Shown here piece by piece: positions 1 through 64,000 of a stretch of 64,000 nucleotides of DNA. A program made the position numbers and the translations under genes. Source of the DNA: Microthrixaceae bacterium (GTDB taxonomy: Bacteria > Actinomycetota > Acidimicrobiia > Acidimicrobiales > Microtrichaceae); assembly GCA_023958095.1 (NCBI GenBank), contig JAMLGJ010000001.1:124001-188000 (forward strand), written 5' to 3'. Positions within the stretch are counted from its first letter, which is position 1. Every line of letters begins with the position of its first letter. Below the pieces are notes generated by a model. The model searched no databases. It saw only the letters and a program-made list of their open reading frames with translations, and was not told the origin of the DNA.

Positions 1-2138
1 GCCTCCATCCGTGAGCTGACCGCACCGAAGTCGATCCCCTCCATGGCCTCGCTCTCGGTGATCTCGAGCACGAGGGACCCCGCCGGCACCTCGGCCCGGG
101 ACAAACTGGACCGCAGGTGTTCCACCAGTCGTTCGTCCGCGAACTGCTGGGCGGACACGTTCACCGCCACCGAGGCGAGCTCGAGGCCCTCGTCCCGGCT
201 CCGTGCGAGCAGGTCGATGGCCCGATCGATCTGCTCCTGGCCGATCGCGATTATGAGACCGGTCTCCTCGGCCACGTCGATGAACTCCGCCGGGGAGAGT
301 TCCCCGAGCAACGGGTGTGTCCACCGCGCGAGGCCCTCCGCCGACACGATGCGCCCGGTGCGGAGGTCCACCTTCGGCTGGAAGTGCGTCAGCACCGGGG
401 TACCTGTGCCCTCGAGTCCGTTGCGGAGCTCAGCTTCGATGGAACGCCTGCGCTCGGTCGCGGCGGCCATCGAGGCGTCGTAGACGACCCAGGTGTCCCG
501 CGCGTGCGCCTTGGTGGCGTGCAGGGCCACCCCGACCCGCTCCAGGAGCTCGTCGGAGGTCGTGGCGTCCCTCGGTGCCGAGCAGACCGCGACGGTGGCG
601 GTGAGGAACACGGTGCGGTCACCGACCTTGAAGGGGCGACGCATCGTGGAGACCAGCCGCTCGGCCACCACGGCGGCATCGGCCGGTTCCACGTCTGTCA
701 GCAGCACGCAGAACTCGTCACCGCCCATTCGCCCGAGGTTGTCCGAGCGAACGCTCGCAGCGAGACGTTCGGCCACCATGCGCAGCAGCTCGTCGCCCCG
801 GGCGTGACCGAGGCTGTCGTTGACCTCCTTGAACCGGTCGAGGTCGACCAGCAACACCGATGCCCCGGGGTTCGGGGCCGAATCGACCGCAGCGGCGACC
901 ATCTGGTGCATCGAGTAGCGGTTGGGAAGCCCGGTCAAGCGGTCCTCCGAGGAGACACGCTGCATCTCCACCGCGTTTCGTTCGAGCCGTTCGTTGGCCT
1001 CCTCGAGCGCAACCGCCATCCGTTCGAGGCGTCGGACGCGTGACCACCACAGGTAGCCGGCCACGGCCGCAGCCGTCAGCAGCACCCCGAACACGAGCAC
1101 CCACCCGCGGCCCTCGGACGCGCTGGCAGAGACGACTTCGTCCCTGGCCGCGCCATGCACCTCGAGCTCGGTGTCCCCGATGCTCACCGATCGCACGAAC
1201 CCGTCGGCCGGTTGCTGGACACCGGTGTGGGGTTCTCCCTGCGGGGGCACTCCGGCGACCACCACCGGTTCGACCCCGCCCTCGGACGAGCCGGCGCCCG
1301 GTGTCGCGACGAGCACCTGCTCGGTCTCCGACAGCGTGGGTCCGGCAACCGAGTCGAACACCTCACCGGCGGACAGGGTCACCGAGGAGACCCCGATGAG
1401 GGCGGCTCTTCTGCCCTCGGCGGTGTCGACGGGCAGCGATGGGTCGAACACGGGGCGCATCAGGCGCAACTCGAATCCCGCCGGCACACCGGCGGTGCCG
1501 AGCGCACCCGCTTCGCCGGCCGCCGTGGACACCCCGGTCAGGGGCCCGGGACCGACGAGCAGGACGGTGGAGCCGTCCTGCGAACCGGCCACCAGCCGTT
1601 CGATCAGGGAACCCTCCATCGCGTCGTCCAGGATGTTGAGCCCCGGAGAGCTCTTCGCTCCGCTCCTGCCGGCCTCGAACCAGGTGATCAGGTAGTGGTC
1701 GCGTTCGGGCGCCTCGACCCTCGTGCCCGCGTCGTCGATCTCGCTGATCGAGGAGAAGCCCTGGGCCTGCAGGCGCTGCTCCACCTCTGCGCGGTCCGCC
1801 GGTGTCACGTGGTCGAACAACTCGAGCGACCTGATGTCGGGGTGGTTCGCCAGGAACCCACTGGTGAAGCGCTCGTACTCCTCCGGGTCGACCGAGTCCG
1901 AGCTCATCACGTACGCGACCAGGGCAGTCGCTATCTCCTCGGCCCCTTCCAGGCGTCCCGACATGGCGGTGGCGGTCTGTTCCACGTGCCGCCTGGCGGT
2001 GGACTCCGCGTGGGACCCGGCGCGCTCGTCGTTGAGCCACACAGCACCGGCGGTCAACAGCGCCCCCAGCCCGGCGATGCCGACTGCCACCAGCGCGCGA
2101 CGGGGCCTTCGCACCGTGGGTGTCCCGCGCTCGGCCAT
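1..2138 (-). CDS. CHASE-GGDEF-EAL membrane signalling protein (partial, C-terminus beyond left edge)
   Basis: Predicted membrane sensor that makes and/or degrades cyclic di-GMP. An N-terminal membrane helix (about residues 15-35) is followed by a periplasmic CHASE-like sensor region (about 45-320), a second helix (about 343-365), a GGDEF domain with intact RMGGDEF near residue 468 preceded by LLVDLDRFKEVND, and an EAL domain. The EAL signature is EGLARW (near residue 599), so the central Ala is Gly; NVSAQQF and LEITES, typical of EAL domains, are present. The end of the EAL domain, with further metal ligands, lies outside the window, so phosphodiesterase activity cannot be judged. The ATG at 2138 was chosen because TACCCT lies 6 nt upstream, as in other genes here. 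It is divergent from the channel gene. Domain calls are confident; net activity is unknown. Confidence 0.88.
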   Translation of the reverse strand, partial: MAERGTPTVRRPRRALVAVGIAGLGALLTAGAVWLNDERAGSHAESTARRHVEQTATAMSGRLEGAEEIATALVAYVMSSDSVDPEEYERFTSGFLANHPDIRSLELFDHVTPADRAEVEQRLQAQGFSSISEIDDAGTRVEAPERDHYLITWFEAGRSGAKSSPGLNILDDAMEGSLIERLVAGSQDGSTVLLVGPGPLTGVSTAAGEAGALGTAGVPAGFELRLMRPVFDPSLPVDTAEGRRAALIGVSSVTLSAGEVFDSVAGPTLSETEQVLVATPGAGSSEGGVEPVVVAGVPPQGEPHTGVQQPADGFVRSVSIGDTELEVHGAARDEVVSASASEGRGWVLVFGVLLTAAAVAGYLWWSRVRRLERMAVALEEANERLERNAVEMQRVSSEDRLTGLPNRYSMHQMVAAAVDSAPNPGASVLLVDLDRFKEVNDSLGHARGDELLRMVAERLAASVRSDNLGRMGGDEFCVLLTDVEPADAAVVAERLVSTMRRPFKVGDRTVFLTATVAVCSAPRDATTSDELLERVGVALHATKAHARDTWVVYDASMAAATERRRSIEAELRNGLEGTGTPVLTHFQPKVDLRTGRIVSAEGLARWTHPLLGELSPAEFIDVAEETGLIIAIGQEQIDRAIDLLARSRDEGLELASVAVNVSAQQFADERLVEHLRSSLSRAEVPAGSLVLEITESEAMEGIDFGAVSSRME

Positions 2139-2144
2139 CAGCGC

Positions 2145-2150
2145 AGGGTA
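2145..2150 (-). promoter_or_regulatory. -10 element TACCCT, leaderless start of CHASE-GGDEF-EAL gene
   Basis: TACCCT on the minus strand ends 6 nt before the ATG at 2138, so transcription should begin at or next to the start codon. No Shine-Dalgarno sequence is visible. Confidence 0.55.
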
Positions 2151-2224
2151 CCGACGGATCCGTCGAAAACGACCCGGAGGGCCCATCCGCGCAGCACGAC
2201 CGACGAGCCACCAACATCGTGGGG

Positions 2225-2929
2225 ATGGAGGACACCGAACACAAGTCCCTGGCCCCGGTGCTGTGGATGTCGGTGGTCGTGATGCTGGTCACGCCCTTCT
2301 TCGCCCCCAACCTCCTCGGACGCGTGGCGACCACCGCTGCCGTGGGGGGCACCGCCGTGGTCGCACTGCGTCGCAGCGGGGCGCGCCGTTCGGTGCGCCT
2401 GGCCGGCGAGGCGATCGTGGTCGGCCTGACCCTCATGGCCGCGGCCTCGCGGGAGTTCGAGTCGGCCCCGGCGACCTTGGAGATCGCGGGAACCGCCCTG
2501 CTGGCGATCCTGTTGCTGGTCACCCCCTCGGTGGTGGTGTTCCGGCTCGCGCAACGACCGAAGGTGACCCTGGACACCGTTGCCGGTGCCCTGGCGGCAT
2601 ACATCCAGATCGGACTCTTCTTCGCGACCCTGTACCGCCTGGACGGCCTCGTGGAGTCGACACCGTTCTTCACCGGGACGGCGGATCCCACGATGATGGA
2701 CTTCCAGTTCTTCAGCTTCGTGACCCTCACCACGCTCGGCTACGGGGACCTGGTGCCCGCGACCGACGTGGGTCAGTCCATGGCCATGTTCGAGGCGGTC
2801 CTGGGCCAGGTGTTCCTCGTCACCGTGGTGGCGCTGGCGGTCGGGAACCTCGGCGCACAGGTGCGCCCCAGGGGGGACGGCGCACACGCGCGCGCCGGGT
2901 CGGACGACCGGGGTGGCGCACCTACCTGA
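2225..2929 (+). CDS. Two-TM-pore potassium channel family protein
   Basis: Predicted inner-membrane K+ channel subunit of the Ion_trans_2 (PF07885) type, 234 aa. The selectivity filter TLGYGD (residues 170-175) sits in a pore loop between the helix at about 117-138 and the last helix at about 188-208. Four hydrophobic segments precede these (about 13-30, 33-48, 58-74, 84-108), so the topology is a six-helix channel without a voltage-sensor arginine ladder that I can see. There is no RCK domain; the C-terminus is a short polar tail. The ATG at 2225 was chosen; an in-frame GTG at 2219 is possible, and there is no good Shine-Dalgarno site. Channel identity is strong because of the filter; ion selectivity and gating are inferred from the family. 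Confidence 0.88.
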   Translation: MEDTEHKSLAPVLWMSVVVMLVTPFFAPNLLGRVATTAAVGGTAVVALRRSGARRSVRLAGEAIVVGLTLMAAASREFESAPATLEIAGTALLAILLLVTPSVVVFRLAQRPKVTLDTVAGALAAYIQIGLFFATLYRLDGLVESTPFFTGTADPTMMDFQFFSFVTLTTLGYGDLVPATDVGQSMAMFEAVLGQVFLVTVVALAVGNLGAQVRPRGDGAHARAGSDDRGGAPT

Positions 2930-3058
2930 GAAACGCACCGGGCGCGCTCAGGAAACGACTTGTCCACCGGCGGGAAGTGGTGGCAGATTCTGCGCGTCCT
3001 CACGTAAGGGCGTGCACCCAGGAGGACAGCTCTACTACTCGTCTTCCTGGAGTGCATC

Positions 3059-4087
3059 GTGCGTACGACCCTCGTGCGCGCCACCCTCTTCCTGGGTGGT
3101 GTGCTGATCAGTGCCTGGACCTACCTCGTGGTGTCGGGCTCGGCCCTGGGCAGCGGCCCCCTGTTCGTGCTCGAGGAGGGGATCGCCTCGAGCACGGGAC
3201 TCCCCTTCAGCCTCGTCACGGTGCTCACGGGCGTGTTCCTGCTCTCGAGCGCTGCGGTCATGAGGGCACCGGTCGGTCCGGGGACCCTCTGCGTACCGGT
3301 CGCCTTCGGAGTGCTGGTGGCGCTTCTCGAGCCGACCGCACCGGTGCTGGACGGGAACACTCCTGCCTGGCTCGCGCTGCGCCTCGTGGTGCTCGTCGTG
3401 GCCACGCACCTGATGATGCTCGGCTCCGTGATGGTCGTGAGGTCCGCCTTCGGCGCCTCTGCACTGGACGCGGTGATGCTCGGCACCGCACGCGTCCTGC
3501 GTATCGATGCCGCACGGGTGAGGGTCGGGCTCGAGGCGACGATGGCCGCCACCGGAGCGGTCCTGGGAGGCACGGCCGGCATCGGCACGGTCCTCGCCGG
3601 GCTCATGGTCGGTCACAGCTTCCGCTTCTGGGCCCGTCGCCTGCTCCCGGCCAACGCCACGGCCGACGACCGCGGGGACACGGCCGGCGTCCCGGCTCCA
3701 CAGAGGTCGCGCCTGGCGCGCCCCGCGAGGTCGCTGCGCCCATCTTTGTCGATGCAACCAACTGGGCTAGGTTCCTCCCCAACAGCAGGGGCGCCACGGG
3801 CGGTGTCCCCGGCCGGATGGCGATCCGGCGCCGATTCCAGGAGTACCGATGTCACCGAAGAAGCTGGCCCTGTCGTTGTTCCTCCCGCTCGTGCTCGTCG
3901 CCGGAGCATGCAGCGACGGCGAGGACTCGGCAGACGACGTGCCGACCGACGAGGAGACCACCACGGAGGACTCCGCACCCGACGAGGGCGACGGGGCGGC
4001 GTCGGAGGACTCCGGGACCGAGGCCGCCGAGGCCGAGACAGTGGCGATGTCGCCGGGCAACGCCATGGGAACCCCGCCCACCGGTGA
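3059..4087 (+). CDS. YczE/YitT-like membrane protein with anomalous C-terminal tail
   Basis: The first ~200 residues form a multi-helix membrane protein resembling the YczE/YyaS/YitT family: hydrophobic segments at about 5-25, 45-65, 75-90, 100-120 and 160-190, with FGASALDAVMLG and the terminal GTVLAGLMVGHSFRFWARR seen in that family. GGAG lies 6 nt before the GTG start. Family members are about 200-220 aa, but here the frame stays open to residue 342. The last ~130 residues are a low-complexity Arg/Gly/Pro-rich tail, and the final 239 bp lie out of frame inside the next gene, including its signal peptide. The tail is either a non-conserved read-through or a sign of a frameshift near residue 200; in the +1 frame a TAG at 3768 would end it. 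Function unknown. Confidence 0.6.
   Translation: MRTTLVRATLFLGGVLISAWTYLVVSGSALGSGPLFVLEEGIASSTGLPFSLVTVLTGVFLLSSAAVMRAPVGPGTLCVPVAFGVLVALLEPTAPVLDGNTPAWLALRLVVLVVATHLMMLGSVMVVRSAFGASALDAVMLGTARVLRIDAARVRVGLEATMAATGAVLGGTAGIGTVLAGLMVGHSFRFWARRLLPANATADDRGDTAGVPAPQRSRLARPARSLRPSLSMQPTGLGSSPTAGAPRAVSPAGWRSGADSRSTDVTEEAGPVVVPPARARRRSMQRRRGLGRRRADRRGDHHGGLRTRRGRRGGVGGLRDRGRRGRDSGDVAGQRHGNPAHR
3746..3773 (+). promoter_or_regulatory. Candidate promoter of FAS1 lipoprotein gene
   Basis: TTGTCG (3746-3751), a 16-bp spacer and TAGGTT (3768-3773) resemble an actinobacterial housekeeping promoter. It lies about 75 nt before the FAS1 start and inside the open tail of the preceding frame, which argues that the tail region is really intergenic. 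Confidence 0.4.
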
Positions 4088-4511
4088 CACCGCCGAGTTG
4101 AACATCGCGGAGATCGCGGCCGGCACCGCGGACGTCTCGACGTTGACGCGGCTCGTGATCAAGGGCGGACTCCTCCCAACGGTGCGCGACGGTGGCCCCT
4201 TCACCGTGTTCGCACCCACGAACGAGGCCTTCGCGGAGATCCCCCACGACGTGCTGCGCGACCTCTCCGCCAACCAGCCCGAGCTGGCCGACGTGCTCAC
4301 CCTGCACGTGCTGGCGGGCGAGTACACCGCCGAGGACCTCGCATCGCTCGACGGCAGCACCGTCGACACGGTCCAGGGCGGCAAGCTCGCGGTCTCCGTC
4401 GAGGGCGACGTGATCACGGTCGGGGGCGCGACCGTGATCGCTCCCGATGTGTTCGCATCCAACGGTGTGGTCCACCTCGTGGACACGGTCATCACCCAAC
4501 CGAACGGCTGA
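3849..4511 (+). CDS. FAS1 (fasciclin) domain lipoprotein
   Basis: Exported, lipid-anchored protein of 220 aa. The signal peptide (MSPKKLALSLFLPLVLVAGAC) carries a lipobox with Cys at about residue 20. An acidic Asp/Glu/Ser/Thr-rich linker follows to about residue 75, then one FAS1 domain (about 80-218) with the hallmark FTVFAPTNEAF and a terminal NGVVHLVDTVI. FAS1 domains mediate adhesion and matrix binding, so a surface adhesion or envelope role is likely but inferred. AGGAG lies 6 nt upstream of the ATG. It converges on the metallophosphoesterase gene, 9 bp away. A second FAS1 gene is at 42203, but that one has a membrane-anchored C-terminus instead of a lipobox. Confidence 0.93.
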   Translation: MSPKKLALSLFLPLVLVAGACSDGEDSADDVPTDEETTTEDSAPDEGDGAASEDSGTEAAEAETVAMSPGNAMGTPPTGDTAELNIAEIAAGTADVSTLTRLVIKGGLLPTVRDGGPFTVFAPTNEAFAEIPHDVLRDLSANQPELADVLTLHVLAGEYTAEDLASLDGSTVDTVQGGKLAVSVEGDVITVGGATVIAPDVFASNGVVHLVDTVITQPNG

Positions 4512-4520
4512 TCCCGGGGC

Positions 4521-6098
4521 TCAGTCTCCTTCGGACCCGCCTTCGCCGGGTGCGCTCGGTCGGGTGTCCCCCGTTCCGGGCCCGGTGACATCCGGCTCCG
4601 GGGAGTCGCCGCGGTCCTCCAGGTCCTCGAGGGTGGGCTCCTCGGGATCCTCGGACAGCGCCGGATCCGGTTCGGAGTCGGTCGGCTCCTGCCCGGGCTC
4701 GAAGAGACGACGGCGCACCTCGAAGTTTCCCCCGGTGCCGATCAGCTCGATCGTGTCGATGGCGACCAGTCGCTCCCCCGAGAAGCGCAGCACCTGGGCC
4801 ACGTAGGGCTCGTCCGCGACGACCGTGAGCGAGCCGAGCCCGGTGGCTCCGGTGCTGCCCACGACCGACACGATGGTGCCGTCATCCCAGGACACGATGC
4901 TGCGGTGCAGGTGACCCGCAACCACCAGGGGCACCTCGCCGGCCACCTCGGATGCCATGGCAGGGTTGTGCATCGCAACGACGTCGGGGGAGTTCTCCTC
5001 CACGAGGCGCCGGAGCCGCGGGGCGGCATGGTCCATGATCAGCTGCCGTTCCTCCGCGGGCACGCTACGGGTCGTGGTGACCACGGGGTCGTCGAAGCCG
5101 AGGACCTCGACGCCCCCGATGTCCACGACGCGCCCACCGATCGCCGTGACCCCCGGAGCGGAGGCGATCACCTCACGGTTCTCCGGGGAGTCGTGGTTGC
5201 CGGCCACGAAGTAGTACGGCACCCCGAAGTCGTCGAACAGCGCGGCGAAGGGTTCCTCGATGGGCAGGCCGAACGAGGTGGTGTCCCCGGTGTCGAGGAT
5301 CGCGTCGACACCGAAGGATTCCGCGAGGTCCCTCGTGAGCCCGACGCCCACCGGGTTCAGGTGCAGGTCGGAGACGTGCAGGATGGCAACCTCGCCCTCA
5401 CTCCCGGCGATCGTGGCGGTCACACTGGCCGAGTACAGCCCTGCGAGACGCTCCGCGAGGACATCCACGCGGGCATCCAACCCGCTCGCATCTCCCGAGG
5501 TGACCGCTGCCAGCAGGGGACCGCCGAGGGCCAGGGAACCGTCATAGACCGGCTCCTCGAACCTGCGCGCGTCGAAACCCAGCGCCACCGAACCGACCGT
5601 GGCGCCCACGGTGAGGCAACCCAGCACCGCACCCGCCAGCACGCTCCGCGCACGCCTGCGCGGCGCAACGGCGGCGGCGAGCGCACCTGTTGCCGCACCT
5701 GCGAGGAGCAGGCGGATGAGCGCCGAGGTGATCGCCGGGGGCAGGTCCGCGCGTATCTCCTCCTCGATCGTCTCGGCATCCAGGCGTCCGCCGGCGGCGA
5801 TGACGGGTTGCACGTCCAGTTCGCGCAGTTCGGCGGTCAGGCGCACCGGGGAAGGGTGGGTGTTGGCGCTGACGCGTCCGAGCGGCGGCAGCGACAGCAC
5901 GGTCTCGCCCCGGAGTGCCGGACCGGTGCCGATGCTCACCACGCCGGGTCCGATCCGGTGCGACCCCGCAGGCACGAACTGCACCACCAACAGCGTTGCC
6001 CCCACCACCCAGAGCGCCCAGACCGCGCGTGCCATCCAGCGACGGCGAGGGGGCGAGGAGGACCCCTTCGGCTGGTCCGACTCCTCCAGCGGGTTCAT
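4521..6098 (-). CDS. Membrane-anchored metallophosphoesterase
   Basis: Calcineurin-like dinuclear metallophosphoesterase of 525 aa. A membrane helix at about 23-42 is followed by an extracytoplasmic region, two more hydrophobic segments (about 125-145 and 152-172), then the catalytic domain with the metal-binding series SDLH (about 243-246), GD (271-272), GNHD (300-303) and GHLH (395-398). The last ~60 residues are an acidic Glu/Asp/Pro-rich tail. The frame is open upstream for another 79 codons, but that stretch is low complexity, so the ATG at 6098 preceding MNPLEESDQPKG was chosen; no strong ribosome site is visible there. Substrate unknown; the family includes lipid and nucleotide phosphoesterases. 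Confidence 0.85.
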   Translation of the reverse strand: MNPLEESDQPKGSSSPPRRRWMARAVWALWVVGATLLVVQFVPAGSHRIGPGVVSIGTGPALRGETVLSLPPLGRVSANTHPSPVRLTAELRELDVQPVIAAGGRLDAETIEEEIRADLPPAITSALIRLLLAGAATGALAAAVAPRRRARSVLAGAVLGCLTVGATVGSVALGFDARRFEEPVYDGSLALGGPLLAAVTSGDASGLDARVDVLAERLAGLYSASVTATIAGSEGEVAILHVSDLHLNPVGVGLTRDLAESFGVDAILDTGDTTSFGLPIEEPFAALFDDFGVPYYFVAGNHDSPENREVIASAPGVTAIGGRVVDIGGVEVLGFDDPVVTTTRSVPAEERQLIMDHAAPRLRRLVEENSPDVVAMHNPAMASEVAGEVPLVVAGHLHRSIVSWDDGTIVSVVGSTGATGLGSLTVVADEPYVAQVLRFSGERLVAIDTIELIGTGGNFEVRRRLFEPGQEPTDSEPDPALSEDPEEPTLEDLEDRGDSPEPDVTGPGTGDTRPSAPGEGGSEGD

Positions 6099-6398
6099 GG
6101 GACACCCCGGAACCGACGTTGGCCCGCAGGGACAGGGTTCCCCGCAGAGCCAAGGCTCCCCGGAGACGGACGGGGCCAGCGCGACGGATGGCGCCCCGGA
6201 AACAGAAAGTGCCTCGGCCCCTCTCCCTGGGCCGAGGCAATTCCTACGTGAGCGGTCCTCCCGGCTCCACCCTGGCCCGGTCTTACACCGTTCACTCCCT
6301 GTAGGAATACAACACGAAATCGTCCGGCAGGACAACGGGGATGTATCCCCGGTAGGGGTGCACCAGGCGGAGTCTGGGCCGGAGCCACACTCGAGACG
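6099..6398. other. Intergenic region, 300 bp
   Basis: No convincing gene. It contains the terminator hairpin at 6210-6239, a separated 7-bp inverted repeat (TTCCTAC at 6241-6247 and GTAGGAA at 6301-6307), and a small hairpin with arms GGGGAT (6337-6342) and ATCCCC (6345-6350). The stretch 6241-6330 is less GC-rich than its surroundings and may hold the promoter of the metallophosphoesterase gene, but no clear -10/-35 pair stands out. Confidence 0.5.
6210..6239 (-). terminator. Intrinsic terminator for the acyltransferase gene
   Basis: Perfect 11-bp inverted repeat TGCCTCGGCCC / GGGCCGAGGCA with an 8-nt loop. On the minus strand the stem is followed by CTTTCTGTTT, a T-rich run, fitting termination of transcripts from the acyltransferase gene that ends at 6399. 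Confidence 0.65.
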
Positions 6399-8426
6399 CT
6401 ACCCGGGAAGGGACGAGTCGGTGCGTCCGGTGTTGGCCTCGTAGGCCGCCAGCACCTGCGGATAGAGCCACTTGGCCACCTCGGGAGCGGCGTCGTTGCT
6501 GAAGTGCACGCCGTCGGGCCTCAGTGTCGAATCGTCGGGCGACGCCGCCACCCAGCCGGCCAGGTCGATGACCTCCACACCCTCGCGGGAAGCCGCCACC
6601 TCGGCGACGACCTCGCGGAAGCGCTGCATCCGCACCGGATCCGACTGCTCGATCGGTTCGCGCGGATCCCTGCCATCGATCCGGCCGAACACCACATCCG
6701 GAGGTGACAGAAGGACCACCGTCGAGTGGTGGCGCGCCAACTCGTCGACCGCACGCCCCAGCAGGTCCACGAAGGCTGCCCTCAGTTCCTCGGACTCGTC
6801 GATCGACAGGAACGGGCCGGAGGCGGTGAGCTGTTGGTCGGCCACCTCCCACGGCCCGAGCTGGATCACCGCCACGTCGCCGGGATCCTCCGATGCAGCC
6901 TGCGCCCAGGTCTCGAGCCAGCCGTCGCACTCCTCGGGGATGTCGGTGACCTGGTCACCCATGCGCCTCCGGGTGCCGGCCACCAGCCCGCATCCCAGCT
7001 CCACGTACCCACCCTCGGAGACGAACTCGTCGGGACGCTCGCGGCTCTCGGTGGACATGCCCATCGCGGTCAGCAGCGCTGTGGAGTCGCCGTAGAACCT
7101 GATCTGCGGCGCCTTCGACTCCGCCTGGCGCTCGGTCTGGTCCAGGAACCTCTCCCAGGCCTCCTCGCGGTCGAGGGTGACCGCATCACCCTCGGAGACC
7201 TGCGTGTTGAACTCGGAGGTGACGAACACGATCAACACGGCCACCACCGCGAGGCCCCCGGCCGCGTACAGGTAGACCCTCGCCGCACCCCGGCGCCGCC
7301 CCTTCCGTGCCGGGCGTTCCACGAAGCGACCCGAGAGCGCCGCAGCCACCAACGTCGCCGCGAGCCCGACCCCGAGCACCGTCCAGTCGCCGATGTCCAG
7401 GTACTGGCGCATCCACACGAAGACCGGGAAGTGGAACAGGTAGACCGCGTACGACACGAGGCCAATCCACACCAGTGGACGCCACCGGAGCATCCGGTTC
7501 AGCGGACCCCGGGGCACCACGGCCGCGACGACCACGACCACGGTCAACAGCGAATAGCCGGTGAAACCGCCTCGGTAGAGGAACTCGTCGTCGAGCTCGA
7601 CGAACACCCAGCACGCCACGACCGCGATGAGCGCTGGCGGTCCGGCCCACACCATCACACGTGCTCCCCGGGGACCGAGGGGCTCGTCGCTGCGCATCCA
7701 CCACAGGCCGAGCAGCGACCCGACCAGCAGCTCCGGGGCACGCACCTCGGTGCCGAAGTAGAGGCGGTCGAGCTGCGCACCCGACGCGAGGAGCCAGTTC
7801 GCCCACAGCACCGACGCGACCACCGCGCCGGCGAACAACGCTGCGAGCACCCGTCGTGAACCCCGCGAGGCCGCGAGCGCTGCGACCACCACCAGCGGGA
7901 GCACGAGGTAGAACTGCTCCTCGATGGCGAGGCTCCAGAAGTGGGTGAACGGCGACGGGCTCTGGAACATGGCCCCGTAGGAGTCCCCGGCCAGCAGGAA
8001 CCGCCAGTTCGCCACGTAGAAGGTCGACGCGAGGGCATCGGGGCGCAGCCGCAACCACTGCGTCGTGTCGGCCAGCCAGATGGCCGCAACGGTGATCGCG
8101 GAGATCGTGAGCAGCGCCGCCGGCATGAGCCTGCGGAGACGGCGTTCCCAGAACGCACGCAACGACACCCGCCCCGACCGGGCGTGTTCGCCCACCATCA
8201 GCGAGGTGATGAGGAATCCCGAGAGCGTGAAGAAGGTGGACACCCCCAGGAACCCGCCCGGGGTGACACCGGTTCCGGAGTGGTACATGACCACCGCCAG
8301 CACCGCCAGACCGCGCAGGCCGTCGAGCGACCGCTGGTAGCCCAGCGCCACGGGTCGGCTCGGGGCCCGACGCGCACGGACCACCCGCACCGGGGCGTCC
8401 TCGGTGCTGCTCACCTCCAACGACAC
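6399..8426 (-). CDS. Acyltransferase 3 / SGNH domain membrane protein (OafA/YrhL type)
   Basis: Integral membrane O-acyltransferase of 675 aa that probably acetylates an envelope glycan. The N-terminal acyltransferase-3 domain (about 28-385) begins with the family pattern SLDGLRGLAVLAVVMYH and has about ten membrane helices, with FWSLAIEEQFYLVLP further on. After a helix at about 390-408, an extracytoplasmic SGNH hydrolase-like domain follows (about 435-660), with FYGDS holding the Ser block and DGVHF holding the terminal Asp/His pair. The two-domain layout and length match the OafA/YrhL class. The start is GTG, 6 nt after TAGGCT. The neighbouring SGNH lipoprotein at 8502 on the same strand may act in the same pathway. 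The acceptor glycan is unknown. Confidence 0.9.
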   Translation of the reverse strand: MSLEVSSTEDAPVRVVRARRAPSRPVALGYQRSLDGLRGLAVLAVVMYHSGTGVTPGGFLGVSTFFTLSGFLITSLMVGEHARSGRVSLRAFWERRLRRLMPAALLTISAITVAAIWLADTTQWLRLRPDALASTFYVANWRFLLAGDSYGAMFQSPSPFTHFWSLAIEEQFYLVLPLVVVAALAASRGSRRVLAALFAGAVVASVLWANWLLASGAQLDRLYFGTEVRAPELLVGSLLGLWWMRSDEPLGPRGARVMVWAGPPALIAVVACWVFVELDDEFLYRGGFTGYSLLTVVVVVAAVVPRGPLNRMLRWRPLVWIGLVSYAVYLFHFPVFVWMRQYLDIGDWTVLGVGLAATLVAAALSGRFVERPARKGRRRGAARVYLYAAGGLAVVAVLIVFVTSEFNTQVSEGDAVTLDREEAWERFLDQTERQAESKAPQIRFYGDSTALLTAMGMSTESRERPDEFVSEGGYVELGCGLVAGTRRRMGDQVTDIPEECDGWLETWAQAASEDPGDVAVIQLGPWEVADQQLTASGPFLSIDESEELRAAFVDLLGRAVDELARHHSTVVLLSPPDVVFGRIDGRDPREPIEQSDPVRMQRFREVVAEVAASREGVEVIDLAGWVAASPDDSTLRPDGVHFSNDAAPEVAKWLYPQVLAAYEANTGRTDSSLPG

Positions 8427-8432
8427 CGCCCG

Positions 8433-8438
8433 AGCCTA
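8433..8438 (-). promoter_or_regulatory. -10 element TAGGCT, leaderless start of acyltransferase gene
   Basis: TAGGCT on the minus strand, 6 nt before the GTG at 8426; no ribosome-binding site is present. Confidence 0.55.
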
Positions 8439-8501
8439 TTGGAGCGCCGCGCACCCGGGGCAGAGGCCGACCCCACCCGCGGCGTACCGACGTGCAGCAT
8501 C

Positions 8502-9287
8502 TCAGCTGTCGGCCAGCGCGGTCCGGACGCTGTCGAGCAGCTGCTCGGAGGCCTCGACGTAGCAGTCGGTCCGCAGGTGCAGTCCGTCGGGGGCGAGGCA
8601 CCCGGAGGTCTCCACCGCACCGGAACCGGTCAACACGGCCAGGTCCCCCACCTCCACCCATGGCCTCTCGGATGCGACCTGCGAGGCCAGTTCGTGTATG
8701 TGCCTGTTGCCGTCGGCCACGGCATCCGCCTCGGGACGGATGTGGCCGAGCCACACAACGGTCGTGTCGGTGTCGGCGAAGTGGTCGAACACCTCGGCGA
8801 GTCGGGCCGAGTACTCGGTGTCCCAGGCCTCGGGGTCGCCGAGTGTGGCGACCACCCCTCCGTCCGGGTCGGTCAGGTCCTGGGTGTCGTTCGAGCCGAC
8901 GGAGAACACGAGCACCTCGGGCGGGAACTCGGCAGCGAGCTGCTCGAGGCGCTCGGGCCAGTCGAACACGTCGGGACGGGCCAGGCCGGTTCCGTCCTGG
9001 GCGATCACCTTCGTCTCCACGGCGCTCGTGGAGGGATCGCCGTCCAGGCCCTCCGCGGCGTCGGTGAGGTCGCGCAGGGTCACTCCCAGTCCGAGAGCGA
9101 TGCTGTCACCGGCGACGGTGAGCTTCGCCGGCTCGTTCGCCTCGGGCTGGGCCCCGGCCCGGTCGTCGCGCGCCCCGCAGGCGCCCGCCAACAACGCCAG
9201 CACCAGCACCGAAGCAGCCATGAGCAACCCGTGACCCGCCGGGCGGGGACGGGAGGCGCCATGGGTCCGACTGGGACGGGGGTGCAT
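8502..9287 (-). CDS. SGNH/GDSL hydrolase lipoprotein
   Basis: Lipid-anchored extracytoplasmic esterase of 261 aa. After an Arg-rich n-region, a hydrophobic stretch ends in the lipobox LLAGAC (Cys at about residue 37). The SGNH fold shows block I as VAGDSIALGLG (catalytic Ser about 61), block III as VFSVGSNDTQD (Gly-x-Asn-Asp), and block V as APDGLHL with the Asp and His of the triad. This resembles acyl-esterases acting on envelope polysaccharides. Its position upstream of the acyltransferase-3/SGNH gene on the same strand, 75 bp away, suggests a shared role in adding and removing O-acyl groups, though both genes have their own -10 element. Substrate inferred only. Confidence 0.85.
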   Translation of the reverse strand: MHPRPSRTHGASRPRPAGHGLLMAASVLVLALLAGACGARDDRAGAQPEANEPAKLTVAGDSIALGLGVTLRDLTDAAEGLDGDPSTSAVETKVIAQDGTGLARPDVFDWPERLEQLAAEFPPEVLVFSVGSNDTQDLTDPDGGVVATLGDPEAWDTEYSARLAEVFDHFADTDTTVVWLGHIRPEADAVADGNRHIHELASQVASERPWVEVGDLAVLTGSGAVETSGCLAPDGLHLRTDCYVEASEQLLDSVRTALADS

Positions 9288-9293
9288 GGCCCC

Positions 9294-9299
9294 ACGCTA
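9294..9299 (-). promoter_or_regulatory. -10 element TAGCGT, leaderless start of SGNH lipoprotein gene
   Basis: TAGCGT on the minus strand ends 6 nt before the ATG at 9287. The same hexamer serves the divergent DUF368 gene. Confidence 0.55.
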
Positions 9300-9411
9300 T
9301 TTGGCGGACCAGGGGGGAGAACCATCATTCGGGAGGAGTCCGCCGGACCCACGACAGCTGTCCGGGACCGGCTGCACCCACCCGAGGTGCGGTACGAGGC
9401 GCTCCCCGCAG

Positions 9412-9417
9412 TAGCGT
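9412..9417 (+). promoter_or_regulatory. -10 element TAGCGT, leaderless start of DUF368 gene
   Basis: TAGCGT ends 6 nt before the GTG at 9424; no Shine-Dalgarno site lies between. Confidence 0.55.
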
Positions 9418-9423
9418 TTCGCC

Positions 9424-10350
9424 GTGCGCGAGATCCCATTCACGGTCATACGCGGTTTCTGCATGGGCGCGGCGGACATCGTCCCCGGCGTCTCCGGCGG
9501 CACGATCGCCCTGGTGTTCGGCATCTACCGCCGGCTGATCACGTCGGTGCGTGACGGCTCCAGCGCCGTCGGCCGCCTGCTCAAGGGCGACGTGCCCGGG
9601 GCGCGACAGGCGTTGGGAGACATCGAGTGGACCTTCGTCATCCCGCTCGGGGTCGGGATCGGCGTTGCGCTGTTGACCCTCGCGAGCATCATCGAGGACC
9701 TGTTGCACAACCACGCCGAGGCCATGGCGGGGCTCTTCATGGGGCTGGTGGCCGGGTCGATCGTGGTGGCGTGGGGGCTGCTCGAGGAGCGCGACCTGCC
9801 CAGGCTGCTCGTCGGCCTGGGTGTGGGGGTGACCGTGTTCCTGCTGCTCGGGCTCCGCTCGGGCACGACCGAGGAGTCGTTGGGCTCGGTCAGCAACCCC
9901 GCGCTCTGGGCCTACTTCGCAGCCGGTGCCGTCGCCATATGCGCGATGATCCTGCCCGGCATCTCGGGGTCGTTCATCCTCGTGATGCTCGGGATGTACG
10001 GGCCGGTCCTGTCGGCGGTCAGCGACCGCGACCTGGTGGTGGTGGCGGTCGTCGGCCTCGGTGCGGTGGTCGGGCTCGGGCTGTTCTCCCAGGTACTCCA
10101 CTGGGCACTCGAGCACCACTACAACACGGTCATGGCAGCGCTGATCGGACTGATGCTGGGTTCGCTCAGGGTGCTGTGGCCCTGGCCCGACGGTGTGGAC
10201 AGCACCGTGCTGGGGGCTCCCGACAAGGCCACCGGCACCGCCGTGGCGCTGGCCGTGGTCGGCTTCGCGGTCGTCGTTGCGATCGACTGGATCGCCAGGC
10301 GAACCGGGACCACCGATCACGACGAAGAGGTTGCCGAGCTCCAGAGCTGA
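9424..10350 (+). CDS. DUF368 membrane protein, PopT-like undecaprenyl-phosphate translocase
   Basis: Polytopic membrane protein of 308 aa with the DUF368 (PF04018) signatures: GAADIVPGVSGGTIALVFGIY near the N-terminus (about residues 15-35) and the second inverted-repeat copy CAMILPGISGSFILVMLGMY (about 178-197). About eight to nine hydrophobic segments are visible. Members of this family have been shown in other bacteria to recycle the C55 isoprenoid-phosphate carrier across the membrane, which supports cell-wall and glycan synthesis; that role here is inferred from the family. The start is GTG. The gene converges on the AstE-like gene, with a shared hairpin at 10346-10369 overlapping both ends. 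Confidence 0.9.
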   Translation: MREIPFTVIRGFCMGAADIVPGVSGGTIALVFGIYRRLITSVRDGSSAVGRLLKGDVPGARQALGDIEWTFVIPLGVGIGVALLTLASIIEDLLHNHAEAMAGLFMGLVAGSIVVAWGLLEERDLPRLLVGLGVGVTVFLLLGLRSGTTEESLGSVSNPALWAYFAAGAVAICAMILPGISGSFILVMLGMYGPVLSAVSDRDLVVVAVVGLGAVVGLGLFSQVLHWALEHHYNTVMAALIGLMLGSLRVLWPWPDGVDSTVLGAPDKATGTAVALAVVGFAVVVAIDWIARRTGTTDHDEEVAELQS

Positions 10351-10369
10351 CCCATGGCGCGGGGTCAGC
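10346..10369. terminator. Hairpin shared by convergent DUF368 and AstE-like genes
   Basis: Perfect 8-bp inverted repeat GCTGACCC / GGGTCAGC with an 8-nt loop. It covers the stop codons of both converging genes. There is no T run on either side, so termination is inferred from position and symmetry. Confidence 0.4.
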
Positions 10370-11354
10370 CGGCCGCCCAGCCGGCCACGTCGGTCTCCAC
10401 CTCGGCCACGTGGGCCACCGCATCACCCCTGTTCAGCAGCGGTGAACGGGTGAGGCCGATCACGATGCCCGCAGTACGCGCACGCACGACGCTGAGGCGC
10501 TTGCCGAAGGGATCGTGCAGCACGGCCAGCACATCGCCCCGCTCCACGTGGTCACCGGGCTCGACCTCGGTGTGTGCGATACCGCTGCGCGAGGCCCTGA
10601 CCCACCTCGACGAGCGCGCCACCTCGGTTCGCGAGGTCGGCGCGGGAGCGTGCTCGATCATCTGCTCGCCGGCCATCACCCTCAGCACACCGTGAACACC
10701 TGCGGTGATCGCGTCCTCGTCGAAGCGGCCGGCCTCGCCCCCTTCGTAGAGGAGCACCGCTGCGCCGGCGCTCGTGGCCGCGGCCCGCAGGGAGCCGTCC
10801 CTCGTGCGCGCGCCGAGTGCCACCGGCGCGGCGAAGCGACGTGCCATCCGTGCCACCGTCGGATCCTCCAGGTCGCCGCGCACCTGCGGGAGGTTGGTTC
10901 GCCGGTCGGAGCCGGTGTGCAGGTCGATTCCGATGCTGCACCGATGCACGACCTCGGTCATCATCAGGTGGGCGATCCGGCCCGCCAGGGAGCCCCGTGG
11001 CGATCCCGGGAAGCTGCGGTTCAGGTCCCGGCGGTCCGGCAGGAAGCGGTCGCCGGTGTTGAACCCGTAGACGTTCAGGACCGGCACCGCTATCAACGTG
11101 CCCGCGAGGGTGCGCGGCTCCAGTGAGGCGATGACGCGCCGGATCACCTCCACGCCGCAGAGCTCGTCGCCGTGCACCGCTGCCGAGAGCCACATGACCG
11201 GCCCGTCGTGGCGACCATGCAGCACCAGCACGGGAAGCGCCATGGAACTGCCGGACACGAGACGTCCGACCGGCAGCTCGAGAGTGCTGCGACGGCCGGC
11301 GGGGACCTCCTGGCCGGCTACTGCCAGCGGGGCCCTCCTGCGCGGCGATGTCAC
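10365..11354 (-). CDS. AstE/AspA-family zinc deacylase (M14-like carboxypeptidase fold)
   Basis: Predicted zinc hydrolase of the succinylglutamate desuccinylase/aspartoacylase family, 329 aa. Zinc ligands are H61 and E64 in AAVHGDE and H146 in DLHTG; the substrate carboxylate-binding series is D109-L-N-R113 in RRDLNRSFPG; the catalytic Glu is E204 in LLYEGG. The C-terminal ~90 residues form a biotinyl-like beta domain with EPGDHVERGDVL. Its ATG overlaps the stop of the RimK-like gene (ATGA), so the two are translationally coupled. With RimK and the retropepsin-like protease it forms a set known from comparative genomics of peptide-ligase systems; a deconjugating or trimming role for glutamate-type tags is inference. 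Confidence 0.88.
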   Translation of the reverse strand: MTSPRRRAPLAVAGQEVPAGRRSTLELPVGRLVSGSSMALPVLVLHGRHDGPVMWLSAAVHGDELCGVEVIRRVIASLEPRTLAGTLIAVPVLNVYGFNTGDRFLPDRRDLNRSFPGSPRGSLAGRIAHLMMTEVVHRCSIGIDLHTGSDRRTNLPQVRGDLEDPTVARMARRFAAPVALGARTRDGSLRAAATSAGAAVLLYEGGEAGRFDEDAITAGVHGVLRVMAGEQMIEHAPAPTSRTEVARSSRWVRASRSGIAHTEVEPGDHVERGDVLAVLHDPFGKRLSVVRARTAGIVIGLTRSPLLNRGDAVAHVAEVETDVAGWAAG

Positions 11355-12613
11355 CTGGATCCCTTCTCCCCGACCCCTGGGTCACCGTCGGCCGGTGCGT
11401 GGGCGTCGGAGTCGCTGTAGTCCTGTGGGATGTCATCGGGATCGAGTGGCTGCATGCTCGGCCTCGAACGGCGCCGGCGGCGTGCGGGCACCAGGTCGCG
11501 CATGTCCTCGAGGCGTCCGAAGCACAGGAGCCGGTCCTCGGCCTCGAGCTCCCGCGAGCCCTTCGGGTTGGGGATCACCGTCGTTCCGCGGTTCAGCGTC
11601 AGCACCACGATGTCGCGCGAGCGCAGCCCCGAGTCGTCGATGGTCCTGCCGACCATGCCCGATGCCTCGCCCACCTGGAGCTCTGCGACCCCGTAGCCGG
11701 TCGACACCGTCAGCCTCTGACGTACATCGAGTTCGGGGACGTCGACCTGGTTGGCGATGTAGTCCACCACCGCGCCCGCCACGTCGAGCCCGGTGGCGGC
11801 CTCGATCCCCTCGAGGCCCGGTGATGAGTTCACCTCCATGACCAGGGGCCCGTCGCTCCCCTCGAGCATGTCCACCCCGGCGACCCGCAGTCCCATGATC
11901 TGTGCCGCCTGCACCGCGGTGCGCTTGTACTCCTCGTCGAGCTCGATCGCCTCGGTGGTCCCGCCGCGGTGGACATTGGAACGGAACTCGTCGTCCCTCG
12001 CGCAGCGGCGCATGGCCGCCACCACGCGGTCCCCCAGCACGAACGCCCGGATGTCGCGGCCCCTGGACTCGGCCACGAAGCGCTGGATCAGGACGTTCTG
12101 CCGGGTGCTGTGGAGGGTCTCTATGACCGCTTCCGCGACCTTCGTGTCCGGAGCCAGGATCACCCCTATCCCCTGGGTGCCCTCCAGGAGCTTCACCACC
12201 ACCGGCGCCCCGCCGACGGCCCGGATCGCGGGCAGCACGTCGGCGCGCTCGCGCACGAACATCGTGGCGGGCATGCCGATGTTGTGCCGCGACAGGATCT
12301 GCGAGGCCCGGAGCTTGTCGCGCGAGTTGCCGATCCCCGCTGAGGTGTTGGGGGTGTAGATGTCCATCTGTTCCATCTGCCGTACCACCGCGAGCCCGAA
12401 GTAGGTGATGGAGGCACCTATGCGGGGGAGCACGGCGTCGTAGTTGGACAGCGGTTTGCCGCGGAACATGAGGTCGGGTTCCTCGCCGGAGAGATCGATC
12501 GCGAACCGCAGCGTGTCGAGCACCTTCACCTCGTGGCCGCGGTCGAGCGCCGCGGTTCGGAGTCGTTGGGTGCTGTAGGAGCGGGGTGCCCTGGAGAGAA
12601 TCGCCATCTTCAT
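11351..12613 (-). CDS. RimK-type ATP-grasp alpha-L-amino-acid ligase fused to a TrkA-C (RCK-C) domain
   Basis: ATP-dependent ligase related to RimK, which adds glutamates to ribosomal protein S6. A pre-ATP-grasp domain (about 1-93) is followed by the ATP-grasp core (about 95-288), with VVVKLLEGTQGIGV (K141 contacting nucleotide) and metal ligands E260 and N262 in VMEVNSSPGLEGIE. Classical RimK ends near residue 300, but here a TrkA-C/RCK-C domain follows (about 300-368: VGEASGMVGRTIDDSGLRSRD, then LEAEDRLLCFG), then an Arg-rich and acidic tail. RCK-C domains usually bind small ligands and gate ion transport, so this may be an allosteric module. GGGGAAG precedes the ATG by 8 nt. The true acceptor is unknown: it could be S6, a small peptide or a metabolite. 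Confidence 0.9.
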   Translation of the reverse strand: MKMAILSRAPRSYSTQRLRTAALDRGHEVKVLDTLRFAIDLSGEEPDLMFRGKPLSNYDAVLPRIGASITYFGLAVVRQMEQMDIYTPNTSAGIGNSRDKLRASQILSRHNIGMPATMFVRERADVLPAIRAVGGAPVVVKLLEGTQGIGVILAPDTKVAEAVIETLHSTRQNVLIQRFVAESRGRDIRAFVLGDRVVAAMRRCARDDEFRSNVHRGGTTEAIELDEEYKRTAVQAAQIMGLRVAGVDMLEGSDGPLVMEVNSSPGLEGIEAATGLDVAGAVVDYIANQVDVPELDVRQRLTVSTGYGVAELQVGEASGMVGRTIDDSGLRSRDIVVLTLNRGTTVIPNPKGSRELEAEDRLLCFGRLEDMRDLVPARRRRRSRPSMQPLDPDDIPQDYSDSDAHAPADGDPGVGEKGSR

Positions 12614-12712
12614 CGGATCACTTCCCCGGTTTCGTCGAGTACGGATGGGGCGTACGGCACGGCGAGCCCCACGGAAGCATCCCGGCTGGAGCAGCGCCGG
12701 ACGGGATCGTGC

Positions 12713-13183
12713 TCACCGTCGTGGGCCACCGGGTTCGGTGCTCGGAGCACGGGAGAGCAGGTAGGAGCGTCCCGGGTCGACCAGGAACCGGCGCTTCAGC
12801 GCGGATCGGCCCAACAGCATCCGGAAACCCATGGCGTCGCGGGAGGTGAGCGTCACCTCGATGGGCCACGTGCTGCCGCCGAGGGACACGGGGGTGACGA
12901 TCACCGGACGGCTCTCACTGCGCCCGTCGGAGGACCTGACGTCCCTGAACCCGGTGACCGAGCAGGTGACCCTCACCGAGTCAGCGGTGCTGCGCTGCCT
13001 GGGATGGACCTCGAAGCTCGCCGTTGTCGTGCCGTCGCCGTCGCGATCCACCCTCAACCTGAACGCGTGCAGCGCCGAGGTGCGTGCACCGGTGTCCACC
13101 TTGGCCTTCACCGCAGCGTCGAGCAGTTCGGGAAGCTCCACCCATTCGCGCCATCCCACGACGGGCTTCTGCTGCGCTCTCAC
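12713..13183 (-). CDS. RimB-like retropepsin-type ATP-dependent zinc protease (PF05618)
   Basis: Small retropepsin-like protease of 156 aa. The core begins VVGWREWVELPEL (residues 8-20) and carries the catalytic DTGA at 30-33 in VKAKVDTGARTSALHAF, as in the Zn_protease/DUF785 family that accompanies RimK ligases. Near the end, MGFRMLLGRSAL matches the second conserved block. The frame is open to 13399, but the longer version would translate a palindromic regulatory region in low-complexity sequence; the GTG at 13183 starts the protein just before the conserved core, as is usual for the family. It is first in a three-gene operon with RimK and the AstE-like deacylase. The family name says ATP-dependent, but no ATPase is encoded in it. 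Confidence 0.85.
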   Translation of the reverse strand: MRAQQKPVVGWREWVELPELLDAAVKAKVDTGARTSALHAFRLRVDRDGDGTTTASFEVHPRQRSTADSVRVTCSVTGFRDVRSSDGRSESRPVIVTPVSLGGSTWPIEVTLTSRDAMGFRMLLGRSALKRRFLVDPGRSYLLSRAPSTEPGGPRR

Positions 13184-13332
13184 CGGCAAAGGTTGCCACA
13201 GTGCGACGACCGGGGTGGCCGTCGGGCACCCGGGGAGTCGACGCCCCGAGGAGCCGCGGGCGGACAGCGCGGCCATCCGGGTCAACCCGGCCCGACCGGT
13301 ACCGGCTCCACCGCTTGCACTCGCCCTGAATA

Positions 13333-13358
13333 CGTTGTTCATGCCGGCACGAACAACG
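13333..13358. promoter_or_regulatory. 26-bp palindrome upstream of AbiE-like pair (candidate operator)
   Basis: Arms CGTTGTTC (13333-13340) and GAACAACG (13351-13358) flank an inner palindrome TGCCGGCA; 24 of 26 positions are symmetrical. It lies in the 224-bp divergent gap between the protease and antitoxin genes, about 50 bp before the antitoxin start. A half-site recurs at 13409-13422. This fits binding by a dimeric winged-helix repressor such as the AbiEi-like protein. Confidence 0.6.
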
Positions 13359-13394
13359 AACATCGCCCGCCATATCTCGAGATGCCAGGTCCTG

Positions 13395-13400
13395 TACACT
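13395..13400 (+). promoter_or_regulatory. -10 element TACACT, leaderless start of AbiEi-like gene
   Basis: TACACT ends 7 nt before the GTG at 13408. It lies between the palindrome at 13333-13358 and the half-site at 13409-13422, so a protein bound to both would cover the promoter. A perfect 10-bp palindrome ATCTCGAGAT lies just upstream (13374-13383). Confidence 0.5.
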
Positions 13401-13407
13401 CTGTTCT

Positions 13408-14397
13408 GTGTTCGTGACGGCAGGTACGCCCGAATACGTCGACCTGGCCCGAGAGGTGGGAGACGCCCTCAAGGCCCTCCGCCTCGACGTGAGGGAGGTC
13501 GACGGCGCCCTCACCGTCGACGGCACACGGGTGGCGCTGAACCTGCTCGAACGTGCCCATCCCACGCCGGCGGAGCTGCGCGACGTGGTTGACCGCCTGC
13601 GTGGCAACCAACCCGCCGTGGTGGTGGCCGACCGCATCAGCGCTCCGGGCCGCGACGTCCTGCGGGACGTTGGATGGGGATGGCTGGATCGCCGCGGACA
13701 CGTGCGGGTCTGGACACCGGGGATCCGGGTGGAGGGCCCCGTACCGGCCCGCGACAACGACCCGCGGCCGCCTTCGGACAACCCGTGGACGACCGTGGGG
13801 CTGGAGATCGCCCTGGCGAGCCTCATGGACCCGACGCGCCCGGTCACGGCCCGGTCCGTCGCCCCGTTGATCGAGCGCAGCGTGGGTGCGGTCCACCAGA
13901 TCATCGGGCGCTTCAACCACGTGGGGCTGATCGGACGCAACACCCAGTTGCCCCTGCTCCCCGACCTCTTCTGGGAGACCACCGCCCACTGGCCCGACGA
14001 CGGCTGGGTGGCCCTCCCGGCGACCCTCGAGGAGCTCTCGGCGGTCGTCACCGCGGAGGCGCTCGTACGGGTCGATGAACGTGCCGCCACACTCGGCGGG
14101 GCACGAATACCTGCCGTGGGCGACCTGCCGGCGCGGGTCTACGTGACCGCCCCGGGAGTGCTCAGGCGTGCCCGGCGCCTGGCGGACGCCTCCGCGCCGA
14201 CCCGCACCTGGGTCCGCGAGGCCCCGGTCGAATGGGTGCCCGTGCACGAGGACTTCCCTCCCAACGAGGGTCACCCGTGGCTGATAGGCCATCCCATGTT
14301 GTGCGCCCTGCGCCTGGCACGTGACCCGGCCCGGGGACGCGAGATCGTGGCCGACTGGGGGATCGTGCCCACCGACGGGACCGGCGCGGAACGATGA
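13408..14397 (+). CDS. AbiEi-like type IV antitoxin / transcriptional repressor
   Basis: Putative antitoxin of 329 aa. The N-terminal half has a nuclease-fold-like region with PAVVVADRISAPGRDVLRDV then GWGWLDRRGHVRVW (about 70-110), a pattern seen in AbiEi_2 antitoxin-regulators. A winged helix follows (about 130-185), with SVAPLIERSVGAVHQIIGRF and a wing containing NTQLPLLP. The C-terminal half is unassigned and probably contacts partner or DNA. The gene starts with GTG directly after a -10 element, giving a leaderless message, and the start overlaps a repeat of the upstream palindrome's half-site, suggesting autorepression. The nucleotidyltransferase gene follows after 19 bp. Family assignment is by pattern, not by a search. 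Confidence 0.68.
   Translation: MFVTAGTPEYVDLAREVGDALKALRLDVREVDGALTVDGTRVALNLLERAHPTPAELRDVVDRLRGNQPAVVVADRISAPGRDVLRDVGWGWLDRRGHVRVWTPGIRVEGPVPARDNDPRPPSDNPWTTVGLEIALASLMDPTRPVTARSVAPLIERSVGAVHQIIGRFNHVGLIGRNTQLPLLPDLFWETTAHWPDDGWVALPATLEELSAVVTAEALVRVDERAATLGGARIPAVGDLPARVYVTAPGVLRRARRLADASAPTRTWVREAPVEWVPVHEDFPPNEGHPWLIGHPMLCALRLARDPARGREIVADWGIVPTDGTGAER
13409..13422. promoter_or_regulatory. Operator half-site over the antitoxin start codon
   Basis: TGTTCGTGACGGCA matches one strand of the palindrome at 13333-13358 (TGTTCGTGCCGGCA) at 13 of 14 positions. It overlaps the GTG start of the AbiEi-like gene, a position suited to repression. Confidence 0.5.
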
Positions 14398-14416
14398 GCA
14401 CCCCACGGGGCAGGGC

Positions 14417-15166
14417 ATGAAGGTGCTGCTCTCCGGCCGCGACGGAGGCACGACGCACCGGGAGGTGGCACTGCTGGGCTCGTTGCCCCCCGGCCTCCGC
14501 CTCATCGGGGGCCTCGCCGTGATGTGCAGGGTCGGCGCACCGCACCGTGCGACGGTCGACATCGACGCGCTCGCCCGCGGCATGCCCGAGGTGCACCAGG
14601 TGCTCTCGCGACTGGCGGTCACCGCAACCGATGGAGGGCGCTACTCGTTCGCGGGTGACATGTCGCTGGACGTCATCGAGGTGTCGCCCGACCCGGCGGC
14701 ATCGCTCACCAGCGAGCTCCTCGCACAGGGCGAGCTGTCGGAGCTGGAGATCAACGCGATCGCACACGTGTGGGCGCACGACACCGCGACCCTGCTCGAC
14801 ATCGCCGCGGTGGACGAGCTCACGGGACGCCCGCTCGCCGAGGCCGCGGGCCGGCTCGTTGCAACCACTCCCGGGCTCGTGGCGATGAAGGCCTCCACGG
14901 TGGCCCTGCGCGCCTCGTCCAAGCCGGAGAAGCGCGCATCGGACCTCTACGACCTGGGTCGGCTGCTCGTCGACGGCGGAATGCGGGCGGGTGGCCTCGC
15001 GGAGCTGCCCGACGCGGCACGCGAGCCCTTGCTGGAGCGCATCCACCGTCACTTCGTCGACCCCGCGGGGAGGGACCGCACCTACCGGGAGGTCCGGCGG
15101 TTCGGCGAACCTCCGCTCGACCTGGACGCCGCCGCGGACGCGGCGGAGTTCCTGGTCTCCGGCTAG
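14417..15166 (+). CDS. AbiEii-like nucleotidyltransferase (candidate type IV toxin)
   Basis: Predicted nucleotidyltransferase of 249 aa. The core shows LIGGLAVMCRVG (Gly-Gly at 31-32), the metal-binding D48-I-D50 in ATVDIDAL, and a third candidate Asp in LDVIEV (about 85). The C-terminal helical part has MKASTVALRASSKPEKRASDLYDL (158-180), split here by function: the Lys and the DLxDL block match AbiEii-type toxins. In known AbiE systems the toxin halts growth on phage infection and the AbiEi partner represses and neutralises it. It follows the antitoxin-like gene by 19 bp with only a weak ribosome site (GGGCAGGG). Toxicity and phage defence here are inferred. Confidence 0.7.
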   Translation: MKVLLSGRDGGTTHREVALLGSLPPGLRLIGGLAVMCRVGAPHRATVDIDALARGMPEVHQVLSRLAVTATDGGRYSFAGDMSLDVIEVSPDPAASLTSELLAQGELSELEINAIAHVWAHDTATLLDIAAVDELTGRPLAEAAGRLVATTPGLVAMKASTVALRASSKPEKRASDLYDLGRLLVDGGMRAGGLAELPDAAREPLLERIHRHFVDPAGRDRTYREVRRFGEPPLDLDAAADAAEFLVSG

Positions 15167-15224
15167 CTGCGTCCGGGCCGCTGCCCACCGTTCGTGCACA
15201 CCGGCCGGTGCGCTCCGACAGCGG

Positions 15225-16331
15225 TCAGTCGAACCCGAGGGAAGAGGCCACGGCCGGGTTCACGACCTCGCCGCCGAGTGTGTTGAGGCCCTGGGCCAGG
15301 GCCGGGTCGTTGCGGGCCGCCGCCTCCACTCCCTGCACCGCGAGCTCCACCAGGTAGGGCAGGGTCGCATTCGCCAACGCGTGGGTCGAGGTGTGCGGGA
15401 CCGCGCCGGGCACGTTGCCGACCGCGTAGTGCACGACGTCGTGGCACACGAAGGTGGGTTGGCCGTGGGTGGTCTCCCGCGATGTCTCCACACAACCGCC
15501 CTGGTCGATCGCCACGTCGACCACCACGGATCCCGGCTGCATGGCCTCGACGAACTCCTCGGGCACCACCACCGGTGCCCGCTCGCCCGCGACGAGCACC
15601 GCCCCGACCAACAGGTCCGCCTCGGCCACCGCGCGCCTGATCGCGCCGGCGTTCGAGGCCAGGGGGAAGATGCGGCGGGAGCCGACCTCGTCGACCCACC
15701 GGAGGCGTGCCAGGTCACGGTCCAACAGGTGCACCTCGGCACCCAGACCCGCGGCGGTTCGGGCCGCGTTCCAGCCGACGTTCCCGGCCCCGATCACGAC
15801 AACCCGGCCGGGATGGACCCCCGAGCCCCCACCCAGGAGCACACCCCGCCCCCCGTTGTGGCGCTCCAGGAAGTGGGCTCCGGCCTGCACCGACATGCGA
15901 CCCGCGATCTCGCTCATCGGCGCGAGCAGCGGCAGGGCACCATCCGGTGTCCGCACCGTCTCGTAGGCGATCCCGGTGGTACCCGAGCGCAGCAGTGCGC
16001 GTGCGACCTCGGGGTATGCCGCGAGGTGCAGGAAGGTGAACAGGGCAAGCCCTTCGCGCAGGTGGGCGACCTCGGCGGGCTGGGGCTCCTTGACCTTCGC
16101 GACCAAGTCGGCCCGCTGCCACACCTCGGCGGGGTCCTCGACGATCTCGGCGCCGGCGGCCGCGTAGGAGTCGTCGCCGAGGGACGCCCCCGCGCCGGCT
16201 CCGCGCTGCACCAGGACCTCCACCCCCCGAGCCACCAACTCGTGTGCGCCGTCGGGCGTCAACGCCACTCGGTGCTCGTCCGGTTTCGTCTCGGACGGCA
16301 CACCGACCACGGCAACGCCTCGGGAAGCCAT
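15225..16331 (-). CDS. ald: Alanine dehydrogenase
   Basis: NAD-dependent L-alanine dehydrogenase, converting alanine and pyruvate with release or fixation of ammonia. The 368-aa length matches the family. The N-terminal domain has VPSETKPDEHRVALTPDGAH, with the conserved Arg and Lys region, and LVAKVKEP; the central Rossmann domain has VVVIGAGNVGWNAART (Gly-x-Gly-x-x-Gly type); VDVAIDQGGCVETSR and VGNVPGAVPHTSTHALANAT are hallmark C-terminal blocks. The ATG at 16331 follows TACATT by 6 nt; the frame is open far upstream through tandem repeats, but that is not gene sequence. It is divergent from the aldehyde dehydrogenase gene. Confidence 0.93.
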   Translation of the reverse strand: MASRGVAVVGVPSETKPDEHRVALTPDGAHELVARGVEVLVQRGAGAGASLGDDSYAAAGAEIVEDPAEVWQRADLVAKVKEPQPAEVAHLREGLALFTFLHLAAYPEVARALLRSGTTGIAYETVRTPDGALPLLAPMSEIAGRMSVQAGAHFLERHNGGRGVLLGGGSGVHPGRVVVIGAGNVGWNAARTAAGLGAEVHLLDRDLARLRWVDEVGSRRIFPLASNAGAIRRAVAEADLLVGAVLVAGERAPVVVPEEFVEAMQPGSVVVDVAIDQGGCVETSRETTHGQPTFVCHDVVHYAVGNVPGAVPHTSTHALANATLPYLVELAVQGVEAAARNDPALAQGLNTLGGEVVNPAVASSLGFD

Positions 16332-16337
16332 GAACCG

Positions 16338-16343
16338 AATGTA
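16338..16343 (-). promoter_or_regulatory. -10 element TACATT, leaderless start of ald
   Basis: TACATT on the minus strand ends 6 nt before the ATG at 16331. Three 30-bp repeats begin immediately upstream of it. Confidence 0.55.
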
Positions 16344-16345
16344 GC

Positions 16346-16435
16346 GGCGCCCGGCGCCGACCCGGCCGACACGGAGGCGCCCGGCGCCGACCCGACCGAC
16401 ACGGAGGCGCCCGGCGCCGACCGGGCCGACATGGA
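16346..16435. repeat. Three tandem 30-bp repeats between ald and aldehyde dehydrogenase genes
   Basis: Three head-to-tail copies (16346-16375, 16376-16405, 16406-16435) of a unit starting GGCGCCCGGCGCCGACC and ending GGA. Copy 2 differs from copy 1 by one base (CCCGG to CCCGA); copy 3 differs by two. Each unit holds the 8-bp palindrome CGGCGCCG. The array sits where the ald -35 region and any upstream regulatory sites would be. There are no spacers, so it is not a CRISPR array. Confidence 0.9.
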
Positions 16436-16473
16436 ATGGTTTGTCCCGAGGCAACCCGAGCCAGGAGAACCAG

Positions 16474-17910
16474 ATGTCCGAGGTCACCCCGATGCGCATC
16501 GACGGCGAAGCCGTCACGACCCACGACACCGACGAGGTCAGGTCGCCCTTCGACGACCGGGTACTGGGCCATGTCCCGGTGGGCACCGCCGCCGAGGTGG
16601 ACCGTGCGGTGGAGGTGGCGTTGCGCCGCCACCGCTCGGGTGCGCCCCCGGCCCACGAACGCGCCGCTGTTCTGGATCGGGCGGCGTCCGCGATCGCTTC
16701 CGGATCGGAACGCTTCGCCCGTTGCATCTCCGACGAGGCGGCCAAGCCGATCACCGCCGCGCGCACCGAGGTGGCCCGCTGCGCCGACACCTTCCGTTTC
16801 GCCGCAGCTGTGGCACGCACCCTGACGGGCACCACCGTGCCGATGGACGCCTCGGGTGCCGGCATGGACAAGTTCGGGTTCACCATCCGCGTACCCGTGG
16901 GAGTGGTGGGCGCGATCAGCCCGTTCAACTTCCCGCTCAACCTCGTCGCCCACAAGGTGGCCCCGGCGATCGCCGCCGGTTGCCCGGTGGTGCTCAAACC
17001 CGCCTCCGCGACCCCGCTGACCGCGCTGATGCTGGCCGAGCTGCTCGAGCAGGAGGCCGGGCTCCCACCGGGTTGGCTCAACGTGGTGACCGTCCCGGGT
17101 AGCGCCGCAGGACGGCTGGTCGAGCATCCGGATGTCGCAGCGATCAGCTTCACCGGCTCACCCGGGGTGGGCTGGTCGATACGCGAGCGGGCACCGCGCA
17201 AGCGGGTGGGGCTCGAGCTGGGCAACAACGCACCGGTGATCGTGCACCACGACGCCGACCTGGATCTCGCCGCCCGGCAGGTCACCAAGGGGGGCTACGC
17301 CTACTCGGGGCAGACCTGCATCTCGGTGCAGCGCGTCTACGTGCACGAGGCCGTCGTGGAGGACTTCACCGACCGGCTGCACAGCAGCGTCGAGCAACTG
17401 GTCGTGGGCGACCCCGCGGACGACGACACCGATGTGAGCGCGCTGATCAGTGCGGCGGAGACCGGCCGGGTCAGCAGCTGGATCGACGAGGCCACGCAAG
17501 GGGGTGCGCAGTTGCTCACCGGCGGTGACCTGGACGCCGACGGCGTGTTGCGCCCCACGATCCTGACCGGTGTCCGTGCGGAGATGTCGGTCTGCTCCGA
17601 GGAGGTCTTCGGCCCACTGGTCGGCCTTCAGACCTACCGCGACACCGACGAGGCGTTCGCCGCTGCCAACGACACCCGCTACGGGCTGCAGGCTGCCATG
17701 TTCACCAATGACCTGTCGCTCGGGCTGGAAGCGGCGCACCGACTCGACTTCGGTGGGGTGTGCATCAACGAGGCACCCACGTTCAGGGTGGACCAGATGC
17801 CGTACGGAGGGGTGCGCGACTCGGGCAACACGCGCGAGGGACCGGCCTGGGCGGTGCGCGAGATGATGACCGAGGAACGGATGGTGGTCATCCAGCGCGA
17901 CCGCGGCTAG
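16474..17910 (+). CDS. NAD(P)-dependent aldehyde dehydrogenase family protein
   Basis: Oxidises an aldehyde to the acid (or acyl product) with NAD(P), cytosolic, 478 aa. Key residues are all present: N152 in SPFNFP, K175 in VVLKPAS, E248 in LELGNNAP and the nucleophile C282 in SGQTCISVQR; FTGSPGVG forms the nucleotide-site turn. The C-terminus has EEVFGP and PYGGVRDSGNTREGP. The pattern is nearest to lactaldehyde/glyceraldehyde-3-phosphate-type ALDH members; the substrate is not determinable. AGGAG at 16463-16467 lies 6 nt before the ATG, chosen over an in-frame ATG-less extension to 16441. Divergent from ald, with the 30-bp repeats between. Confidence 0.9.
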   Translation: MSEVTPMRIDGEAVTTHDTDEVRSPFDDRVLGHVPVGTAAEVDRAVEVALRRHRSGAPPAHERAAVLDRAASAIASGSERFARCISDEAAKPITAARTEVARCADTFRFAAAVARTLTGTTVPMDASGAGMDKFGFTIRVPVGVVGAISPFNFPLNLVAHKVAPAIAAGCPVVLKPASATPLTALMLAELLEQEAGLPPGWLNVVTVPGSAAGRLVEHPDVAAISFTGSPGVGWSIRERAPRKRVGLELGNNAPVIVHHDADLDLAARQVTKGGYAYSGQTCISVQRVYVHEAVVEDFTDRLHSSVEQLVVGDPADDDTDVSALISAAETGRVSSWIDEATQGGAQLLTGGDLDADGVLRPTILTGVRAEMSVCSEEVFGPLVGLQTYRDTDEAFAAANDTRYGLQAAMFTNDLSLGLEAAHRLDFGGVCINEAPTFRVDQMPYGGVRDSGNTREGPAWAVREMMTEERMVVIQRDRG

Positions 17911-17925
17911 CCGTGGCACCGGGCT

Positions 17926-17943
17926 CGGCCCCCTCAGGGGCCG
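17926..17943. terminator. Hairpin between convergent aldehyde dehydrogenase and WS/DGAT genes
   Basis: Inverted repeat CGGCCCC / GGGGCCG (7 bp, 4-nt loop) spanning the last codons of the minus-strand gene. No T run; a bidirectional terminator is plausible from its position. Confidence 0.3.
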
Positions 17944-19370
17944 CGCAGCTCCTCGAAGCCCCCGAGGATGCCCTCGACGAGCCGGTCCACCTCGGGTACG
18001 AGGTCGGGACACGCGATCACACCGATGTCGAACCGGCCGTTGTGGGACAGTGCGGTGACGTTGAGGCCGGATCCCTCCATGAGGGGACCGAACGGGAACA
18101 GCCCGACCACCTCCGCGCCGGCCATGTACAGCGGGAAGTCCGGCCCCGGGACGTTGGACACGATGAGGCTCTGCACCGGCGGGATCCGGTTCGCGATGCC
18201 CGATCCCACCCAGGCCGATGTGGCACCCGCGAGCAGGCCCGGGGGGAACAGGTCCACCAGGTCGCCGAGCATCTCCGGGCCCATCGCCCCCTGGACGGCC
18301 TTGGCGCGGAGTGAGCTGCGGTGCACCGCGGCGAGCCGCTCCAGGGGGTCGGCGAGGTGCACCGGCAGGTTCACGAACATGTTCGACACCTGGTTCGTCG
18401 ACTCCGCGGAGTCGGTCCCGGACCGGTCGTGCACCGAGACCGGAACTGCTGCCACGAGTGGCCTGTCGGGCAGGCCGCCGTGCTCCTGCAGGTGGTCCCG
18501 GAGCGCCGAGGAGACCGCCGCCAGCAGCACGTCGTTGAGAGGCACCTCGTGCGCGCGGCGCAGGGCCTTCACCTCCTCGAGGGGAATCGAGGTGAACGCA
18601 ACCTCCCTGGCCCCGCTCAACGAGCCGTTCATCGACGTGCGCGGAGCCGCGAACGGAGCTGCGGAGTCCTCGCGCTCCCCACGTGCGGACAGCGCTGCGG
18701 TGGCAGCTCCCCACAACGATGCCCCCGTGCGCGACACGGCCCTGATCGGCCGCAGCGGGTCCAGTGCCCGATCGAGGACCGCGTCGCGGAGCAGGTCGGT
18801 GCGTGAGGGCAGATCCACACCGGATCCACCAGCGCGGCTGTCCGGCTCGGATGACTCCTCGCCGGCCGGTGCATCGCGGTCCAGGTCCAGCAGGTCCCCC
18901 ATGAACCCGACTCCGCTCACCCCGTCCACCAGGGCGTGGTGCAACTTGGCAACCAGCGCGACGCGGCCCTCCGGAAGTCCCTCGACGAACAGCATGGCCC
19001 ACAGCGGCCGGGACCGATCGAGCGGGGTCGAGACGAACTCCGAGAGCACCCGATGGAACTCCGCCGAGGCCTCTCGCGATCCGGGAGCACCCGGCAGCAC
19101 CACGCGCTCGAGGTGGTCGTCCAGGTCGGCCCCCACGTCGAGGGCGACCGGATGGTCGATCCCACCCGGCACCGGAACGATCCGTTCCCGGAGGGCATCG
19201 AGGCGACCCATGCGTGCGGCCAGCAGCGCAGTGAAGGCCTCGTAGTCGAACCGGCGCGGGGATTCCGCCGGGTCGATGAGCAGCACCCCGGTCACGTGCA
19301 GGTGCACCGTCGGTCCCTCCAGGTCGAGGAACCAGCTGTCGGCGGCGCTCAACCGCCTCGCACCCTTCAC
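17934..19370 (-). CDS. Wax ester synthase / diacylglycerol acyltransferase (WS/DGAT)
   Basis: Acyl-CoA-dependent acyltransferase that makes wax esters or triacylglycerol storage lipid, 478 aa, the usual length. The catalytic HHALVDG is at residues 144-150, preceded by PLDRSRPLW (about 116-124), a near-invariant block. The C-terminal half carries NVPGPDFPLYMAG, matching the NVPGP motif of the family. The N-terminus LSAADSWFLDLEGP is typical. The GTG start is 7 nt after TACAAT. A second WS/DGAT gene starts divergently 56 bp away, so the pair shares a regulatory region. Substrate preference cannot be read from sequence. Confidence 0.93.
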   Translation of the reverse strand: MKGARRLSAADSWFLDLEGPTVHLHVTGVLLIDPAESPRRFDYEAFTALLAARMGRLDALRERIVPVPGGIDHPVALDVGADLDDHLERVVLPGAPGSREASAEFHRVLSEFVSTPLDRSRPLWAMLFVEGLPEGRVALVAKLHHALVDGVSGVGFMGDLLDLDRDAPAGEESSEPDSRAGGSGVDLPSRTDLLRDAVLDRALDPLRPIRAVSRTGASLWGAATAALSARGEREDSAAPFAAPRTSMNGSLSGAREVAFTSIPLEEVKALRRAHEVPLNDVLLAAVSSALRDHLQEHGGLPDRPLVAAVPVSVHDRSGTDSAESTNQVSNMFVNLPVHLADPLERLAAVHRSSLRAKAVQGAMGPEMLGDLVDLFPPGLLAGATSAWVGSGIANRIPPVQSLIVSNVPGPDFPLYMAGAEVVGLFPFGPLMEGSGLNVTALSHNGRFDIGVIACPDLVPEVDRLVEGILGGFEELRGP

Positions 19371-19377
19371 GCGACCG

Positions 19378-19383
19378 ATTGTA
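19378..19383 (-). promoter_or_regulatory. -10 element TACAAT, leaderless start of minus-strand WS/DGAT
   Basis: TACAAT on the minus strand ends 7 nt before the GTG at 19370. The opposing promoter's -10 lies only 30 bp away, so the two divergent promoters overlap. Confidence 0.55.
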
Positions 19384-19413
19384 GATGCAACGTCATGGCC
19401 GGTCCGTGCTGTC

Positions 19414-19419
19414 TACGCT
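19414..19419 (+). promoter_or_regulatory. -10 element TACGCT, leaderless start of plus-strand WS/DGAT
   Basis: TACGCT ends 7 nt before the GTG at 19427, which fixes that GTG rather than the upstream ATG at 19385 as the start. Confidence 0.5.
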
Positions 19420-19426
19420 CTGCGGT

Positions 19427-20860
19427 GTGAGCGCTGCCGCCACGCAGGGGGGGAGCCGACGCCTCGGGGCGCCGGACAGGCTGAGCGGGCTCGACGCGAG
19501 CTTCCTGTACAACGAGACGGCCACCGAGCACATGCACACGCTGAAGCTCGCGGTGCTGGATCCTCCCGAGGTGACGCTCACCACCGACGCCATGCGCGAG
19601 GCCATAGGGTCACGCATGGAGCGCTGGCCCGCATTCGTGCGGCGAGTCGTGCGGGTCCCCGGTGACCTCCACCATCCGGTCTGGGTGAACTCCGCGGAAC
19701 TCGACCTCGACCACCACGTGGTCACCGAACGCATCCCCGACCCGGGTGACGACGCCGCCATGGACCTGGCGGTGGGCAGGCTCGCAGGCGTGCCACTGGA
19801 CCGCTCCCGGCCGCTCTGGCAGGTCGTGCTCCTCGAGGGGCGGGCCGACGGCCGGATGGCGGTGCTGGTGAAGCTGCACCACTGCGTCGCCGACGGGTTG
19901 GCGGCCAACGCCCTGTTGCAGGGTCTGGTCGGCGACGGCGCGCCGCCGCCCGGAGCCGGCGAACCCACTCCCACCCCGGGTGGACGACGGCTGCTGGCCG
20001 ATGCCTCGGTTGACCTGGTGGCCGACCTGAGGCGACTCCCGGCGGTCATGGCCGGGGTCCGGCGGGCCACCGGACGCCGTTCGCAGGTCCTCGCGGACCT
20101 GAGGCGCTCGGGTGGGGAACTGCCTCCCCGGCCGATCCTCGACACCCCGCGCACCTCTCTGAACCGTGCCATCTCGGCGGAGAGGTCGGTGGCCACCACC
20201 AGGATCGACCTCCGACCGGTGCTCGAGGTGCGCGCCCGGGAGGAGGTCTCGGTGAACGACGTCTTCCTCACCCTCGTGGGTGGCGCGCTGACCGACGTCC
20301 TCCGCAGCCGGGGTGAACACCCGCACTCCTCGCTCACCGCCAGCGTGCCGGTCGCCTCCGAGGTGCCCGATCCTGGGGGAGCGGACCTGCGCCGCAGCGG
20401 CAACAAGCTCTCCAACCTCTTCGTCTCGTTGCACACCGAGCTCACCGATCCCACCGAACGCCTCCACGCGGTCCACACCGCCACGAGCTCCGCGAAGCGG
20501 CTGCACGACGCGCTGGGCGCGGAGGTGATGGAGAGCCTGCTCGCCTACACCCCACCCAAGCCCTACCGGTGGGCGATGAAGGCCTACTCGGGCCTCGACC
20601 TGGCCGACCGTCACCGCGCCCCGGCGAACGTGATCGCATCCAACGTCCCCGGTCCGCGGGAGTCACTGGAGGTGGCCGGGGCACGCATCGTGGACTTCTA
20701 CTCGGCCGGGCCGGTGCTGGAGGGGATCGGGGTGAACGTGACGGCGTGGTCCTACACCGACCACATGGACATCATGGTCATCGCGTGTGCCCGGGCCCTG
20801 CCCGAGCCTCGACGGGTCACCGACGCGATGTGCCGCGAGCTCGCGCGGCTCTCGTCGTGA
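19427..20860 (+). CDS. Wax ester synthase / diacylglycerol acyltransferase (WS/DGAT), second copy
   Basis: Second storage-lipid acyltransferase, 477 aa. The catalytic HHCVADG is at residues 151-157, with PLDRSRPLW at about 123-131, NKLSNLFVSL and NVPGPRESLEVAG in the C-terminal half. The N-terminus RLSGLDASFLYNET matches the family start. It is clearly diverged from the minus-strand copy rather than a recent duplicate. The GTG at 19427 was chosen from the -10 spacing; an upstream in-frame ATG at 19385 would put the promoter inside the gene. It converges on the alpha/beta hydrolase gene, 33 bp away. Confidence 0.92.
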   Translation: MSAAATQGGSRRLGAPDRLSGLDASFLYNETATEHMHTLKLAVLDPPEVTLTTDAMREAIGSRMERWPAFVRRVVRVPGDLHHPVWVNSAELDLDHHVVTERIPDPGDDAAMDLAVGRLAGVPLDRSRPLWQVVLLEGRADGRMAVLVKLHHCVADGLAANALLQGLVGDGAPPPGAGEPTPTPGGRRLLADASVDLVADLRRLPAVMAGVRRATGRRSQVLADLRRSGGELPPRPILDTPRTSLNRAISAERSVATTRIDLRPVLEVRAREEVSVNDVFLTLVGGALTDVLRSRGEHPHSSLTASVPVASEVPDPGGADLRRSGNKLSNLFVSLHTELTDPTERLHAVHTATSSAKRLHDALGAEVMESLLAYTPPKPYRWAMKAYSGLDLADRHRAPANVIASNVPGPRESLEVAGARIVDFYSAGPVLEGIGVNVTAWSYTDHMDIMVIACARALPEPRRVTDAMCRELARLSS

Positions 20861-20893
20861 GCCGGCCGGTCAGCGCCCCGCGGCCGACGTGGA

Positions 20894-22261
20894 TCACTCC
20901 GTGAAGTCCCGCTCCTGCAGCATCCGTTCCACGAACGTCCACGCCTTCGAAGCCCAGAGGTAGCCCACGTGGTTGCCCGGGTACCAGCAGATCTCCGGGT
21001 CGTCCCAGTGCTCCCAGAGCCGGCGGGCCTGGAACGGAGGGGCGAGGCGGTCCCCGAGGCCGGCGAACATGGTTCGGCTCTCGGGGGGAACCCTCACCGG
21101 CATCCCGAGCGGGGCGACCACCGACATGACGTCCTGCGCGGTCTCGTCGAGGATGTGGTGCTCGAGCGCCCTCATGTGCACGTGCCGGGGCGAGTGGTGG
21201 CGGAACATCTCGACGAGGTCGACCACCGGAATGCCGGCGACCACCAGGTCGAGGTCGTCCTCGAACGCCGAGCAGAGTGCCGACATGTAGGCGCCCAGTG
21301 ACACACCGATGAGGCCCAGCCGGGTGGGTTCCCGGCCACGCACCCAGCTGATCAGGCCGCGCAGGTCCCACAGTGCCTGGGAGAGGCCGTGCACCGCGTT
21401 CATGAGGTCGAAGTTGAGGAACTGCTCGCCACTGATCGGGCTCGGGCGCCGCGATCCGTGGGCCGGCAGGACGATCCCCGCCATGTTGATCCCGAGCTCG
21501 TCGTGGAGGCGCTTCACCTTGAACGCGAACTGGTCGGTGAAGGGTGCCCCCATCCCGAACCCGTGGACGCACACGAGCCAGGGCCGGGGCCGGTCCTCGC
21601 GGGCGAGCACCCACGCCGAGGCGGTGCGGTTCGCCTCGAAACCGTTCCAGCGTTCCCAGCCGGGCAACTCCAGCGGCGGCTCGTAGCCACTGGGCCAGCT
21701 GATCCTCTGGTAGCCGCGGCCCAGTGCCCACCCGTCGCTGGTGGCCGGCAGGCGCAGTGCCGGGGGTTCCCGGTGGTACTCCACGGGATCGGCCAGGTAG
21801 CCGGCGCGCTCGAGCCTGTCCCGTGCCAGGGCCAGCTCCGCCCCGACGCGTTCGTAGTCGCTGCGACCGGGGAACCGGTTGGGCCCGACCGCCAGGGCCA
21901 TGACCGACTCGTCCATCGCCACGTTGCCGACGAGCCCCGGGGTCAGCCGGATGAGCGGGTTCCCGGGTCCGGGCTCGACCACGGGATCACGCAGCGTCTC
22001 CGCCGCCCATCGGGCGGTCCGCGGCACGGCCGTGGTGAGCCTCGCCAGCGGTTGGCGAGCCAGGCGCTTCTCCGTGGAGCGGACCAGGCCGGCGCCCCGC
22101 TCCAGCGCACCCAGTGGGCTCCACCACGGAGCGCCGCGGTCGGTCCGCTCCCGTTGCCCGTCGGCGTCCCCGGGCACGGGACCCGCACCGGGTGCCGGGG
22201 CTGCGCCGGGGGCCCGGGCCCCACCTGGGTCCGCTGCCTCGTCGGATGCCGTGGGTGTCAT
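20894..22261 (-). CDS. Alpha/beta hydrolase, possible lipid esterase
   Basis: Hydrolase of 455 aa with a Pro/Ala/Gly-rich disordered N-terminus (about 1-45) and a linker region, then an alpha/beta-hydrolase domain (about 205-450). The oxyanion region is LVCVHGFGMG, the nucleophile elbow GVSLGAYMS (Ser), the acid is in GLGDRLAPP and the His in PGNHVGYLW. GGGAGG lies 4-9 nt before the ATG at 22261, so the open upstream extension was rejected. Its neighbours are two WS/DGAT genes, suggesting a role in storage-lipid turnover, but that is inference. No close named family is recognised. Confidence 0.8.
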   Translation of the reverse strand: MTPTASDEAADPGGARAPGAAPAPGAGPVPGDADGQRERTDRGAPWWSPLGALERGAGLVRSTEKRLARQPLARLTTAVPRTARWAAETLRDPVVEPGPGNPLIRLTPGLVGNVAMDESVMALAVGPNRFPGRSDYERVGAELALARDRLERAGYLADPVEYHREPPALRLPATSDGWALGRGYQRISWPSGYEPPLELPGWERWNGFEANRTASAWVLAREDRPRPWLVCVHGFGMGAPFTDQFAFKVKRLHDELGINMAGIVLPAHGSRRPSPISGEQFLNFDLMNAVHGLSQALWDLRGLISWVRGREPTRLGLIGVSLGAYMSALCSAFEDDLDLVVAGIPVVDLVEMFRHHSPRHVHMRALEHHILDETAQDVMSVVAPLGMPVRVPPESRTMFAGLGDRLAPPFQARRLWEHWDDPEICWYPGNHVGYLWASKAWTFVERMLQERDFTE

Positions 22262-22324
22262 GGAACCTCCCGCTCGGCCGTTGCGATGGTAGCGCCCGGG
22301 GGACGCCACGACGAGGGTTGCGGC

Positions 22325-23272
22325 TCAGGTGCCGGTCAGCTCGGCCACCACCGGAGCGAAGTCGAAGGCCTTGTCTCCCGGTACGACGGTGTAGGAGTAG
22401 CCCCAGCGTTCACGGCGGGCCTGCAGGTCCTCGACGATCTGCGCTGCGGTGCCGACCAGCACCATCGGCGACTCGAGACCGGTCCCGGGATCGACACCGA
22501 ACATCTCCCCGAGCAGCGCGCTCACACCGTCGCGGTCGTCGGTCACCTCTGCTGCCGCGAGCCACGCGTTGAACTCGATGTCGTCGATGCCGAGCCCGTC
22601 GGTGCGACGCCCGGCCCCCTCGGCCACCCAGGAGAACTTCTCGTCGATGCGTTCCGGCATGCCGTCGCGGGCCGCCTCCAGGTCGATCTCGCCCGAGTGG
22701 ATCGACGGGTTGACACCGACGATGTTGGCGAAGGAACCGGCGAAGCGCAGCAGGCGCGGGGCGCCCCCGCCGATCAGGAAGGGCGGCGGACTCCCGTCGT
22801 GGGTCCGCACCAACGCCGGCAGGTCGGTCACGTCGTAGTGGTCACCGTGCATGGTCACCGTCTCACCCGACAGGTAGCCGTGGAGAACACGGGCGTGTTC
22901 GATCATCCGGCTCACCCGGACGCCGGGGCGGTCCATGGGGATGCCCGAGCGGTCGTAGTCGGTCCGCTTCCAGCCGGCGCCGATGCCCACCTCCAGCCGG
23001 CCGCCGGAGACCTGGTCGATCGTCGCCAGCTCCATGGCGAGGGGCACCGGGTGGCGGTAGTCGCAGTCGAGCACCAGGGCCCCGACCTTCAGGGTGCTGG
23101 TCACCGCGGCAGCGGAGGCCATGGCGGAGATCGGTCCGTAACCCTCGTCGAAGTGGTCCGGGACGAACATCGTCGAGTACCCGAGGTCCTCGATCGCCCG
23201 GACCGTGTCGGTCCAGGTGCGGCCCTCGAGCGGGCCGTGGAGTTGGGCTGCGAACCTGAACTTGCTGGGCAT
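22325..23272 (-). CDS. LLM-class F420-dependent oxidoreductase (MSMEG_2516-like)
   Basis: Luciferase-like flavin/F420 enzyme of 315 aa with a TIM-barrel fold. The N-terminus FRFAAQLHGPLEGRTW, VPDHFDEGYGPISAMA and the block GRLEVGIGAGWKRTDY match the actinobacterial F420-dependent group (TIGR03621-like). It probably transfers hydride between F420H2 and an unknown substrate. The ATG follows TAGGTT by 6 nt, and that TAG is also the stop codon of the DUF1353 gene upstream. The gene therefore has its own promoter although it follows the PLP enzyme/DUF1353 pair on the same strand. Substrate unknown. Confidence 0.87.
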   Translation of the reverse strand: MPSKFRFAAQLHGPLEGRTWTDTVRAIEDLGYSTMFVPDHFDEGYGPISAMASAAAVTSTLKVGALVLDCDYRHPVPLAMELATIDQVSGGRLEVGIGAGWKRTDYDRSGIPMDRPGVRVSRMIEHARVLHGYLSGETVTMHGDHYDVTDLPALVRTHDGSPPPFLIGGGAPRLLRFAGSFANIVGVNPSIHSGEIDLEAARDGMPERIDEKFSWVAEGAGRRTDGLGIDDIEFNAWLAAAEVTDDRDGVSALLGEMFGVDPGTGLESPMVLVGTAAQIVEDLQARRERWGYSYTVVPGDKAFDFAPVVAELTGT

Positions 23273-23278
23273 GGGCGC

Positions 23279-23284
23279 AACCTA
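23279..23284 (-). promoter_or_regulatory. -10 element TAGGTT, leaderless start of F420-type oxidoreductase gene
   Basis: TAGGTT on the minus strand ends 6 nt before the ATG at 23272. Its first three bases are the stop codon of the upstream DUF1353 gene. Confidence 0.5.
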
Positions 23285-24061
23285 GCGGTACGGCGCAGGT
23301 GGCGGTGACTGTGCGACCGGCTCGCCCGAACCCCGCGCCGCCAGTGGCCTCAACGCCTGCTCGGCACACCAGTAGATGCCGTAGCCGAGCGCCGTCGCGA
23401 GCGCCGGCAGTCCGATCAGCCATGTCGCGTATCCGGCGAGCACACCGGGGCGCAGGCGTCCCGGGCCCCAGAGGAGTGCCGCCGGGAACGGTGCCACCAC
23501 GGCGGCAGCGGTGACCGCCCAGGCGCCGGCCACCAGGCTCCCGACCAGGGCGACGCTGCCGAGCACCGACAACACGACCCAGCACACGACGGCCGCGCGC
23601 ACCGTGGCGCCGCGCGACCAACGGGTGGCGAGGGTGACCGCTGCGAACATCAGCTCGCGGCGCAGCAACGGGACACCGGATGCCTCCATCGCGCGGCGGA
23701 AGACCTCGTCGGCGCGGAGCCTGCGCTCGAGGTACCCGGCACCGTCGAGGTCCCCTGCCCGCCGCTCCGCTGCGATCTCGGCCAGGAGCGTGTCATGCAC
23801 CAGCGCGGAGGGTGTGTGGCGACCGTTCACGGGAACGAACCAGGCCATGAAGAACGGGATCGAGGCGAGGTCGCTCGCGACCTCGTCACGCAGCGGCACC
23901 CGGACCCTCACCTCGCCGTCGTCGTACACGAAGGGCTCCCGCACCGCGAACCGATCGTCACCGAGCTGCTCCAGCACGAACCTCGCCGGCTCCGCACCGT
24001 TCCGATCGAAGAACGGCGCGGTGCGGTCCCCGAAGGACCAGCCGGCAGGGCGGAGCGTCAT
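23282..24061 (-). CDS. DUF1353 protein with C-terminal membrane segments
   Basis: 259-aa protein of unknown function. The N-terminal ~125 residues are a DUF1353 domain: VASDLASIP followed by PVNGRHTPSALVHDTLLAE, the family's conserved DLASIP and HD pattern. DUF1353 domains are often met as small phage-related or accessory proteins, usually under 150 aa. Here a membrane part follows, with hydrophobic segments at about 155-180, 182-200 and 208-232, and a Pro/Ala tail. Its ATG overlaps the stop of the PLP-enzyme gene by 4 bp (ATGA), so the two are translated together. The pairing suggests a shared job at the membrane, but no function can be named. Confidence 0.72.
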   Translation of the reverse strand: MTLRPAGWSFGDRTAPFFDRNGAEPARFVLEQLGDDRFAVREPFVYDDGEVRVRVPLRDEVASDLASIPFFMAWFVPVNGRHTPSALVHDTLLAEIAAERRAGDLDGAGYLERRLRADEVFRRAMEASGVPLLRRELMFAAVTLATRWSRGATVRAAVVCWVVLSVLGSVALVGSLVAGAWAVTAAAVVAPFPAALLWGPGRLRPGVLAGYATWLIGLPALATALGYGIYWCAEQALRPLAARGSGEPVAQSPPPAPYR

Positions 24062-25308
24062 GCGCCGTCCACGACTCCGCCGTAGGTGTGCTCCTTGCCC
24101 GAGGCACTCCCCTGGTCGGCCACCGAGGCCTGCAGGTCCGATCCGAAGAGCTCCGCGACCTTGTCGTGGCCCGGGGAGAGCATCACATGGAGCCCACCCT
24201 GCTGGCGGTCCATGTTCCAACCACGCTCGTCCATCCGGTCGCCAACGGCCTCGATGTCGACGGGCCGGTCGGAATCGGGGTCGACCGCGATCTGGAACAC
24301 GGACATGTCCGGCGAGGGTTCTGCCCGCACGCCATCCACCTGGTCGACCGCGGCGAGGAAGCCCTCGGTGGCCGCGAGCACCCGGCGGGCGAGCCGCAGG
24401 TAGCCGTTGGAGCCCAGGTGGTTGATCGTGGCCCAGGCACCGGCGATCGGAGGTGCCGGGCGCGTGCCCGCAGCCGAGGCCGACGCGTACAGGCCACCGG
24501 GCCAGTCGTCGTACATGAACACCTGGCGCTGGTAGAGCTCCGGATCCCGGTAGTTGATGGTGGAGATGCCCTTGTAGCAGTACCCGTACTTGTGGATGTC
24601 GGCCGAGAGCGAGGTGACCCCCTCGACCCTGAAGTCCCACGGCGGCACCTCCTGGCCCAGTTGCTCCCAGAACGGCAGCAGCCAACCGCCCAGGCAGGCA
24701 TCCACGTGGCAGAGCACGTCTCGTTCCGCCGCGATGGCGGCGATCTCGGTCACCGGGTCGATCACACCGAAGGGGTAGCCGGGTGCGGATGCGACCACCA
24801 GGGCCGTGTCCGGCCCGATCGCCGCTGCGATCGCATCGGGATCAGCGCGTCCGTCGCTGCCCACCTCGGTGAATCGCTGCGTGACGTCCAGGTACTTGCA
24901 GGCCTTCGCGAACGCGGGGTGGGCGGTTCGCGCACAGACCAGTTCGGGGGCCATCACGCCACGGGCGCGCGCGTGGTCACGCGCGGTCTGGACCGCGAGG
25001 AAGATCGACTCGGTGCCACCGGAGCTCAGTGACCCTGCGCCGGCGCCGAAGAGCGACCGGGCCGCGGCCACGACCTCACCCTCCATCCTCAACAGGGTCG
25101 CGTACCGGAACGGGTTCAGGGCGTTCTCGTGCAGGAACATCCCCGCGACCTCGTGCTGGAGCTTCTCGAGCTCCGGGTCGTCGGTGTTGTACACGAGGCT
25201 GAACGCCTTGCCCCCACGCCAGTCGAGGTCGCCCTGGCGTTCGACACGCATCTCGTCGAGCAACTCGTCCACCCCGCGCCCCTCGGCCGGGAAGTCCGTG
25301 TCCGTCAT
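24058..25308 (-). CDS. PLP-dependent lyase/decarboxylase, sphingosine-1-phosphate-lyase-like
   Basis: Fold-type I PLP enzyme of 416 aa. SLSSGGTESIFLAV (about 93-106) binds the cofactor phosphate, HVDACLGG (201-208) holds the Asp that pairs with the pyridine, and SADIHKYGYCYKGIS has the Schiff-base Lys at 240. The pattern His-Lys-Tyr-Gly with a second Lys shortly after is that of sphingosine-1-phosphate lyases and related group II decarboxylases. It may cleave a phosphorylated long-chain base or decarboxylate an amino acid; the sequence does not decide. The start was placed at the ATG at 25308 with GAGGGGG upstream; the 116-codon open extension has no conserved content. Coupled to the DUF1353 gene. 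Confidence 0.85.
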   Translation of the reverse strand: MTDTDFPAEGRGVDELLDEMRVERQGDLDWRGGKAFSLVYNTDDPELEKLQHEVAGMFLHENALNPFRYATLLRMEGEVVAAARSLFGAGAGSLSSGGTESIFLAVQTARDHARARGVMAPELVCARTAHPAFAKACKYLDVTQRFTEVGSDGRADPDAIAAAIGPDTALVVASAPGYPFGVIDPVTEIAAIAAERDVLCHVDACLGGWLLPFWEQLGQEVPPWDFRVEGVTSLSADIHKYGYCYKGISTINYRDPELYQRQVFMYDDWPGGLYASASAAGTRPAPPIAGAWATINHLGSNGYLRLARRVLAATEGFLAAVDQVDGVRAEPSPDMSVFQIAVDPDSDRPVDIEAVGDRMDERGWNMDRQQGGLHVMLSPGHDKVAELFGSDLQASVADQGSASGKEHTYGGVVDGA

Positions 25309-25402
25309 CTGATCCCCCTCGATCGCTGTCCGTGTGGCGACTGTACAGACCGTGGGCCCGTGGCCCCGAGAAACCAGTGGTCCGGGACCGGTCCCGGTGG
25401 GT

Positions 25403-25408
25403 GAGAAT
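25403..25408 (+). promoter_or_regulatory. -10-like element GAGAAT, leaderless start of ABC ATPase gene
   Basis: GAGAAT ends 6 nt before the ATG at 25415, the same spacing as the TANNNT elements elsewhere. Confidence 0.4.
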
Positions 25409-25414
25409 GGAACC

Positions 25415-26260
25415 ATGCGTGAACCGGTCGGGCCCTCGGGACCCAATGGCATCGGGCCCACCGAGACCCCGACGACGCCCTCCGCCGGGTCCACGCGGCG
25501 CGATGGGCGCGATGGGGAGGCCGACCTCGTGCTCTCGGCGCGCGGGTTGCGCAAGAGCTTCGAGTCCAAGGAAGCCGTGGCGGGCATCGACCTGCGCATC
25601 CACCCGGGTGAGCGGGTGGGGATCGTGGGCCCGAACGGAGCGGGCAAGACGACCACGCTGCTGATGCTGCTCGGGGCGATCGCGCCCGACGCCGGATCCG
25701 TCGAGCTGGTCGGACAGGCGCTTCCCGAGCGGCGGGCGGCGGCGATGGCGGAGGTGGGTTTCGCCGCCGGCTACATACCGCTTCCCGAACGCATGACCGT
25801 CGCCGAGACCCTTGACCTGTTCGCAACCCTCTACGGCGTCGAGGATCCGCCCGCCGCGGCCGCCGGGGTGCTCGAGGAGCTGGGGATCACCCACCTCGCC
25901 CCGCAGCGCTGCGAGTCGTTGTCCTCCGGCCAGGGCACCCTCGTCGGGTTCGCGAAGGCGGTGATACACCGTCCCCGCCTGATCGTGCTGGACGAACCCA
26001 CCGCTTCGTTGGATCCCGATGTGGCCATGCGGGTGCGTGACCGGCTCGAGGTGATGAACCGCGAGCACAACGCAACCCTGCTGCTGACCAGCCATGACAT
26101 GCGCGAGGTGGAACGCCTGACGACCAGGGTGGTGTTCCTGAGAGCGGGCCGGATCATCGCGGACGGCCCGGCTGCCGAGGTGGTGGCCCGTGCGGGGTAC
26201 AGCGACCTCGAGACGATGTTCCTGGCCGAGGCGGCGCGACTGCGGGGAGAAGAGGTATGA
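25415..26260 (+). CDS. ABC-2 type exporter, ATP-binding subunit
   Basis: ATPase subunit of a membrane exporter, 281 aa. The Walker A motif GPNGAGKTT is at 72-80, the signature LSSGQ at about 168-172, Walker B LIVLDEPTASLDP just after, and the switch His in LLTSHD. The usual Q-loop Gln is not obvious: the position reads YIPLPERMTV. The first ~35 residues are a Pro/Gly-rich extension. The ATG at 25415 was chosen from the -10 spacing. The permease gene overlaps its stop codon by 4 bp (ATGA), so the pair forms one transporter. The substrate is unknown; drug, lipid or polysaccharide export are common for this class. Confidence 0.9.
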   Translation: MREPVGPSGPNGIGPTETPTTPSAGSTRRDGRDGEADLVLSARGLRKSFESKEAVAGIDLRIHPGERVGIVGPNGAGKTTTLLMLLGAIAPDAGSVELVGQALPERRAAAMAEVGFAAGYIPLPERMTVAETLDLFATLYGVEDPPAAAAGVLEELGITHLAPQRCESLSSGQGTLVGFAKAVIHRPRLIVLDEPTASLDPDVAMRVRDRLEVMNREHNATLLLTSHDMREVERLTTRVVFLRAGRIIADGPAAEVVARAGYSDLETMFLAEAARLRGEEV

Positions 26261-27084
26261 CGGACACCGCCGCGGGCACCACGGCCGGGACAACCCGAGG
26301 GCGCTCCGGCTCGCGCCGGCGGGTCATGGCGATGACGCGTCGCAACATCCTGGTCCAGGCACGCAACCCCGGGCACTGGTTCCTGCTGTTGGTCCTTCCG
26401 GTGGTCGACGGCCTGCTGTTCGGTTCCATCGGCGTGGCCTTCGGCGAGGGTGAGGCTCCGGTGCGCCTGCTCATGACCGGCGTGATGCTGTTCCACCTGA
26501 TCTGGCAGGTGACCCTCGCGGGGTCGCTGGGCCTGCTCGAGGAGGTCTGGTCGCGCAACCTCATGAACCTGATCGCCACGCCCCTGTCCGAACGCGAGTT
26601 CCTCGGGGCCCTGGGCGTGGTGGGTCTGCTACGCACCGTGGTCTCGGTGAGCGTCATCGCGCTCATAGGGGCGGGCTTCTACGCGGTCTCACCCGACTCG
26701 GCGGGTTGGGCACTCGTGCCGGGTGCCGCGATCCTGTTGGTCTTCGGATGGGCGATCACGCTGTTCGTGATCGGGCTCACCCTGCAGTACGGCGACAGCG
26801 CGGAGGTGTTCTCGTGGGGCACCCTCGTGCTGCTGATGCCGCTGTCGGGGGTCTTCTACCCGGTGGAGTCGCTCCCGGCGGTGCTGCAGCCCATCGCGGA
26901 GGCGATCCCCCTGACCAGGGTCTTCGAAGCCGTCCAGCAGGGCCTCACCACCGGCGAGGTGGCCTGGGGCGAGCTCGCGCTCGCCGCGGTCGGCACCGCG
27001 GTGACGCTGGTGGCCGCGATCTGGTTCGTGGACCGTCAGCTGCGCCGGTTCCGTCGACTCGGTTGGGTCACCCGGTTCACCTGA
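26257..27084 (+). CDS. ABC-2 type exporter, permease subunit
   Basis: Membrane subunit of 275 aa with six predicted helices (about 42-62, 68-90, 120-148, 155-175, 185-200, 240-262). PLSGVFYPVESLPAVLQPIAEAIPLTRVFEAV (split over residues 194-225) is the conserved end of ABC-2 permeases, where the re-entrant loop precedes the last helix. It is translated with the ATPase gene through an ATGA overlap. It converges on the pterin dehydratase gene 22 bp downstream. Confidence 0.9.
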   Translation: MTDTAAGTTAGTTRGRSGSRRRVMAMTRRNILVQARNPGHWFLLLVLPVVDGLLFGSIGVAFGEGEAPVRLLMTGVMLFHLIWQVTLAGSLGLLEEVWSRNLMNLIATPLSEREFLGALGVVGLLRTVVSVSVIALIGAGFYAVSPDSAGWALVPGAAILLVFGWAITLFVIGLTLQYGDSAEVFSWGTLVLLMPLSGVFYPVESLPAVLQPIAEAIPLTRVFEAVQQGLTTGEVAWGELALAAVGTAVTLVAAIWFVDRQLRRFRRLGWVTRFT

Positions 27085-27106
27085 GCGGAACCGGCGCCAG
27101 TACGGG

Positions 27107-27454
27107 TCACTTGCCGATCTCGACCTCGTGTGCGGCCCGGTCCATGGCGCCCGCCAGCTCCAGGTCCAACTCGGTCACGCCCCCTCGGTCGTGGGTGCTC
27201 AGCTCCACCGTGACCCGGTCATGGACGTTCTCCCACTTCGGGTGGTGGTCCAGCTCGTCCGCTACCGGGGCCACCTTGGCCATGAAGCGCATCGCGGCGC
27301 CGAAGCTCTCGAAGCGGTACTCGCGCAGCAGGCGGTCGCTGCCGGTGCCGACCGCCCAGGGGTGGTGGTCCGCGGCCCAGCTGCGCAGGTCATCGTCCGA
27401 CAGGCGTTCGCGGCGCGGGGCTTCCTCGGGGCTGGCATCGGTGCTGTCGTTCAT
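27107..27454 (-). CDS. Pterin-4a-carbinolamine dehydratase-like protein
   Basis: Small enzyme of 115 aa that, in its family, dehydrates the 4a-hydroxy-tetrahydropterin formed by aromatic amino-acid hydroxylases. The signature DELDHHPKWENVHDRVTVEL (about 67-86) holds the His-His-Pro and Trp residues of the active site, followed by STHDRGGVTELD. The first ~15 residues are an acidic extension. No aromatic hydroxylase is nearby, so a role in pterin or molybdopterin chemistry cannot be decided. The ATG at 27454 is preceded by AACGAT at 6 nt, possibly another leaderless start. Confidence 0.85.
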   Translation of the reverse strand: MNDSTDASPEEAPRRERLSDDDLRSWAADHHPWAVGTGSDRLLREYRFESFGAAMRFMAKVAPVADELDHHPKWENVHDRVTVELSTHDRGGVTELDLELAGAMDRAAHEVEIGK

Positions 27455-27527
27455 GGTTCGATCGTTCCACAAGTGACTCCGCAGATGCTCGCGCCCGGGT
27501 GACCCACGGTTCCGGGGAGGAGACCCG

Positions 27528-29105
27528 TTGGGAACGATCCCGCTGACAGAACCCGCCGGACCGCACGCGGCCCTCGCCGCGAACGACCCGCGTCGTGTGC
27601 GCAGGGCGGTGCTCGCGGCCACCGGGGAGGCCCGAAACGACGCCTCCGCGACACTCACCGACGCGGTCACGCTCATGGCGGCGGCCGTGGGCGCCGCCCT
27701 CGAGCCGCTTCCGGGCGCGGGGGCCGCTGCGATCCGGAACAGCACCACCCTGGTGTGCGCAACAGTGGGTTCGGACGACTCACCCGACCCGGCCGGTGCG
27801 GTTGCCTCGCTGCTCGACCTGGTGGGCGCGACCACGATGGTGGCCTCGATCGGGGTCCCCCAGCAGCGCCTGGTGAGCAACGCCCTCCTGGCGGTGGAGA
27901 CCGGTGCGGCCGACGCGGTGCTGGTGCTCGGGGGCGAGGCCAAGGCCAGTTCCCTGGCCGCTCGACGCAACGACCTCGAGGCGCCACCGGTTCCATGTGG
28001 CACCGGCCCCGACCATCCACTCGTACCGGTGGGCGAGTTGATGGCCGAACCGGAGATCGCCGCTGCCCTGTGGGATCCGTATGCCCAGTACGCACTGATC
28101 GATTCCGCGCTCGCGCTCCGTGAGGGGAGCTCGCCGCGGCAACTCCTCGCCGAGGTCTCCGAGCTGTGGCGACGCTTCGACAGGGTCGCCTCCACCAACC
28201 CGCGGGCGGCGTTCACGGGACCGCCGCACACCGCGGAGGACCTGGCCACCACGACCTCCGCGAACCGCCTGCTGGCCTTCCCCTACAACAAGTGGCACTC
28301 CACCCAGTGGGCCCTCGACCACGCTTCGGCCCTGGTCATCTGCTCCGAGGAGCTCGCCCTCGGAGCCGGCATCCCGGCCGAGGAGCTGCTCCACCCGCAG
28401 GTGGCCCTCGACTCGTCGTTCGGCACGAGCCTGTCCAGGCGAGCCGAGCCCCACCGCTGGCCCGCCATGGGCGTGCTCGGGGAGGCGGCCTCGACCCACC
28501 TGGACACATCGCTCGACGAGATCGCCACCTGCGAGGTGTACTCCTGCTTCCCGGCGGCGGTCCGTGTGCAGCAACGGGAGCTGGGACTGGACCTCGCCGG
28601 CACACCCACCCTCACCGGAGGGATGCCGTTCGCCGGCGGACCGTTCAACCACTTCACCTACATGGCCACCGACGCGGTGCGGCAACGGATGCTCGGGCAC
28701 TCCGGAGTCGGACCATCAGGGGATCTGGGCCTCGTCACGACGGTGTCCGGGCTGTTGACCAAGCCGGGCCTGATGGTCTGGGGTCGCGAACCACACGGCG
28801 ACGGCGCGCTGGTAGCGGATCTGGCCGGGGCCGCGCGTGGCGGCACCGCGGAGGTCGCAGTGGCCCCCTTCGAGCCCGAGCGCGGCATCGAGCCCGGTGA
28901 CACGGTGTTGGCGGCAACGGTCACCGGCGGATTCGACCCGAAGCTGTTCTCCCTCGTGGATGACCGCGAGGGGATCAGGCACGTCGTGTCGGCCGGCGCA
29001 CCGGAGGGCGACCCGGCAGACGCGCTGGGGGAGGTCCTGGCCGACGCGGCCCCTCACTCCGAGAACACCCGGCGGAACCACCCGCCCCAGCGTGACCGGT
29101 GGTAG
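27528..29105 (+). CDS. Thiolase-like protein (TLP1-type acetyl-CoA acetyltransferase homologue)
   Basis: Thiolase-fold protein of 525 aa. The N-terminal half has VLVLGGEAKASS, where thiolases have their AGGxExMS block; EVYSCFPAAVRVQQREL carries the second catalytic-type Cys, and TGGMPFAGGPFNHF replaces the usual Gly-Gly/His-Pro loop. Where thiolases carry the nucleophilic Cys, the sequence reads VPQQRLVSNALLAVETG, with none. A C-terminal domain (about 420-505, APFEPERGIEPGDTVLAATV) matches the extra domain of type 1 thiolase-like proteins. Thiolysis is therefore doubtful; CoA-ester binding is likely. The start is TTG, with GGGGAGGAG about 5 nt upstream. Its end overlaps the convergent AlbA_2 gene by 52 bp. 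Confidence 0.8.
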   Translation: MGTIPLTEPAGPHAALAANDPRRVRRAVLAATGEARNDASATLTDAVTLMAAAVGAALEPLPGAGAAAIRNSTTLVCATVGSDDSPDPAGAVASLLDLVGATTMVASIGVPQQRLVSNALLAVETGAADAVLVLGGEAKASSLAARRNDLEAPPVPCGTGPDHPLVPVGELMAEPEIAAALWDPYAQYALIDSALALREGSSPRQLLAEVSELWRRFDRVASTNPRAAFTGPPHTAEDLATTTSANRLLAFPYNKWHSTQWALDHASALVICSEELALGAGIPAEELLHPQVALDSSFGTSLSRRAEPHRWPAMGVLGEAASTHLDTSLDEIATCEVYSCFPAAVRVQQRELGLDLAGTPTLTGGMPFAGGPFNHFTYMATDAVRQRMLGHSGVGPSGDLGLVTTVSGLLTKPGLMVWGREPHGDGALVADLAGAARGGTAEVAVAPFEPERGIEPGDTVLAATVTGGFDPKLFSLVDDREGIRHVVSAGAPEGDPADALGEVLADAAPHSENTRRNHPPQRDRW

Positions 29106-30010
29106 TCGAGCATCTCGTCGATGCGCAGCGACCGCGTGCCGTTGCCGGTCCTGACCCAGAACTCGGGTTCGGGTGAACCCCCTCCCTTGACCCTGGGCGG
29201 CGTCATGTACACCGGAACCGGCGATGGCTCGACGTCGATGCGGCACACCAGCTGCGCGTCCTCGTTGCGGTCGGCCCACTTCCCCGCCGCATCGCTGCGC
29301 ACCGCACCGCCGTCCGCCACGGGATCGTCGAATCCGATGCGGACCCGCGACATCGCGGGAAGGCCGAGGCTGGTGCGCAACAGGTCGGTCACGAACAGCT
29401 CGTAGCGGTCCACGTCGGGCACCTTCACCAGCGGCAGGTCGGGTCCGATGCCGAGCACCTCGCCCTCGTCGGTCACTCCCACGAGCAGCGTGCCACCGCG
29501 ACCGTTCAGGAAGCCGCAAACCGTACGGGCCACCATCGACTCGATCACCGGGTCGCGCTCGCCGGTGTGGGTGTTGCGGCGGGCCGTCGACTTGAACTCG
29601 ACCTCGGTCGACTCACCGATCCGGATGAGCTCGGCGGTCGGTGTGTCGTGCACGTCGGGCGCAGGCCTGAAGCGGTGCTCCACGACGGTGCCCACCAACA
29701 GGAACAGGATCGTGAGCACGAGGGTCAACAACAGGGCCAGCAGCGTCGGGTCGCGGTCGAGGGCGCTGGCGAGGCCGAAGGACAGCGACCCCGCCAGCGC
29801 CGCGAGGATTGCCGAGGTCGGCCACGACACCGAACGGACCCGGGGCACCAGCAGGCGCGCCACCGCCGCGATCCCGAAGCCGAGGGCGACTGCTGCGGCA
29901 ACGTCCCAGTAGGAGCCCTCGAACGGCTGGGTCTGGGCGAACGGGCCCACCGCAACGATCGCCGGCACCCCGCCCGCCAACAGGTCCCCGGCGATCAGGA
30001 GGTCCAGCAT
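29054..30010 (-). CDS. AlbA_2 domain membrane protein
   Basis: 318-aa protein with three N-terminal hydrophobic segments (about 5-25, 33-55 and 64-112, the last possibly two helices), followed by an AlbA_2/Schlafen-like putative nucleic-acid-binding domain (about 138-260) with ESTEVEFKSTARRN, then GFLNGRGGTLLVGVTDEGEVLGI and a C-terminal WVRTGNGTRSL. The ATP/DNA-binding block GGTLLVGVxDxGxVxG is the family signature. Soluble AlbA_2 proteins are often regulators; a membrane-tethered version is less common. It starts 16 bp inside the end of the carboxylesterase gene, implying co-transcription. The extended open frame to 31195 is antisense shadow. Function unknown. Confidence 0.8.
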   Translation of the reverse strand: MLDLLIAGDLLAGGVPAIVAVGPFAQTQPFEGSYWDVAAAVALGFGIAAVARLLVPRVRSVSWPTSAILAALAGSLSFGLASALDRDPTLLALLLTLVLTILFLLVGTVVEHRFRPAPDVHDTPTAELIRIGESTEVEFKSTARRNTHTGERDPVIESMVARTVCGFLNGRGGTLLVGVTDEGEVLGIGPDLPLVKVPDVDRYELFVTDLLRTSLGLPAMSRVRIGFDDPVADGGAVRSDAAGKWADRNEDAQLVCRIDVEPSPVPVYMTPPRVKGGGSPEPEFWVRTGNGTRSLRIDEMLDYHRSRWGGWFRRVFSE

Positions 30011-31551
30011 CCGAGGGAGCCGGCGTGGGGATCCACGAGCACCTCGGGTCGGGAGTCCAGTCGCAGCACCGGCCGACTGCCACCGTCGACGGCCGGCCAG
30101 TCGATCCCCTCGAGGTCCGGACGCCCGTGACGGGCGAACTCGATCCAGGCACGGTGCATCGACGAGGCCAGGTCTACCGGTGCCTCCGGGCCGAGCAGCA
30201 CGTGCAACCGGTGGTCGGTGACCATGTCGAACACGAAGGGGATCTCGACCGCGTGGGAAGCCCCGATCAGGCCACCCATCGCGGGGCTCCGCCAGTCGAA
30301 GCGGTACTGCCACACCGGCGCGTGCGGCCGGTGCGCGTCGGCCAGCTGGACCGCGGGGGCCCGGAACACCAGGTCGGTGAACACTGCGTTCTCGAGCTCG
30401 GCGACCGATGCGTCGGGATGCTCGCTCTCGTAGGCCGCCACGACCGACTCGGGGTCCGGGTGCACGTGCGCCAGCCGGGCGAGCACCGCGGATCGTTCGG
30501 TGGAGGGAGGCGACATGAGGGCGAACAGGTTCCACTCCTCGAGGTTCGTGCCGATGAGCAGCGGCACCTGCGCACCCTGCCCGGACCGGACCTGTGCGAG
30601 CGGGTCCGAGGGCAGCACCGATCCGTCCGCGACGGGCCTGAAGGGGAGGAAGGCGAGCGGGTTGCGGTGGCGCCGCAGCACCGCCTCGGGGTCGCCGATG
30701 CGTGCCGTGGACATCTTCGAGTGGGCCACGAGCAGGTCCTGGACAGGGGCGGCCAGCAGCTCCTCGATCCCGCCCATACCGGCGTGTTCCATGAACTCCG
30801 CAGTGGTGTCGCGGGCATCCGCGGGGGCCTTGGCCGCTGCCAGGGCACCCGACTGCGCGATCGCCCCGTGGAACAGGCCACGTGCTGCGGGCATCGTGAG
30901 CAGGGAGGACACGCTCATCGCTCCGGCCGACTCGCCGAAGATCGTGACCCTGCCGGGGTCGCCCCCGAAGGCCCCGATGTTGCGCTGCACCCACCGCAGG
31001 GCCTCCACCTGGTCGAGCAGGCCCACGTTGCCCGAACCGGCGAACGCACCGTCGAGGTGGCCGAGTTCGAGGAAGCCGAGGCTGCCCAGGCGGTAGTTGA
31101 CGCTCACGTACACCACGCCGCTGCGGGCGAACGACTCGCCGTGGTAGATCGGGGACGAACCCGACCCCATCTCGAACCCGCCGCCATGGATCCACACCAT
31201 CACCGGCAACGGTTCATCGGGGGTCGGGTCAGGTGTCCACACGTTGAGGTGAAGGCAGTCCTCGTCCCACTGCTCGGCCTCCCCACCGAAGAGCGCGTCC
31301 ATCATCGAGGGATTCTGCGGCGAGATCGCGCGGAACTCGGTCGCGTCCAGCACCTCCCCGAAGCCCTCGAGGGGCACCGGGGGAGCGAAGCGTCCCGCCC
31401 CGGACGTGGTCGCGGCGAAGGGGACGCCGGCGAAGCGCGCCACCCCTTCGTGGAGCAGGCCTCGCACGGTACCCGCGGGGCCCGTCACCTCGATCGTCTC
31501 GGGCGTGCCGCCCCCTGTCGTCGCGTTGCTCGGTCCTGCAGTCGTGCTCAT
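29995..31551 (-). CDS. Type B carboxylesterase/lipase
   Basis: Serine esterase of 518 aa of the carboxylesterase type B (COesterase) family. The oxyanion loop is IHGGGFEMGS (about 121-130), the nucleophile S208 lies in FGESAGAMS, and EDCLHLNVWTP (97-107) is the second family signature. The Glu/Asp of the triad is likely in the region near 330 and the His near 425 (GASHAVEIPFVF). There is no signal peptide, so it is probably cytosolic. GGGGGTAG lies upstream of the ATG. It overlaps the AlbA_2 gene by 16 bp. Substrates of this class range over short esters, including drugs and lactones; none can be assigned. Confidence 0.9.
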   Translation of the reverse strand: MSTTAGPSNATTGGGTPETIEVTGPAGTVRGLLHEGVARFAGVPFAATTSGAGRFAPPVPLEGFGEVLDATEFRAISPQNPSMMDALFGGEAEQWDEDCLHLNVWTPDPTPDEPLPVMVWIHGGGFEMGSGSSPIYHGESFARSGVVYVSVNYRLGSLGFLELGHLDGAFAGSGNVGLLDQVEALRWVQRNIGAFGGDPGRVTIFGESAGAMSVSSLLTMPAARGLFHGAIAQSGALAAAKAPADARDTTAEFMEHAGMGGIEELLAAPVQDLLVAHSKMSTARIGDPEAVLRRHRNPLAFLPFRPVADGSVLPSDPLAQVRSGQGAQVPLLIGTNLEEWNLFALMSPPSTERSAVLARLAHVHPDPESVVAAYESEHPDASVAELENAVFTDLVFRAPAVQLADAHRPHAPVWQYRFDWRSPAMGGLIGASHAVEIPFVFDMVTDHRLHVLLGPEAPVDLASSMHRAWIEFARHGRPDLEGIDWPAVDGGSRPVLRLDSRPEVLVDPHAGSLGCWTS

Positions 31552-31609
31552 GGTGTTGCTACCCCCGTGTGTGGAACGTGTCGCGGACCCGTGGTGAGTG
31601 TCCCGGACC

Positions 31610-32173
31610 CTATTGTGCTCCGCCCCGCGGTGACCCCGAACCCCGGCGCGGCGCGCTCAGCACCGCGATCACGGCGGTCAGACCGATGAGGAGCGGGAAC
31701 AGCACCTGCAGGGTGAGTGACTGTCCGACCCAGACCTCGCGTGGACCCACCACCTCCATGAGGTCGCGTGCCAGCAGCACCGGCACCAGGGCCCCCAGGA
31801 CGGTGGCGGCCAGGGCGGGCAGGGCCCGCCAGCGCCCGCGCAGCAGCAGCGCCGGGAGCACCGCGACCACGCACACCGCCCAGGCACGCATCGCGTCGCT
31901 GAGGGACTCGGTGCGGATCGGGGCTTCGCTCCACGCCAGCACGGCTGCTGCGAGCTGCAGCAGGTAGAAGGCCAGCAGGGCGAAGAGGAACGCACTCCGG
32001 GGGCGCCGCGCGGTGCCCGTCGTCGGCTCGGCCGCCGGGGTGGACTCGGCGGCGGGCCGGGTGGACTCGTCGCGGCGCGTCGGGCTGGGGATCGGAGCCG
32101 ACGGCGCGAGCGGCGACCACACCGGTACCGGCCCCACGACCGGAGGCGACGCGACAGCTCCCTCCTCGGACAC
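31610..32173 (-). CDS. Membrane protein of unknown function
   Basis: 187-aa protein: a Pro/Thr/Ala-rich cytoplasmic N-terminus (about 1-58), then four hydrophobic segments (about 60-80, 92-112, 116-135, 150-172) and a short Arg/Gly tail. No family is recognised. The GTG start at 32173 lies 6 nt after TATCGT. It is divergent from the PAS-GGDEF gene, with 65 bp between starts. Confidence 0.7.
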   Translation of the reverse strand: MSEEGAVASPPVVGPVPVWSPLAPSAPIPSPTRRDESTRPAAESTPAAEPTTGTARRPRSAFLFALLAFYLLQLAAAVLAWSEAPIRTESLSDAMRAWAVCVVAVLPALLLRGRWRALPALAATVLGALVPVLLARDLMEVVGPREVWVGQSLTLQVLFPLLIGLTAVIAVLSAPRRGSGSPRGGAQ

Positions 32174-32179
32174 ACCGCG

Positions 32180-32185
32180 ACGATA
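32180..32185 (-). promoter_or_regulatory. -10 element TATCGT, leaderless start of membrane protein gene
   Basis: TATCGT on the minus strand ends 6 nt before the GTG at 32173. Confidence 0.5.
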
Positions 32186-32225
32186 CCGGCGCGACCGGGG
32201 GCGTGGGGATTCGGAACCACACCCC

Positions 32226-32231
32226 TAGCCT
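32226..32231 (+). promoter_or_regulatory. -10 element TAGCCT, leaderless start of PAS-GGDEF gene
   Basis: TAGCCT ends 7 nt before the ATG at 32239, supporting that start over the ATG at 32203. Confidence 0.5.
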
Positions 32232-32238
32232 TGGGGCC

Positions 32239-33465
32239 ATGGACGGTGCACCACCCACCTGGACCCGTGAGGCGGTCCTCTCGGAGTTCTGCGGCTCCGC
32301 GGTCACCGCACGCGACTCCGAGGCGAACCTCCTGGACCTTCCCTGCTGGCTGGAGCCCCTGCGCAACGAACGCCAGCTGTCCAACTGGGAGGACCAGGCC
32401 GACGGCATCCACGAGGGGGACATGCCGGCGCTGGCACGCGTCTGGTGGGACGCGATCAACAAGCCCGGTCATGTGCAGTCCGCGACCCTGCGACGCCACG
32501 ACGACGGGGGGTGGCACGAGATCAGGATCTCGGTGTTGGACCTCCGCCACCAGCCCGATGCCGCATGCGTGCTGGTCGCGGCTGCGGACCTGGGTCCCTG
32601 CGAACCGCCGACCCGGGTCTCCCAGCCGGTGCACACCGCGGGCGACGATGAGGCGATCGCCCGCTACGAGCGCCCGATCTGGCTCCTGCAGGAACTCGAC
32701 CGGCTCGGGTGCGTCATCAACACCGAGGGAGACACCGCAGAGATCTTCGGCCGGAGCGCTGAGGAAGTGGTGGGCCGGTCGGTCATCGAGTTCCTGCATC
32801 CCGAGGACCATCCCGCGGCCCTGGAGATGTGGACCGGCCTGCTGGGGGATCCCGGCAGCAGCCGCACGATCCGCCAGCGCATACTGCGACCCGACGGTTC
32901 CTCGCGCTGGATCGAGTCGACGGTGCTGAACCGACTCGAGGGATCCGAGAGCGGAGTGATCCTGTCCATCTCCCACGACATCACCGAGCGGCGACGCGAG
33001 GAGCGCGTGCTGCGCCGACGTGCTTTCACGGACCCGCTCACGGGACTGCCCAACCGGCTCGCCGTCGACACCGCCCTGGCCCGGATGCTCGGCACCGGTG
33101 CCGCGACGGTCGCCTTCATCGACCTCGACGGCTTCAAGACGGTCAACGACGAACAGGGCCACCGGGTGGGTGACCGGGTTCTCGAGACCGTCGCGAGGAG
33201 GCTGTCCAACGCTGTTGAGGACGACGTCACCGTCGGCCGGTGGGGAGGCGACGAGTTCGTCGCCGTCGCCGCGGGGGAACGCGAGGACGCACTCCGCTCG
33301 GCCATCGACACCGCCTTCGCCGATCCGGTGGTGCTCGGCGAGGTCGTCTGGCACCCCAGGTGCAGCTACGGGATCGCCCACGGCGATGCCCGCTCCGAAG
33401 CCGACCAGCTGGTCGTGTCGGCCGACACCGCCATGTACGAGGCCAAGGAACTGCGAAGCACCTGA
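32239..33465 (+). CDS. PAS-GGDEF diguanylate cyclase
   Basis: Soluble sensor enzyme of 408 aa that should make cyclic di-GMP from GTP. An N-terminal degenerate PAS-like region (about 20-120) is followed by a PAS/PAC domain (about 140-255), with IFGRSAEEVVGRSVIEFLHPED and ending HDITERR, then a GGDEF domain (about 262-408) with FTDPLTGLPNR, FIDLDGFKTVND and the active-site WGGDEF (335-340). No inhibitory RxxD site is seen five residues ahead of the GGDEF. There is no membrane segment. With the CHASE-GGDEF-EAL protein it is the second cyclic-di-GMP enzyme in the window. Confidence 0.92.
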   Translation: MDGAPPTWTREAVLSEFCGSAVTARDSEANLLDLPCWLEPLRNERQLSNWEDQADGIHEGDMPALARVWWDAINKPGHVQSATLRRHDDGGWHEIRISVLDLRHQPDAACVLVAAADLGPCEPPTRVSQPVHTAGDDEAIARYERPIWLLQELDRLGCVINTEGDTAEIFGRSAEEVVGRSVIEFLHPEDHPAALEMWTGLLGDPGSSRTIRQRILRPDGSSRWIESTVLNRLEGSESGVILSISHDITERRREERVLRRRAFTDPLTGLPNRLAVDTALARMLGTGAATVAFIDLDGFKTVNDEQGHRVGDRVLETVARRLSNAVEDDVTVGRWGGDEFVAVAAGEREDALRSAIDTAFADPVVLGEVVWHPRCSYGIAHGDARSEADQLVVSADTAMYEAKELRST

Positions 33466-33478
33466 CGCGACACCGCGC

Positions 33479-34834
33479 TCAGGCCACCCGCAGCCAGTCG
33501 TCGTCCTGGGGTCCCGCATCGGGAAGGGCCCTCATGTCCTCGGCGTCCACCAGCTCGAAGTCGGCGAGCACCATGCCCGGTGTGCCATCCGGCGGGGAGA
33601 CGATCGAGCGCAGGTCTGCGGGGTCCCACTCCGGTGACATCTCCCCGATCAGGTGCATCGCCCCCTCCGAGAGGCTCTCCGCCGGACCCATGGAATCGAC
33701 GATGATGGCGCCGTGGCGCTTCAGTGCCGCCACGATCGTGGTCGCCTGGGGGCACTGCTGGGCGTCACAGCCGAGTTCGAAGTCTCCACGCAGCCGCAGG
33801 CGCGCCCCCATCGGCACCGGTCCGGCACCCTCGGGGGCATCCGCGAAGGTGTCGGCTCCGCCGGTGCCGTCGGTGACCGTCGCCGGCCAGACGCTCCGGT
33901 CGGCCGAGACCAGGTTCTTGGGCAGCACCGCCGATACCGCGTGGTCGATCTCCCCGGCCTCCAGCACCTCCGCGACACGGATCAACCCGCCGAGTCCCGA
34001 CAACCCCGAACCCCCGCGTGCGCTGGCGGGTTTCTCGGTGGTGCCGTCGCATCCGGGATCGAACACCGGGTTGGCGGGCACCTCCGGACAGGGCCCCTCA
34101 CCCCAGGTGCGCGACAGCCGCCGGTTGTTGCTGCGCAGGTCGAACATGCTCAGGCGGTTCGCCTCGAGGCGGCCCGAGGCGGCCATGAGCAACCCGTTGA
34201 ACCCGATGAACTCGGCGCTGGTGCACTCATCGGTGTCGAGGATGTAGAGCCGGTTGTCGGTCGAGGGATCCAGGGACATCTGCGACCACCGGAGCTGTCC
34301 CGGCGGTGGAGCCTGCAGCTCCATGGTGAACCATGGCACCCCGAGGGCCTCCAGCCCCGCGTCGTCGGCATCGGAGGAGCGGGCGTGGTTCAGGTTCCCC
34401 GGTGCGAGCCAGTTGGATGCCACCCGGAACGTGGCGGGACCACTGCCATCCGACGGCACGATGTTGAGGCCCTCCCCGCTGTCGGCTCCGAAAGCCGCCC
34501 GAACCGGTGCGCCGGCCCCGGCGACCATGCGCGCCGCCGGGTCGGAGGGGTCCGCCAACGCAACGGCGTCGCCCGCGACCACGGAGTGCCAGACGTTGTC
34601 GCGCGGGAAGATGGTGCATCCGCCATCCCCCACCGTGGCGATGGTGTCGGGGATGTACCCGTCGGCATCGGCCGCCGGATCGGGGATGGATGAACCCTGC
34701 CCCGTGGCGCCCCCGGGCAGCGGATCGCTGCTGCGGGACGGGTCCCGCCCACCCAGCACCACCACGGCGAGCGCACCGACCGCCACTCCCGCCAGCACGG
34801 CGGCCGCGGTGACCCGCTTCAGCCGCGGATCCAA
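33479..34834 (-). CDS. Exported or membrane-anchored protein of unknown function
   Basis: 451-aa protein with an N-terminal signal anchor (about 7-28, VTAAAVLAGVAVGALAVVVL) and a polar linker. The mature part begins GCTIFPRDNVWHSVV, a pattern met in secreted uncharacterised proteins with a FPxDNxW block, and contains six or more Cys that could form disulfides. No catalytic motif is recognised. The start is TTG at 34834, inside the end of the haloalkane dehalogenase gene (16-bp overlap), so the two are probably co-transcribed. An alternative start further inside would remove the signal anchor. Function unknown. Confidence 0.72.
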   Translation of the reverse strand: MDPRLKRVTAAAVLAGVAVGALAVVVLGGRDPSRSSDPLPGGATGQGSSIPDPAADADGYIPDTIATVGDGGCTIFPRDNVWHSVVAGDAVALADPSDPAARMVAGAGAPVRAAFGADSGEGLNIVPSDGSGPATFRVASNWLAPGNLNHARSSDADDAGLEALGVPWFTMELQAPPPGQLRWSQMSLDPSTDNRLYILDTDECTSAEFIGFNGLLMAASGRLEANRLSMFDLRSNNRRLSRTWGEGPCPEVPANPVFDPGCDGTTEKPASARGGSGLSGLGGLIRVAEVLEAGEIDHAVSAVLPKNLVSADRSVWPATVTDGTGGADTFADAPEGAGPVPMGARLRLRGDFELGCDAQQCPQATTIVAALKRHGAIIVDSMGPAESLSEGAMHLIGEMSPEWDPADLRSIVSPPDGTPGMVLADFELVDAEDMRALPDAGPQDDDWLRVA

Positions 34835-35721
34835 CTCACCAGCAGTTCCGCCACCTCGGGACCCCTGTCCTCCTGGAGGAAGTGTCCCGCCCCTTCGATC
34901 GTGGTGTGGGGTTGGCCGTGCGTCCCGGGAATCCGCTCGTGGAACACACCGTCACCACCGCCGGTGATCGGATCGCTGTCGCTGAAGGCCACGAGGAAGG
35001 GACGGTCGAAGCGTTCGAGGGACTCCCAGGCGGCCACGTTGTCGGGCACCGCCGGGTCGTCGGGCTCGAGGGGCACCAGAGCGGGGAAGATGCGGGCCCC
35101 GGCCTTGTGGGCCTCGTCGGGGAAGGGGGCGTCGTAGGCGGCCACCTCCTGTTCGGTGAGCCCGTCCACGGTTCCGCCGGCGACGATCTGGCCCACCGGC
35201 AGCACCTCCGCGCTCTGGGAGAAGTCCCGCCAGGCCCGGAACGCCTCGGTGGCACCGTGGCCGACCGGCATCCCCGTGTTGGCCACGCACACCCGGGCGA
35301 ACCGGTCGCCGTGCTCGGCCACCAGCCTCAGGCCGATGAGACCTCCCCAGTCCTGTCCGAAGAGGGTCACGGCCTGCAACCCGAGACCGTCGAAGAGCGC
35401 CGAACGCATCCACTCCACGTGGCGGGCATAGGTGTAGTCACCGGTCTCGGTCGGTTTGTCGGAACGCCCGAAGCCGACCAGGTCGGGCGCCACGACCCTG
35501 AGGCCCGCCCCGGTGAGCACGGGGATCATCTTGCGGTACAGATAGGACCAACTCGGTTCCCCGTGCATCAACAACACGACCTCGCCGTCCGCCGGGCCCT
35601 CGTCGAGGTGGTGCACGCGAAGTGTCCCACCCTCGCCGTCGGGAACCTCGAGGTAGTGGGGTTCGAAGTCGTATCCGGGAAGCGAGTCGAACCGGTCGTC
35701 CGGGGTGCGCAGGTACCGCAT
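34819..35721 (-). CDS. dhlA-like: Haloalkane dehalogenase (HLD-I type)
   Basis: Alpha/beta-hydrolase of 300 aa that should hydrolyse carbon-halogen bonds. Nucleophile D124 sits in FGQDWGGL, followed by the halide-binding W125; a second Trp in the cap, W164, is placed like the cap Trp of DhlA. The acid is D250 in SDSDPITGG and the base H280 in GAGHFLQED. HGEPSWSYLYRKM gives the oxyanion turn. The Asp after the nucleophile strand and the cap Trp point to subfamily HLD-I. The ATG at 35721 lies 7 nt after TACGGT and gives the standard length; the longer open frame to 35766 was rejected. Substrate unknown. Confidence 0.9.
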   Translation of the reverse strand: MRYLRTPDDRFDSLPGYDFEPHYLEVPDGEGGTLRVHHLDEGPADGEVVLLMHGEPSWSYLYRKMIPVLTGAGLRVVAPDLVGFGRSDKPTETGDYTYARHVEWMRSALFDGLGLQAVTLFGQDWGGLIGLRLVAEHGDRFARVCVANTGMPVGHGATEAFRAWRDFSQSAEVLPVGQIVAGGTVDGLTEQEVAAYDAPFPDEAHKAGARIFPALVPLEPDDPAVPDNVAAWESLERFDRPFLVAFSDSDPITGGGDGVFHERIPGTHGQPHTTIEGAGHFLQEDRGPEVAELLVSWIRG

Positions 35722-35728
35722 CCCCAGG

Positions 35729-35734
35729 ACCGTA
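35729..35734 (-). promoter_or_regulatory. -10 element TACGGT, leaderless start of haloalkane dehalogenase gene
   Basis: TACGGT on the minus strand ends 7 nt before the ATG at 35721. It lies 35 bp from the opposing -10 of the DUF308 gene. Confidence 0.5.
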
Positions 35735-35768
35735 CCGGCAGATCCCGCACGCCGCTTGTCGAGCACTG

Positions 35769-35774
35769 TAGGTT
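35769..35774 (+). promoter_or_regulatory. -10 element TAGGTT, leaderless start of DUF308 gene
   Basis: TAGGTT ends 7 nt before the ATG at 35782. Confidence 0.55.
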
Positions 35775-35781
35775 CTGGCCC

Positions 35782-36345
35782 ATGAGCTACTCCTCGGAGC
35801 CGGTCGACGTCGAGGTGCGGGGGCCGAATCCGTGGCTGGCGATCGTGATCCTCGGCACGCTCACCGGCCTGTTGGGCATCTGGCTCACCGTGAGTGCCAT
35901 CGCGGGCACGAAGTTCTCCCTCGCATGGATCGCGTTCCTGTTGGCCCTGGGGCTGTTCCTCAACGGGCTGGCCGAGCTCTCATGGGCGCCCGACCGCCGT
36001 TCCCCGGCGATCGGCTACGTGCTCGGGGTGCTCTTCATCGTCGGCGGTGTGGTCGTGTTGATCCGCCCGGGTAGTGGGTTGCGCGCCCTCGCGGTGGTAC
36101 TCGGCATCGTGCTGATCGCGGTGGGCCTGGCCCAGACCGCAGTCGCGTTCATGGGCCGCGACGAGCTGCGTCACTGGGCGTGGATCGCCGTGTTCGGGCT
36201 CCTGACCATTGCGATCGGTGTCGCCGCCATCGTCTGGCCGACCGCAACCGTCCGGGTGCTCGCGCTCCTGTTCGGAATCCGCCTGCTCGTCATCGCGCTG
36301 GGCACGATCGGCGTTGGAATGAACTTCAAGCAACTCGCCGCCTGA
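35782..36345 (+). CDS. HdeD-family / DUF308 membrane protein
   Basis: 187-aa integral membrane protein with six hydrophobic segments in pairs (about 17-40, 47-63, 74-90, 97-120, 129-150, 153-178), the layout of DUF308 proteins related to E. coli HdeD. The repeated phrases ILGTLTGLLGIWL, LGVLFIVGGVVVLI and FGLLTIAIGVAAIVWP fit the internal repeats of that family. HdeD is linked to acid resistance in E. coli, but that role cannot be carried over to this organism. The DUF4190 gene follows after 68 bp on the same strand. Confidence 0.85.
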   Translation: MSYSSEPVDVEVRGPNPWLAIVILGTLTGLLGIWLTVSAIAGTKFSLAWIAFLLALGLFLNGLAELSWAPDRRSPAIGYVLGVLFIVGGVVVLIRPGSGLRALAVVLGIVLIAVGLAQTAVAFMGRDELRHWAWIAVFGLLTIAIGVAAIVWPTATVRVLALLFGIRLLVIALGTIGVGMNFKQLAA

Positions 36346-36413
36346 GGGCCACGGGCAGCCCTGCCACGACCCAGTCAACCAGGACCGCACCCACCGACCA
36401 CCGAGAGGCACAA

Positions 36414-37079
36414 GTGTCAGACCTTCCACCCCTTCCGGGATCAGGCGACAACTCGCCGGACGACAACCCCACGACGCCACGGCCCGGGGCCGCGCCACCG
36501 CCGCCTCCGGCCGGCACGCCACCACCGCCCGGGGGAACTCCCCCGCCTCCCGGAGCCGCCCCGCCACCCCCCGGGGGCACTCCCCCGCCCCCCGGCGGGA
36601 CTCCACCGCCGGCGGGCCCACCTCCCGGACAGTGGAACCAACCCGCTCCCGGAGCGGGCGCGCCTCCCCCCGGAGGGCCTCCCGCGGCCCAGTGGGGACA
36701 GGCCCCTGCCGCCCCACCACCCGGCACCCCCTACGGAGCTCCCGCAGCGCCCTCCCAGGGCACCAACGGCCTGGCAGTCGGCTCGCTGATCCTCGGAATC
36801 CTCAGCTTCTTCTGCGTGGGGCTGATCGCAGGTCCGATCGCCATCGTGCTCGGCTTCCTCGGACGCAAGAAGGCCAACGAGGAGATGGCCGGGAACGGCG
36901 CCGGCATGGCCCTGGCCGGCATCATCACCGGCGCACTCGGATTCGCGGTGTCACTGGTCTTCGTGCTGTTCACCTTCGTGTTCACCGAGAGCGTCGTCAA
37001 CGAACTCGACGACATCAACTCGGATCCCAGCGACGGCATCTGCAACGAGGACCGGTACTGGCAGGACCCCGACTGCTGA
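36414..37079 (+). CDS. Proline-rich DUF4190 membrane protein
   Basis: 221-aa protein. The first ~115 residues are very rich in Pro and Gly, with tandem PPPPGGTPPPPG-like units, probably disordered. A DUF4190 domain follows (about 118-200), with GLAVGSLILGILSFFC and the small-residue loop before MALAGIITGALGF, giving two membrane helices, then a third hydrophobic stretch and an acidic end with two Cys. GTG at 36414 with GAGAGG 5 nt upstream was chosen. The mRNA ends at a hairpin at 37094-37127. Pro-rich DUF4190 proteins are common in actinobacteria and have no settled function. Confidence 0.82.
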   Translation: MSDLPPLPGSGDNSPDDNPTTPRPGAAPPPPPAGTPPPPGGTPPPPGAAPPPPGGTPPPPGGTPPPAGPPPGQWNQPAPGAGAPPPGGPPAAQWGQAPAAPPPGTPYGAPAAPSQGTNGLAVGSLILGILSFFCVGLIAGPIAIVLGFLGRKKANEEMAGNGAGMALAGIITGALGFAVSLVFVLFTFVFTESVVNELDDINSDPSDGICNEDRYWQDPDC

Positions 37080-37093
37080 CCCCACTCGCTGCA

Positions 37094-37127
37094 CGGGGCG
37101 CCCGGACCTGACGGGACGGGCGCCCCG
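37094..37127. terminator. Terminator hairpin between convergent DUF4190 and decarboxylase-family genes
   Basis: Perfect 10-bp inverted repeat CGGGGCGCCC / GGGCGCCCCG with a 14-nt loop, lying 15 bp after the plus-strand stop and 8 bp after the minus-strand stop. There is no T run; it probably serves both genes. Confidence 0.5.
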
Positions 37128-37134
37128 GCAGGGT

Positions 37135-37863
37135 TCAGCCGAGTGGTTCGGGCCAGAAGAAGGTGCCGCTGAGGCCCTCTCCCCACATGGCGATGTCGGG
37201 GGTGCGCGGCAGGCCCATCGCCCGCAGTTCCTCGGAGACCGCAGCCGTTCCGAGTTCGAGTTCGACCTCCGCGGGATCCACGATGCCCGGGGGAAGTTCG
37301 ATCTCGAGTGGCAACAGCGTGGCCACACCGTCGATGTAGGAGTAGGTGGCGCTGCTCTCCATGTTCGGCTCTCCCGCCGGTTCAACCCGTGGGACTCGAA
37401 GGCTCAGCGCCGGCTCGCCGTCCATCGACAACTCGATGGACACGCTCTCGTCGCCGTAGTCGAACGAGATCTCCTCGACGGTCTTGGGCAGTCCCAGAAC
37501 CTCGTTGCCCGCACGACAGGTCATCTGCTGGTTGACCGGCATGCGCCACTGGAACGCCCCGACGGCGTCGGGCTTCGACCGGGGGGCCACGAGGACGCCG
37601 AAGTTGACCTCGTCGTAGTCCCCCCATGGGTTCTCGATGTAGTCCACGAGAGCCATCACCAGCATCGCGGTGCCACCCATGTCGGCAACCTCGAACGCCT
37701 CACCGGGGATGACCGCCGCGGCGGCATCCAGTGGGACCGACCAGGTGAGCGTCGCCGAGTTCATCCTCGGCACGACCATCGGGAAGTCGATCGACACGCC
37801 GTCGATCTCGCCCCAGTGCCGGGTCGGTTCGCTGCGAGCCCGTGAGTCGGTTGCCTCTGTCAT
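37135..37863 (-). CDS. Acetoacetate decarboxylase-family protein
   Basis: 242-aa protein of the ADC fold (PF06314). DYDEVNFGVLVAPR, PVNQQMTCRAGNEVLGLPKTVEE (about 115-137) and MWGEGLSGTFFW follow the family blocks; the Lys in GLPKTVEE is at the position of the Schiff-base Lys of acetoacetate decarboxylase. The neighbouring residues that tune that Lys differ from classical ADC, so it may act on another beta-keto acid or in secondary metabolism. GGAGG lies 7 nt before the ATG, which overlaps the stop of the beta-propeller lipoprotein gene (ATGA). The coupling of an enzyme to a surface lipoprotein is unexplained. Confidence 0.82.
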   Translation of the reverse strand: MTEATDSRARSEPTRHWGEIDGVSIDFPMVVPRMNSATLTWSVPLDAAAAVIPGEAFEVADMGGTAMLVMALVDYIENPWGDYDEVNFGVLVAPRSKPDAVGAFQWRMPVNQQMTCRAGNEVLGLPKTVEEISFDYGDESVSIELSMDGEPALSLRVPRVEPAGEPNMESSATYSYIDGVATLLPLEIELPPGIVDPAEVELELGTAAVSEELRAMGLPRTPDIAMWGEGLSGTFFWPEPLG

Positions 37864-39065
37864 GCGTTTGCCTCCACGTCGTTCCATACATCGATGCTGC
37901 CCGAGTAGTTGGCCACCCAGATGCGGCCGGTCGACGCGTCGTAGCTGATCCCTATCGGATGGTGCCCGGCGGGCACGGTCTGCAGGATCGACATGTCAGA
38001 GGTTGCCAGCTTCGAGACGTCGTCGCTCGAGTAGTTCACCACGTACAGCGCCGTGCCGTCGGCCGAGATGTCCATCGAGCGCGGGTGGGTGCCGGTGGCG
38101 ACCTTGGCCACGACCTCGCCGGAGTCGAGGTCCACCTTCGCGACCTTGCCCTCCTTGTTGAGGGTCACGTACAAGTACCTGCCCTCGGGGCCCATGACGA
38201 GGTGACGCGGACCGAGGCCCACACCCAGGGTGCGCACGACCTGGCCGGAGGCGATGTCGACGGCCACCACCTCGGAACCACCCATGATCGCCACGTACGC
38301 CGTGGCGCCGTCCGGACTCAGCGCGATCCCGCGCGGGTAGCGGCCGATGGGGACCGTGTGTCGGACCTCTCCGGTCTCCACGTCCGCGATCGTCATGTCG
38401 TAGGTGCACCAGTTGGTGGCCATCACCGTCGAGCCGTCGGGAGTGACGGCCACGTACTTGGGCACCGCCCCCGTGGGTATCACCTGGTCCACCTGCCAGG
38501 TCTCGGTGCTGATCCGGTACAGGTAGCTGGGCGGGGTGCCGTCGGATGGGCTGCACTTGTCCGAACCCTCCCGGAACCCGGGCCCGTACATCGAGTAGTT
38601 GGAGACGTACACCGCTTCGCCGCCGGGCATGAAAGCGGCCTCGACGGGGGCACCGGAGTACTCGCCCTCCTTGTCGATCCCGAACTCCGACAGCGTCACC
38701 GAATCCGGAACGGTCGCGATGAGGTTGCCGTCCGCGTCGTAGGCGGTGACGGTGTGGCGATACATCATGTTCTGCGCCGTGACCACCCCGTCGTCGGAGG
38801 CCACCACCGACTTGGGGCTGATGTCCCCGGTGATGCGGGTCAGCTTCTCCATGGTGAGCGTGTCGGCCGGCGGGCGCGGTGGTGCGGTCGTCGTCGTGGT
38901 GGTCGCGGTCGTGCTGGTCGTGGTGGCGTCCACCTCGATCGAGGTCTCCGGGAGGTCACCGGCGACCGTCGAGCTGCTCGTGCCGGCACACGCCGCAGCG
39001 GTGAACAACAGGCTCGCGGTGGCGGCGAAGAGGACGCGCCCCGCGGGCGTGGACGACACGGTCAT
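37860..39065 (-). CDS. YVTN-type beta-propeller lipoprotein
   Basis: 401-aa lipid-anchored extracytoplasmic protein. The signal peptide ends in the lipobox TAAACAG (Cys at about 26), followed by a Thr-rich linker (about 45-65). The rest is a seven-bladed propeller of YVTN/YncE type: repeated units such as AVTPDGSTVMATN, ALSPDGATAYVAI, VMGPEGRYLYVTL and DISADGTALYVVN, each about 42 residues apart. Such propellers bind proteins or small molecules at the cell surface. The ATG at 39065 was chosen at the start of the signal peptide. It is translationally coupled to the decarboxylase-family gene. Confidence 0.88.
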   Translation of the reverse strand: MTVSSTPAGRVLFAATASLLFTAAACAGTSSSTVAGDLPETSIEVDATTTSTTATTTTTTAPPRPPADTLTMEKLTRITGDISPKSVVASDDGVVTAQNMMYRHTVTAYDADGNLIATVPDSVTLSEFGIDKEGEYSGAPVEAAFMPGGEAVYVSNYSMYGPGFREGSDKCSPSDGTPPSYLYRISTETWQVDQVIPTGAVPKYVAVTPDGSTVMATNWCTYDMTIADVETGEVRHTVPIGRYPRGIALSPDGATAYVAIMGGSEVVAVDIASGQVVRTLGVGLGPRHLVMGPEGRYLYVTLNKEGKVAKVDLDSGEVVAKVATGTHPRSMDISADGTALYVVNYSSDDVSKLATSDMSILQTVPAGHHPIGISYDASTGRIWVANYSGSIDVWNDVEANA

Positions 39066-39178
39066 CAACCAAGCGTGCCACCCGGGAAACCCGCGAGCGA
39101 GTCGGAGCACCCGCGGGCACGCAGTCGTTCCCGGCCGGCAGGGAGCGGCACCGCATCCACGCCGGGACTCCAGCGGGC

Positions 39179-39184
39179 TACGTT
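39179..39184 (+). promoter_or_regulatory. -10 element TACGTT, leaderless start of first PH-domain gene
   Basis: TACGTT ends 7 nt before the GTG at 39192, which identifies the true start within a much longer open frame. Confidence 0.55.
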
Positions 39185-39191
39185 CGCGTCG

Positions 39192-39695
39192 GTGAGCGAC
39201 CCGAACAGAGACGCCGAGCCCTTCGAAGCACCCGGTGGCTCCTGGCAGCGTGTATCGCCGAAGCTCGCCACGGCGCGCCGGGTGTCGGTACTACCGGTAC
39301 CCGTCGCGATGCTCGTCGCCTCCGTCGTGCTGTGGCTCACCAACCTGACCGCGGCGGCACTGGTGGTCGCGCCCGTCGGACTCCTGCTGCTCGCGTGGTC
39401 CTGGTGGCTGGTCGGGCGCCAGGTGAGGGCGATCGGCTTCGCGGAGCGCCGGGACGACCTGCTGGTGGTCAGCGGCATCATGTTCCGGCGTCTGGTCGTC
39501 GTGCCCTACGGACGCATGCAGCTGGTCGACCTGTCCGCCGGCCCGCTCGACCGCGCCCTGGGGCTGTCCACGGTGCAGCTGCACACCGCAGCCGCCACCA
39601 CCGACGCATCGATTCCGGGGCTGCGCACCGCGGATGCCGCCCAGTTGAGGGACCGGCTGGCCGCCGCCGGCGAGCAACGCTCCGCGGGACTGTGA
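39192..39695 (+). CDS. Bacterial PH-domain membrane protein (YdbS-like)
   Basis: 167-aa protein with two membrane helices (about 33-52 and 54-76), followed by one bPH2 (DUF304) domain (about 80-160): RRDDLLVVSGIMFRRLVVVPYGRMQLVDL and STVQLHTAAA. This is the layout of Bacillus YdbS, which works with a larger YdbT partner. Here the next gene encodes a YdbT-like protein and starts inside this stop codon (GTGA), so the two are translated together. In Bacillus the pair affects resistance to some antimicrobials; no function is shown here. Confidence 0.87.
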   Translation: MSDPNRDAEPFEAPGGSWQRVSPKLATARRVSVLPVPVAMLVASVVLWLTNLTAAALVVAPVGLLLLAWSWWLVGRQVRAIGFAERRDDLLVVSGIMFRRLVVVPYGRMQLVDLSAGPLDRALGLSTVQLHTAAATTDASIPGLRTADAAQLRDRLAAAGEQRSAGL

Positions 39696-41107
39696 ACGGG
39701 CAGCCTTCCGGTGCGCTGCAGGGCCCGGGAGCCACACCCACGGAGTCCGCGCCGCGTCACCTCCACCCGCTCACACCACTGGCACACGCCGCCCAGGTGA
39801 TCCCCGTCGCTCTGGCGGCGGTCGTCTTCGCGGGCGGCATCAGCTTCGCCACCCGGGTCTACATCGGGTTGGCCGTGGCGATCGGCCTGGCCTGCCTGGT
39901 CGCCGGCGCGACCTACCTGCAGTGGCAGCGCTTCACCTTCTTCTTCGACGACGCCGGGGACCTGCGGGTGGACTCGGGGATCCTCCAGCGCAACCACAAG
40001 AAGCTCCAGCTGTCGCGTCTTCAGTCCGTCGAGGTGAACCAGCCGTTCTGGGCGCGCCTGTTCGGTCTCGCCGAGTTGACCGTGGAAGTGGCGGGTGCCG
40101 GCGAGTCCAACGCGCAGCTGCGCTACCTCGGTGCAGGTGATGCGCACGAGCTCCGCAACGACCTGCTGGCACGAGCTGCGGGGATCGGCTCCACCACCGA
40201 GGCTGCACCGGAGACGGTCATCGCGACCGTGGGTCCGGGCGAGCTGCTCCTGGCGCTGCTCATCCGGGGTCAGACCCTCGGGCTGTTCGTGCTCACAGGG
40301 GCGTTGCTGACGGTCGCCTTCTCCACGGGTGGGGTGGGCGCCCTGGCGGTCGCCGCGGTCACCGGCGGCGTTCCGGTGTTCGCGGTGGTGGGCGAGTTCC
40401 TGCGCAGCTACGGCTTCACCGTGGCCCGCAGCCCTGACGGCCTTCGTGTGCGCCGTGGGCTCACCAGCACGGTGGCCAACACGGTGCCCCCCGGTCGGGT
40501 GCACGCGGTGGGATTCGTGAGCGGTCCGGTGTGGCGCCACCTCGGCTGGGTGCGCGTGCTGGTCGACCTCGGCGGCACACCCGGCTCGGGCGACGAACGG
40601 GCCCAGGGTTCGACGGTGCTGTTGCCGGTGTCCAGTTGGCCGGTCGCCCTGGAGGTGGTCCGCCACGTGCTGCCCGGGGTCGACATCGCGGCTCTGCACT
40701 TCGAGGGCACGGTGCCCGCGGCCCGGTACCGGGCCCCGTTGCAGTACCGACGCATCGGGGTCGCGATAACACCGCAGGTGCTGGCGGCACGGCGCGGTTG
40801 GCTCACCCAGTGGCTGTCGGTGGTTCCCCACGGGCGGGTCCAGTCCGCGCGGATCACCCGCGGCCCATGGCAACGCAAGCTGGCCCTTGCCGACCTGCAC
40901 CTCGACACCGTGCCCGGTCCGGTCTCGGTACGGGTCCCGCACATGCCCGAAGCGCGGGTCCGTGCGGTCCTCGAGGCCGAACTGGACGTGGCCGCAACCG
41001 CCCGGGCCCGCGACGACGCGACCCGATGGATGACCCGCCGGCCAGATCCCCACGACACCGCCCCCATCGACGAGACTGGTGGGCGTGGAGGCGTGGACGG
41101 TAGCTGA
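39692..41107 (+). CDS. Bacterial PH-domain membrane protein (YdbT-like)
   Basis: 471-aa protein with two membrane-helix pairs (about 30-72 and 185-232) and three bPH2-type domains: about 75-165 (SGILQRNHKKLQLSRLQSVEV), 235-340 (VRRGLTSTVANTVPPGRVHAV) and 350-450 (QVLAARRGWLTQWLSVVPHGRVQ). Each copy carries the family pattern of a Gly/Leu turn followed by hxxxRhQxh. The C-terminus is a polar tail. The start is GTG overlapping the stop of the YdbS-like gene. Its end overlaps the alcohol dehydrogenase start by 23 bp. Confidence 0.86.
   Translation: MNGQPSGALQGPGATPTESAPRHLHPLTPLAHAAQVIPVALAAVVFAGGISFATRVYIGLAVAIGLACLVAGATYLQWQRFTFFFDDAGDLRVDSGILQRNHKKLQLSRLQSVEVNQPFWARLFGLAELTVEVAGAGESNAQLRYLGAGDAHELRNDLLARAAGIGSTTEAAPETVIATVGPGELLLALLIRGQTLGLFVLTGALLTVAFSTGGVGALAVAAVTGGVPVFAVVGEFLRSYGFTVARSPDGLRVRRGLTSTVANTVPPGRVHAVGFVSGPVWRHLGWVRVLVDLGGTPGSGDERAQGSTVLLPVSSWPVALEVVRHVLPGVDIAALHFEGTVPAARYRAPLQYRRIGVAITPQVLAARRGWLTQWLSVVPHGRVQSARITRGPWQRKLALADLHLDTVPGPVSVRVPHMPEARVRAVLEAELDVAATARARDDATRWMTRRPDPHDTAPIDETGGRGGVDGS
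41072..41077 (+). promoter_or_regulatory. -10-like element GAGACT before alcohol dehydrogenase gene
   Basis: GAGACT lies inside the end of the PH-domain gene and ends 7 nt before GTG 41085, favouring that start over GTG 41079. Confidence 0.35.
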
Positions 41108-42089
41108 ACCCGGACCCATCGACAGCGGCCCGCTGCAGCTGGTGCAGCGGGCGCGGCCCGAGCCGGGTCCCACCGAAGTGCTCGTGGAGGTGGTCACCTG
41201 CGGAGTGTGCCGCACCGACCTGCACCTCGCCGAGGGGGACCTCGCGCCGCACCTGAGGGGTGCCACCCCGGGCCACGAGGTGATCGGACGGGTCGTGGAG
41301 CGCGGCAACGAGGCCCGGCGGTTCGAACCCGGTGAACGGATCGGGATCGCATGGTTGCGCCACACCTGTGGCCGCTGCAGGTTCTGTCGGCGCGGGGCGG
41401 AGAACCTGTGCCTGCACCCTCGCTTCACGGGATGGGACGACCACGGCGGCTTCGCCCGCCACGCGGTCGTCGACGAGGCGTACGCCTACCGGATCCCGGA
41501 ACGCTTCGGCGACCTGGAGGCCGCCCCGCTGCTGTGTGCGGGCATCGTCGGCTACCGCTCACTCAAGCGGGCCGCGGTGCCCCCGGGTGGGCGCCTGGGC
41601 ATCTACGGGTTCGGGGCCTCCGCACACCTGGTCGCACAGGTGGCGATAGCGGCGGGGGTCGAGGTCTACGTGTGCACGCGCGCGGCAGCTGCACGCGAGC
41701 TCGCCACCGAGCTCGGTGCGGTCTGGGTCGGTGAAGCCGCCGAGACACCCCCGGTGCCCCTCGACGGTGCGGTGCTGTTCGCCCCCGCGGGGGAGCTGGT
41801 GCTGCCCGCGCTCGAGGCCCTGGACCGGGGTGGACGGCTCTCGGTGGCCGGCATCCACCTGAGCGACGTACCCGAGCTGGACTACCAGCGGCACCTGTTC
41901 CAGGAGCGGGAGCTGGTGAGCGTGACCGCCAACACCCGTGCCGACGGGGAGGAGTTCCTCGCCGTGGCCGCGAACACCGGCATCCACGTGCAGACCATGC
42001 CCTACCCCTTCGAAGAAGCGGACACCGCCCTCGCTGACCTCGCACACGACCGCGTGGTGGGCGCGGCGGTGCTCGAGATCGCCACCTGA
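41085..42089 (+). CDS. Zinc-dependent alcohol dehydrogenase family protein
   Basis: Medium-chain dehydrogenase of 334 aa. Catalytic zinc ligands are C39 in VTCGVCRTDLH and H64-E65 in PGHEV; the structural zinc site is the four-Cys loop CGRCRFCRRGAENLC (about 93-107). The Rossmann domain begins GIYGFGASAHLVAQVA. The CGVCRTDLHLAEGDL start and the IHLSDVPELDY region match the AdhA-like group that oxidises short alcohols with NAD(P). GTG 41085 (MEAWTV) is preferred on -10 spacing; GTG 41079 would add two residues. It overlaps the preceding PH-domain gene, but may be independently transcribed. Confidence 0.9.
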   Translation: MEAWTVAEPGPIDSGPLQLVQRARPEPGPTEVLVEVVTCGVCRTDLHLAEGDLAPHLRGATPGHEVIGRVVERGNEARRFEPGERIGIAWLRHTCGRCRFCRRGAENLCLHPRFTGWDDHGGFARHAVVDEAYAYRIPERFGDLEAAPLLCAGIVGYRSLKRAAVPPGGRLGIYGFGASAHLVAQVAIAAGVEVYVCTRAAAARELATELGAVWVGEAAETPPVPLDGAVLFAPAGELVLPALEALDRGGRLSVAGIHLSDVPELDYQRHLFQERELVSVTANTRADGEEFLAVAANTGIHVQTMPYPFEEADTALADLAHDRVVGAAVLEIAT

Positions 42090-42202
42090 GGTTCCACACA
42101 GCTGTTGCGGCGTCGCACCATCCGCATCGCACACCGGGTCCGAATGCCTTCACGACGGTGCGGCGAAGCTCGGCGCACCCCCCGAACCGGGAGGTAGGGA
42201 CC

Positions 42203-42856
42203 ATGAAGAAGACCGCTGTCGTCGCAGCAGTATCCGCAATCGCCCTCGTGCTGGGATTCGCTTCCAGCGCGGCGGCCCAGGAGGAACCGCCGGGCACCAT
42301 CGTGGATGTCGCCTCGAGCAACGAGGACTTCTCCACGCTCGTCACCGCCGTGAGCGAGGCCGGTCTGGTCGAGACGCTCTCCGGGGAGGGCCCCTTCACG
42401 GTGTTCGCACCCACCAACGCCGCCTTCGAGGCACTGCCGGCAGGCACCCTCGACAGTCTGCTGGCGGACCCCCAGGGCGCCCTGACCGACGTCCTGCAAC
42501 TGCACGTGGTCGCCGGTGAGGTGAACTCCGAGGCTGCCATTGCCGCCGCAGGTGGCAACGTCGAGACCCTCGGTGGTCCCGTCGCGGTGGAACTGCGCGG
42601 TGAGGACCTCTACGTGGGTGGCGCCAAGGTCGTGACCACCGACATCGAGGCCTCCAACGGCGTGGTCCACGTGATCGATGCGGTGATCACCGAGCCCGCC
42701 TCGGCCGCGACCCCTGAGTCGATCGAGGCCGGCACCTCCGGTCTCGCTGCCGACGGTGGCACGAACGGGCTGCTCCTCGGCCTCGTCGCAGGAGTTGCAC
42801 TGCTCGGCGTGGGCACCGGTGGCATTGCGATCGCCCGCAACCGCACCCACGGCTGA
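42203..42856 (+). CDS. FAS1 (fasciclin) surface protein with C-terminal sorting-like signal
   Basis: Exported adhesion-type protein of 217 aa. A signal peptide (about 1-26, ending SSAAAQ) is followed by one FAS1 domain (about 30-165) with FTVFAPTNAAF and NGVVHVIDAVI. After a short linker come L181-A-A-D-G185, a hydrophobic helix (189-211) and the basic tail RNRTHG. That order (pentapeptide, helix, positive tail) is that of a cell-wall sorting signal; LAADG resembles the LAxTG motif read by actinobacterial sortases, but with Asp for Thr. GGGAGG lies 7 nt before the ATG. A class F sortase gene follows 92 bp downstream. Confidence 0.92.
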   Translation: MKKTAVVAAVSAIALVLGFASSAAAQEEPPGTIVDVASSNEDFSTLVTAVSEAGLVETLSGEGPFTVFAPTNAAFEALPAGTLDSLLADPQGALTDVLQLHVVAGEVNSEAAIAAAGGNVETLGGPVAVELRGEDLYVGGAKVVTTDIEASNGVVHVIDAVITEPASAATPESIEAGTSGLAADGGTNGLLLGLVAGVALLGVGTGGIAIARNRTHG

Positions 42857-42948
42857 GCCGACCGGAACCCACCCGGCCCGGTCCGGAGCGGAGGTCGGAC
42901 CTCTGCTCCGGATCGGTGCTGTCGATGAACCCCTGCCCGGAGGACCGG

Positions 42949-43701
42949 ATGTCACCCTGGAGAACGAGTCTGCTCATGACCGTCAGCGCCATGGTGCTGC
43001 TCGCGGTCGGTGCGATCCTGCTGAACGGGGCCGGTGCACAACCGCGTGCTGACCTGGCCGGGTACGCCGGCAGCGCAGCGGCCGGCGAGGCAACGGGAAC
43101 CGACCCGGCCTCGCTGCAGGACGCAGCCGCGATCGGGGTGGAGTCGGCTCCTCCGGGGGTCGCCGGCACCGACGCCACTGCAGGCGCACCAGCCGATGAC
43201 GCCGGGAGCCCGGAAGCTGCGGGTGGATCCGGCGATTCGCTCCCAGCGGCCCTCCCGGCAGTGCCGACCGGGCTGTCCATCCCGTCGTTGGGGGTCCTGT
43301 CCGCCGTGGTGCCGGTGGGCCTCGAGGCAGACGGGAGCATGCAGATCCCCGGTGCGCAGGAGGCCGGCTGGTACCTGCCGGGACGCATCCCCGGTTCTCC
43401 GACCGGCTCGGCGGTGATCGCAGCGCATGTCGACTTCAACGATTCTCCGGGGGTGTTCTTCGACCTCCGCAACATCCAACCGGGTTCCGAGGTGCTCGTC
43501 TCGGACGCATCCGGCGCCACGCACCGCTTCACGGTCACCGAGCGCATCCAGCTGGCCAAGGAGCAGGTGCCCATGGAGCAGCTGTTCAGAACCGGGGGCG
43601 ACCCGGTGCTCACCCTGGTCACCTGTGGCGGAGCTTTCGACCGGTCGGAGCGTTCCTACGCGGACAACATCATCGTGTGGGCCACACCCGTTGCGGCCTG
43701 A
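42949..43701 (+). CDS. Class F sortase
   Basis: Membrane-anchored cysteine transpeptidase of 250 aa. An N-terminal helix (about 6-26) is followed by a long Ala/Gly/Ser/Asp-rich stalk (about 30-105) and the sortase domain (about 108-248). The catalytic residues are H160 in IAAHVDF, C226 in TLVTCGGAFD and R235 in RSERSYADN, all placed as in class F enzymes. IPSLGVLSAVVPVGL opens the domain. GGAGG lies just ahead of the ATG at 42949; ATGs at 42916 and 42925 are alternatives. It probably processes surface proteins such as the FAS1 protein encoded just upstream; this pairing is inference. Confidence 0.92.
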   Translation: MSPWRTSLLMTVSAMVLLAVGAILLNGAGAQPRADLAGYAGSAAAGEATGTDPASLQDAAAIGVESAPPGVAGTDATAGAPADDAGSPEAAGGSGDSLPAALPAVPTGLSIPSLGVLSAVVPVGLEADGSMQIPGAQEAGWYLPGRIPGSPTGSAVIAAHVDFNDSPGVFFDLRNIQPGSEVLVSDASGATHRFTVTERIQLAKEQVPMEQLFRTGGDPVLTLVTCGGAFDRSERSYADNIIVWATPVAA

Positions 43702-43725
43702 GCGGTGTGGGTCCGGCAAGCGGGC

Positions 43726-45324
43726 TCAGCCGGTTGCCCAGGTGCCCGCCATGGACGACGGTTCCGGATCCACCCCGACCTGCTCGAAATACCCCGCATC
43801 CAGTGCCTCGAGCATGTCGGATCCCGGCCCGGCAGCGGCCACGGTCCCGGTCGCGAACCCGGCGGACACGCTGCCCACCCTGTCGGGCTGCATGCCCGGC
43901 GAGATGAGCTGGGGAAGCCCTTCGCAGTGGTCCGTCGGTGCACGCAGCGGGATGTCGTCCAGGTCGAACACGGTCGGGTCGGGTCGCGTGGCCGCCAGGG
44001 AGTGTCCGATGTTGTTGGCATGCCGGTCCCGCGGGGTGAGCCACCAGTTCGGGGAGCCTCCCGGGCCCTCCACCGGGGCACCGAGGAAGCGCCACTCGAT
44101 GAAGCGCAGTATCGAGGTGTGGTCGTATGTCCGGTGGTCCACGAAACCGGGGCGCGCATATGGCGAGGCGAGCACCGTCGGCACCCGGAAGCCGGCCTGG
44201 CCGAAGTTCTCCTCGTCGTCGCCGGAGGCGAGCAGGTCGGGAAGCACCGGTGGCGCCACGTGGTCGAAGAAGCCACCCCACTCGTCGTAGGTGAGTACGA
44301 ACAGCCCGGACTCCCAGTGGGGTGACTCCACGAACGCCCTGAACACGTCGCGCATGAAGCGCTGGCCCGCAGCCGGGTCGGCGAGCGGGTGGTCATCGGC
44401 CTGCCACCAGGGCAGGTACGGAGGGTCCAGGAAGGTCACCGCCGGGAGCGTGCCGCGGTCGCAGTCCTCGAAGTAGCGGTCGATCGGCGACAGGATCGGC
44501 ACCATCCGCTCACCCCAGAACGCGAGCGACGGAAGGTCCGGCGAGTAGGACCGACAGCCCACCCCGGCGGCGCGCAGACGGTCCCAGATGGTGTCCCACT
44601 GGTGACCGAGTTCGAGTATCGGCAGGTAGTTGTTCTTGTACCCGCCGGACTGTGCCGAGTGGAGGTACCGACGGTTCGGCTGGGTGGGCCCGAGTATCGA
44701 GCAGTGGTAGCGGTCGAAGGTCGTGAAACGACGCGCCATGCGTGCGTGCAACGGCAGGTCGTCGGCCTCGTGGTAGCCGAGGGCGAACATGTCGTTGTTC
44801 GAGCCCTCCCCGATGAACCCCCTGTCGCGCTGGGCCCTTCCGGCACCCCAACCGTGGCCCGGGTCCTCGAAGCCACATCCGCGCCAACCGGCCGGGGAGG
44901 CTCCACCACCCAGGGAGTAGGTGGGCGCCTCTGACCCCTCGGGGGTCAGGTAGGTCACCTCCTGACGCGCATCGATGCTGAACGCCGAGCCGTAGTTGGA
45001 CATGCCGCGTTCCATGTAGCCGTCGTCGCGGCTCAACCAGCCCAGGTAGTGGTCGAAGGAGCGGTTCTCCATCATCAACACGACCACGTGGTCGATCGGC
45101 GACTCGCTCGCGGGCAGGTCCAGCATGTTCCCCTCGGGCAGCGCAGTGGGGAAGTACTCCCTCCCCACCCCCGGGGTGGCGGGCACGCAGGCAGTGGCGG
45201 TCGGACCCAGGGCTGCCGCTGCACCCGCGAGTCCGGTCGCCCTGAGAAAGCCGCGGCGCGGCACCGCATCCCCGGTGGGCGCCGACCCGCCTCCGCTCCG
45301 CACGTTCACCGTCCGTGTGCCCAT
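43726..45324 (-). CDS. Tat-exported phosphoesterase (phospholipase C / acid phosphatase family)
   Basis: 532-aa protein of the PF04185 phosphoesterase family, which includes phospholipases C and acid phosphatases. The Tat signal RRGFLRATGLAGAAAAL (about 22-38) is followed by a possible lipobox-like TACVP. The catalytic domain opens DHVVVLMMENRSFDHYLGWL, the family's metal/nucleophile block, and continues with TFDRYHCSILGPTQPNR and FLDPPYLPWW. VLTYDEWGGFFDHVAPP holds further metal ligands. AGGAGGGG precedes the ATG at 45324; the longer frame to 45408 was rejected. The substrate may be phospholipid or another phosphate ester. Confidence 0.9.
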   Translation of the reverse strand: MGTRTVNVRSGGGSAPTGDAVPRRGFLRATGLAGAAAALGPTATACVPATPGVGREYFPTALPEGNMLDLPASESPIDHVVVLMMENRSFDHYLGWLSRDDGYMERGMSNYGSAFSIDARQEVTYLTPEGSEAPTYSLGGGASPAGWRGCGFEDPGHGWGAGRAQRDRGFIGEGSNNDMFALGYHEADDLPLHARMARRFTTFDRYHCSILGPTQPNRRYLHSAQSGGYKNNYLPILELGHQWDTIWDRLRAAGVGCRSYSPDLPSLAFWGERMVPILSPIDRYFEDCDRGTLPAVTFLDPPYLPWWQADDHPLADPAAGQRFMRDVFRAFVESPHWESGLFVLTYDEWGGFFDHVAPPVLPDLLASGDDEENFGQAGFRVPTVLASPYARPGFVDHRTYDHTSILRFIEWRFLGAPVEGPGGSPNWWLTPRDRHANNIGHSLAATRPDPTVFDLDDIPLRAPTDHCEGLPQLISPGMQPDRVGSVSAGFATGTVAAAGPGSDMLEALDAGYFEQVGVDPEPSSMAGTWATG

Positions 45325-45421
45325 TGCCCCTCCTGTGCCGACGGTCCCGCCGGCGGACCGTGCCCGGCACCATGTTCGCCCAACGAGGTGTCCCCCGGCC
45401 ATGGTCACGGTGAACCGGCGG

Positions 45422-47047
45422 TTAGGTTTCGCCGCGCCCGGCGGGAAGATCCGCTGTGAACGGCAACGACACGAGTGCCAGCACCAACGCGACCAGCAAA
45501 CCGGCCTTGAGCGCCTGCAGCTGGGCGGAGCTGTAGCCCTCGGCCACTGCGTCCGCCTCGGCGGCGGAGACCCCGGCGTCGGTCACCGCAGCGCGGAGGT
45601 CCTCAGCGGGCACGAAGTCGACCCCTGTGCCCGCGACCTCGGTGATCCGTTCGGCGACGGTGTCGGAGATGCGCTCGTCGTCCGAGACGTTGGACACGAA
45701 AGCCGCGGTCAGGCCCGCGAGCACGATCGAACCGATGAGGGCCACGCCGATGGAGGAGCCGAGCTGCTGGCCGGTGTACTGCAGGCCACCCGCCTCGCCA
45801 CGACCGGAGGCATCCACGGAGGACTGCACCACGTTGCCCAGCTGCGATGCCATCAGACCCATGCCGACACCCAGCAGGGCCATCCCGGTGCCGAAGGTGG
45901 CACCGGAGAGCTCCGGGCGCACCGCGGCGAGCAGCACCACCACCGCCAGGGCGACCGCCACCAGCCCGGAGCGCACGATGGAACGGACCGACATCACCCG
46001 GGTGAGACGCGAGCCGAGCGCCGAGAAGATGAACATCGCCACCGACACCGGCAGCATGCGCAACCCGGTGTCGAGCGCGTCGAGTCCCAGCACCAGCTGC
46101 AGGTACAACGGGATGCTGAAGAACACGCCCATCAGGATCACGTTCTGGGAGAGCAGTCCCGCCAGCCCGGAACGCAGCACCGGTATCCGCATCAGGCGCA
46201 GGTGCACCAGCGGGTCCTCTCCGGAGTCCTCGCGGTGGCGTTCCCAGCGCACGAACCCGTAGAGGATCGCGGCACCCGCGGCCATCACGAACGGGGTGAG
46301 GGCGAACCCGAAGGGCTCCACCGGGGAGTCCTTCGGACTCAACCACCCCCACGAGCTGGCCTGCAGCATGCCGAGCACCAGTACTCCGAGGCCGAGCGCG
46401 GAGAGCACCGACCCGACCGAATCGAGTGAGGGCTTGGCTCCCTCCCGGATGGCGTCGCCCACCTTCGCGGTCAGGGCGAGGATCGTGAGCACCAGCACCA
46501 CCTCGCCGACGAAAACCACACGCCAGGTGAGCTCGGTCGTGGCCCAGCCACCCACGATGGGGCCCACCGCGATCCCGGCACCTGCGACACCGCCGATGAT
46601 GGCGTAGGCGACCCCGCGCTGCTTGCCCTCGTAGTTGCCGGCTATGAGTGCGGCCAGGGCCGGCAGCACGAGTGCAGCGCCGATGCCCTCGAGCACCGAC
46701 CATCCGATCGTGAGCACCGCGACGCTTCCTGCGACAGCCGTCAGCGCCGAACCGCAGCCGTAGATGACGAGCCCCACCACGAACGCCCTGCGCCGTCCGA
46801 TGATGTCGCCAACCTTGCCGCCGGTGAGCATGAGCATCGCCATGACCAGGGAGTAGAACGTGATGACCCCCTGGATGGTCGAGACGGTGGTGTCGAAGTC
46901 CTCCACCAGCTGGCTGATCGAGACGTTCATGACCGCCTGGTCGAGCACCATCACGAACTGCGCCAGGCCCAGGGCGACCAGTGGCCACCAGCTCGACCCC
47001 CCTCGGTCGCTGCCCACCTCCGCTGCGCCGGTCGTTTCGGTGCTCAT
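45422..47047 (-). CDS. MFS drug:H+ antiporter, DHA2 (EmrB/QacA) type
   Basis: Multidrug-type exporter of 541 aa with 14 predicted helices. Motif C-like residues in the fifth helix (GGVAGAGIAVGPIVGG) and the motif A loop GGKVGDIIGRRRAF mark an antiporter of the DHA2 family; LDQAVMNVSISQL at helix 1 is the D1-type motif. The last loop before helix 14 is long and extracytoplasmic, as in QacA-like proteins. TAGGTT lies 9 nt before the ATG. It is divergent from the flavodoxin gene, whose -10 is the same hexamer at the same spacing. Substrate unknown. Confidence 0.92.
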   Translation of the reverse strand: MSTETTGAAEVGSDRGGSSWWPLVALGLAQFVMVLDQAVMNVSISQLVEDFDTTVSTIQGVITFYSLVMAMLMLTGGKVGDIIGRRRAFVVGLVIYGCGSALTAVAGSVAVLTIGWSVLEGIGAALVLPALAALIAGNYEGKQRGVAYAIIGGVAGAGIAVGPIVGGWATTELTWRVVFVGEVVLVLTILALTAKVGDAIREGAKPSLDSVGSVLSALGLGVLVLGMLQASSWGWLSPKDSPVEPFGFALTPFVMAAGAAILYGFVRWERHREDSGEDPLVHLRLMRIPVLRSGLAGLLSQNVILMGVFFSIPLYLQLVLGLDALDTGLRMLPVSVAMFIFSALGSRLTRVMSVRSIVRSGLVAVALAVVVLLAAVRPELSGATFGTGMALLGVGMGLMASQLGNVVQSSVDASGRGEAGGLQYTGQQLGSSIGVALIGSIVLAGLTAAFVSNVSDDERISDTVAERITEVAGTGVDFVPAEDLRAAVTDAGVSAAEADAVAEGYSSAQLQALKAGLLVALVLALVSLPFTADLPAGRGET

Positions 47048-47056
47048 GCGGCAAGC

Positions 47057-47062
47057 AACCTA
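47057..47062 (-). promoter_or_regulatory. -10 element TAGGTT upstream of MFS gene
   Basis: TAGGTT on the minus strand ends 9 nt before the ATG at 47047, giving a leaderless or 1-3 nt leader. Confidence 0.45.
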
Positions 47063-47121
47063 TTGCCTGGGACGCACCAGCACTCAGTGGAGGATCCGGA
47101 CCGGCGCCGGGGCCGAGCCAC

Positions 47122-47127
47122 TAGGTT
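47122..47127 (+). promoter_or_regulatory. -10 element TAGGTT upstream of flavodoxin gene
   Basis: TAGGTT ends 9 nt before the ATG at 47137, mirroring the opposing MFS promoter. Confidence 0.45.
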
Positions 47128-47136
47128 GCACTGGCC

Positions 47137-47685
47137 ATGTCGTTGCGCATCCTGATCTGTTTCCACTCCGGCGAGGGCCAGACCGCCAAGGTTGTGGACC
47201 GCATGCGAGAAGTGCTCGAGGCAGCCGGCTGCGAGGTGGTCGTGTCGCAGGCCGGGGACGACCCGTCACCGGAGGGCTTCGACGGCGTGATCGTGGGTGA
47301 CTCGATCCACGCGGGCCAGCACAGCCGGGCCCTCAAGCGCTGGATCGCCCGCCACGGCGACGCACTCGACGCTTCACCGGTCGCACTGTTCCAGGTGAGC
47401 CTCACCTCCGCGGACTCCGACGAGGAGCACACCGCCGAGGCCCAGCAGATGGTCTCGCGCCTGCTCGACGCGACCGGGCTCGACCCCGACCTGGTCGCCA
47501 TGTTCGCCGGTGCGATCGCCTTCACACGGTACGGATGGCTCAAGCGCCGGATGATGGCGAAGATCGCCGCCGAGCGCACGGGCGGTGCCGAACCGGACAC
47601 CTCCCACGACATCGAGTACACCGACTGGGACGAGGTCGAGCACTTCGCCCGCGATGCCCTGGCCGTGTTCCAGCACGCCGGCTGA
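47137..47685 (+). CDS. Flavodoxin-domain protein, HemG-like
   Basis: 182-aa FMN-binding protein of the flavodoxin fold. ICFHSGEGQTAKVVDRM forms the phosphate loop, GVIVGDSIHAGQHS the second cofactor loop, and ALFQVSLTSADSD the third. Length and layout match HemG-type protoporphyrinogen oxidase or menaquinone-dependent relatives, which pass electrons to the quinone pool. A haem role here is family-based inference. No haem genes are adjacent; its neighbours are an MFS exporter and an amidohydrolase. Confidence 0.83.
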   Translation: MSLRILICFHSGEGQTAKVVDRMREVLEAAGCEVVVSQAGDDPSPEGFDGVIVGDSIHAGQHSRALKRWIARHGDALDASPVALFQVSLTSADSDEEHTAEAQQMVSRLLDATGLDPDLVAMFAGAIAFTRYGWLKRRMMAKIAAERTGGAEPDTSHDIEYTDWDEVEHFARDALAVFQHAG

Positions 47686-47796
47686 CTCTCTCGCAGGACC
47701 CGGTCACCGCCCGGCTGGACGGCTGCGGGTGCAGCGGATCCGGCCGGGAGGCGCGGGGCACTTGTCGCCGGCGCGAATGCCCGGTGTACTGGATGC

Positions 47797-49086
47797 ATGT
47801 CGCTCCTCGACCCGACCACCGTCTCCGCAGCTGCCCTGGAGGCAGGACTCGACTTCGCCGCGTTCGACTGCGACAACCACTACTACGAGGCACCCGATGC
47901 CTTCACCAGGCACGTTCCCCCGGAGATGCGCCGCAGGTGCGTGCAGTGGTGCGAGATCGACGGCCGCCGCTACCACGTGGTCGGCGGGCAGGTGTCCCAC
48001 GCGGTGAAGAACCCGACCTTCGACCCCGTCGCCCCGGCCGGCGCTCTCGCGGACTTCTTCCGCGGCAACCCCGATGGCATGAACCCCCTCGAGGCGCTCT
48101 CCAAGGACAACGCGATAGCGCTGCCACGCGACTTCATGGACGACCGCGACGCCCGGGTGAGGAGGATCGCCGGGTTCGGGCTGGAGGCGATCTGGTTGTT
48201 CCCGACCCTCGGGATGCTCTACGAGGAACTGCTCGCCGGTGACGTGGAGGCGATCACCACGACCTTCGGTGCGTTCAACCGCTGGGTCGAGGAGGACTGG
48301 GGCTTCGAGTACGCCGAGACGATCTTCGCGGCTCCGTACATCTCGCTCGCAGATGTGGACTGGGCCTGCGGCGAGCTGCGCTGGGCCCTGGACCGGGGCG
48401 CGCGCACGATCGTGATGCGACCCGCTGCGGTGCCGACCTCCGAGGGCCTGAAGAACCCCTTCGAGGAGTCCTTCGACCCGTTCTGGGCGCAGGTGAACGA
48501 GGCGGGCGTGACCGTGGTCATCCACGCCGCCGACTCGGGCCGCTCGGGCAACGGCTACCTGGACCGCACCTTCTCGGCATCCTTCGACGGCGGGTTCAAG
48601 CCGTCGATCGCCTTCTTCGACATCGAACGGGCGGCAGAGGACTGGCTCCTCGAGGCGATGTTCAACCGCATGTTCGAGCGGTTCCCCAACCTGCGGGTCG
48701 CATCGGTGGAGAACGGCTCCTCGTTCCTGCCCGGCCTCGTGGCGAAGCTCGACTCCCAGCACAACAAGATGATGAAGGCCTGGTGGTCCGAGCACCCGGT
48801 GGACCAGTTCCGCCGCCACGTGTGGATCAACCCGTTCTGGGAGGACCGCCTCGAGGACATCGTCGCGGTGATGGGCCCCGACCGCGTGATCTTCGGTTCC
48901 GACTGGCCCCACATAGAGGGCATGCCCTCGCCGTTGGACTACGTGTCCGAACTGGCCGGCACCGACGATCACACGCGCCGCCGCGTGCTGCGCGACAACG
49001 TGCGCGAGCTCAACCAGCGCTGCACGAACGGGGTGGCCGAACCCACTGAGCCGCCGGATTCCGGGAACGACCCCGCCCACCTCTGA
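47797..49086 (+). CDS. Amidohydrolase family protein (amidohydrolase 2)
   Basis: 429-aa TIM-barrel metal hydrolase or decarboxylase. The metal site starts with FDCDNHYYE (Asp-x-x-His variant of the usual D/H pair), continues with VVIHAADSG and closes with FGSDWPHIEG, where the last Asp is the base. This matches the amidohydrolase-2 (PF04909) group common in Acidimicrobiia and mycobacteria, with relatives acting on aromatic acids or alpha-amino-beta-carboxymuconate-type substrates. The sequence does not decide between hydrolysis and decarboxylation. The ATG at 47797 gives a full-length family member. Confidence 0.86.
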   Translation: MSLLDPTTVSAAALEAGLDFAAFDCDNHYYEAPDAFTRHVPPEMRRRCVQWCEIDGRRYHVVGGQVSHAVKNPTFDPVAPAGALADFFRGNPDGMNPLEALSKDNAIALPRDFMDDRDARVRRIAGFGLEAIWLFPTLGMLYEELLAGDVEAITTTFGAFNRWVEEDWGFEYAETIFAAPYISLADVDWACGELRWALDRGARTIVMRPAAVPTSEGLKNPFEESFDPFWAQVNEAGVTVVIHAADSGRSGNGYLDRTFSASFDGGFKPSIAFFDIERAAEDWLLEAMFNRMFERFPNLRVASVENGSSFLPGLVAKLDSQHNKMMKAWWSEHPVDQFRRHVWINPFWEDRLEDIVAVMGPDRVIFGSDWPHIEGMPSPLDYVSELAGTDDHTRRRVLRDNVRELNQRCTNGVAEPTEPPDSGNDPAHL

Positions 49087-49218
49087 ATCACCCGGTGCGG
49101 GCGATGTCCGCTGGAGCAACCCCGTGTTGACTCATCGCGCCGGCCGAACACCGGCGCGCCGATGGAGGTGCGTCCGGCCGCGTTCGTGGTCCGAACGGGA
49201 CCGGAGGAAAGGACACCA

Positions 49219-49641
49219 ATGGGTACCAACCGAATCGTCGCAACCGGAGCAGCCGTCGCAGCCCTCGTGCTCGCAGGAACGGGCTGCAGCGACAGCCAAT
49301 CCGATGCTGTTAAGGCGGTGTGCGACGCACAGGACGAGGTGTCCTCGGCGGTGGCGAACCTGAAGTCCTTCGACCCGACGACCGACTCGACCGATGACCT
49401 CCAGAGCGATATCGACAGCCTCCAGGGCGCGGTGAGCGACCTCGACAGCGCCCGCTCCGACCTGGCCAGTGAGTACGTGGACAGCGTCGACTCCGCGTGG
49501 AGCGACCTGCAGGGCCAGATCCAGTCCCTCTCGGGCGATCCGGTCTCCGAGGCCGCTCCCGAGGCCGCCCAGGACATCGAGTCCGCAGTGGCCGCCTTCG
49601 AACAGAGCTGGGCCGACGCCGTTCAGGACGCGGATTGCTGA
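49219..49641 (+). CDS. Small helical lipoprotein
   Basis: 140-aa lipid-anchored extracytoplasmic protein. The lipobox is LVLAGTGC (Cys at about 24). The mature part is rich in Asp, Ser, Ala and Leu with heptad-like spacing (DDLQSDIDSLQGAVSDLDSA), so a coiled coil or helical bundle is likely; it ends with Cys. GGAGGAAAGG precedes the ATG at 49219, so the ATG at 49162 was rejected. No family is recognised. The membrane protein gene follows after 54 bp. Confidence 0.78.
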   Translation: MGTNRIVATGAAVAALVLAGTGCSDSQSDAVKAVCDAQDEVSSAVANLKSFDPTTDSTDDLQSDIDSLQGAVSDLDSARSDLASEYVDSVDSAWSDLQGQIQSLSGDPVSEAAPEAAQDIESAVAAFEQSWADAVQDADC

Positions 49642-49683
49642 TCGGCTTCCGGTCCGGTCCAGCACCACGGCGCTGCCAGCGGG

Positions 49684-49689
49684 GATAAT
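49684..49689 (+). promoter_or_regulatory. -10 element GATAAT, leaderless start of membrane protein gene
   Basis: GATAAT ends 6 nt before the ATG at 49696. Confidence 0.5.
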
Positions 49690-49695
49690 CACGAC

Positions 49696-51126
49696 ATGAG
49701 CGACGACACCGAGTCACCGGCTTCTCCTGCGGAGGAACCATCCACTTCTCCGGAGGAGGAACCATCCGGAGGAGAAGCCGGTCTGCGTGCCGAGCTCGCA
49801 GCGATGCGTGCCGAGCGCGACGAGGCACGCGCCGAGCTGGACGAGCTCCGCACGACCAAACCGTCTCGCCACATCCCGCGCCGCCTGCTGGCGGGCACCA
49901 TGGTGGTCATCTCCTGTGTGGCGTTCCTGACCGGCTCGATCGGCATCTGGGCGAGCCGGAGCTTCCTCGACACCGCAGTGTGGGTCGACCACGTCGGTCC
50001 GCTCGCCGAGGATCCGGACGTGCAGGAGGCCCTTGGCAACCGGATCACCACCGAGCTCATGATGGTGGTCGATCCCCAGACGCTGTTCGAGGAGGCTCTT
50101 CCCGAACGCGGCCAGATCCTCGCGGCGCCGCTGTCGGGCGCCGTCGAGGGGTTCGTCGGGGACCAGGTCGACAAGTTCGTCGCGAGTGACGCGTTCGCCA
50201 ACCTGTGGGTCGGGATCAACCGCGAGGCCCACCAAGCAGCGGTGAAGGTGCTGCGGGGGCAGTCCGAGGCCGTCGAGGCCGGTGACGACGCCGTGACGCT
50301 GAACCTGGTGCCGGTCATCAACCAGGTCCTCGCTGAGATAACCAGCGCATCGCCGGAGCTGTTCGGCCGCACGATCAACATCCCGGATGTCCAGATCGAC
50401 GAGGTGCCCTCCTCGGCGATCGACAAGATCAACGATGCCTTCGGCACGGACCTGCCCGACGACTTCGGGCAGATCACGATCTACGACGGCGGGACCCTCC
50501 AGGAGATCCAGGATGCGGTGGCACTGTTCGACCGGATCGTATGGGTCTCGGTGGTCGTGTTCGTACTGTCCACGATCGGGGCGTTCGCCGCTTCGGTGGA
50601 CCGGCGCCGCACCTTCTTCCAGCTCGCCATCCCAGCTGTGCTGATCCTGGTGCTTCTGCGCCGGGCCGCGATCAGGGCACAGGACCAGATCCTCCAGCTG
50701 GTGCCCTCCGACGGAAGCGTGCCCGCGGTGGAGGCCGTGACCGACGCCCTGCTCCAGGGCCTCTTCGACGGCACGCGTCTGGTGCTGTGGGCCCTCGTGG
50801 CGGCACTCGCGGTGGTGTGGATCACGGGCCCGGGTGCTCGAGCCACGGCCACACGCAGGCGCACCAGTGCCGCGGCATCGGCGGTGTCGGGTGCCGCAAG
50901 GGAACGAAGCAGCGATCCCGCAACCGTTGCCTGGCTCACCGCCCACCGCGACGCGCTCATGGTCGCAGGAGTCGTGGTGGCGGTGTTCCTGCTCGTGTGG
51001 TCCAGCCTCTCCTGGTTCGGGCTACTGGTGCTGCTGGCGCTGCTGGCTGCCTACGAGATCGCGCTGAACCGGATGACCGCCCAGCGCGGGGAACAGCCCG
51101 AGGAATCGGGGTCGGGTATCACCTAG
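49696..51126 (+). CDS. Membrane protein with N-terminal coiled coil, unknown function
   Basis: 476-aa protein. The first ~55 residues are acidic and then a short coiled coil (LRAELAAMRAERDEARAEL). A helix at about 64-86 is followed by an extracytoplasmic domain (about 88-275), then helices at about 278-300, 306-320, 350-375 and 415-445, and an acidic tail. The outside domain has repeated LxxxITxELMMVVDP-like helical segments of the kind found in actinobacterial membrane proteins of unknown role. It lies first in the plus-strand envelope cluster running to 57.5 kb and has its own -10. Confidence 0.75.
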   Translation: MSDDTESPASPAEEPSTSPEEEPSGGEAGLRAELAAMRAERDEARAELDELRTTKPSRHIPRRLLAGTMVVISCVAFLTGSIGIWASRSFLDTAVWVDHVGPLAEDPDVQEALGNRITTELMMVVDPQTLFEEALPERGQILAAPLSGAVEGFVGDQVDKFVASDAFANLWVGINREAHQAAVKVLRGQSEAVEAGDDAVTLNLVPVINQVLAEITSASPELFGRTINIPDVQIDEVPSSAIDKINDAFGTDLPDDFGQITIYDGGTLQEIQDAVALFDRIVWVSVVVFVLSTIGAFAASVDRRRTFFQLAIPAVLILVLLRRAAIRAQDQILQLVPSDGSVPAVEAVTDALLQGLFDGTRLVLWALVAALAVVWITGPGARATATRRRTSAAASAVSGAARERSSDPATVAWLTAHRDALMVAGVVVAVFLLVWSSLSWFGLLVLLALLAAYEIALNRMTAQRGEQPEESGSGIT

Positions 51127-51209
51127 AACGGGTGATGCCAAGGCTCGGTCCGGGACCCATCATCAGCACAACCGCTAGGGGCGCGCTCGCCCGGATCCCG
51201 GAGGTGAAC

Positions 51210-51413
51210 ATGTCGAAGCGCTACCTGCTCCGGGTCGGCGCATCGGCGAGTCCGTTCCTGGCTGCTGCCTTCCCCGAGTTCGATGTGGAACCCGAGGACG
51301 ACGGTCGCGCACGCATGGTGGGGTCCCTGGTCGACGACGCCGCCCTGCACGGCGCCCTGCAGCGGCTCCAGAACCTCCAGGTGGAACTGCTCGCGGTCAC
51401 CCGGCTCGAATGA
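51210..51413 (+). CDS. 67-aa conserved-type hypothetical protein coupled to SulP gene
   Basis: Small soluble protein with no signal peptide: an N-terminal MSKRYLLRVGAS, the middle AFPEFDVEPEDDGRARMVGSLVDDAA, and LHGALQRLQNLQVELLAVTRL. The order strand, variable loop, GxhxDxAALHGxLxxhxxLxhxLhxV is one I associate with small actinobacterial proteins of unknown function and may form a ferredoxin-like ACT-type fold. GGAGGTG lies 4 nt before the ATG. Its stop overlaps the SulP start (ATGA), so it is translated with the transporter and could regulate it. Confidence 0.72.
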   Translation: MSKRYLLRVGASASPFLAAAFPEFDVEPEDDGRARMVGSLVDDAALHGALQRLQNLQVELLAVTRLE

Positions 51414-53122
51414 CCCGGTTCCTGCCGATCGCCGAGTGGCTCCCGCGCTACGAGCGCGCTGCGCTGGTCCCCGACCTGCTCGCGGGGCTGACGGTATGGG
51501 CGCTGCTGGTCCCCGAGGCGATGGCGTATGCGGAGCTCGCGGGAATGCCCCCGGAGACTGGGCTGTACGCGGGCTTCGGAGCGTTGGTGGCCTACGCCCT
51601 GTTCAGCACCTCACGACAGGTCACGGTCGGACCCAGCTCCACCGTGGCGATCCTCTCGGCGGCAACCGTTGCTGCGGTGGCGGGAGACGCCGACCGGGTC
51701 CAGCTCTCGATCACCCTCGCCCTGCTGGTCGGGGTGGTCTTCATCGTGGCGGGCATCGCGAGGTTCGGCTTCGTGAGCGTGTTCCTCTCGCCTCCAGTGA
51801 TGGTCGGTTTCACATTCGGGCTCGGGGTGACCATCGCCGTCGGTCAGCTCGACAAGCTCCTCGGGATCGAGGCCGAGTCCGGCAACGTGGCCGAACAGGT
51901 GCTCTCGATCATTGGACACGTCGGGGATGCCGACGCCAGAACCGTGGTCATCGGTGCGTCGTCACTGGTGGCGCTCCTGGCGGCCCGTGCCCTGCTGGGC
52001 CACCGGATCCCGGTGGCCCTCGGCCTGGTGGCGCTGACCATCGCCCTGTCGGTCGCGTTCGGCTGGGAGGCCGACGGCGTGCACGTGGTCGGGGAGATCC
52101 CGGCGGAGGTGCCCTCGCTGACCACCCCCGAGGTGGGCCTGTCGGATGTCGGCGCGCTCGTGCCGGGCGCCATCGGGATCGTCTTGGTCGCGTTCGCCGA
52201 GGGGTACGGCGCAGCCCAGGGGATCGCTCGCCGCCACGGCTACCGCGTCGATCCGGACAGGGAGATGGTCGCGACCGGTGCCGCGAACCTCGGATCGGGT
52301 CTGCTCGGAGGCTTCACCGTCGACGGCAGCCTGTCCCGGTCGGCGGCTGCGGACGAGGCGGGAGCACGCACCCAGATGGCCATGTTGCTCTGCGCCGCGG
52401 CGGTCCTCGCAACGATCTGGGTGCTCACGCCGTTGTTCGAACCGCTGCCAGAGGCAGTGCTGGGCGCGATAGTGATCGCTGCGGTGACCGGGACCTTCCG
52501 GGTGGGCGAGATGCGGCGCATCCGCTCCATCCGCACCGGTGACTTCGCAGCCGCCCTCGTCGCGCTTCTGGGCGTGTGCCTGATCGGGATCCTGCCGGGT
52601 CTCGCGATCGCGGTGGGAATCTCCTTCGTGATGCTCGTGTACCGCGCCAGCCGGCCGAACATGCCCCGCCTCGGCATCGTGGAGGGCCAGCACGGCTACG
52701 TGGCGACGACCAACGAGGGCGCCGAGCAACCGACGGAGGTGGCGGTGCTGCGCCTGGACGCACCGCTGTTCTTCGCCAACGCGGAGGCCTTCGGCGACCG
52801 TGTCGCTGCGCTGCTCGCCGAGGAGCCGCGCCCCAGGGCGGTCGTGATCGACCTCGAGACGGTCAACTTCGTCGACACCGGCGGCGCCGACGCGCTCGGA
52901 GAGGTCGTCGCCCAGCTCCGGGCCGCGGGTACGGGCGTCGCCGTCGCCCGACTCAACGCCGAGGGGCGCGAGGTCCTCACCCGGGCGGGTGTCGCTGCTG
53001 CAATCGGCACCGAGGGCTTCCACCCCTCGGTCCAGGATGCCGTCCTTGCGCTGCGGGACCGACCCCATGGAGTCTCACTCTCCGAGGATGATGCGGGGCA
53101 CCCCGACCATGGTGAGGATTGA
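51410..53122 (+). CDS. SulP-family anion transporter with STAS domain
   Basis: Inner-membrane anion transporter (sulfate, bicarbonate or dicarboxylate are typical substrates), 570 aa. The membrane part (about 15-415) shows YAELAGMPPETGLYAGF, the SulP signature, GPSSTVAIL and VPGAIGIVLVAFAEGYG. A cytoplasmic STAS domain follows (about 440-555) with LFFANAEAFGDRV and VIDLETVNFVDTGGADAL; where regulatory STAS domains have a phospho-acceptor Ser/Thr, DTGG is present. The 67-aa gene overlaps its start. A sulfatase lies 4.5 kb downstream, but that does not establish sulfate as the substrate. Confidence 0.92.
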   Translation: MTRFLPIAEWLPRYERAALVPDLLAGLTVWALLVPEAMAYAELAGMPPETGLYAGFGALVAYALFSTSRQVTVGPSSTVAILSAATVAAVAGDADRVQLSITLALLVGVVFIVAGIARFGFVSVFLSPPVMVGFTFGLGVTIAVGQLDKLLGIEAESGNVAEQVLSIIGHVGDADARTVVIGASSLVALLAARALLGHRIPVALGLVALTIALSVAFGWEADGVHVVGEIPAEVPSLTTPEVGLSDVGALVPGAIGIVLVAFAEGYGAAQGIARRHGYRVDPDREMVATGAANLGSGLLGGFTVDGSLSRSAAADEAGARTQMAMLLCAAAVLATIWVLTPLFEPLPEAVLGAIVIAAVTGTFRVGEMRRIRSIRTGDFAAALVALLGVCLIGILPGLAIAVGISFVMLVYRASRPNMPRLGIVEGQHGYVATTNEGAEQPTEVAVLRLDAPLFFANAEAFGDRVAALLAEEPRPRAVVIDLETVNFVDTGGADALGEVVAQLRAAGTGVAVARLNAEGREVLTRAGVAAAIGTEGFHPSVQDAVLALRDRPHGVSLSEDDAGHPDHGED

Positions 53123-53153
53123 GCTGCGAGACACCCACGCAGGAGGATGACAG

Positions 53154-53627
53154 TTGAGTGACGAGATCGACGAGTTGGGGCCGGTCGACTACCTGGTGGT
53201 CGAGTTCCCTGCCGATCGCGCCGACTTCTCCGGGGCCATGGCGGAACAACTCCTGGCACTGGCCGACGCCGGGACGATCAGGGTGCTCGACCTGATCGTG
53301 CTGCGCAAGGACTCCGACGGCGGCGTCGAGGCCTACGAGATGGACGACATCCCCGAACTCGACGAGCTGCGCGGTCTCGAGGCCGACCTCGCGGAGCTGC
53401 TCGCCGAGGAGGACGTCGAGAACCTGGCTGCTGCCATCGATCCCGGATCCACCGCCGCCGTGCTCGTGTGGGAGAACGCGTGGGCCGCGCCGTTCGCCTC
53501 GTCGATCCGCCACTCGGGCGGACAGCTCGTCGCCACGGGGCGGATCCCGATCCAGGCCCTGGCCGCCCAGTTCGAGGCCGAGAACGACAGCCAGACCGAA
53601 CCCGCCACAACCGACGAAGGAGCCTGA
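53154..53627 (+). CDS. DUF6325 family protein
   Basis: 157-aa acidic protein of the DUF6325/DUF1269-like group. Blocks ELGPVDYLVVEFPADRADF, IRVLDLIVLRKDSDG and VLVWENAWAAPFASSIRHSGGQLVATGRIP are typical. The start is TTG, supported by AGGAGGA 6 nt upstream. A 57-aa basic protein gene follows after 1 bp, so the two are co-translated. Proteins of this group often lie beside SHOCT or small basic proteins and respond to stress in some actinobacteria; no biochemical function is known to me. Confidence 0.83.
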   Translation: MSDEIDELGPVDYLVVEFPADRADFSGAMAEQLLALADAGTIRVLDLIVLRKDSDGGVEAYEMDDIPELDELRGLEADLAELLAEEDVENLAAAIDPGSTAAVLVWENAWAAPFASSIRHSGGQLVATGRIPIQALAAQFEAENDSQTEPATTDEGA

Positions 53628-53628
53628 A

Positions 53629-53802
53629 ATGCCGTTGCGCCCAGCCCGCAGAGCCCGTCGCGGAGTCGTAGGACGCCCCGTCGCCCGCACTGCCGCAGTC
53701 GCCGGCACCGCTGCAGTTGCCGCCCACGGAGTCGCCCGTCGCGTAGATCGCCGCGACGACCGGCGCGACGACCGGCGCGACCGCCGACACGGTCGCCGCT
53801 GA
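53629..53802 (+). CDS. 57-aa Arg-rich small protein
   Basis: Short protein: MPLRPARRARRGVVGRPVA at the N-terminus, a hydrophobic Ala/Val stretch (about 20-35), then an Arg/Asp-repeat tail (DRRDDRRDDRRDRRHGRR-like). GAAGGAG lies 6 nt before the ATG, and the gene starts 1 bp after the DUF6325 stop. It could be a membrane-associated or nucleic-acid-binding peptide. A terminator-like hairpin follows its stop directly, which supports a real transcript end. Function unknown. Confidence 0.62.
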   Translation: MPLRPARRARRGVVGRPVARTAAVAGTAAVAAHGVARRVDRRDDRRDDRRDRRHGRR

Positions 53803-53845
53803 GTCGGGCGTCGCCCCACCCATCAGCAGCCGGCGACGGCCCGAC
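53803..53845 (+). terminator. Terminator hairpin after the small basic gene
   Basis: Left arm GTCGGGCGTCGCC (53803-53815) pairs with GGCGAC plus GCCCGAC (53832-53845) with one bulged G and a 16-nt loop. It starts at the base after the stop codon. No T run follows. Confidence 0.5.
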
Positions 53846-53887
53846 CGCTGTACGACGGCGAACGACCGGTCGGAGTCCTGCGAGGCC

Positions 53888-53893
53888 TAGGGT
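53888..53893 (+). promoter_or_regulatory. -10 element TAGGGT, leaderless start of pseudokinase/UPF0104 gene
   Basis: TAGGGT ends 6 nt before the GTG at 53900. Confidence 0.5.
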
Positions 53894-53899
53894 CGGGCC

Positions 53900-56326
53900 G
53901 TGGCGAACCCCCCGACCAGCGCGGCCCACCGCGGGATGCTGACGGCCCTGTCGGTGCACGGTTCCGGAGCACCGTTCTTCTCCTCACCTCGGGGTTCGAC
54001 CCGGGAGCGCAGTGTGTCCGACGGCGTGCTGCTCGTCCTGAGCGCGCTCGGTGCGGGCCTCATCGGCCTGGTGGCCATCCCTCCTTCGGGCTTCGAGTCG
54101 GCAGTCATCGGGCTGGTGGCCGCATTCCCGTCGTGGCTCGGCTTCGTGTGGCGCCTGGGAATCGCCATCCTCGTCGGATGGATCTTGGCCGTGGCCTACA
54201 TCGCCGCGGCCCGTGCCCGCTGGGACGTGCTGTTGGACGTCTGCGCCGCAGCAGTCCTCGGCCTCGGCCTGGCGTTGCTGGGAGCGCGGATTCTCGACGG
54301 CACATGGCCCGACCTCTCGGCGGTGCTGGTCGGGGGCAGGACTGGATCGGTTCCCCTGGCGACACTCGTGATGGCCTCGGCGGCCGGCTTCGCAGCAGCA
54401 CCCCACCTGGCGGTGCCATACCGCCGCTTCGGACGGATCGCCGTCGTGGCGGGCGTGGGCGGCGCGGTGATGCTCGATGCCACCACACCGACCGGTGGAA
54501 TCCTGAGCCTGCTGGTAGGGGGGTCGGCCGCTGCGCTCGTGCACGTCGTGTTGGGTTCCTCGGCGGGCCGACCGACCCTGGCGGAGGTCGCCGAGGCGAT
54601 GGTGGAACTCGGAACGGAGGTGGACGGACTCGCCGAGGGGCCCCACACCCGCGGAGGACCGCTGGTGACAACCGGGTTGGACCGATCCGGTGCGAAGGTG
54701 CGCATCAAGGTCTACGGACGCGACGCCCGCGACGCACAGTTGTTGTCCCGGGCGTGGCGCCTGCTGTGGATGAGGGGATCAGCTGTGGTTGCGCGGTCCC
54801 GGGAGCAGTACGTGGAACGGGAAGGCTTCGTCACGCTGCTCGCCCGGTCCCGCTCCCTGGCCGTGCCAGAGGTGGTCGTCGCCGGCCGCACCGGACGGGG
54901 CGATGCCCTGATCGCAGTGCGCGACGCCGCGAAGCCCCTGTCGGTGTGCGACCGCCCCAATGTGGAGGACTCCCTCCCCGCGATCTGGCAAAGTGTCGGG
55001 CAACTCCACGCAGCCGGGATGGTGCACGGCGCACTGGAACCTGATGCGTTCGGGTTGCGGCCCGACGGCGTCGTAGAGCTGCGCGACCTCGGCACGGCGG
55101 AGCTGGGCAACCACGAAGCAGCGAGGATCCGGGACCTGGCCCAGTTGGTGGCCGCCACGTCGGTGCTCGTTGGCATCGAGCGTGCGGTGGTCGCCGCCGG
55201 CGACGCTCTCGGCCCGGAGAACGTCGAAGAGGTGCTCCCCTACCTGCAGGCCGCCGCTCTCAGCACACCGCTGCGCCACGCGCTCAAGGACTCGGGGGTC
55301 GACTTCGAAGCCCTGCGCTCCGCGCTCGGCGCGGTCGTGGATGTCGAGGTACCCGAGCCGGTCGAGCTGCGGAGGGTCTCACCGCGCTCGATCGCCACCG
55401 CCGCCCTACTCGCACTGGTGGCATGGGGACTGATCACCCAGCTGAGCAGCATCGACTTCTCGGAGCTGTGGGACGAGATCCGAGGCGCCACACCCGGTTG
55501 GGTCGTCGCTGCCCTGGTCCTGGCGCAGTCCGTCTTCCTGCCCCAGGCCGTCGCAACCCGGGGCGCCACGCCGGTTCGTGTGCCCCTGGGTCCCGTCGCC
55601 ATGCTGCAGGCCTCGATCGCGTTCGTCGCTCTGGCAGTGCCATCCACCGCAGGCCGACTGGCCCTGGACATCCGGTTCTTCCAGCGCCAGGGACTGCCCG
55701 CCGGATCCGCGGTGTCCATCGCCGCCATCGACAGCTTCAGTGGCTTTCTCGTACAGGCCTCGCTCCTGTTGCTCACACTCGTGTTCGGCGTCGGCGAGGT
55801 GCACCTCGACTTCCAGCGGACCTCGCAGGGATCGTCGATCGACCTGACAACCGTGCTCGGGATCCTCGCCGTTCTCGCCGTGGTGCTGGGTGTGCTCGCG
55901 GTGGCAATGCGTCGCATACGGGAGCGCCTGGTCGCCCGGGTGCGCCCGGTGATCGCACAGGTGCGCCAGACGGCGGTCTCCCTGCGACAGCCCTCGAAGC
56001 TGCTCGAGCTCTTCGGTGGGAACCTGCTGACACAGCTGGTCTTCGCTGCGACGCTCGGTCTCTGCCTCAGGGCCTTCGGTGGGGACCTCGACCTGGCGAC
56101 CCTTGTGGTCGTCTACGTGGCCGCAGCGTTGTTCGGCGGATTCATGCCCGTACCCGGCGGAATCGGCGTCATGGAGGCAGCCCTCATGACCGGGCTGATC
56201 GCGGCCGGGGTGTCCGCGGCCACTGCGTCGGCGACCGCGTTGCTGTTCCGCGCGGTCACCTTCTACCTGCCGCCGTTGTGGGGATGGCTGGCCATGGGGT
56301 GGCTCCGACGTCGCGACTACCTCTGA
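53900..56326 (+). CDS. Pseudokinase / UPF0104 (LPG-synthase TM) membrane fusion
   Basis: 808-aa protein of three parts. The N-terminus has about six membrane helices (43-62, 66-86, 88-103, 108-130, 150-172, 178-215). A cytoplasmic kinase-like domain follows (about 240-480): a candidate beta-3 Lys is K270 in VRIKVYG, but the catalytic loop reads HGALEPDAF (376-384) with no HRD Asp and the DFG position is RDLG, so it looks like a pseudokinase. The C-terminus (about 500-805) is a UPF0104/LPG_synthase_TM domain with about eight helices, including PVPGGIGVMEAALMTGL. UPF0104 domains move or flip lipids in MprF-type proteins. Regulation of a flippase by the kinase-like part is inference. Confidence 0.82.
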   Translation: MANPPTSAAHRGMLTALSVHGSGAPFFSSPRGSTRERSVSDGVLLVLSALGAGLIGLVAIPPSGFESAVIGLVAAFPSWLGFVWRLGIAILVGWILAVAYIAAARARWDVLLDVCAAAVLGLGLALLGARILDGTWPDLSAVLVGGRTGSVPLATLVMASAAGFAAAPHLAVPYRRFGRIAVVAGVGGAVMLDATTPTGGILSLLVGGSAAALVHVVLGSSAGRPTLAEVAEAMVELGTEVDGLAEGPHTRGGPLVTTGLDRSGAKVRIKVYGRDARDAQLLSRAWRLLWMRGSAVVARSREQYVEREGFVTLLARSRSLAVPEVVVAGRTGRGDALIAVRDAAKPLSVCDRPNVEDSLPAIWQSVGQLHAAGMVHGALEPDAFGLRPDGVVELRDLGTAELGNHEAARIRDLAQLVAATSVLVGIERAVVAAGDALGPENVEEVLPYLQAAALSTPLRHALKDSGVDFEALRSALGAVVDVEVPEPVELRRVSPRSIATAALLALVAWGLITQLSSIDFSELWDEIRGATPGWVVAALVLAQSVFLPQAVATRGATPVRVPLGPVAMLQASIAFVALAVPSTAGRLALDIRFFQRQGLPAGSAVSIAAIDSFSGFLVQASLLLLTLVFGVGEVHLDFQRTSQGSSIDLTTVLGILAVLAVVLGVLAVAMRRIRERLVARVRPVIAQVRQTAVSLRQPSKLLELFGGNLLTQLVFAATLGLCLRAFGGDLDLATLVVVYVAAALFGGFMPVPGGIGVMEAALMTGLIAAGVSAATASATALLFRAVTFYLPPLWGWLAMGWLRRRDYL

Positions 56327-56362
56327 TCCGTACCGAAGCGCGGTGGGAATCGCCGCTGCGGA

Positions 56363-56391
56363 CGAATCACCCGGTGCTGGCGAATCACCCG
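56363..56391. repeat. Direct repeat upstream of DUF7144 gene
   Basis: CGAATCACCCG occurs at 56363-56373 and 56381-56391, an 18-bp period. It lies between the UPF0104 gene and the DUF7144 promoter and could be an activator site. Confidence 0.45.
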
Positions 56392-56416
56392 TGGCGGAGG
56401 ATGACCTCGAAGGCGG

Positions 56417-56429
56417 CCGTACGTACGGT
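56417..56429 (+). promoter_or_regulatory. 12-bp palindrome overlapping -10 of DUF7144 gene
   Basis: The perfect palindrome CCGTACGTACGG (56417-56428) overlaps the hexamer TACGGT (56424-56429), a -10 candidate 39 bp before the ATG at 56468. A regulator bound here would block this promoter. Confidence 0.4.
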
Positions 56430-56467
56430 GCTGAGAGTTCATGCCAAACCACACGAAGGGGATCACC

Positions 56468-56866
56468 ATGAGCGACACCTACCAGGAGCCGACGGGCTGG
56501 ACCGGATGGATCGCATTCGCCGGCATCATGATGCTGATCGGGGGCTCGCTGGCCTTCGCACAGGGTCTCGTCGCCGCCATCAACGACGAGTGGGTCGTCT
56601 GGGGCCAACGAGCGAACCTCTACCTGGACCTCTCAGCCTGGGGCTGGATCCACATGCTGGTGGGTGTGATCGTCTTCCTCGCCGGACTCGGGGTGTTCTC
56701 CGGCAACGTGCTCGCCCGAACGGTCGGGGTGATCGTCGCCTCGCTCAGCCTCGTGGCCAACTTCCTGTGGCTTCCCGCCTATCCGCTGTGGGCGATCATC
56801 ATCATCACGATCGATGCCCTGGTCATCTGGGCACTCACCGCCCACGGGGCGGAGATGCGTTCCTGA
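56468..56866 (+). CDS. DUF7144 family membrane protein
   Basis: 132-aa membrane protein with four helices (about 14-36, 50-72, 78-97, 100-122). GWTGWIAFAGIMMLIGG near the N-terminus and AWGWIHMLVGVIVFLAGLGVF are typical of DUF7144. AAGGGGA lies 6 nt before the ATG at 56468; the ATG at 56441 lacks such a site. The DUF1269 gene follows after 78 bp. Both are small envelope proteins of unknown function. Confidence 0.83.
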   Translation: MSDTYQEPTGWTGWIAFAGIMMLIGGSLAFAQGLVAAINDEWVVWGQRANLYLDLSAWGWIHMLVGVIVFLAGLGVFSGNVLARTVGVIVASLSLVANFLWLPAYPLWAIIIITIDALVIWALTAHGAEMRS

Positions 56867-56944
56867 CCGGCGGAGCCCAACAGGCACGCCGAACCCGCAC
56901 GGCGGGAACCTCACAGGACAGGACCCAAAGACACAGGAGTAGCC

Positions 56945-57469
56945 ATGCCCCTCGACACCTTCTTCGCCTACCTCGGCACGTACTCGGACCTCGATGATGC
57001 GTTGGCCGACTACGCGGCGGTCAAGACACTCCACACCGAGTTGGACCTGATAGACGCCTACGACGCAGCGGTCATCGAACGTCGCGACGACGGCAAGGTC
57101 AGGATCGTCAAGAAGCACGAGACACCGACTCGCGCAGGGGGAGTTCTCGGCGGTGGGGTCGGCCTCGCCACGGGCCTCGTGATCGCTCTGTTCCCGGCCG
57201 CGGCCATCGGAACCGGTCTGCTGGCCGGTACGACCGCTGCGGGCGCAGCCCTCGGTGCCGTGGCCGGACACGCCGCTGCGGGCATGAGCCGCAAGGACCT
57301 CAAGGAAGCGGGCGAGCAGCTCGACGAGGGAACCGCAGCCCTGGTGGTCGTCGGAGCGTCCGACATGGCCTCGAAGATCGAGAGCGCCATGGCCAAGGCC
57401 GAGAAGGTCGAGACCAAGCAGCTCGAGGCCGACCAGGACGCGATCGAGGCCGACGCCCGCGAGGCCTGA
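56945..57469 (+). CDS. DUF1269 family membrane-associated protein
   Basis: 174-aa protein. An N-terminal soluble part (about 1-55), a glycine-rich double hydrophobic stretch (about 62-105, GGVLGGGVGLATGLVIALFP and GAALGAVAGHAAAG) and a C-terminal helical part (LDEGTAALVVVGASDMASKIE) give the DUF1269 layout. AGGAG lies 6 nt before the ATG. A strong terminator follows 18 bp after the stop. A second DUF1269 gene is at 62963, but the two proteins share little beyond layout. Confidence 0.82.
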   Translation: MPLDTFFAYLGTYSDLDDALADYAAVKTLHTELDLIDAYDAAVIERRDDGKVRIVKKHETPTRAGGVLGGGVGLATGLVIALFPAAAIGTGLLAGTTAAGAALGAVAGHAAAGMSRKDLKEAGEQLDEGTAALVVVGASDMASKIESAMAKAEKVETKQLEADQDAIEADAREA

Positions 57470-57487
57470 GCACCAGACACCTGAACA

Positions 57488-57526
57488 CGCGACGGGGGAC
57501 CGGCCATCGGCCGGTCCCCCGTCGCG
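57488..57526. terminator. Strong terminator hairpin between DUF1269 and sulfatase genes
   Basis: Perfect 18-bp inverted repeat (left arm 57488-57505, CGCGACGGGGGACCGGCC) with a 3-nt loop. It lies 18 bp after the DUF1269 stop and also downstream of the converging sulfatase gene, so it may end both transcripts. No T run. Confidence 0.7.
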
Positions 57527-57573
57527 TCCGAGGCAGTGCCGATCCTGCCCGCGAACAGGCGAACAGGCGGTGT

Positions 57574-57627
57574 CGGTTCAGTCCATGCTGTCGATTCAGT
57601 CCATGCTGCCGGTTCAGTCCATGCTCA
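57574..57627. repeat. Three tandem 18-bp repeats spanning the sulfatase stop codon
   Basis: Copies at 57574-57591, 57592-57609 and 57610-57627 share TTCAGTCCATGCT. Copy 3 encodes the last residues of the sulfatase (Ser-Met-Asp) and its stop; each other copy repeats Ser-Met-Asp-stop downstream, in frame. An 8-bp doublet GCGAACAG lies next to it (57551-57566). Confidence 0.9.
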
Positions 57628-59968
57628 GGTAGGCGTTGACCTGGGCCTCGTGGTCGAGGAAGCGGTCGCCGGAGACGTCCACCACGACCTTGTCGATCCG
57701 TCCTCCGGTGAAGTGGAACGGGGACTGGTACTGGGGGGTGACCGCCGAGGCGCTGTCGCGTCCCACACTGATCCCGTCACCGGTGAGACAGAAGTTGCCG
57801 GGTTGGGTCACCAGCGGCGCGGAGCCGACCGCGTCGTCGTCCACGTAGAGCGTGAGGGTGCCCTTGGTGCCCGGCATCGCCGGATCGTCGTTCGGGCCCT
57901 CGGCGGCGAACTCGGCACTGAACACGTGCCTGCCCGTGGTGATCTCCACGTCGGATACGACGTCCTGCAGGATCGTGCCGATCCAGTTGAACGTGTAGCG
58001 CAGCTTGCGGTCCTTCACGTAGAGGCTGTGACCTCCCGGGATCCCTCCGGCTGCCCACAGCACGCCCTCCGCATCGGCGGAGTCGACCTCGAGGCCGGCC
58101 GCGATCGTGTAGGACCGCCCCGGCAGGTGCGGTCCTGCCGACTCCGGAACGTCGGAGCAGTCGGGGTAGAACACGTACTGGTCACGGTCGGGCGACGCGT
58201 GTGGCCGCTCCGCGAGCACCTGTTCCAGCGCGGACCGGTCATCCACGGGGAGCCCGTTGTACAAGCCAGCGTTGTAGAACCAGAGGCCCTTCAACCGCTC
58301 GAGGCGTTCGGGCTCCTGATCCGCGAGGTTCGTCGCCTGGGAGCGATCCACCTCGAGGTTGAACAGCTCCCACTCGTCGTGTTCGAAGCTCCCCCAGCCC
58401 GACAGGGGCGGGTGCACGGTGCTGGCGAGCCATCCCTCGTGGTAGATCGACCGCTGGCCGAGCATCGAATAGAACTGCGTGGCACGCCCTGGTGCCTTCG
58501 GGTCGGTGAGCGCGGAAGCGAAGCTCTCTCCCTCGATCGGGTTCTGGGTGTACCCCTTGAGAACCTCGGGTGGCTCGATGCCGAGCAGTTCGTAGAGGGT
58601 CGGTACGACGTCGACAGCGTGTACGTACTGCTGTCGGGGCTCGGACTGCGCGTCGATCTGCGCCGGCCACGACACGATGCACATGTCCGACACACCGCCC
58701 TCGGCGCCTGCCCAGCGCTTCCAGTAGGGGAAGGGAGTGTCGAAGGCCCACGCCCAACCGGTGTTGTAGTGGTTGTTCGACGCGGGGGTGCCGAGCTCGT
58801 CGATGTGGGCCAGCGTGAGCTCGGTGGTGTCGGGCACGCCGTTGAAGAACCGCCACTCGTTGAACGACCCGTTGGGACCGCCCTCGCCGCTGGCCCCGTT
58901 GTCCGAGATGACCACGATGATCGTGTTGTCGAGCTCACCGGATGCCTCGAGGTAGTCGAGCACCTGGCCGATCCGGTCGTCGTGGTAGGAGATGTAGCCG
59001 GCGAAGACCTCGGCCATCCTCGTGAACAGGCGCTTCTCGTCGTCGGTGAGGGTGTCCCACGGACGAACGGTGTCGAGCATCGGCCAGGGCTGCCCGTCGG
59101 GACCGGTGCGCTCCGGTTCTCCGTGGGGGTTGATGCCCGAGAGGACGGTTCCCTCCGGCAGCAGGCCGAGTTCGATCTGGCGTTCGAGGATGCCCTCGCG
59201 GATCGCCTCGTAGCCCTCGTCGAAGACACCCTTGTACTTGTCGGCCCACTCGAGCGGGACCAGGTGCGGCGCGTGGCCCGCCTGGGGCGCCAGGTACATG
59301 AAGAAGGGCTTGTCGGGGTCGATCACCTTGGCGTCCTGGATGAACGAAACGGCCTTCTCTGCGAGGTCGTCGGCGAGGTGGTAGCCGTCCTCGGGGCGCC
59401 CCGGTGGTTCGATCGGATGGTTGTCGTGTACCAGGTCGGGGTAGTAGCAGTTCGTCTCGCCGCCCAGGAACCCGTAGAAGCGTTCGAAGCCGCGGCCAAG
59501 CGGCCACCGGCCCTTGAACGCGGCGAGGTTGCACTCCTCACCGGGGGTCAGGTGCCACTTGCCGACCGCGTAGGTGTTGTAGCCGTTCTCCTGCAGCACC
59601 TCGGAGATGAACCCGCTCTCGAAGGGGATCCGGGTGGAGATCCCGGGGAACCCCGATGCGAACTCGGCGATGGTCGCCATCCCGTTCGTCGTGGCGTTGC
59701 GGCCCGTCAGCAGCGATGCCCGCGTCGGCGAGCACAGCGCTGTGGTGTGGAAGTTCGCGAACTTCACACCCCGCTTTGCGATCCGGGCCATGTTCGGGCA
59801 CTTCACCGGTCCGCCGAAGCTGTCCATCGTGGCGTAGCCGAGGTCGTCCCAGGCGATCACCAGCACGTTCGGGGCACCCTCGGGCGCCCGGGGCGAAAGG
59901 AACGGCTCCCAATCCGGCTCGGAATCGCGTACATCAAGCGCGATCTTGCCCTTGAACTGCTTGCCCAT
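57614..59968 (-). CDS. Type I arylsulfatase-family sulfatase (Cys-type)
   Basis: Sulfate-ester hydrolase of 784 aa. The formylglycine site is C79-S-P-T-R83 in the motif CSPTRASLLTGR, and metal-binding D41-D42 lie in VIAWDDLGY; VVISDNGASGEGG holds the C-terminal metal site. No signal peptide is visible, so it is probably cytosolic. Residues beyond about 560 form an extra beta-rich domain. Because the modified residue is Cys, the activating enzyme can be FGE or a radical-SAM maturase; a maturase gene is at 63580. GGGAGG lies 9 nt before the ATG. The substrate is unknown; relatives include alkyl and aryl sulfatases. Confidence 0.93.
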   Translation of the reverse strand: MGKQFKGKIALDVRDSEPDWEPFLSPRAPEGAPNVLVIAWDDLGYATMDSFGGPVKCPNMARIAKRGVKFANFHTTALCSPTRASLLTGRNATTNGMATIAEFASGFPGISTRIPFESGFISEVLQENGYNTYAVGKWHLTPGEECNLAAFKGRWPLGRGFERFYGFLGGETNCYYPDLVHDNHPIEPPGRPEDGYHLADDLAEKAVSFIQDAKVIDPDKPFFMYLAPQAGHAPHLVPLEWADKYKGVFDEGYEAIREGILERQIELGLLPEGTVLSGINPHGEPERTGPDGQPWPMLDTVRPWDTLTDDEKRLFTRMAEVFAGYISYHDDRIGQVLDYLEASGELDNTIIVVISDNGASGEGGPNGSFNEWRFFNGVPDTTELTLAHIDELGTPASNNHYNTGWAWAFDTPFPYWKRWAGAEGGVSDMCIVSWPAQIDAQSEPRQQYVHAVDVVPTLYELLGIEPPEVLKGYTQNPIEGESFASALTDPKAPGRATQFYSMLGQRSIYHEGWLASTVHPPLSGWGSFEHDEWELFNLEVDRSQATNLADQEPERLERLKGLWFYNAGLYNGLPVDDRSALEQVLAERPHASPDRDQYVFYPDCSDVPESAGPHLPGRSYTIAAGLEVDSADAEGVLWAAGGIPGGHSLYVKDRKLRYTFNWIGTILQDVVSDVEITTGRHVFSAEFAAEGPNDDPAMPGTKGTLTLYVDDDAVGSAPLVTQPGNFCLTGDGISVGRDSASAVTPQYQSPFHFTGGRIDKVVVDVSGDRFLDHEAQVNAYLSMD

Positions 59969-60003
59969 TCTGGTTGGCCTCCCGGTCAGACGGTCCGGCC
60001 CGG

Positions 60004-60009
60004 AGACTA
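60004..60009 (-). promoter_or_regulatory. -10 element TAGTCT upstream of sulfatase gene
   Basis: TAGTCT on the minus strand lies 35 bp before the ATG at 59968, giving a leader of about 29 nt that carries the GGGAGG ribosome site. Confidence 0.4.
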
Positions 60010-60106
60010 GGCCCGCCCGTGACGGCGCGCATCACACTCCGAGGATGAGTTGGCACCACCGGGCCACAACGCTGCGGGCAGCTCCTGTGGGCCGCGGGAC
60101 CGCTCC

Positions 60107-62734
60107 TCAGAGGAGACCCAGGTCACCGGCTCGTTCGACCGCGCCATCGCGGTTGTCCACACCGAGCTTCCAGTAGATGTGGCGCAGGTGTGACTTGACC
60201 GTGTTGAGCGATATGTAGAGCTCGGCCGCGATCTCCGCATTGGTCAGCCGAGTCGGAAGGTAGGGCAGCAGGTCCTGTTCCCGCTCGGTGAGCGGCTCCA
60301 CGAGATCCGCTGCCGTCCCCGCCACCCGAAGCATCGTCGTGGTCACCTCGAGCACCGACCGGGCGTACCCCCGGCCTGCGGTGCGGTCATCCGAGCGCAG
60401 CAGCGCCACGGCTCCCGGCACTTCCGCGAACACCGAGCGGATCCCCTCGGGTTCTGCCTTTCGGAGCGCAACAGCGAGATCGTCCAGTGCCTCACGGCGC
60501 CGCCCCGTGCCGTCGTGGATGACCGCCGACCGCAGGCTCCGGCCAACGAGGTCCCGGAGGTCGTGGGGATCGGGGTGCCAGTCGCCCAACATGGTCTCCG
60601 CCGTGCTCAGGTCACCCCTGCAGAGTGCCAGGTCCACCTCGAGTGGCCGCAGCGAAGCGCACTCGGGCGCAAGGCCGAGGAGCTCGGATCCGTAATCGAA
60701 GTTCCCACCCAACGCGTCCAGCCGCAACCGGCACGCGACCGTCTCACAGACCACGTAGGGGGGCAGGCTCTCCGGTGCCGCCGAGAACAGCGGGCGGGCC
60801 GGTGCCGCTTCCGGTCCCCGCAGGGCCCAGTCGAGGCGTGCGGCGACCATCCGGTGAAGTGCCTGGTCGACGCTCCATCCGGAGCGTTCCGCGCACACCT
60901 CCGCCTCCCGCAGGTGGTTCACCGCCGCGTCGAGCTCCAGGCGGTCCCAGGCGGTGTACGCGAGCGCCAGGTGCGCGTGCGTGACCGCGTGGTGGTGCTC
61001 CGAGGCGACCTCTGAGGTGACCTCGATCGCCGCCGCCGCGTCCGCCACCGCATGGGTGTGGCGCCCCGCCAGTGAGCGGACCAGAGCGAGGCTCGAGAGC
61101 GCCGAGATCTTCCACAGCGGATACTCCACCCCGGGAAGCGCCAAGGCCCGTTCCAGGCGCTGCGCAGCTCGGTGCAATCGACCCCGGTGGAACTCCGCGA
61201 TGGCTCCCATGTAGGCCACCATGGCCTCGACCGAGTCGGCTCCGCCGATGCCCAGGAAGTCAGGTACCTCCACGCCGGCGGCCCTCGCCTCCTGCAGGCA
61301 CTCGTCGGCATCGGTGCACGCGCGTTCGATCTCGGATGTTGGGAGGTCGTCGAGGCCGACGCATGCATACAGGGCTCCGAGGGCCGCGGCCTGCCCGCTG
61401 GTGAGGTTGGGCGCAGATCTGGCCTGCCTGTAGCCCTCCCTGGCCAAGGTGCTCTGGTGCGCCGCCACCTGTGCCGCCATGCGCTCCACCAGCAGCTCCG
61501 CCGGACGGTCGGCACGCGCCACCGAGTCGAGCCATGCGAGCACACCGGCGGACTCCGAGCGGGCGAAGTACTCGGGACCGTGCCTGCGCGCGAAGCGCAG
61601 CACCGCCTCGTGGTCGTCGAGTGCCACGAGCTGGTCCGCCGCGTCCGAGACGTAGCCGTGTTCCTCGAGCCAGTGCGATGCCCGTCGCCGCAGGTCGCCC
61701 ACCAGCTCCGGGTACTCGACCCCGAGCTGGTAGCGCAACAGCTCGGAGAACAACTGGTGGTAGCGGAGCCGCTTGCCGTGGGCGTCGGCCGGGGTGATGA
61801 ACATGGAACGGCTGCTCAGGTAGTCGAGGGCCTCTGCGGCACCGGCTGCACTGCGGGAGTCCTCCAGTGCTGAGCAGAGCTCCGGTGAGAGCCAGGGGAG
61901 CACCGAGGTGTGAAGCAGGAACTCACGAACAGCGGGCTTGAGGCGGTTGAGCACCTCACCGGTCAGGTACTCCGCTATGAACCGGTCGGTCCCGTCGAAG
62001 CCCGCGAGGAACGCCTCGGGATCGTCCATCGTGTGCATCGACTGGGCGGCCAGCGACAGCCCCACTGCCCATCCGCTGGTCCGTCGGGTCAGGAGCTCGA
62101 CTTCGTCGCGCTCCGGTTCGGCTCCCGTGATCGACGCGATCAACCCGGCGGCTTCGTCGCCGGGGAAGGCCAGGTCGGCCTCGCGCAGCTCCACGAGCCG
62201 CCCCGCGGCACGCAGTCGGTGCAGGCCCACATCGGGCTCCCAGCGCGATGCGATCACCAGGCGCAGGTGCTCGCCCATGTGCCCCAGCGCTTCGGCGGCC
62301 TCGCGCGCGAGGCCCGGGTCGGCACCGAGGGCGTGTGCGTCGTCGAGCACGATGTCGAGCGGCCCGTCGAGCCGGCCCAGCCGCCCCGACAGCTCGGCCA
62401 GGAACGGCGGACCGAGCCCCCCGGGGCCGGGAGCCACCAGCTCGCCAATGTCCGGGTCGAAGTCCGGCACCGTCTCGCCGATCGCCCTGCAGAGCTGCCG
62501 TGCGAAGACGACCGGGTCGGCGCTGCGCGATCCGAGTCGCACGAGCGCCACCGCAGGACCAGGGGTGCTGGGGTGGGACCTCTCGGCGAGCCACTGCTCG
62601 AGGAGCACCGACTTGCCCCACCCGGCCGCCGCTACGACGAGGCCGACACCGCCCGGTGGAATCGAGTCCAGCACATCCACCAGCCTGGGTCTCTGGATGC
62701 GTTGGGGTCTGCTCGGGGACCCGGACGTGTCCAT
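60107..62734 (-). CDS. MalT-like LuxR-family ATP-dependent regulator (LAL)
   Basis: Large transcriptional regulator of 875 aa. An N-terminal STAND ATPase domain shows Walker A as VVAAAGWGKSVLLEQW (about 33-48) and a Walker B-like LDIVLDDAHAL (about 116-126). The middle is a long run of helical repeats of TPR/MalT type. The C-terminus (about 810-875) is a LuxR helix-turn-helix with LTEREQDLLPYL and NAEIAAELYISLNTVKSHLRHIYWKLGV. Such regulators sense a small molecule and activate nearby genes. GAGGAG precedes the ATG at 62734; the open frame to 63439 is shadow of the opposite strand. Its neighbours, the sulfatase downstream and the maturase upstream, are plausible targets. Confidence 0.92.
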   Translation of the reverse strand: MDTSGSPSRPQRIQRPRLVDVLDSIPPGGVGLVVAAAGWGKSVLLEQWLAERSHPSTPGPAVALVRLGSRSADPVVFARQLCRAIGETVPDFDPDIGELVAPGPGGLGPPFLAELSGRLGRLDGPLDIVLDDAHALGADPGLAREAAEALGHMGEHLRLVIASRWEPDVGLHRLRAAGRLVELREADLAFPGDEAAGLIASITGAEPERDEVELLTRRTSGWAVGLSLAAQSMHTMDDPEAFLAGFDGTDRFIAEYLTGEVLNRLKPAVREFLLHTSVLPWLSPELCSALEDSRSAAGAAEALDYLSSRSMFITPADAHGKRLRYHQLFSELLRYQLGVEYPELVGDLRRRASHWLEEHGYVSDAADQLVALDDHEAVLRFARRHGPEYFARSESAGVLAWLDSVARADRPAELLVERMAAQVAAHQSTLAREGYRQARSAPNLTSGQAAALGALYACVGLDDLPTSEIERACTDADECLQEARAAGVEVPDFLGIGGADSVEAMVAYMGAIAEFHRGRLHRAAQRLERALALPGVEYPLWKISALSSLALVRSLAGRHTHAVADAAAAIEVTSEVASEHHHAVTHAHLALAYTAWDRLELDAAVNHLREAEVCAERSGWSVDQALHRMVAARLDWALRGPEAAPARPLFSAAPESLPPYVVCETVACRLRLDALGGNFDYGSELLGLAPECASLRPLEVDLALCRGDLSTAETMLGDWHPDPHDLRDLVGRSLRSAVIHDGTGRRREALDDLAVALRKAEPEGIRSVFAEVPGAVALLRSDDRTAGRGYARSVLEVTTTMLRVAGTAADLVEPLTEREQDLLPYLPTRLTNAEIAAELYISLNTVKSHLRHIYWKLGVDNRDGAVERAGDLGLL

Positions 62735-62798
62735 CTGAAGTCGCTCCTCTGCCCCGGACGTTCGGTCGATCCGGCACCGGTGCAGGGTCGACGCGGGG

Positions 62799-62804
62799 AG
62801 CCTA
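62799..62804 (-). promoter_or_regulatory. -10 candidate TAGGCT for the LuxR-type regulator
   Basis: TAGGCT on the minus strand, 64 bp before the start at 62734; the leader would hold the GAGGAG site. No -35 stands out. Confidence 0.3.
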
Positions 62805-62924
62805 GTTGCATGCTGGAAGGGCGTTCCTGTGCTGCGGATCCGCTCCGCATGAGCCGAGCGGCGAAGCCCTCGGCCGCGGCGGTGTTCACCCGCCGGGGGT
62901 GATCCGCGCGGACCCGGCGGCGCG

Positions 62925-62930
62925 TAACGT
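62925..62930 (+). promoter_or_regulatory. -10 candidate TAACGT for DUF1269 gene
   Basis: TAACGT lies 32 bp before the ATG at 62963; the transcript would have a short leader containing GAAGGGA. Confidence 0.4.
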
Positions 62931-62962
62931 GGGCATGCCCGCAACCCGAAGGGACCATCGAC

Positions 62963-63445
62963 ATGCCTGACCTGATCGCAATCGGATACGACGACACCAC
63001 CACCGCCCTGTCCGCCATGGACGAGGTGCACAACCTGGCATCGGACCTGGTCATCCAGCCCGACGCCGTGGCGGCCATTATCCACGAGTCCAACGGCAAG
63101 TTCCGGACCGTCACCAACCAGCACGAGGTCGGTGCCGGTGCCACCTGGGGCATGTTCTGGGGGTTCCTGTTCGGGATCTTGTTCTTCGTACCGGTGTTCG
63201 GCATGGCCATGGGAGCCGCTTTCGGTGCGTTGGGCGGCAAGCTCGCGAAGGGCGCGATCGACAAAGAGTTCCAGGACCAGGTGCACCAGGCCCTGCAGCC
63301 GGGCACGTCCGCTTTGTTCATGATCGTGGAGCAGATGACCACCGACAAGGCTCTCGACTCGCTGTCCCGCTTCGGCGGCAACGTGATCAAGACCTCCCTC
63401 TCCGACGAGGAGGAGGCCGAGATCCAGAAGCACCTGCACGGCTGA
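62963..63445 (+). CDS. DUF1269 family membrane protein
   Basis: 160-aa protein of the DUF1269 family: the start MPDLIAIGYDDTTTALSAMDEV, the pair of hydrophobic segments (about 56-90, WGMFWGFLFGILFFVPVFGMA and a glycine-rich partner) and GTSALFMIVEQMTTDKALD near the end match closely. GAAGGGACC lies 8 nt before the ATG. It is divergent from the LuxR-type regulator. Membrane role unknown. Confidence 0.88.
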   Translation: MPDLIAIGYDDTTTALSAMDEVHNLASDLVIQPDAVAAIIHESNGKFRTVTNQHEVGAGATWGMFWGFLFGILFFVPVFGMAMGAAFGALGGKLAKGAIDKEFQDQVHQALQPGTSALFMIVEQMTTDKALDSLSRFGGNVIKTSLSDEEEAEIQKHLHG

Positions 63446-63579
63446 GTCCCGTACCGGCGCGCACGCTCGTCCGGCGCCGACCGGTGCAGTCGCACTTGTT
63501 GGCGCCGGAGCGCGTCCGTGTCTCCTCCCTCCCCCTACTGACGGGGCAATGACCGTGCGGGGCGGACAATGATGGTGTC

Positions 63580-64000
63580 GTGACCGATCCGCTCAGCACC
63601 CGCACGCCGGTTCACGTCCTGGCCAAGCCGACCGGGGCGATCTGCAACCTGGACTGCGAGTACTGCTTCTTCCTGTCCAAGGAAGCGCTGTACCCGGGCG
63701 ACCGCTTCCGGATGAGCGACGAGACGCTGCGGAGCTACATCACCCAGCTGTTGGAGGCCCATCCCGACGGTGAGGTCACCATCGCCTGGCAGGGCGGTGA
63801 ACCCACGCTCATGGGTGTGGAGTTCTTCCGCCACGCGGTGGAGCTGGCCGAGGCGCACCGCCGACCCGGCCAGCGCCTCCAGCACACCATCCAGACCAAT
63901 GGCACCCTGTTGACCGACGAGTGGTGCGAGCTGTTCGCCCGCCACGGGTTCCTCGTCGGCATCAGCATCGACGGCCCACCCGAGCTCCACGACCGCTTCC
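63580..64000 (+). CDS. Anaerobic sulfatase-maturating radical SAM enzyme (partial, runs off right edge)
   Basis: Radical SAM enzyme that in its family oxidises the active-site Cys (or Ser) of sulfatases to formylglycine. The first 140 residues are seen. PVHVLAKPTGAICNLDCEYCFF carries the CxxxCxxC cluster motif (Cys at about 19, 23 and 26), followed by VTIAWQGGEPTLMG (the GGEP motif) and QTNGTLLTDEW, all characteristic of anSME. GTG at 63580 gives the canonical start a dozen residues before the core. It lies 3.6 kb from the Cys-type sulfatase at 57614 on the opposite strand. The C-terminal SPASM-like cluster region lies outside the window. Confidence 0.88.
   Translation, partial: MTDPLSTRTPVHVLAKPTGAICNLDCEYCFFLSKEALYPGDRFRMSDETLRSYITQLLEAHPDGEVTIAWQGGEPTLMGVEFFRHAVELAEAHRRPGQRLQHTIQTNGTLLTDEWCELFARHGFLVGISIDGPPELHDRF

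Follow-up and report, generated by a model that had tools for sequence, protein, structure and literature searches.

The window (the whole stretch of DNA that was analysed, 64,000 nucleotides, part of a 3.25 Mb genome in 67 contigs) contains a gene for a FAS1 (Fasciclin) protein followed by a gene for a class-F-type sortase, and we consider it probable that the two form a dedicated pair in which the FAS1 protein is cut at IEA/GTSG and the more distal pentapeptide LAADG serves as linker. With slightly less confidence we propose a more general view: that the actinobacterial class F sortases are His-Cys-Asn enzymes with a signal of their own ([VI]-x-[TSA]-G-x-[GSA]-[GSP], placed some 11 residues ahead of the helix and lacking both Leu and a Pro/Ala-x-Thr core), that they often have one cognate neighbour substrate, and that the heads of these substrates (DUF4397, FAS1, ice-binding, DUF11, CHRD, DUF4331) were swapped and the tail was kept, the pair in the window being one such swap. 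The features concerned are:

42203..42856, + strand: gene for the FAS1 (Fasciclin) protein, 217 aa (open reading frame and sequence)
42326..42691, + strand: Fasciclin domain, residues 42-163 (Pfam PF02469)
42713..42742, + strand: candidate sorting element P-E-S-I-E-A-G-T-S-G, residues 171-180 (invariance of Gly177, conservation of Pro171, profile of non-FAS1 tails)
after base 42730, + strand: proposed cut Ala176/Gly177
42743..42757, + strand: LAADG, residues 181-185, here taken as linker (varies among FAS1 tails)
42770..42835, + strand: C-terminal hydrophobic helix, residues 190-211 (sequence; kept in all sortase-adjacent FAS1 tails)
42836..42853, + strand: short basic tail RNRTHG, residues 212-217 (sequence; Arg214 invariant in eight aligned FAS1 tails)
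42949..43701, + strand: gene for the class-F-type sortase, 250 aa (PF04203; NF033748 best but below its cut-off; AlphaFold2 model; fold search)
43426..43428, + strand: sortase His160, invariant (40-sequence alignment)
43624..43626, + strand: sortase Cys226, invariant, in TCGG (same alignment)
43666..43668, + strand: sortase Asn240, invariant, where the usual catalytic Arg stands (same alignment)
33907-34293 of contig C56 of the same genome (G000): the other sortase of the genome, with more hydrophobic stretches past the sortase domain

The FAS1 protein scores 117.6 bits with PF02469 (cut-off 22) and is built of a signal-peptide-like start (judged by eye), one Fasciclin domain, a short spacer, PESIEAGTSGLAADGGTNG, a hydrophobic stretch and RNRTHG; its C-terminus reads ...PESIEAGTSG-LAADG-GTNG-LLLGLVAGVALLGVGTGGIAIA-RNRTHG. 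The earlier note, made from the sequence, had described the order of LAADG, hydrophobic helix and basic tail and a sortase gene 92 bp away, and both observations stand: the sortase ATG (42949) lies 92 bp past the FAS1 stop (42856), the gene ending at 43701. A helix and a basic end thus follow the motif, as in an LPxTG-type sorting signal, the basic end consisting of two Arg and one His only. LPxTG or an accepted variant is absent from the FAS1 sequence and from all nine distinct FAS1 tails, and the class E form, L-A-x-T-G before the helix, is likewise lacking, as the window has LAADG and none of the aligned FAS1 tails has Thr-Gly at that site. A second FAS1 protein encoded in the window (3849-4511, + strand) begins like a lipoprotein (VAGAC) and lacks a C-terminal helix.

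The product of the downstream gene has the sortase fold, the His and the Cys, and scores 72.4 bits with PF04203 (cut-off 26.6). Its top NCBIfam model is that of class F (NF033748, 135.3 bits; 20.5 bits with the class E model), which is below NCBI's curated cut-off of 166 bits, and the enzyme is therefore termed 'class-F-type'; the earlier assignment to class F is in line with the best class model and with Asn240, and falls short at the cut-off. In a sample of the phylum the same model recovered 44 of 296 genomes above its cut-off and, with E up to 0.001 as the limit, 180 of them. In the AlphaFold2 model, whose mean pLDDT is 81.5 (>89 in the sortase domain), an N-terminal membrane helix spans residues 3-26; the nearest solved structures in a fold search were sortases, class E first, and a sequence search of solved structures returned one distant sortase, 3rcc. 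The catalytic Arg is missing: all 40 aligned class-F-type sortases have Asn at its site, and a cruder text match over 107 class-F-type frames found Asn in 93, Ser in one and no TC in two, the 11 unparsed frames showing N by eye. Replacement of the Arg by Asn is reported for actinobacterial class F in passages of PMC6998099 (citing Malik and Kim 2019), which state that class F sortases have no assigned function, and Asn240 agrees with this replacement. The convergent neighbour of the sortase gene (43726-45408, - strand) has a twin-arginine-like start and resembles a phosphoesterase or phospholipase C, as judged by eye.

Within the family, the sortase was found in 10 of the 33 genomes and a FAS1 protein whose match extends into the tail in the identical ten, a raw count that includes the kinship among the ten as it is. 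In every one of them the tailed FAS1 gene lies directly upstream of the sortase gene on the same strand, and all ten sortase-adjacent proteins end in a helix and a basic tail. None of the 20 other FAS1 copies that were read to their ends has the tail (the family search yielded 30 FAS1 loci, ten of them sortase-adjacent), and most of these 20 stop just past the domain; the two further FAS1 proteins of the window's own genome lack it as well. A contig scan with the FAS1 protein as query gave 80 FAS1 homologues, mostly domain-selected, that were left out of all counts. The helix-plus-tail arrangement is beyond chance, and the FAS1 protein is, judging from these sequences, very probably used as substrate by the class-F-type sortase next to it. 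The class-F tail profile described below recovers only this FAS1 from the own genome (E 7.5e-12; next best E 0.03), so that the sortase looks like a one-substrate enzyme. The same profile search approximated the check for further L-A-x-D-G tails that the earlier note had suggested, as did the LPXTG-anchor model, whose 15 matches in the genome include LAxTG proteins and no LAxDG one.

What is kept in the FAS1 tails is a Gly four residues ahead of the Leu of LAADG, in the context [VI]-x-[TA]-G, and another Gly three residues after it. The conserved element can be written P-x-x-[VI]-x-[TSA]-G, with IEAG as the form in the window. In the stretch used for pattern counts (29 residues, taken before and around the start of the helix), [VI]x[TSA]G occurs in nine of the nine distinct FAS1 tails (shuffle mean 1.9, max 6) and the longer [VI]x[TSA]Gx[GSAP] in seven (500 shuffles: mean 1.0, max 5). 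The IEAGTSG of the window is among the weaker forms, with Ile for Val, Ala for Thr and Ser for Gly. The distance from the motif Gly to the helix core is 11-12 residues in ten FAS1 tails (11 for IEAG), compared with a median of 11 (range 2-24) in 74 other tails.

We collected the neighbours of class-F-type sortases from three sets of loci: i) 76 loci of the class, family included, of which 36 came from the family and class sortase searches and 40 were picked from the match table roughly by score; ii) a first phylum set of 30 loci found with the NCBI class F model; and iii) a second phylum set of 40 loci, picked from the match table before their tails were known and without the large family f83, which together contain 42 sortase frames (23 with an upstream tail). 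The underlying search with the sortase as query gave a match in 126 of the 394 genomes of the class. Under the stricter tail rule an upstream same-strand frame ending in a helix and a basic tail was present for 67 of the 77 sortase frames at the class loci (a looser rule gave 97 of 107 frames with a tail); no upstream tail was detected at 10 of the 76 class loci, 6 of the 30 first-set loci and 19 of the 42 second-set frames, some of which are at contig ends. A Pfam scan of 69 upstream proteins gave DUF4397 (47), Fasciclin (9), Ice_binding (5) and single matches to DUF4331, to DUF11 with DUF7507, and to CHRD; outside the window's family the tailed upstream protein is not a FAS1 protein. The ice-binding-like proteins that carry this tail beside class F sortases (locus L229 and five of the 69 aligned proteins) are possibly cell-surface ice-binding proteins.

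In a full-length alignment of these 69 proteins (those of the 71 distinct tails of family and class, minus L191 and L197, which were taken for spurious frames; the 24 phylum tails had no part in it) the sole invariant column is Gly177, a result that thus holds for those 69, and Pro171, at position -6 from this Gly, is conserved to 90% or more; a separate tail alignment comprised 34 of 65 distinct tails. Most class tails share P-x-x-V-[PN]-[TS]-G-[TND]-[SGA]-[GP]. A profile built from 56 distinct non-FAS1 tails matches nine of nine distinct FAS1 tails (E 8e-11 to 6e-6 in a set of nine), its T-G columns falling on A-G or T-G of the FAS1 tails and LAADG in a weakly conserved linker. The pattern [VI]x[TSA]Gx[GSAP], devised after the class and first phylum tails had been viewed and before the second set was fetched, is present in 51 of 62 distinct class tails (500 shuffles: mean 5.6, max 12), 20 of 24 first-set tails (500 shuffles: mean 2.7, max 7) and 20 of 23 second-set tails (1000 shuffles: mean 1.9, max 7); [TSA]Gx[GSA][GSP], devised when the second-set tails were known, is present in all 23 of these (mean 4.7, max 12). 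L191, L197 and L217, which look like spurious frames, were scored as misses; under the stricter tail rule L197 has a tail with APKTGQGG.

Over the 394 class genomes the tail profile gave 40 matches at E <1e-5, of which 38 lie beside a class-F-type sortase (counted by eye), 27 of the 40 being rows of the model itself and 11 of the 13 new ones being sortase-adjacent. Two profile matches without an adjacent sortase are in G169, where the contig ends just past the tail, and in G287, where neither a sortase nor a clear motif was found. At E up to 0.001 the profile reaches 69 genomes, compared with 126 by the sortase search, and therefore misses many divergent tails. Among seven named loci of a plasmid collection, six have an upstream tail bearing the motif or a near form (Streptomyces microflavus, S. 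angustmyceticus, S. clavuligerus, Cryobacterium sp., Nonomuraea gerenzanensis and S. nigrescens) and the Paenarthrobacter locus has no upstream tail; in four of the six a 'hypothetical protein' upstream of a 'class F sortase' carries GGVPAGGGG (S. microflavus), GGIHTGGGG (S. angustmyceticus), GGVRAGDGG (S. clavuligerus) or GGVETGGGS (Cryobacterium sp.). The motif type to which IEAGTSG appears to belong is thus found beside most class-F-type sortases with a recognisable partner.

Several loci deviate from the common layout. At three further loci of the second phylum set, L290 (VDTGGGG), L292 (VATGGGG) and L293 (VDTGGGG), the tailed partner is encoded downstream instead of upstream, and L196 has two tandem class-F-type sortase genes, each with its own upstream tail (GGVSAGGGS). 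For some members of the class, the tails at L192, L197, L198, L171, L117 and L200, the motif is x-P-x-T-G-x-G-G (APSTGHGG, APKTGQGG, FPHTGAGG, PKTGAGG), which by its letters reads as an intermediate between LPxTG and the VxTG form.

The earlier note took LAADG, with Asp in place of Thr, for a new recognition motif, which would be the pentapeptide read by the adjacent sortase and cut between Asp and Gly. Its place before the helix and the basic tail is right, its distance to the helix core (3 residues) is like that of the LAxTG signals of six proteins of the own genome (3-5), and it recurs in a second genus of the family. Conservation among the tails led us to reject it and makes this reading very improbable. 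At the site in question eight aligned FAS1 tails read LAADG, LAADS, IAASS, IAATS, VAASS, LAAES and VPTNP, LAADG being that of the window and of one other genus and LAADS that of a relative in the same genus; Ser, Thr, Glu or Asn can thus stand where the window has Asp, and Ser or Pro where it has the final Gly. LAxDG is rare: it occurs in 2 of 9 distinct FAS1 tails, 2 of 62 class tails and, in the first and second phylum sets, 0 of 24 and 1 of 23 tails; the pentapeptide is thus, for the most part, not kept in the sortase-adjacent FAS1 homologues, which is largely the outcome that the earlier note had named as refuting its reading. The class tails with LAxDG, and likewise the one second-set tail, that of L311, VPSGSGGLAADGG, have a clear V-P-[TS]-G ahead of it; in L311 the linker of the window comes immediately after such a motif. 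The idea of a sorting signal unlike LPxTG and LAxTG survives from the earlier note; the signal most likely resides in IEAGTSG, and the proposed cut (A176/G177) lies eight residues ahead of the place where LAADG would be cut.

Were LAADG instead a degenerate LAxTG, the FAS1 protein could be anchored by the other, class-E-like sortase of the genome (C56). Such an enzyme is present, and at least six proteins of the genome end in LAxTG, a helix and a basic tail (L152, L154, L155, L156, L157 and L158, with LAYTG, LAFTG or LAHTG); they come from the LPXTG-anchor model, which was run to E 10 and also has matches in all 14 control genomes, and the count is therefore restricted to matches in which LAxTG can be seen. 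The putatively class-E-like C56 sortase probably serves these LAxTG proteins. As a class E substrate the FAS1 protein was judged unlikely, since Thr-Gly is found at the LAADG site in none of the family's FAS1 tails, and tailed FAS1 proteins occur only alongside the adjacent sortase, in the identical ten genomes, which leaves this reading extremely improbable. We think it unlikely, too, that the FAS1 protein is a plain tail-anchored membrane protein, that the sortase has some other role and that the glycine-rich motif is a flexible feature of exported proteins. This would accord with the cleavage of FAS1 being a prediction only, with a motif that is short and rich in glycine and with a sortase that lacks the usual Arg. 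Against it, the motif recurs beside sortases at the matching position behind head domains that are unrelated, its counts are well above those of composition shuffles, the six LAxTG tails of the own genome are without it (0/6 for [VI]x[TSA]Gx[GSAP]), and the tail-profile matches are nearly all sortase-adjacent, though many are rows of the model.

In the favoured reading of a dedicated pair, the FAS1 protein would be exported, and its C-terminal helix and basic end would then keep it in the membrane. The adjacent class-F-type sortase is predicted to cut the Ala-Gly bond of P-E-S-I-E-A/G-T-S-G and to join the new FAS1 C-terminus to a cell-wall precursor. The element recognised would be the local form of the Actinomycetota-wide signal given above, and LAADG would lie in the linker past the predicted cut. 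We infer the cut and the covalent joining to the wall from the arrangement of genes and tails and from what sortases do. Some points count against this reading: IEAGTSG is among the weaker forms and the longer pattern fails in two of the nine FAS1 tails; part of the sortase loci and frames are without an upstream tail; motif and helix lie further apart than they do in the genome's LAxTG proteins; the sortase scores under NCBI's class F cut-off; and Asn for the catalytic Arg leaves the sortase activity putative. The SrtF of Propionibacterium acnes, reportedly the first class F sortase to be studied (by Di Girolamo, in 2019), is said to accept LPXTG, which counts against the proposed class F motif.

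If the motif is right, 'hypothetical' proteins that are left out of sortase-substrate searches would become predictable class F substrates, and the role of class F sortases could be tested in Streptomyces and Actinoplanes, which can be cultured. A ligation tag apart from LPxTG could come from a sortase that reads V-x-T-G-x-G-G, if it is active. No V-x-T-G-type class F sorting motif was found in the literature on class F sortases, searched for the most part outside subscription papers. In the sections concerned, PMC5148588 gives motifs for each of the classes from A to E and says that a PXT core is what every sortase characterised up to that time recognises, PMC10924467 speaks of class F sortases in Streptomyces without a motif, and PMC13251363 sets aside AMIS_11010 (next to srtF1) and AMIS_36440 (next to srtF4) as substrates because no known pentapeptide occurs in them.

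Among the known systems, the window sortase is most like the actinobacterial class F sortases (NF033748; SrtF1-4 of Actinoplanes missouriensis and class F of Streptomyces), as it has its best class model, the invariant His and Cys, and Asn for Arg in common with them, the last as in the relevant passages of PMC6998099; moreover, two of the four srtF genes of A. missouriensis have a neighbour with signal peptide, helix and basic tail, according to the part of PMC13251363 that deals with them. It differs from them in scoring 135 against a cut-off of 166, and in that a substrate and a motif can be proposed for it, whereas the passages on actinobacterial class F in PMC6998099, PMC13251363 and PMC10924467 give none. 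Class E with its LAxTG substrates (Streptomyces coelicolor SrtE1, PMC5148588) is alike in the sortase fold, providing the nearest solved structures, and in the LA of the LAADG pentapeptide; it is unlike in that the window sortase has only 20.5 bits with the class E model, the FAS1 tails have no Thr-Gly at LAADG and the motif spacing is 11 versus 3-5. With the LPxTG signal of class A, finally, the FAS1 tail shares the order of motif, helix and basic end and a small residue ahead of Gly at the proposed cut, but the FAS1-type motif has neither Leu nor a Pro/Ala-x-Thr core and consists of V/I, [TSA] and G, followed by a Gly/Ser-rich stretch.

Follow-up and report, generated by a model that had tools for sequence, protein, structure and literature searches.

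MprF-type flippase domains are widespread, and their substrates and control are mostly unknown. In MprF, PF03706 is the part that translocates aminoacyl-PG, and the whole of the COG0392 family is predicted to consist of lipid flippases (PMC5898192). A second relevant system is MviN/Rv3910 of mycobacteria (ActPs3, MurJ-type), a proposed lipid flippase that carries a pseudokinase (PMC12599244, PMC6656915). This pseudokinase fails to bind ATP (PMC12599244); ILK does bind it, the DFG Asp holding a single cation and the Asn being replaced (PMC4718504). MprF-type flippases go without mention in a recent review of pseudokinase families in bacteria (PMC12599244).

Here, a window of 64,000 nucleotides from a Microthrixaceae bacterium (contig JAMLGJ010000001.1, positions 124,001 to 188,000) was analysed, and all coordinates given below are those of the window. 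It includes a gene, P0001, the product of which is almost certainly a fusion of a pseudokinase and a flippase, with the following parts:

53900-56326, + strand: the whole ORF, P0001, 808 aa with a GTG start, made up of six helices, a pseudokinase and a PF03706 domain
54014-54553, + strand: N-terminal membrane region, residues 39-218, six helices predicted by AlphaFold2
54575-55369, + strand: kinase-fold domain, residues 226-490, from AlphaFold2, structure matches and profile comparison
55382-56317, + strand: MprF-type flippase domain (PF03706/UPF0104), residues 495-806, from Pfam and a structure match to MprF

No description of this architecture, and no biochemical work on any member of its family, was found in the open-access literature searched, which is not proof of absence. 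The component parts are already known, and it is the fusion and a family of mixed intact and degenerate members that are apparently undescribed.

The P0001 reading frame is open across 808 codons, at exactly the position and on the strand given for it in an earlier sequence-only reading of the window, and the three-part architecture proposed there (N-terminal helices, a pseudokinase and a UPF0104 domain) is backed by models, by profile comparison and by homologues. Translation may in fact begin further in, as at the ATG at 53936, because similarity to the orthologues runs from residue ~19-26 onward and there is no obvious ribosome-binding site before 53900. The helices in the AlphaFold2 model span residues 39-59, 80-104, 108-133, 154-169, 172-191 and 197-218, and the N terminus and the kinase domain would both be cytosolic, a predicted topology that fits the positive charge of alternating loops. 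The full-length AlphaFold2 model, built from an alignment of 55 family members of full length, has a pLDDT of 85.8 and a pTM of only 0.66, and hence the arrangement of the domains relative to one another is uncertain.

Residues 504-795 match PF03706 (LPG_synthase_TM, UPF0104) at 110 bits, far over the cut-off of 33.4 (E 2.1e-31), and the C-terminal domain aligns with MprF of P. aeruginosa (9j8s) over 258 residues (Z 22.8, rmsd 3.3; VIA-align), which upholds the earlier assignment of a UPF0104 membrane domain. P0001 (residues 495-806) shares with MprF the flippase fold and the principle of joining a cytosolic domain to a flippase, but it is without the aminoacyl-PG synthase, as Pfam finds no match to PF09924 in P0001 and the ORF ends directly after PF03706, and it has instead a kinase-fold domain and six extra helices on the N-terminal side. 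The score against NF033480 is 56 bits, the cut-off being 600. The nearest analogue is MviN/Rv3910, like P0001 an actinobacterial membrane protein with a flippase and a pseudokinase. However, the flippase of MviN belongs to the MurJ/MviN family, the model of which has no match in P0001 in a Pfam scan at E values up to 1, whereas that of P0001 is PF03706, and in P0001, unlike in MviN, the pseudokinase lies before the flippase. The ActPs3 pseudokinases have also lost all of the canonical motifs, whereas P0001 keeps the Lys, the Glu and the DFG Asp.

Modelled in isolation, the middle domain (residues 222-491) gave a confident AlphaFold2 structure (pLDDT 93.2, pTM 0.89) that matches PRPK (Z 16.2 over 199 residues), Bud32 (15.3), the MSMEG_1954 structure (14.4), APH (13.9) and PknB (13.2), in a comparison run against a set PDB list that says nothing on families outside that list. 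The corresponding region of the full-length model matches PRPK, Bud32, RIO, a lanthipeptide kinase, PknB and WaaP (VIA-align), and the macrolide kinase MPH, WaaP and APH are also among the fold matches. The atypical kinases Bud32/PRPK and RIO are the best of these (Z 15-16 for PRPK/Bud32), but the score of P0001 against the curated NCBIfam Bud32 model, 16.3 bits for residues 362-417, is far under the cut-off of 246, and its catalytic Asp and Asn are missing.

In direct searches, Pfam finds no kinase match anywhere in P0001, and none to PF06293 (Kdo/WaaP). When compared with PDB sequences, the kinase region gives only weak kinase matches (phmmer, best E 0.01) and the full-length protein none at E 0.01. 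With these results and the sub-threshold Bud32 score, the kinase call of the sequence-only reading was weak alone, and homology to kinases rests on profiles and models. The P0001 orthologues align with an intact-motif paralogue clade at E 1.4e-29 over 267 columns (hhalign), and a profile from 49 relatives matches RIO2 and other kinases at E ~1e-5. Intact family members scanned in Pfam match Pkinase (12/12), APH (PF01636; 11) and Kdo (PF06293; 7), families that P0001 itself does not match; the paralogue L001 scores 24.8-27.7 bits against PF06293, for which the cut-off is 21.3. Together with the structure matches, these results confirm the kinase-like domain, and structure prediction, named beforehand as the check, returned a kinase fold and not its absence. 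The domain lies where it had been placed (residues 240-480) and is slightly longer, at ~226-490.

The residues of the kinase site, and others conserved around it, are as follows:

54707-54709, + strand: beta3 Lys270, kept (of 59 core-clade rows, 41 have K and 8 have R)
54716-54733, + strand: GRDARD, residues 273-278 just after beta3, the clade motif GRDxxD
54815-54823, + strand: alphaC E306-R307-E308 (VEHE in the family), with conservation of 94-97 % for the two Glu in the clade
55025-55033, + strand: HGA replacing HRD, with H376 kept (98 %) and the catalytic Asp changed to Ala378
55046-55048, + strand: Ala383 at the position of the catalytic-loop Asn
55085-55093, + strand: D396-L397-G398, equivalent to DFG, with the Asp kept (Asp in 46/59 of the core clade)
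55133-55135, + strand: D412, the Asp of alphaF, conserved at 98-100 % in every clade

Compared with the intact paralogue, P0001 retains K270, E306/E308, H376, D396 and D412 and has lost the HRD Asp and the loop Asn, and its G-loop is not glycine-rich. A pseudokinase is defined bioinformatically by the absence of at least one of the beta3 Lys, the HRD Asp and the DFG Asp, and judged by its residues P0001 is a pseudokinase in this sense, as the HRD Asp is Ala378, Lys270 and Asp396 being present. That HRD is replaced (within HGALEPDAF, A378 and A383 stand for the catalytic Asp and the loop Asn) and that Lys270 is kept had been read correctly. However, RDLG had been taken to stand in place of DFG, and this was mistaken, the DFG Asp being retained as D396. 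Conservation in homologues, which had been suggested as a check on K270 and the HGxLxP stretch, holds for H376 and for the most part for residue 270 (Lys or Arg in 49 of the 59 core rows, non-basic in some clade members), but not for position 378.

All five catalytic residues are kept in 14 of 123 non-redundant homologues. The commonest state, with the Lys, Glu and DFG Asp present and the HRD Asp and Asn absent, was found in 34 of the 123, P0001 among them, and several clades have lost the Lys and the DFG Asp altogether. A tree built by a quick method, without bootstrap and with an undefined root position, places P0001 in a 69-row group (support 100) that includes no intact members, all 14 intact rows being on the other side; this split is independent of the kinase trait because only flippase columns were used. 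Within the 69-row group, G273, R274 and D275 are conserved in 98-100 % and E306, E308, H376 and D412, at 94-98 %, are among the most conserved residues. The catalytic-Asp site (378) ranks 245-248 of 264 and is thus among the most variable, with A, Q, R, S and E all seen there. The dN/dS of the kinase domain is 0.04-0.12 between close orthologues, comparable to that of the flippase domain. On these sequence comparisons, purifying selection acts on the kinase domain in close orthologues, and the domain is kept for a role other than standard phosphotransfer. One member from the genus of P0001 (L018 in G001) is farther from P0001, having lost H376, than are orthologues from other genera (L037 and L008), which suggests paralogue loss, transfer or fast decay.

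The source genome includes six PF03706 genes and three of these, P0001 and two paralogues located by family search, have the three-part architecture. In L001 (contig C49), which adjoins a trehalose-phosphatase-like gene, all of the motifs are intact (VK, VEHE, HRDLRLANVF and IDFGF), and L004 (contig C3) is degenerate (HRGL and SFQ). Of 61 related genomes, 47 have a match to P0001 (E <= 0.001), in some cases to the flippase part only. A scan of named genomes with P0001 alone, the short patterns of which were too specific, gave no relatives, but a scan with the family alignment gave 72 loci, with the family found in Ilumatobacteraceae and other Acidimicrobiia, Gaiella, Cellulomonas, Nocardioides, Amycolatopsis, Pseudonocardia and Gandjariella. 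Strong family matches (E < 1e-30) were found in about 50 of 396 Actinomycetota genomes, a count that leaves out matches at E 1e-4 to 1e-7 which are probably to ordinary Ser/Thr kinases, and we infer that they include streptomycete- and mycobacteria-like genomes. The kinase-flippase family is widespread in actinobacteria, with members that have an intact site in the minority and the fold preserved after its loss in most.

Three further loci, probably from mycobacteria (L149-L151), carry a family member of ~791 aa, which is convergent with a GH92 glycosidase gene in L149 and adjoins a mycolate cyclopropane synthase gene in L150. The mycobacterial Rv0584/Rv0585c pair has the GH92 arrangement, and this member may correspond to Rv0585c; unlike P0001, it keeps HGD and has lost the Lys and the DFG Asp. 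Members from Pseudonocardiaceae (L131, L133, L135, L138-L140, L142 and L146) show the reverse of the loss in P0001, having kept the catalytic HxD and the Asn and lost the beta3 Lys and the DFG Asp (HHDLRAKN...NLT). Public records under the names Bifidobacterium breve, Gammaproteobacteria and Verrucomicrobiaceae (L077, L117 and L145) also carry this actinobacterial gene and are probably mislabelled or contaminated MAGs. At L038, L123 and L148, the family member has another, diverged one nearby, and these are possible tandem pairs.

P0001 is part of a run of genes on a single strand (51410-57469) in the order SulP, DUF6325, P0001, DUF7144 and DUF1269:

51410-53122, + strand: SulP-STAS anion transporter, which recurs beside the P0001 clade
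53154-53627, + strand: DUF6325 protein, the immediate upstream neighbour
56441-56866, + strand: DUF7144 membrane protein, the downstream neighbour
56945-57469, + strand: DUF1269 protein, the second downstream neighbour

Within ~3.5 kb of the 69 clade members, DUF6325 was found beside 8, SulP beside 5 and an ion channel gene beside 6, the last directly following the clade member in two distinct lineages of orthologues. A predicted membrane protein of 476 aa without a Pfam match (49696-51126) has relatives beside 5 of the 69; L016, L038, L110 and L132 include such relatives. None of these four was found beside the 54 other family members. The probes for these counts were taken from the neighbourhoods of P0001 and its orthologues, flank lengths vary and related rows are not independent. 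As there are only 38 copies of DUF6325 in 61 genomes, adjacency by chance would be ~0.1 % per locus. SulP and DUF6325 are also neighbours elsewhere (G018 contig C197 and G002 contig C1) and so may be a separate module. Lipid-biosynthesis genes were not seen to recur beside the family, and the gene context suggests a link with membrane and ion homeostasis more than with any named lipid pathway.

We propose that the PF03706 domain would move an amphipathic lipid, either lipid-linked or with a charged headgroup, across the plasma membrane and would do so without the aminoacyl-PG synthase of MprF. The cytosolic pseudokinase would be inactive in phosphate transfer and would serve to bind a ligand. 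The most likely ligand is either a nucleotide, held by K270/E308/D396, or a partner that would dock on the conserved GRDxxD face, and the conformation of the pseudokinase would gate the flippase or recruit it to an envelope complex. On balance, we consider it somewhat more likely than not that the pseudokinase is a regulator or scaffold of the transporter, and the more specific suggestion that its ligand is a nucleotide is put forward tentatively. Nucleotide- or partner-controlled lipid transport, the function suggested in the sequence-only reading, would fit the purifying selection and the residue pattern, which is that of ILK, with the Lys and the DFG Asp kept and the HRD Asp and Asn lost (PMC4718504). 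Binding of nucleotide by P0001 is not assured, since residue 270 is not always basic in the clade and the G-loop is not rich in glycine.

A serious rival, because the pseudokinase of MviN as the nearest precedent is without ATP binding, is that the pseudokinase is purely a scaffold, empty of nucleotide, to which a protein partner docks, such as the FHA protein in the case of MviN (PMC12599244). Across the family, the states of the Lys, HRD and DFG vary widely while GRDxxD, VEHE and D412 stay, and the complete loss of the Lys and DFG Asp in several clades also favours this. However, most members of the P0001 clade keep the Lys/Arg, the Glu and the DFG Asp, above the expectation for an unused pocket, and we regard the purely scaffolding role as doubtful.

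It is also possible, though unlikely, that the kinase fold acts, or once acted, as a Kdo/WaaP-APH-type kinase of lipid headgroups and that the fused flippase exports its product, as MprF does Lys-PG, the former enzyme now being a substrate-recognition domain in the P0001 clade. MprF likewise fuses an enzyme domain to PF03706 (PMC5898192). The Pfam matches of the intact members to Kdo and APH besides Pkinase, and the presence of WaaP, MPH and APH among the fold matches, are in keeping with such an origin, but the matches to RIO/Bud32 and protein kinases are at least as good, the lack of the catalytic Asp makes the normal mechanism impossible in P0001, and the gene neighbourhoods do not favour it. 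Among the Kdo/WaaP and APH-type kinase families, we know of no membrane-fused flippase. That the intact members both phosphorylate and flip a membrane lipid or carrier, with the pocket and GRDxxD of the derived clade used for recognition and nucleotide-gated flipping, is at best a speculative proposal.

It is improbable that P0001 is an active atypical kinase in which other residues stand in for the HRD Asp. The Lys, Glu and DFG Asp are intact, and in the closest orthologues the catalytic loop does offer an acidic residue, D382 (EPDAF/DLDSF). However, the clade shows almost no constraint at position 378, and its wider membership does not conserve D382. Least probable is a functionless remnant in decay, a reading that, despite the loss of catalytic residues in many different patterns, is disfavoured by the low dN/dS, by the open frames of the full-length members and by non-catalytic residues that are 94-100 % conserved.

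The regulator or scaffold role is the reading we prefer, and the presence of intact and dead versions in one genome, with a clean tree between them, makes possible a direct test of the role of a bacterial pseudokinase. With likely mycobacterial and streptomycete-type members in the family, the answer may bear on the envelope biology of bacteria that are already studied.
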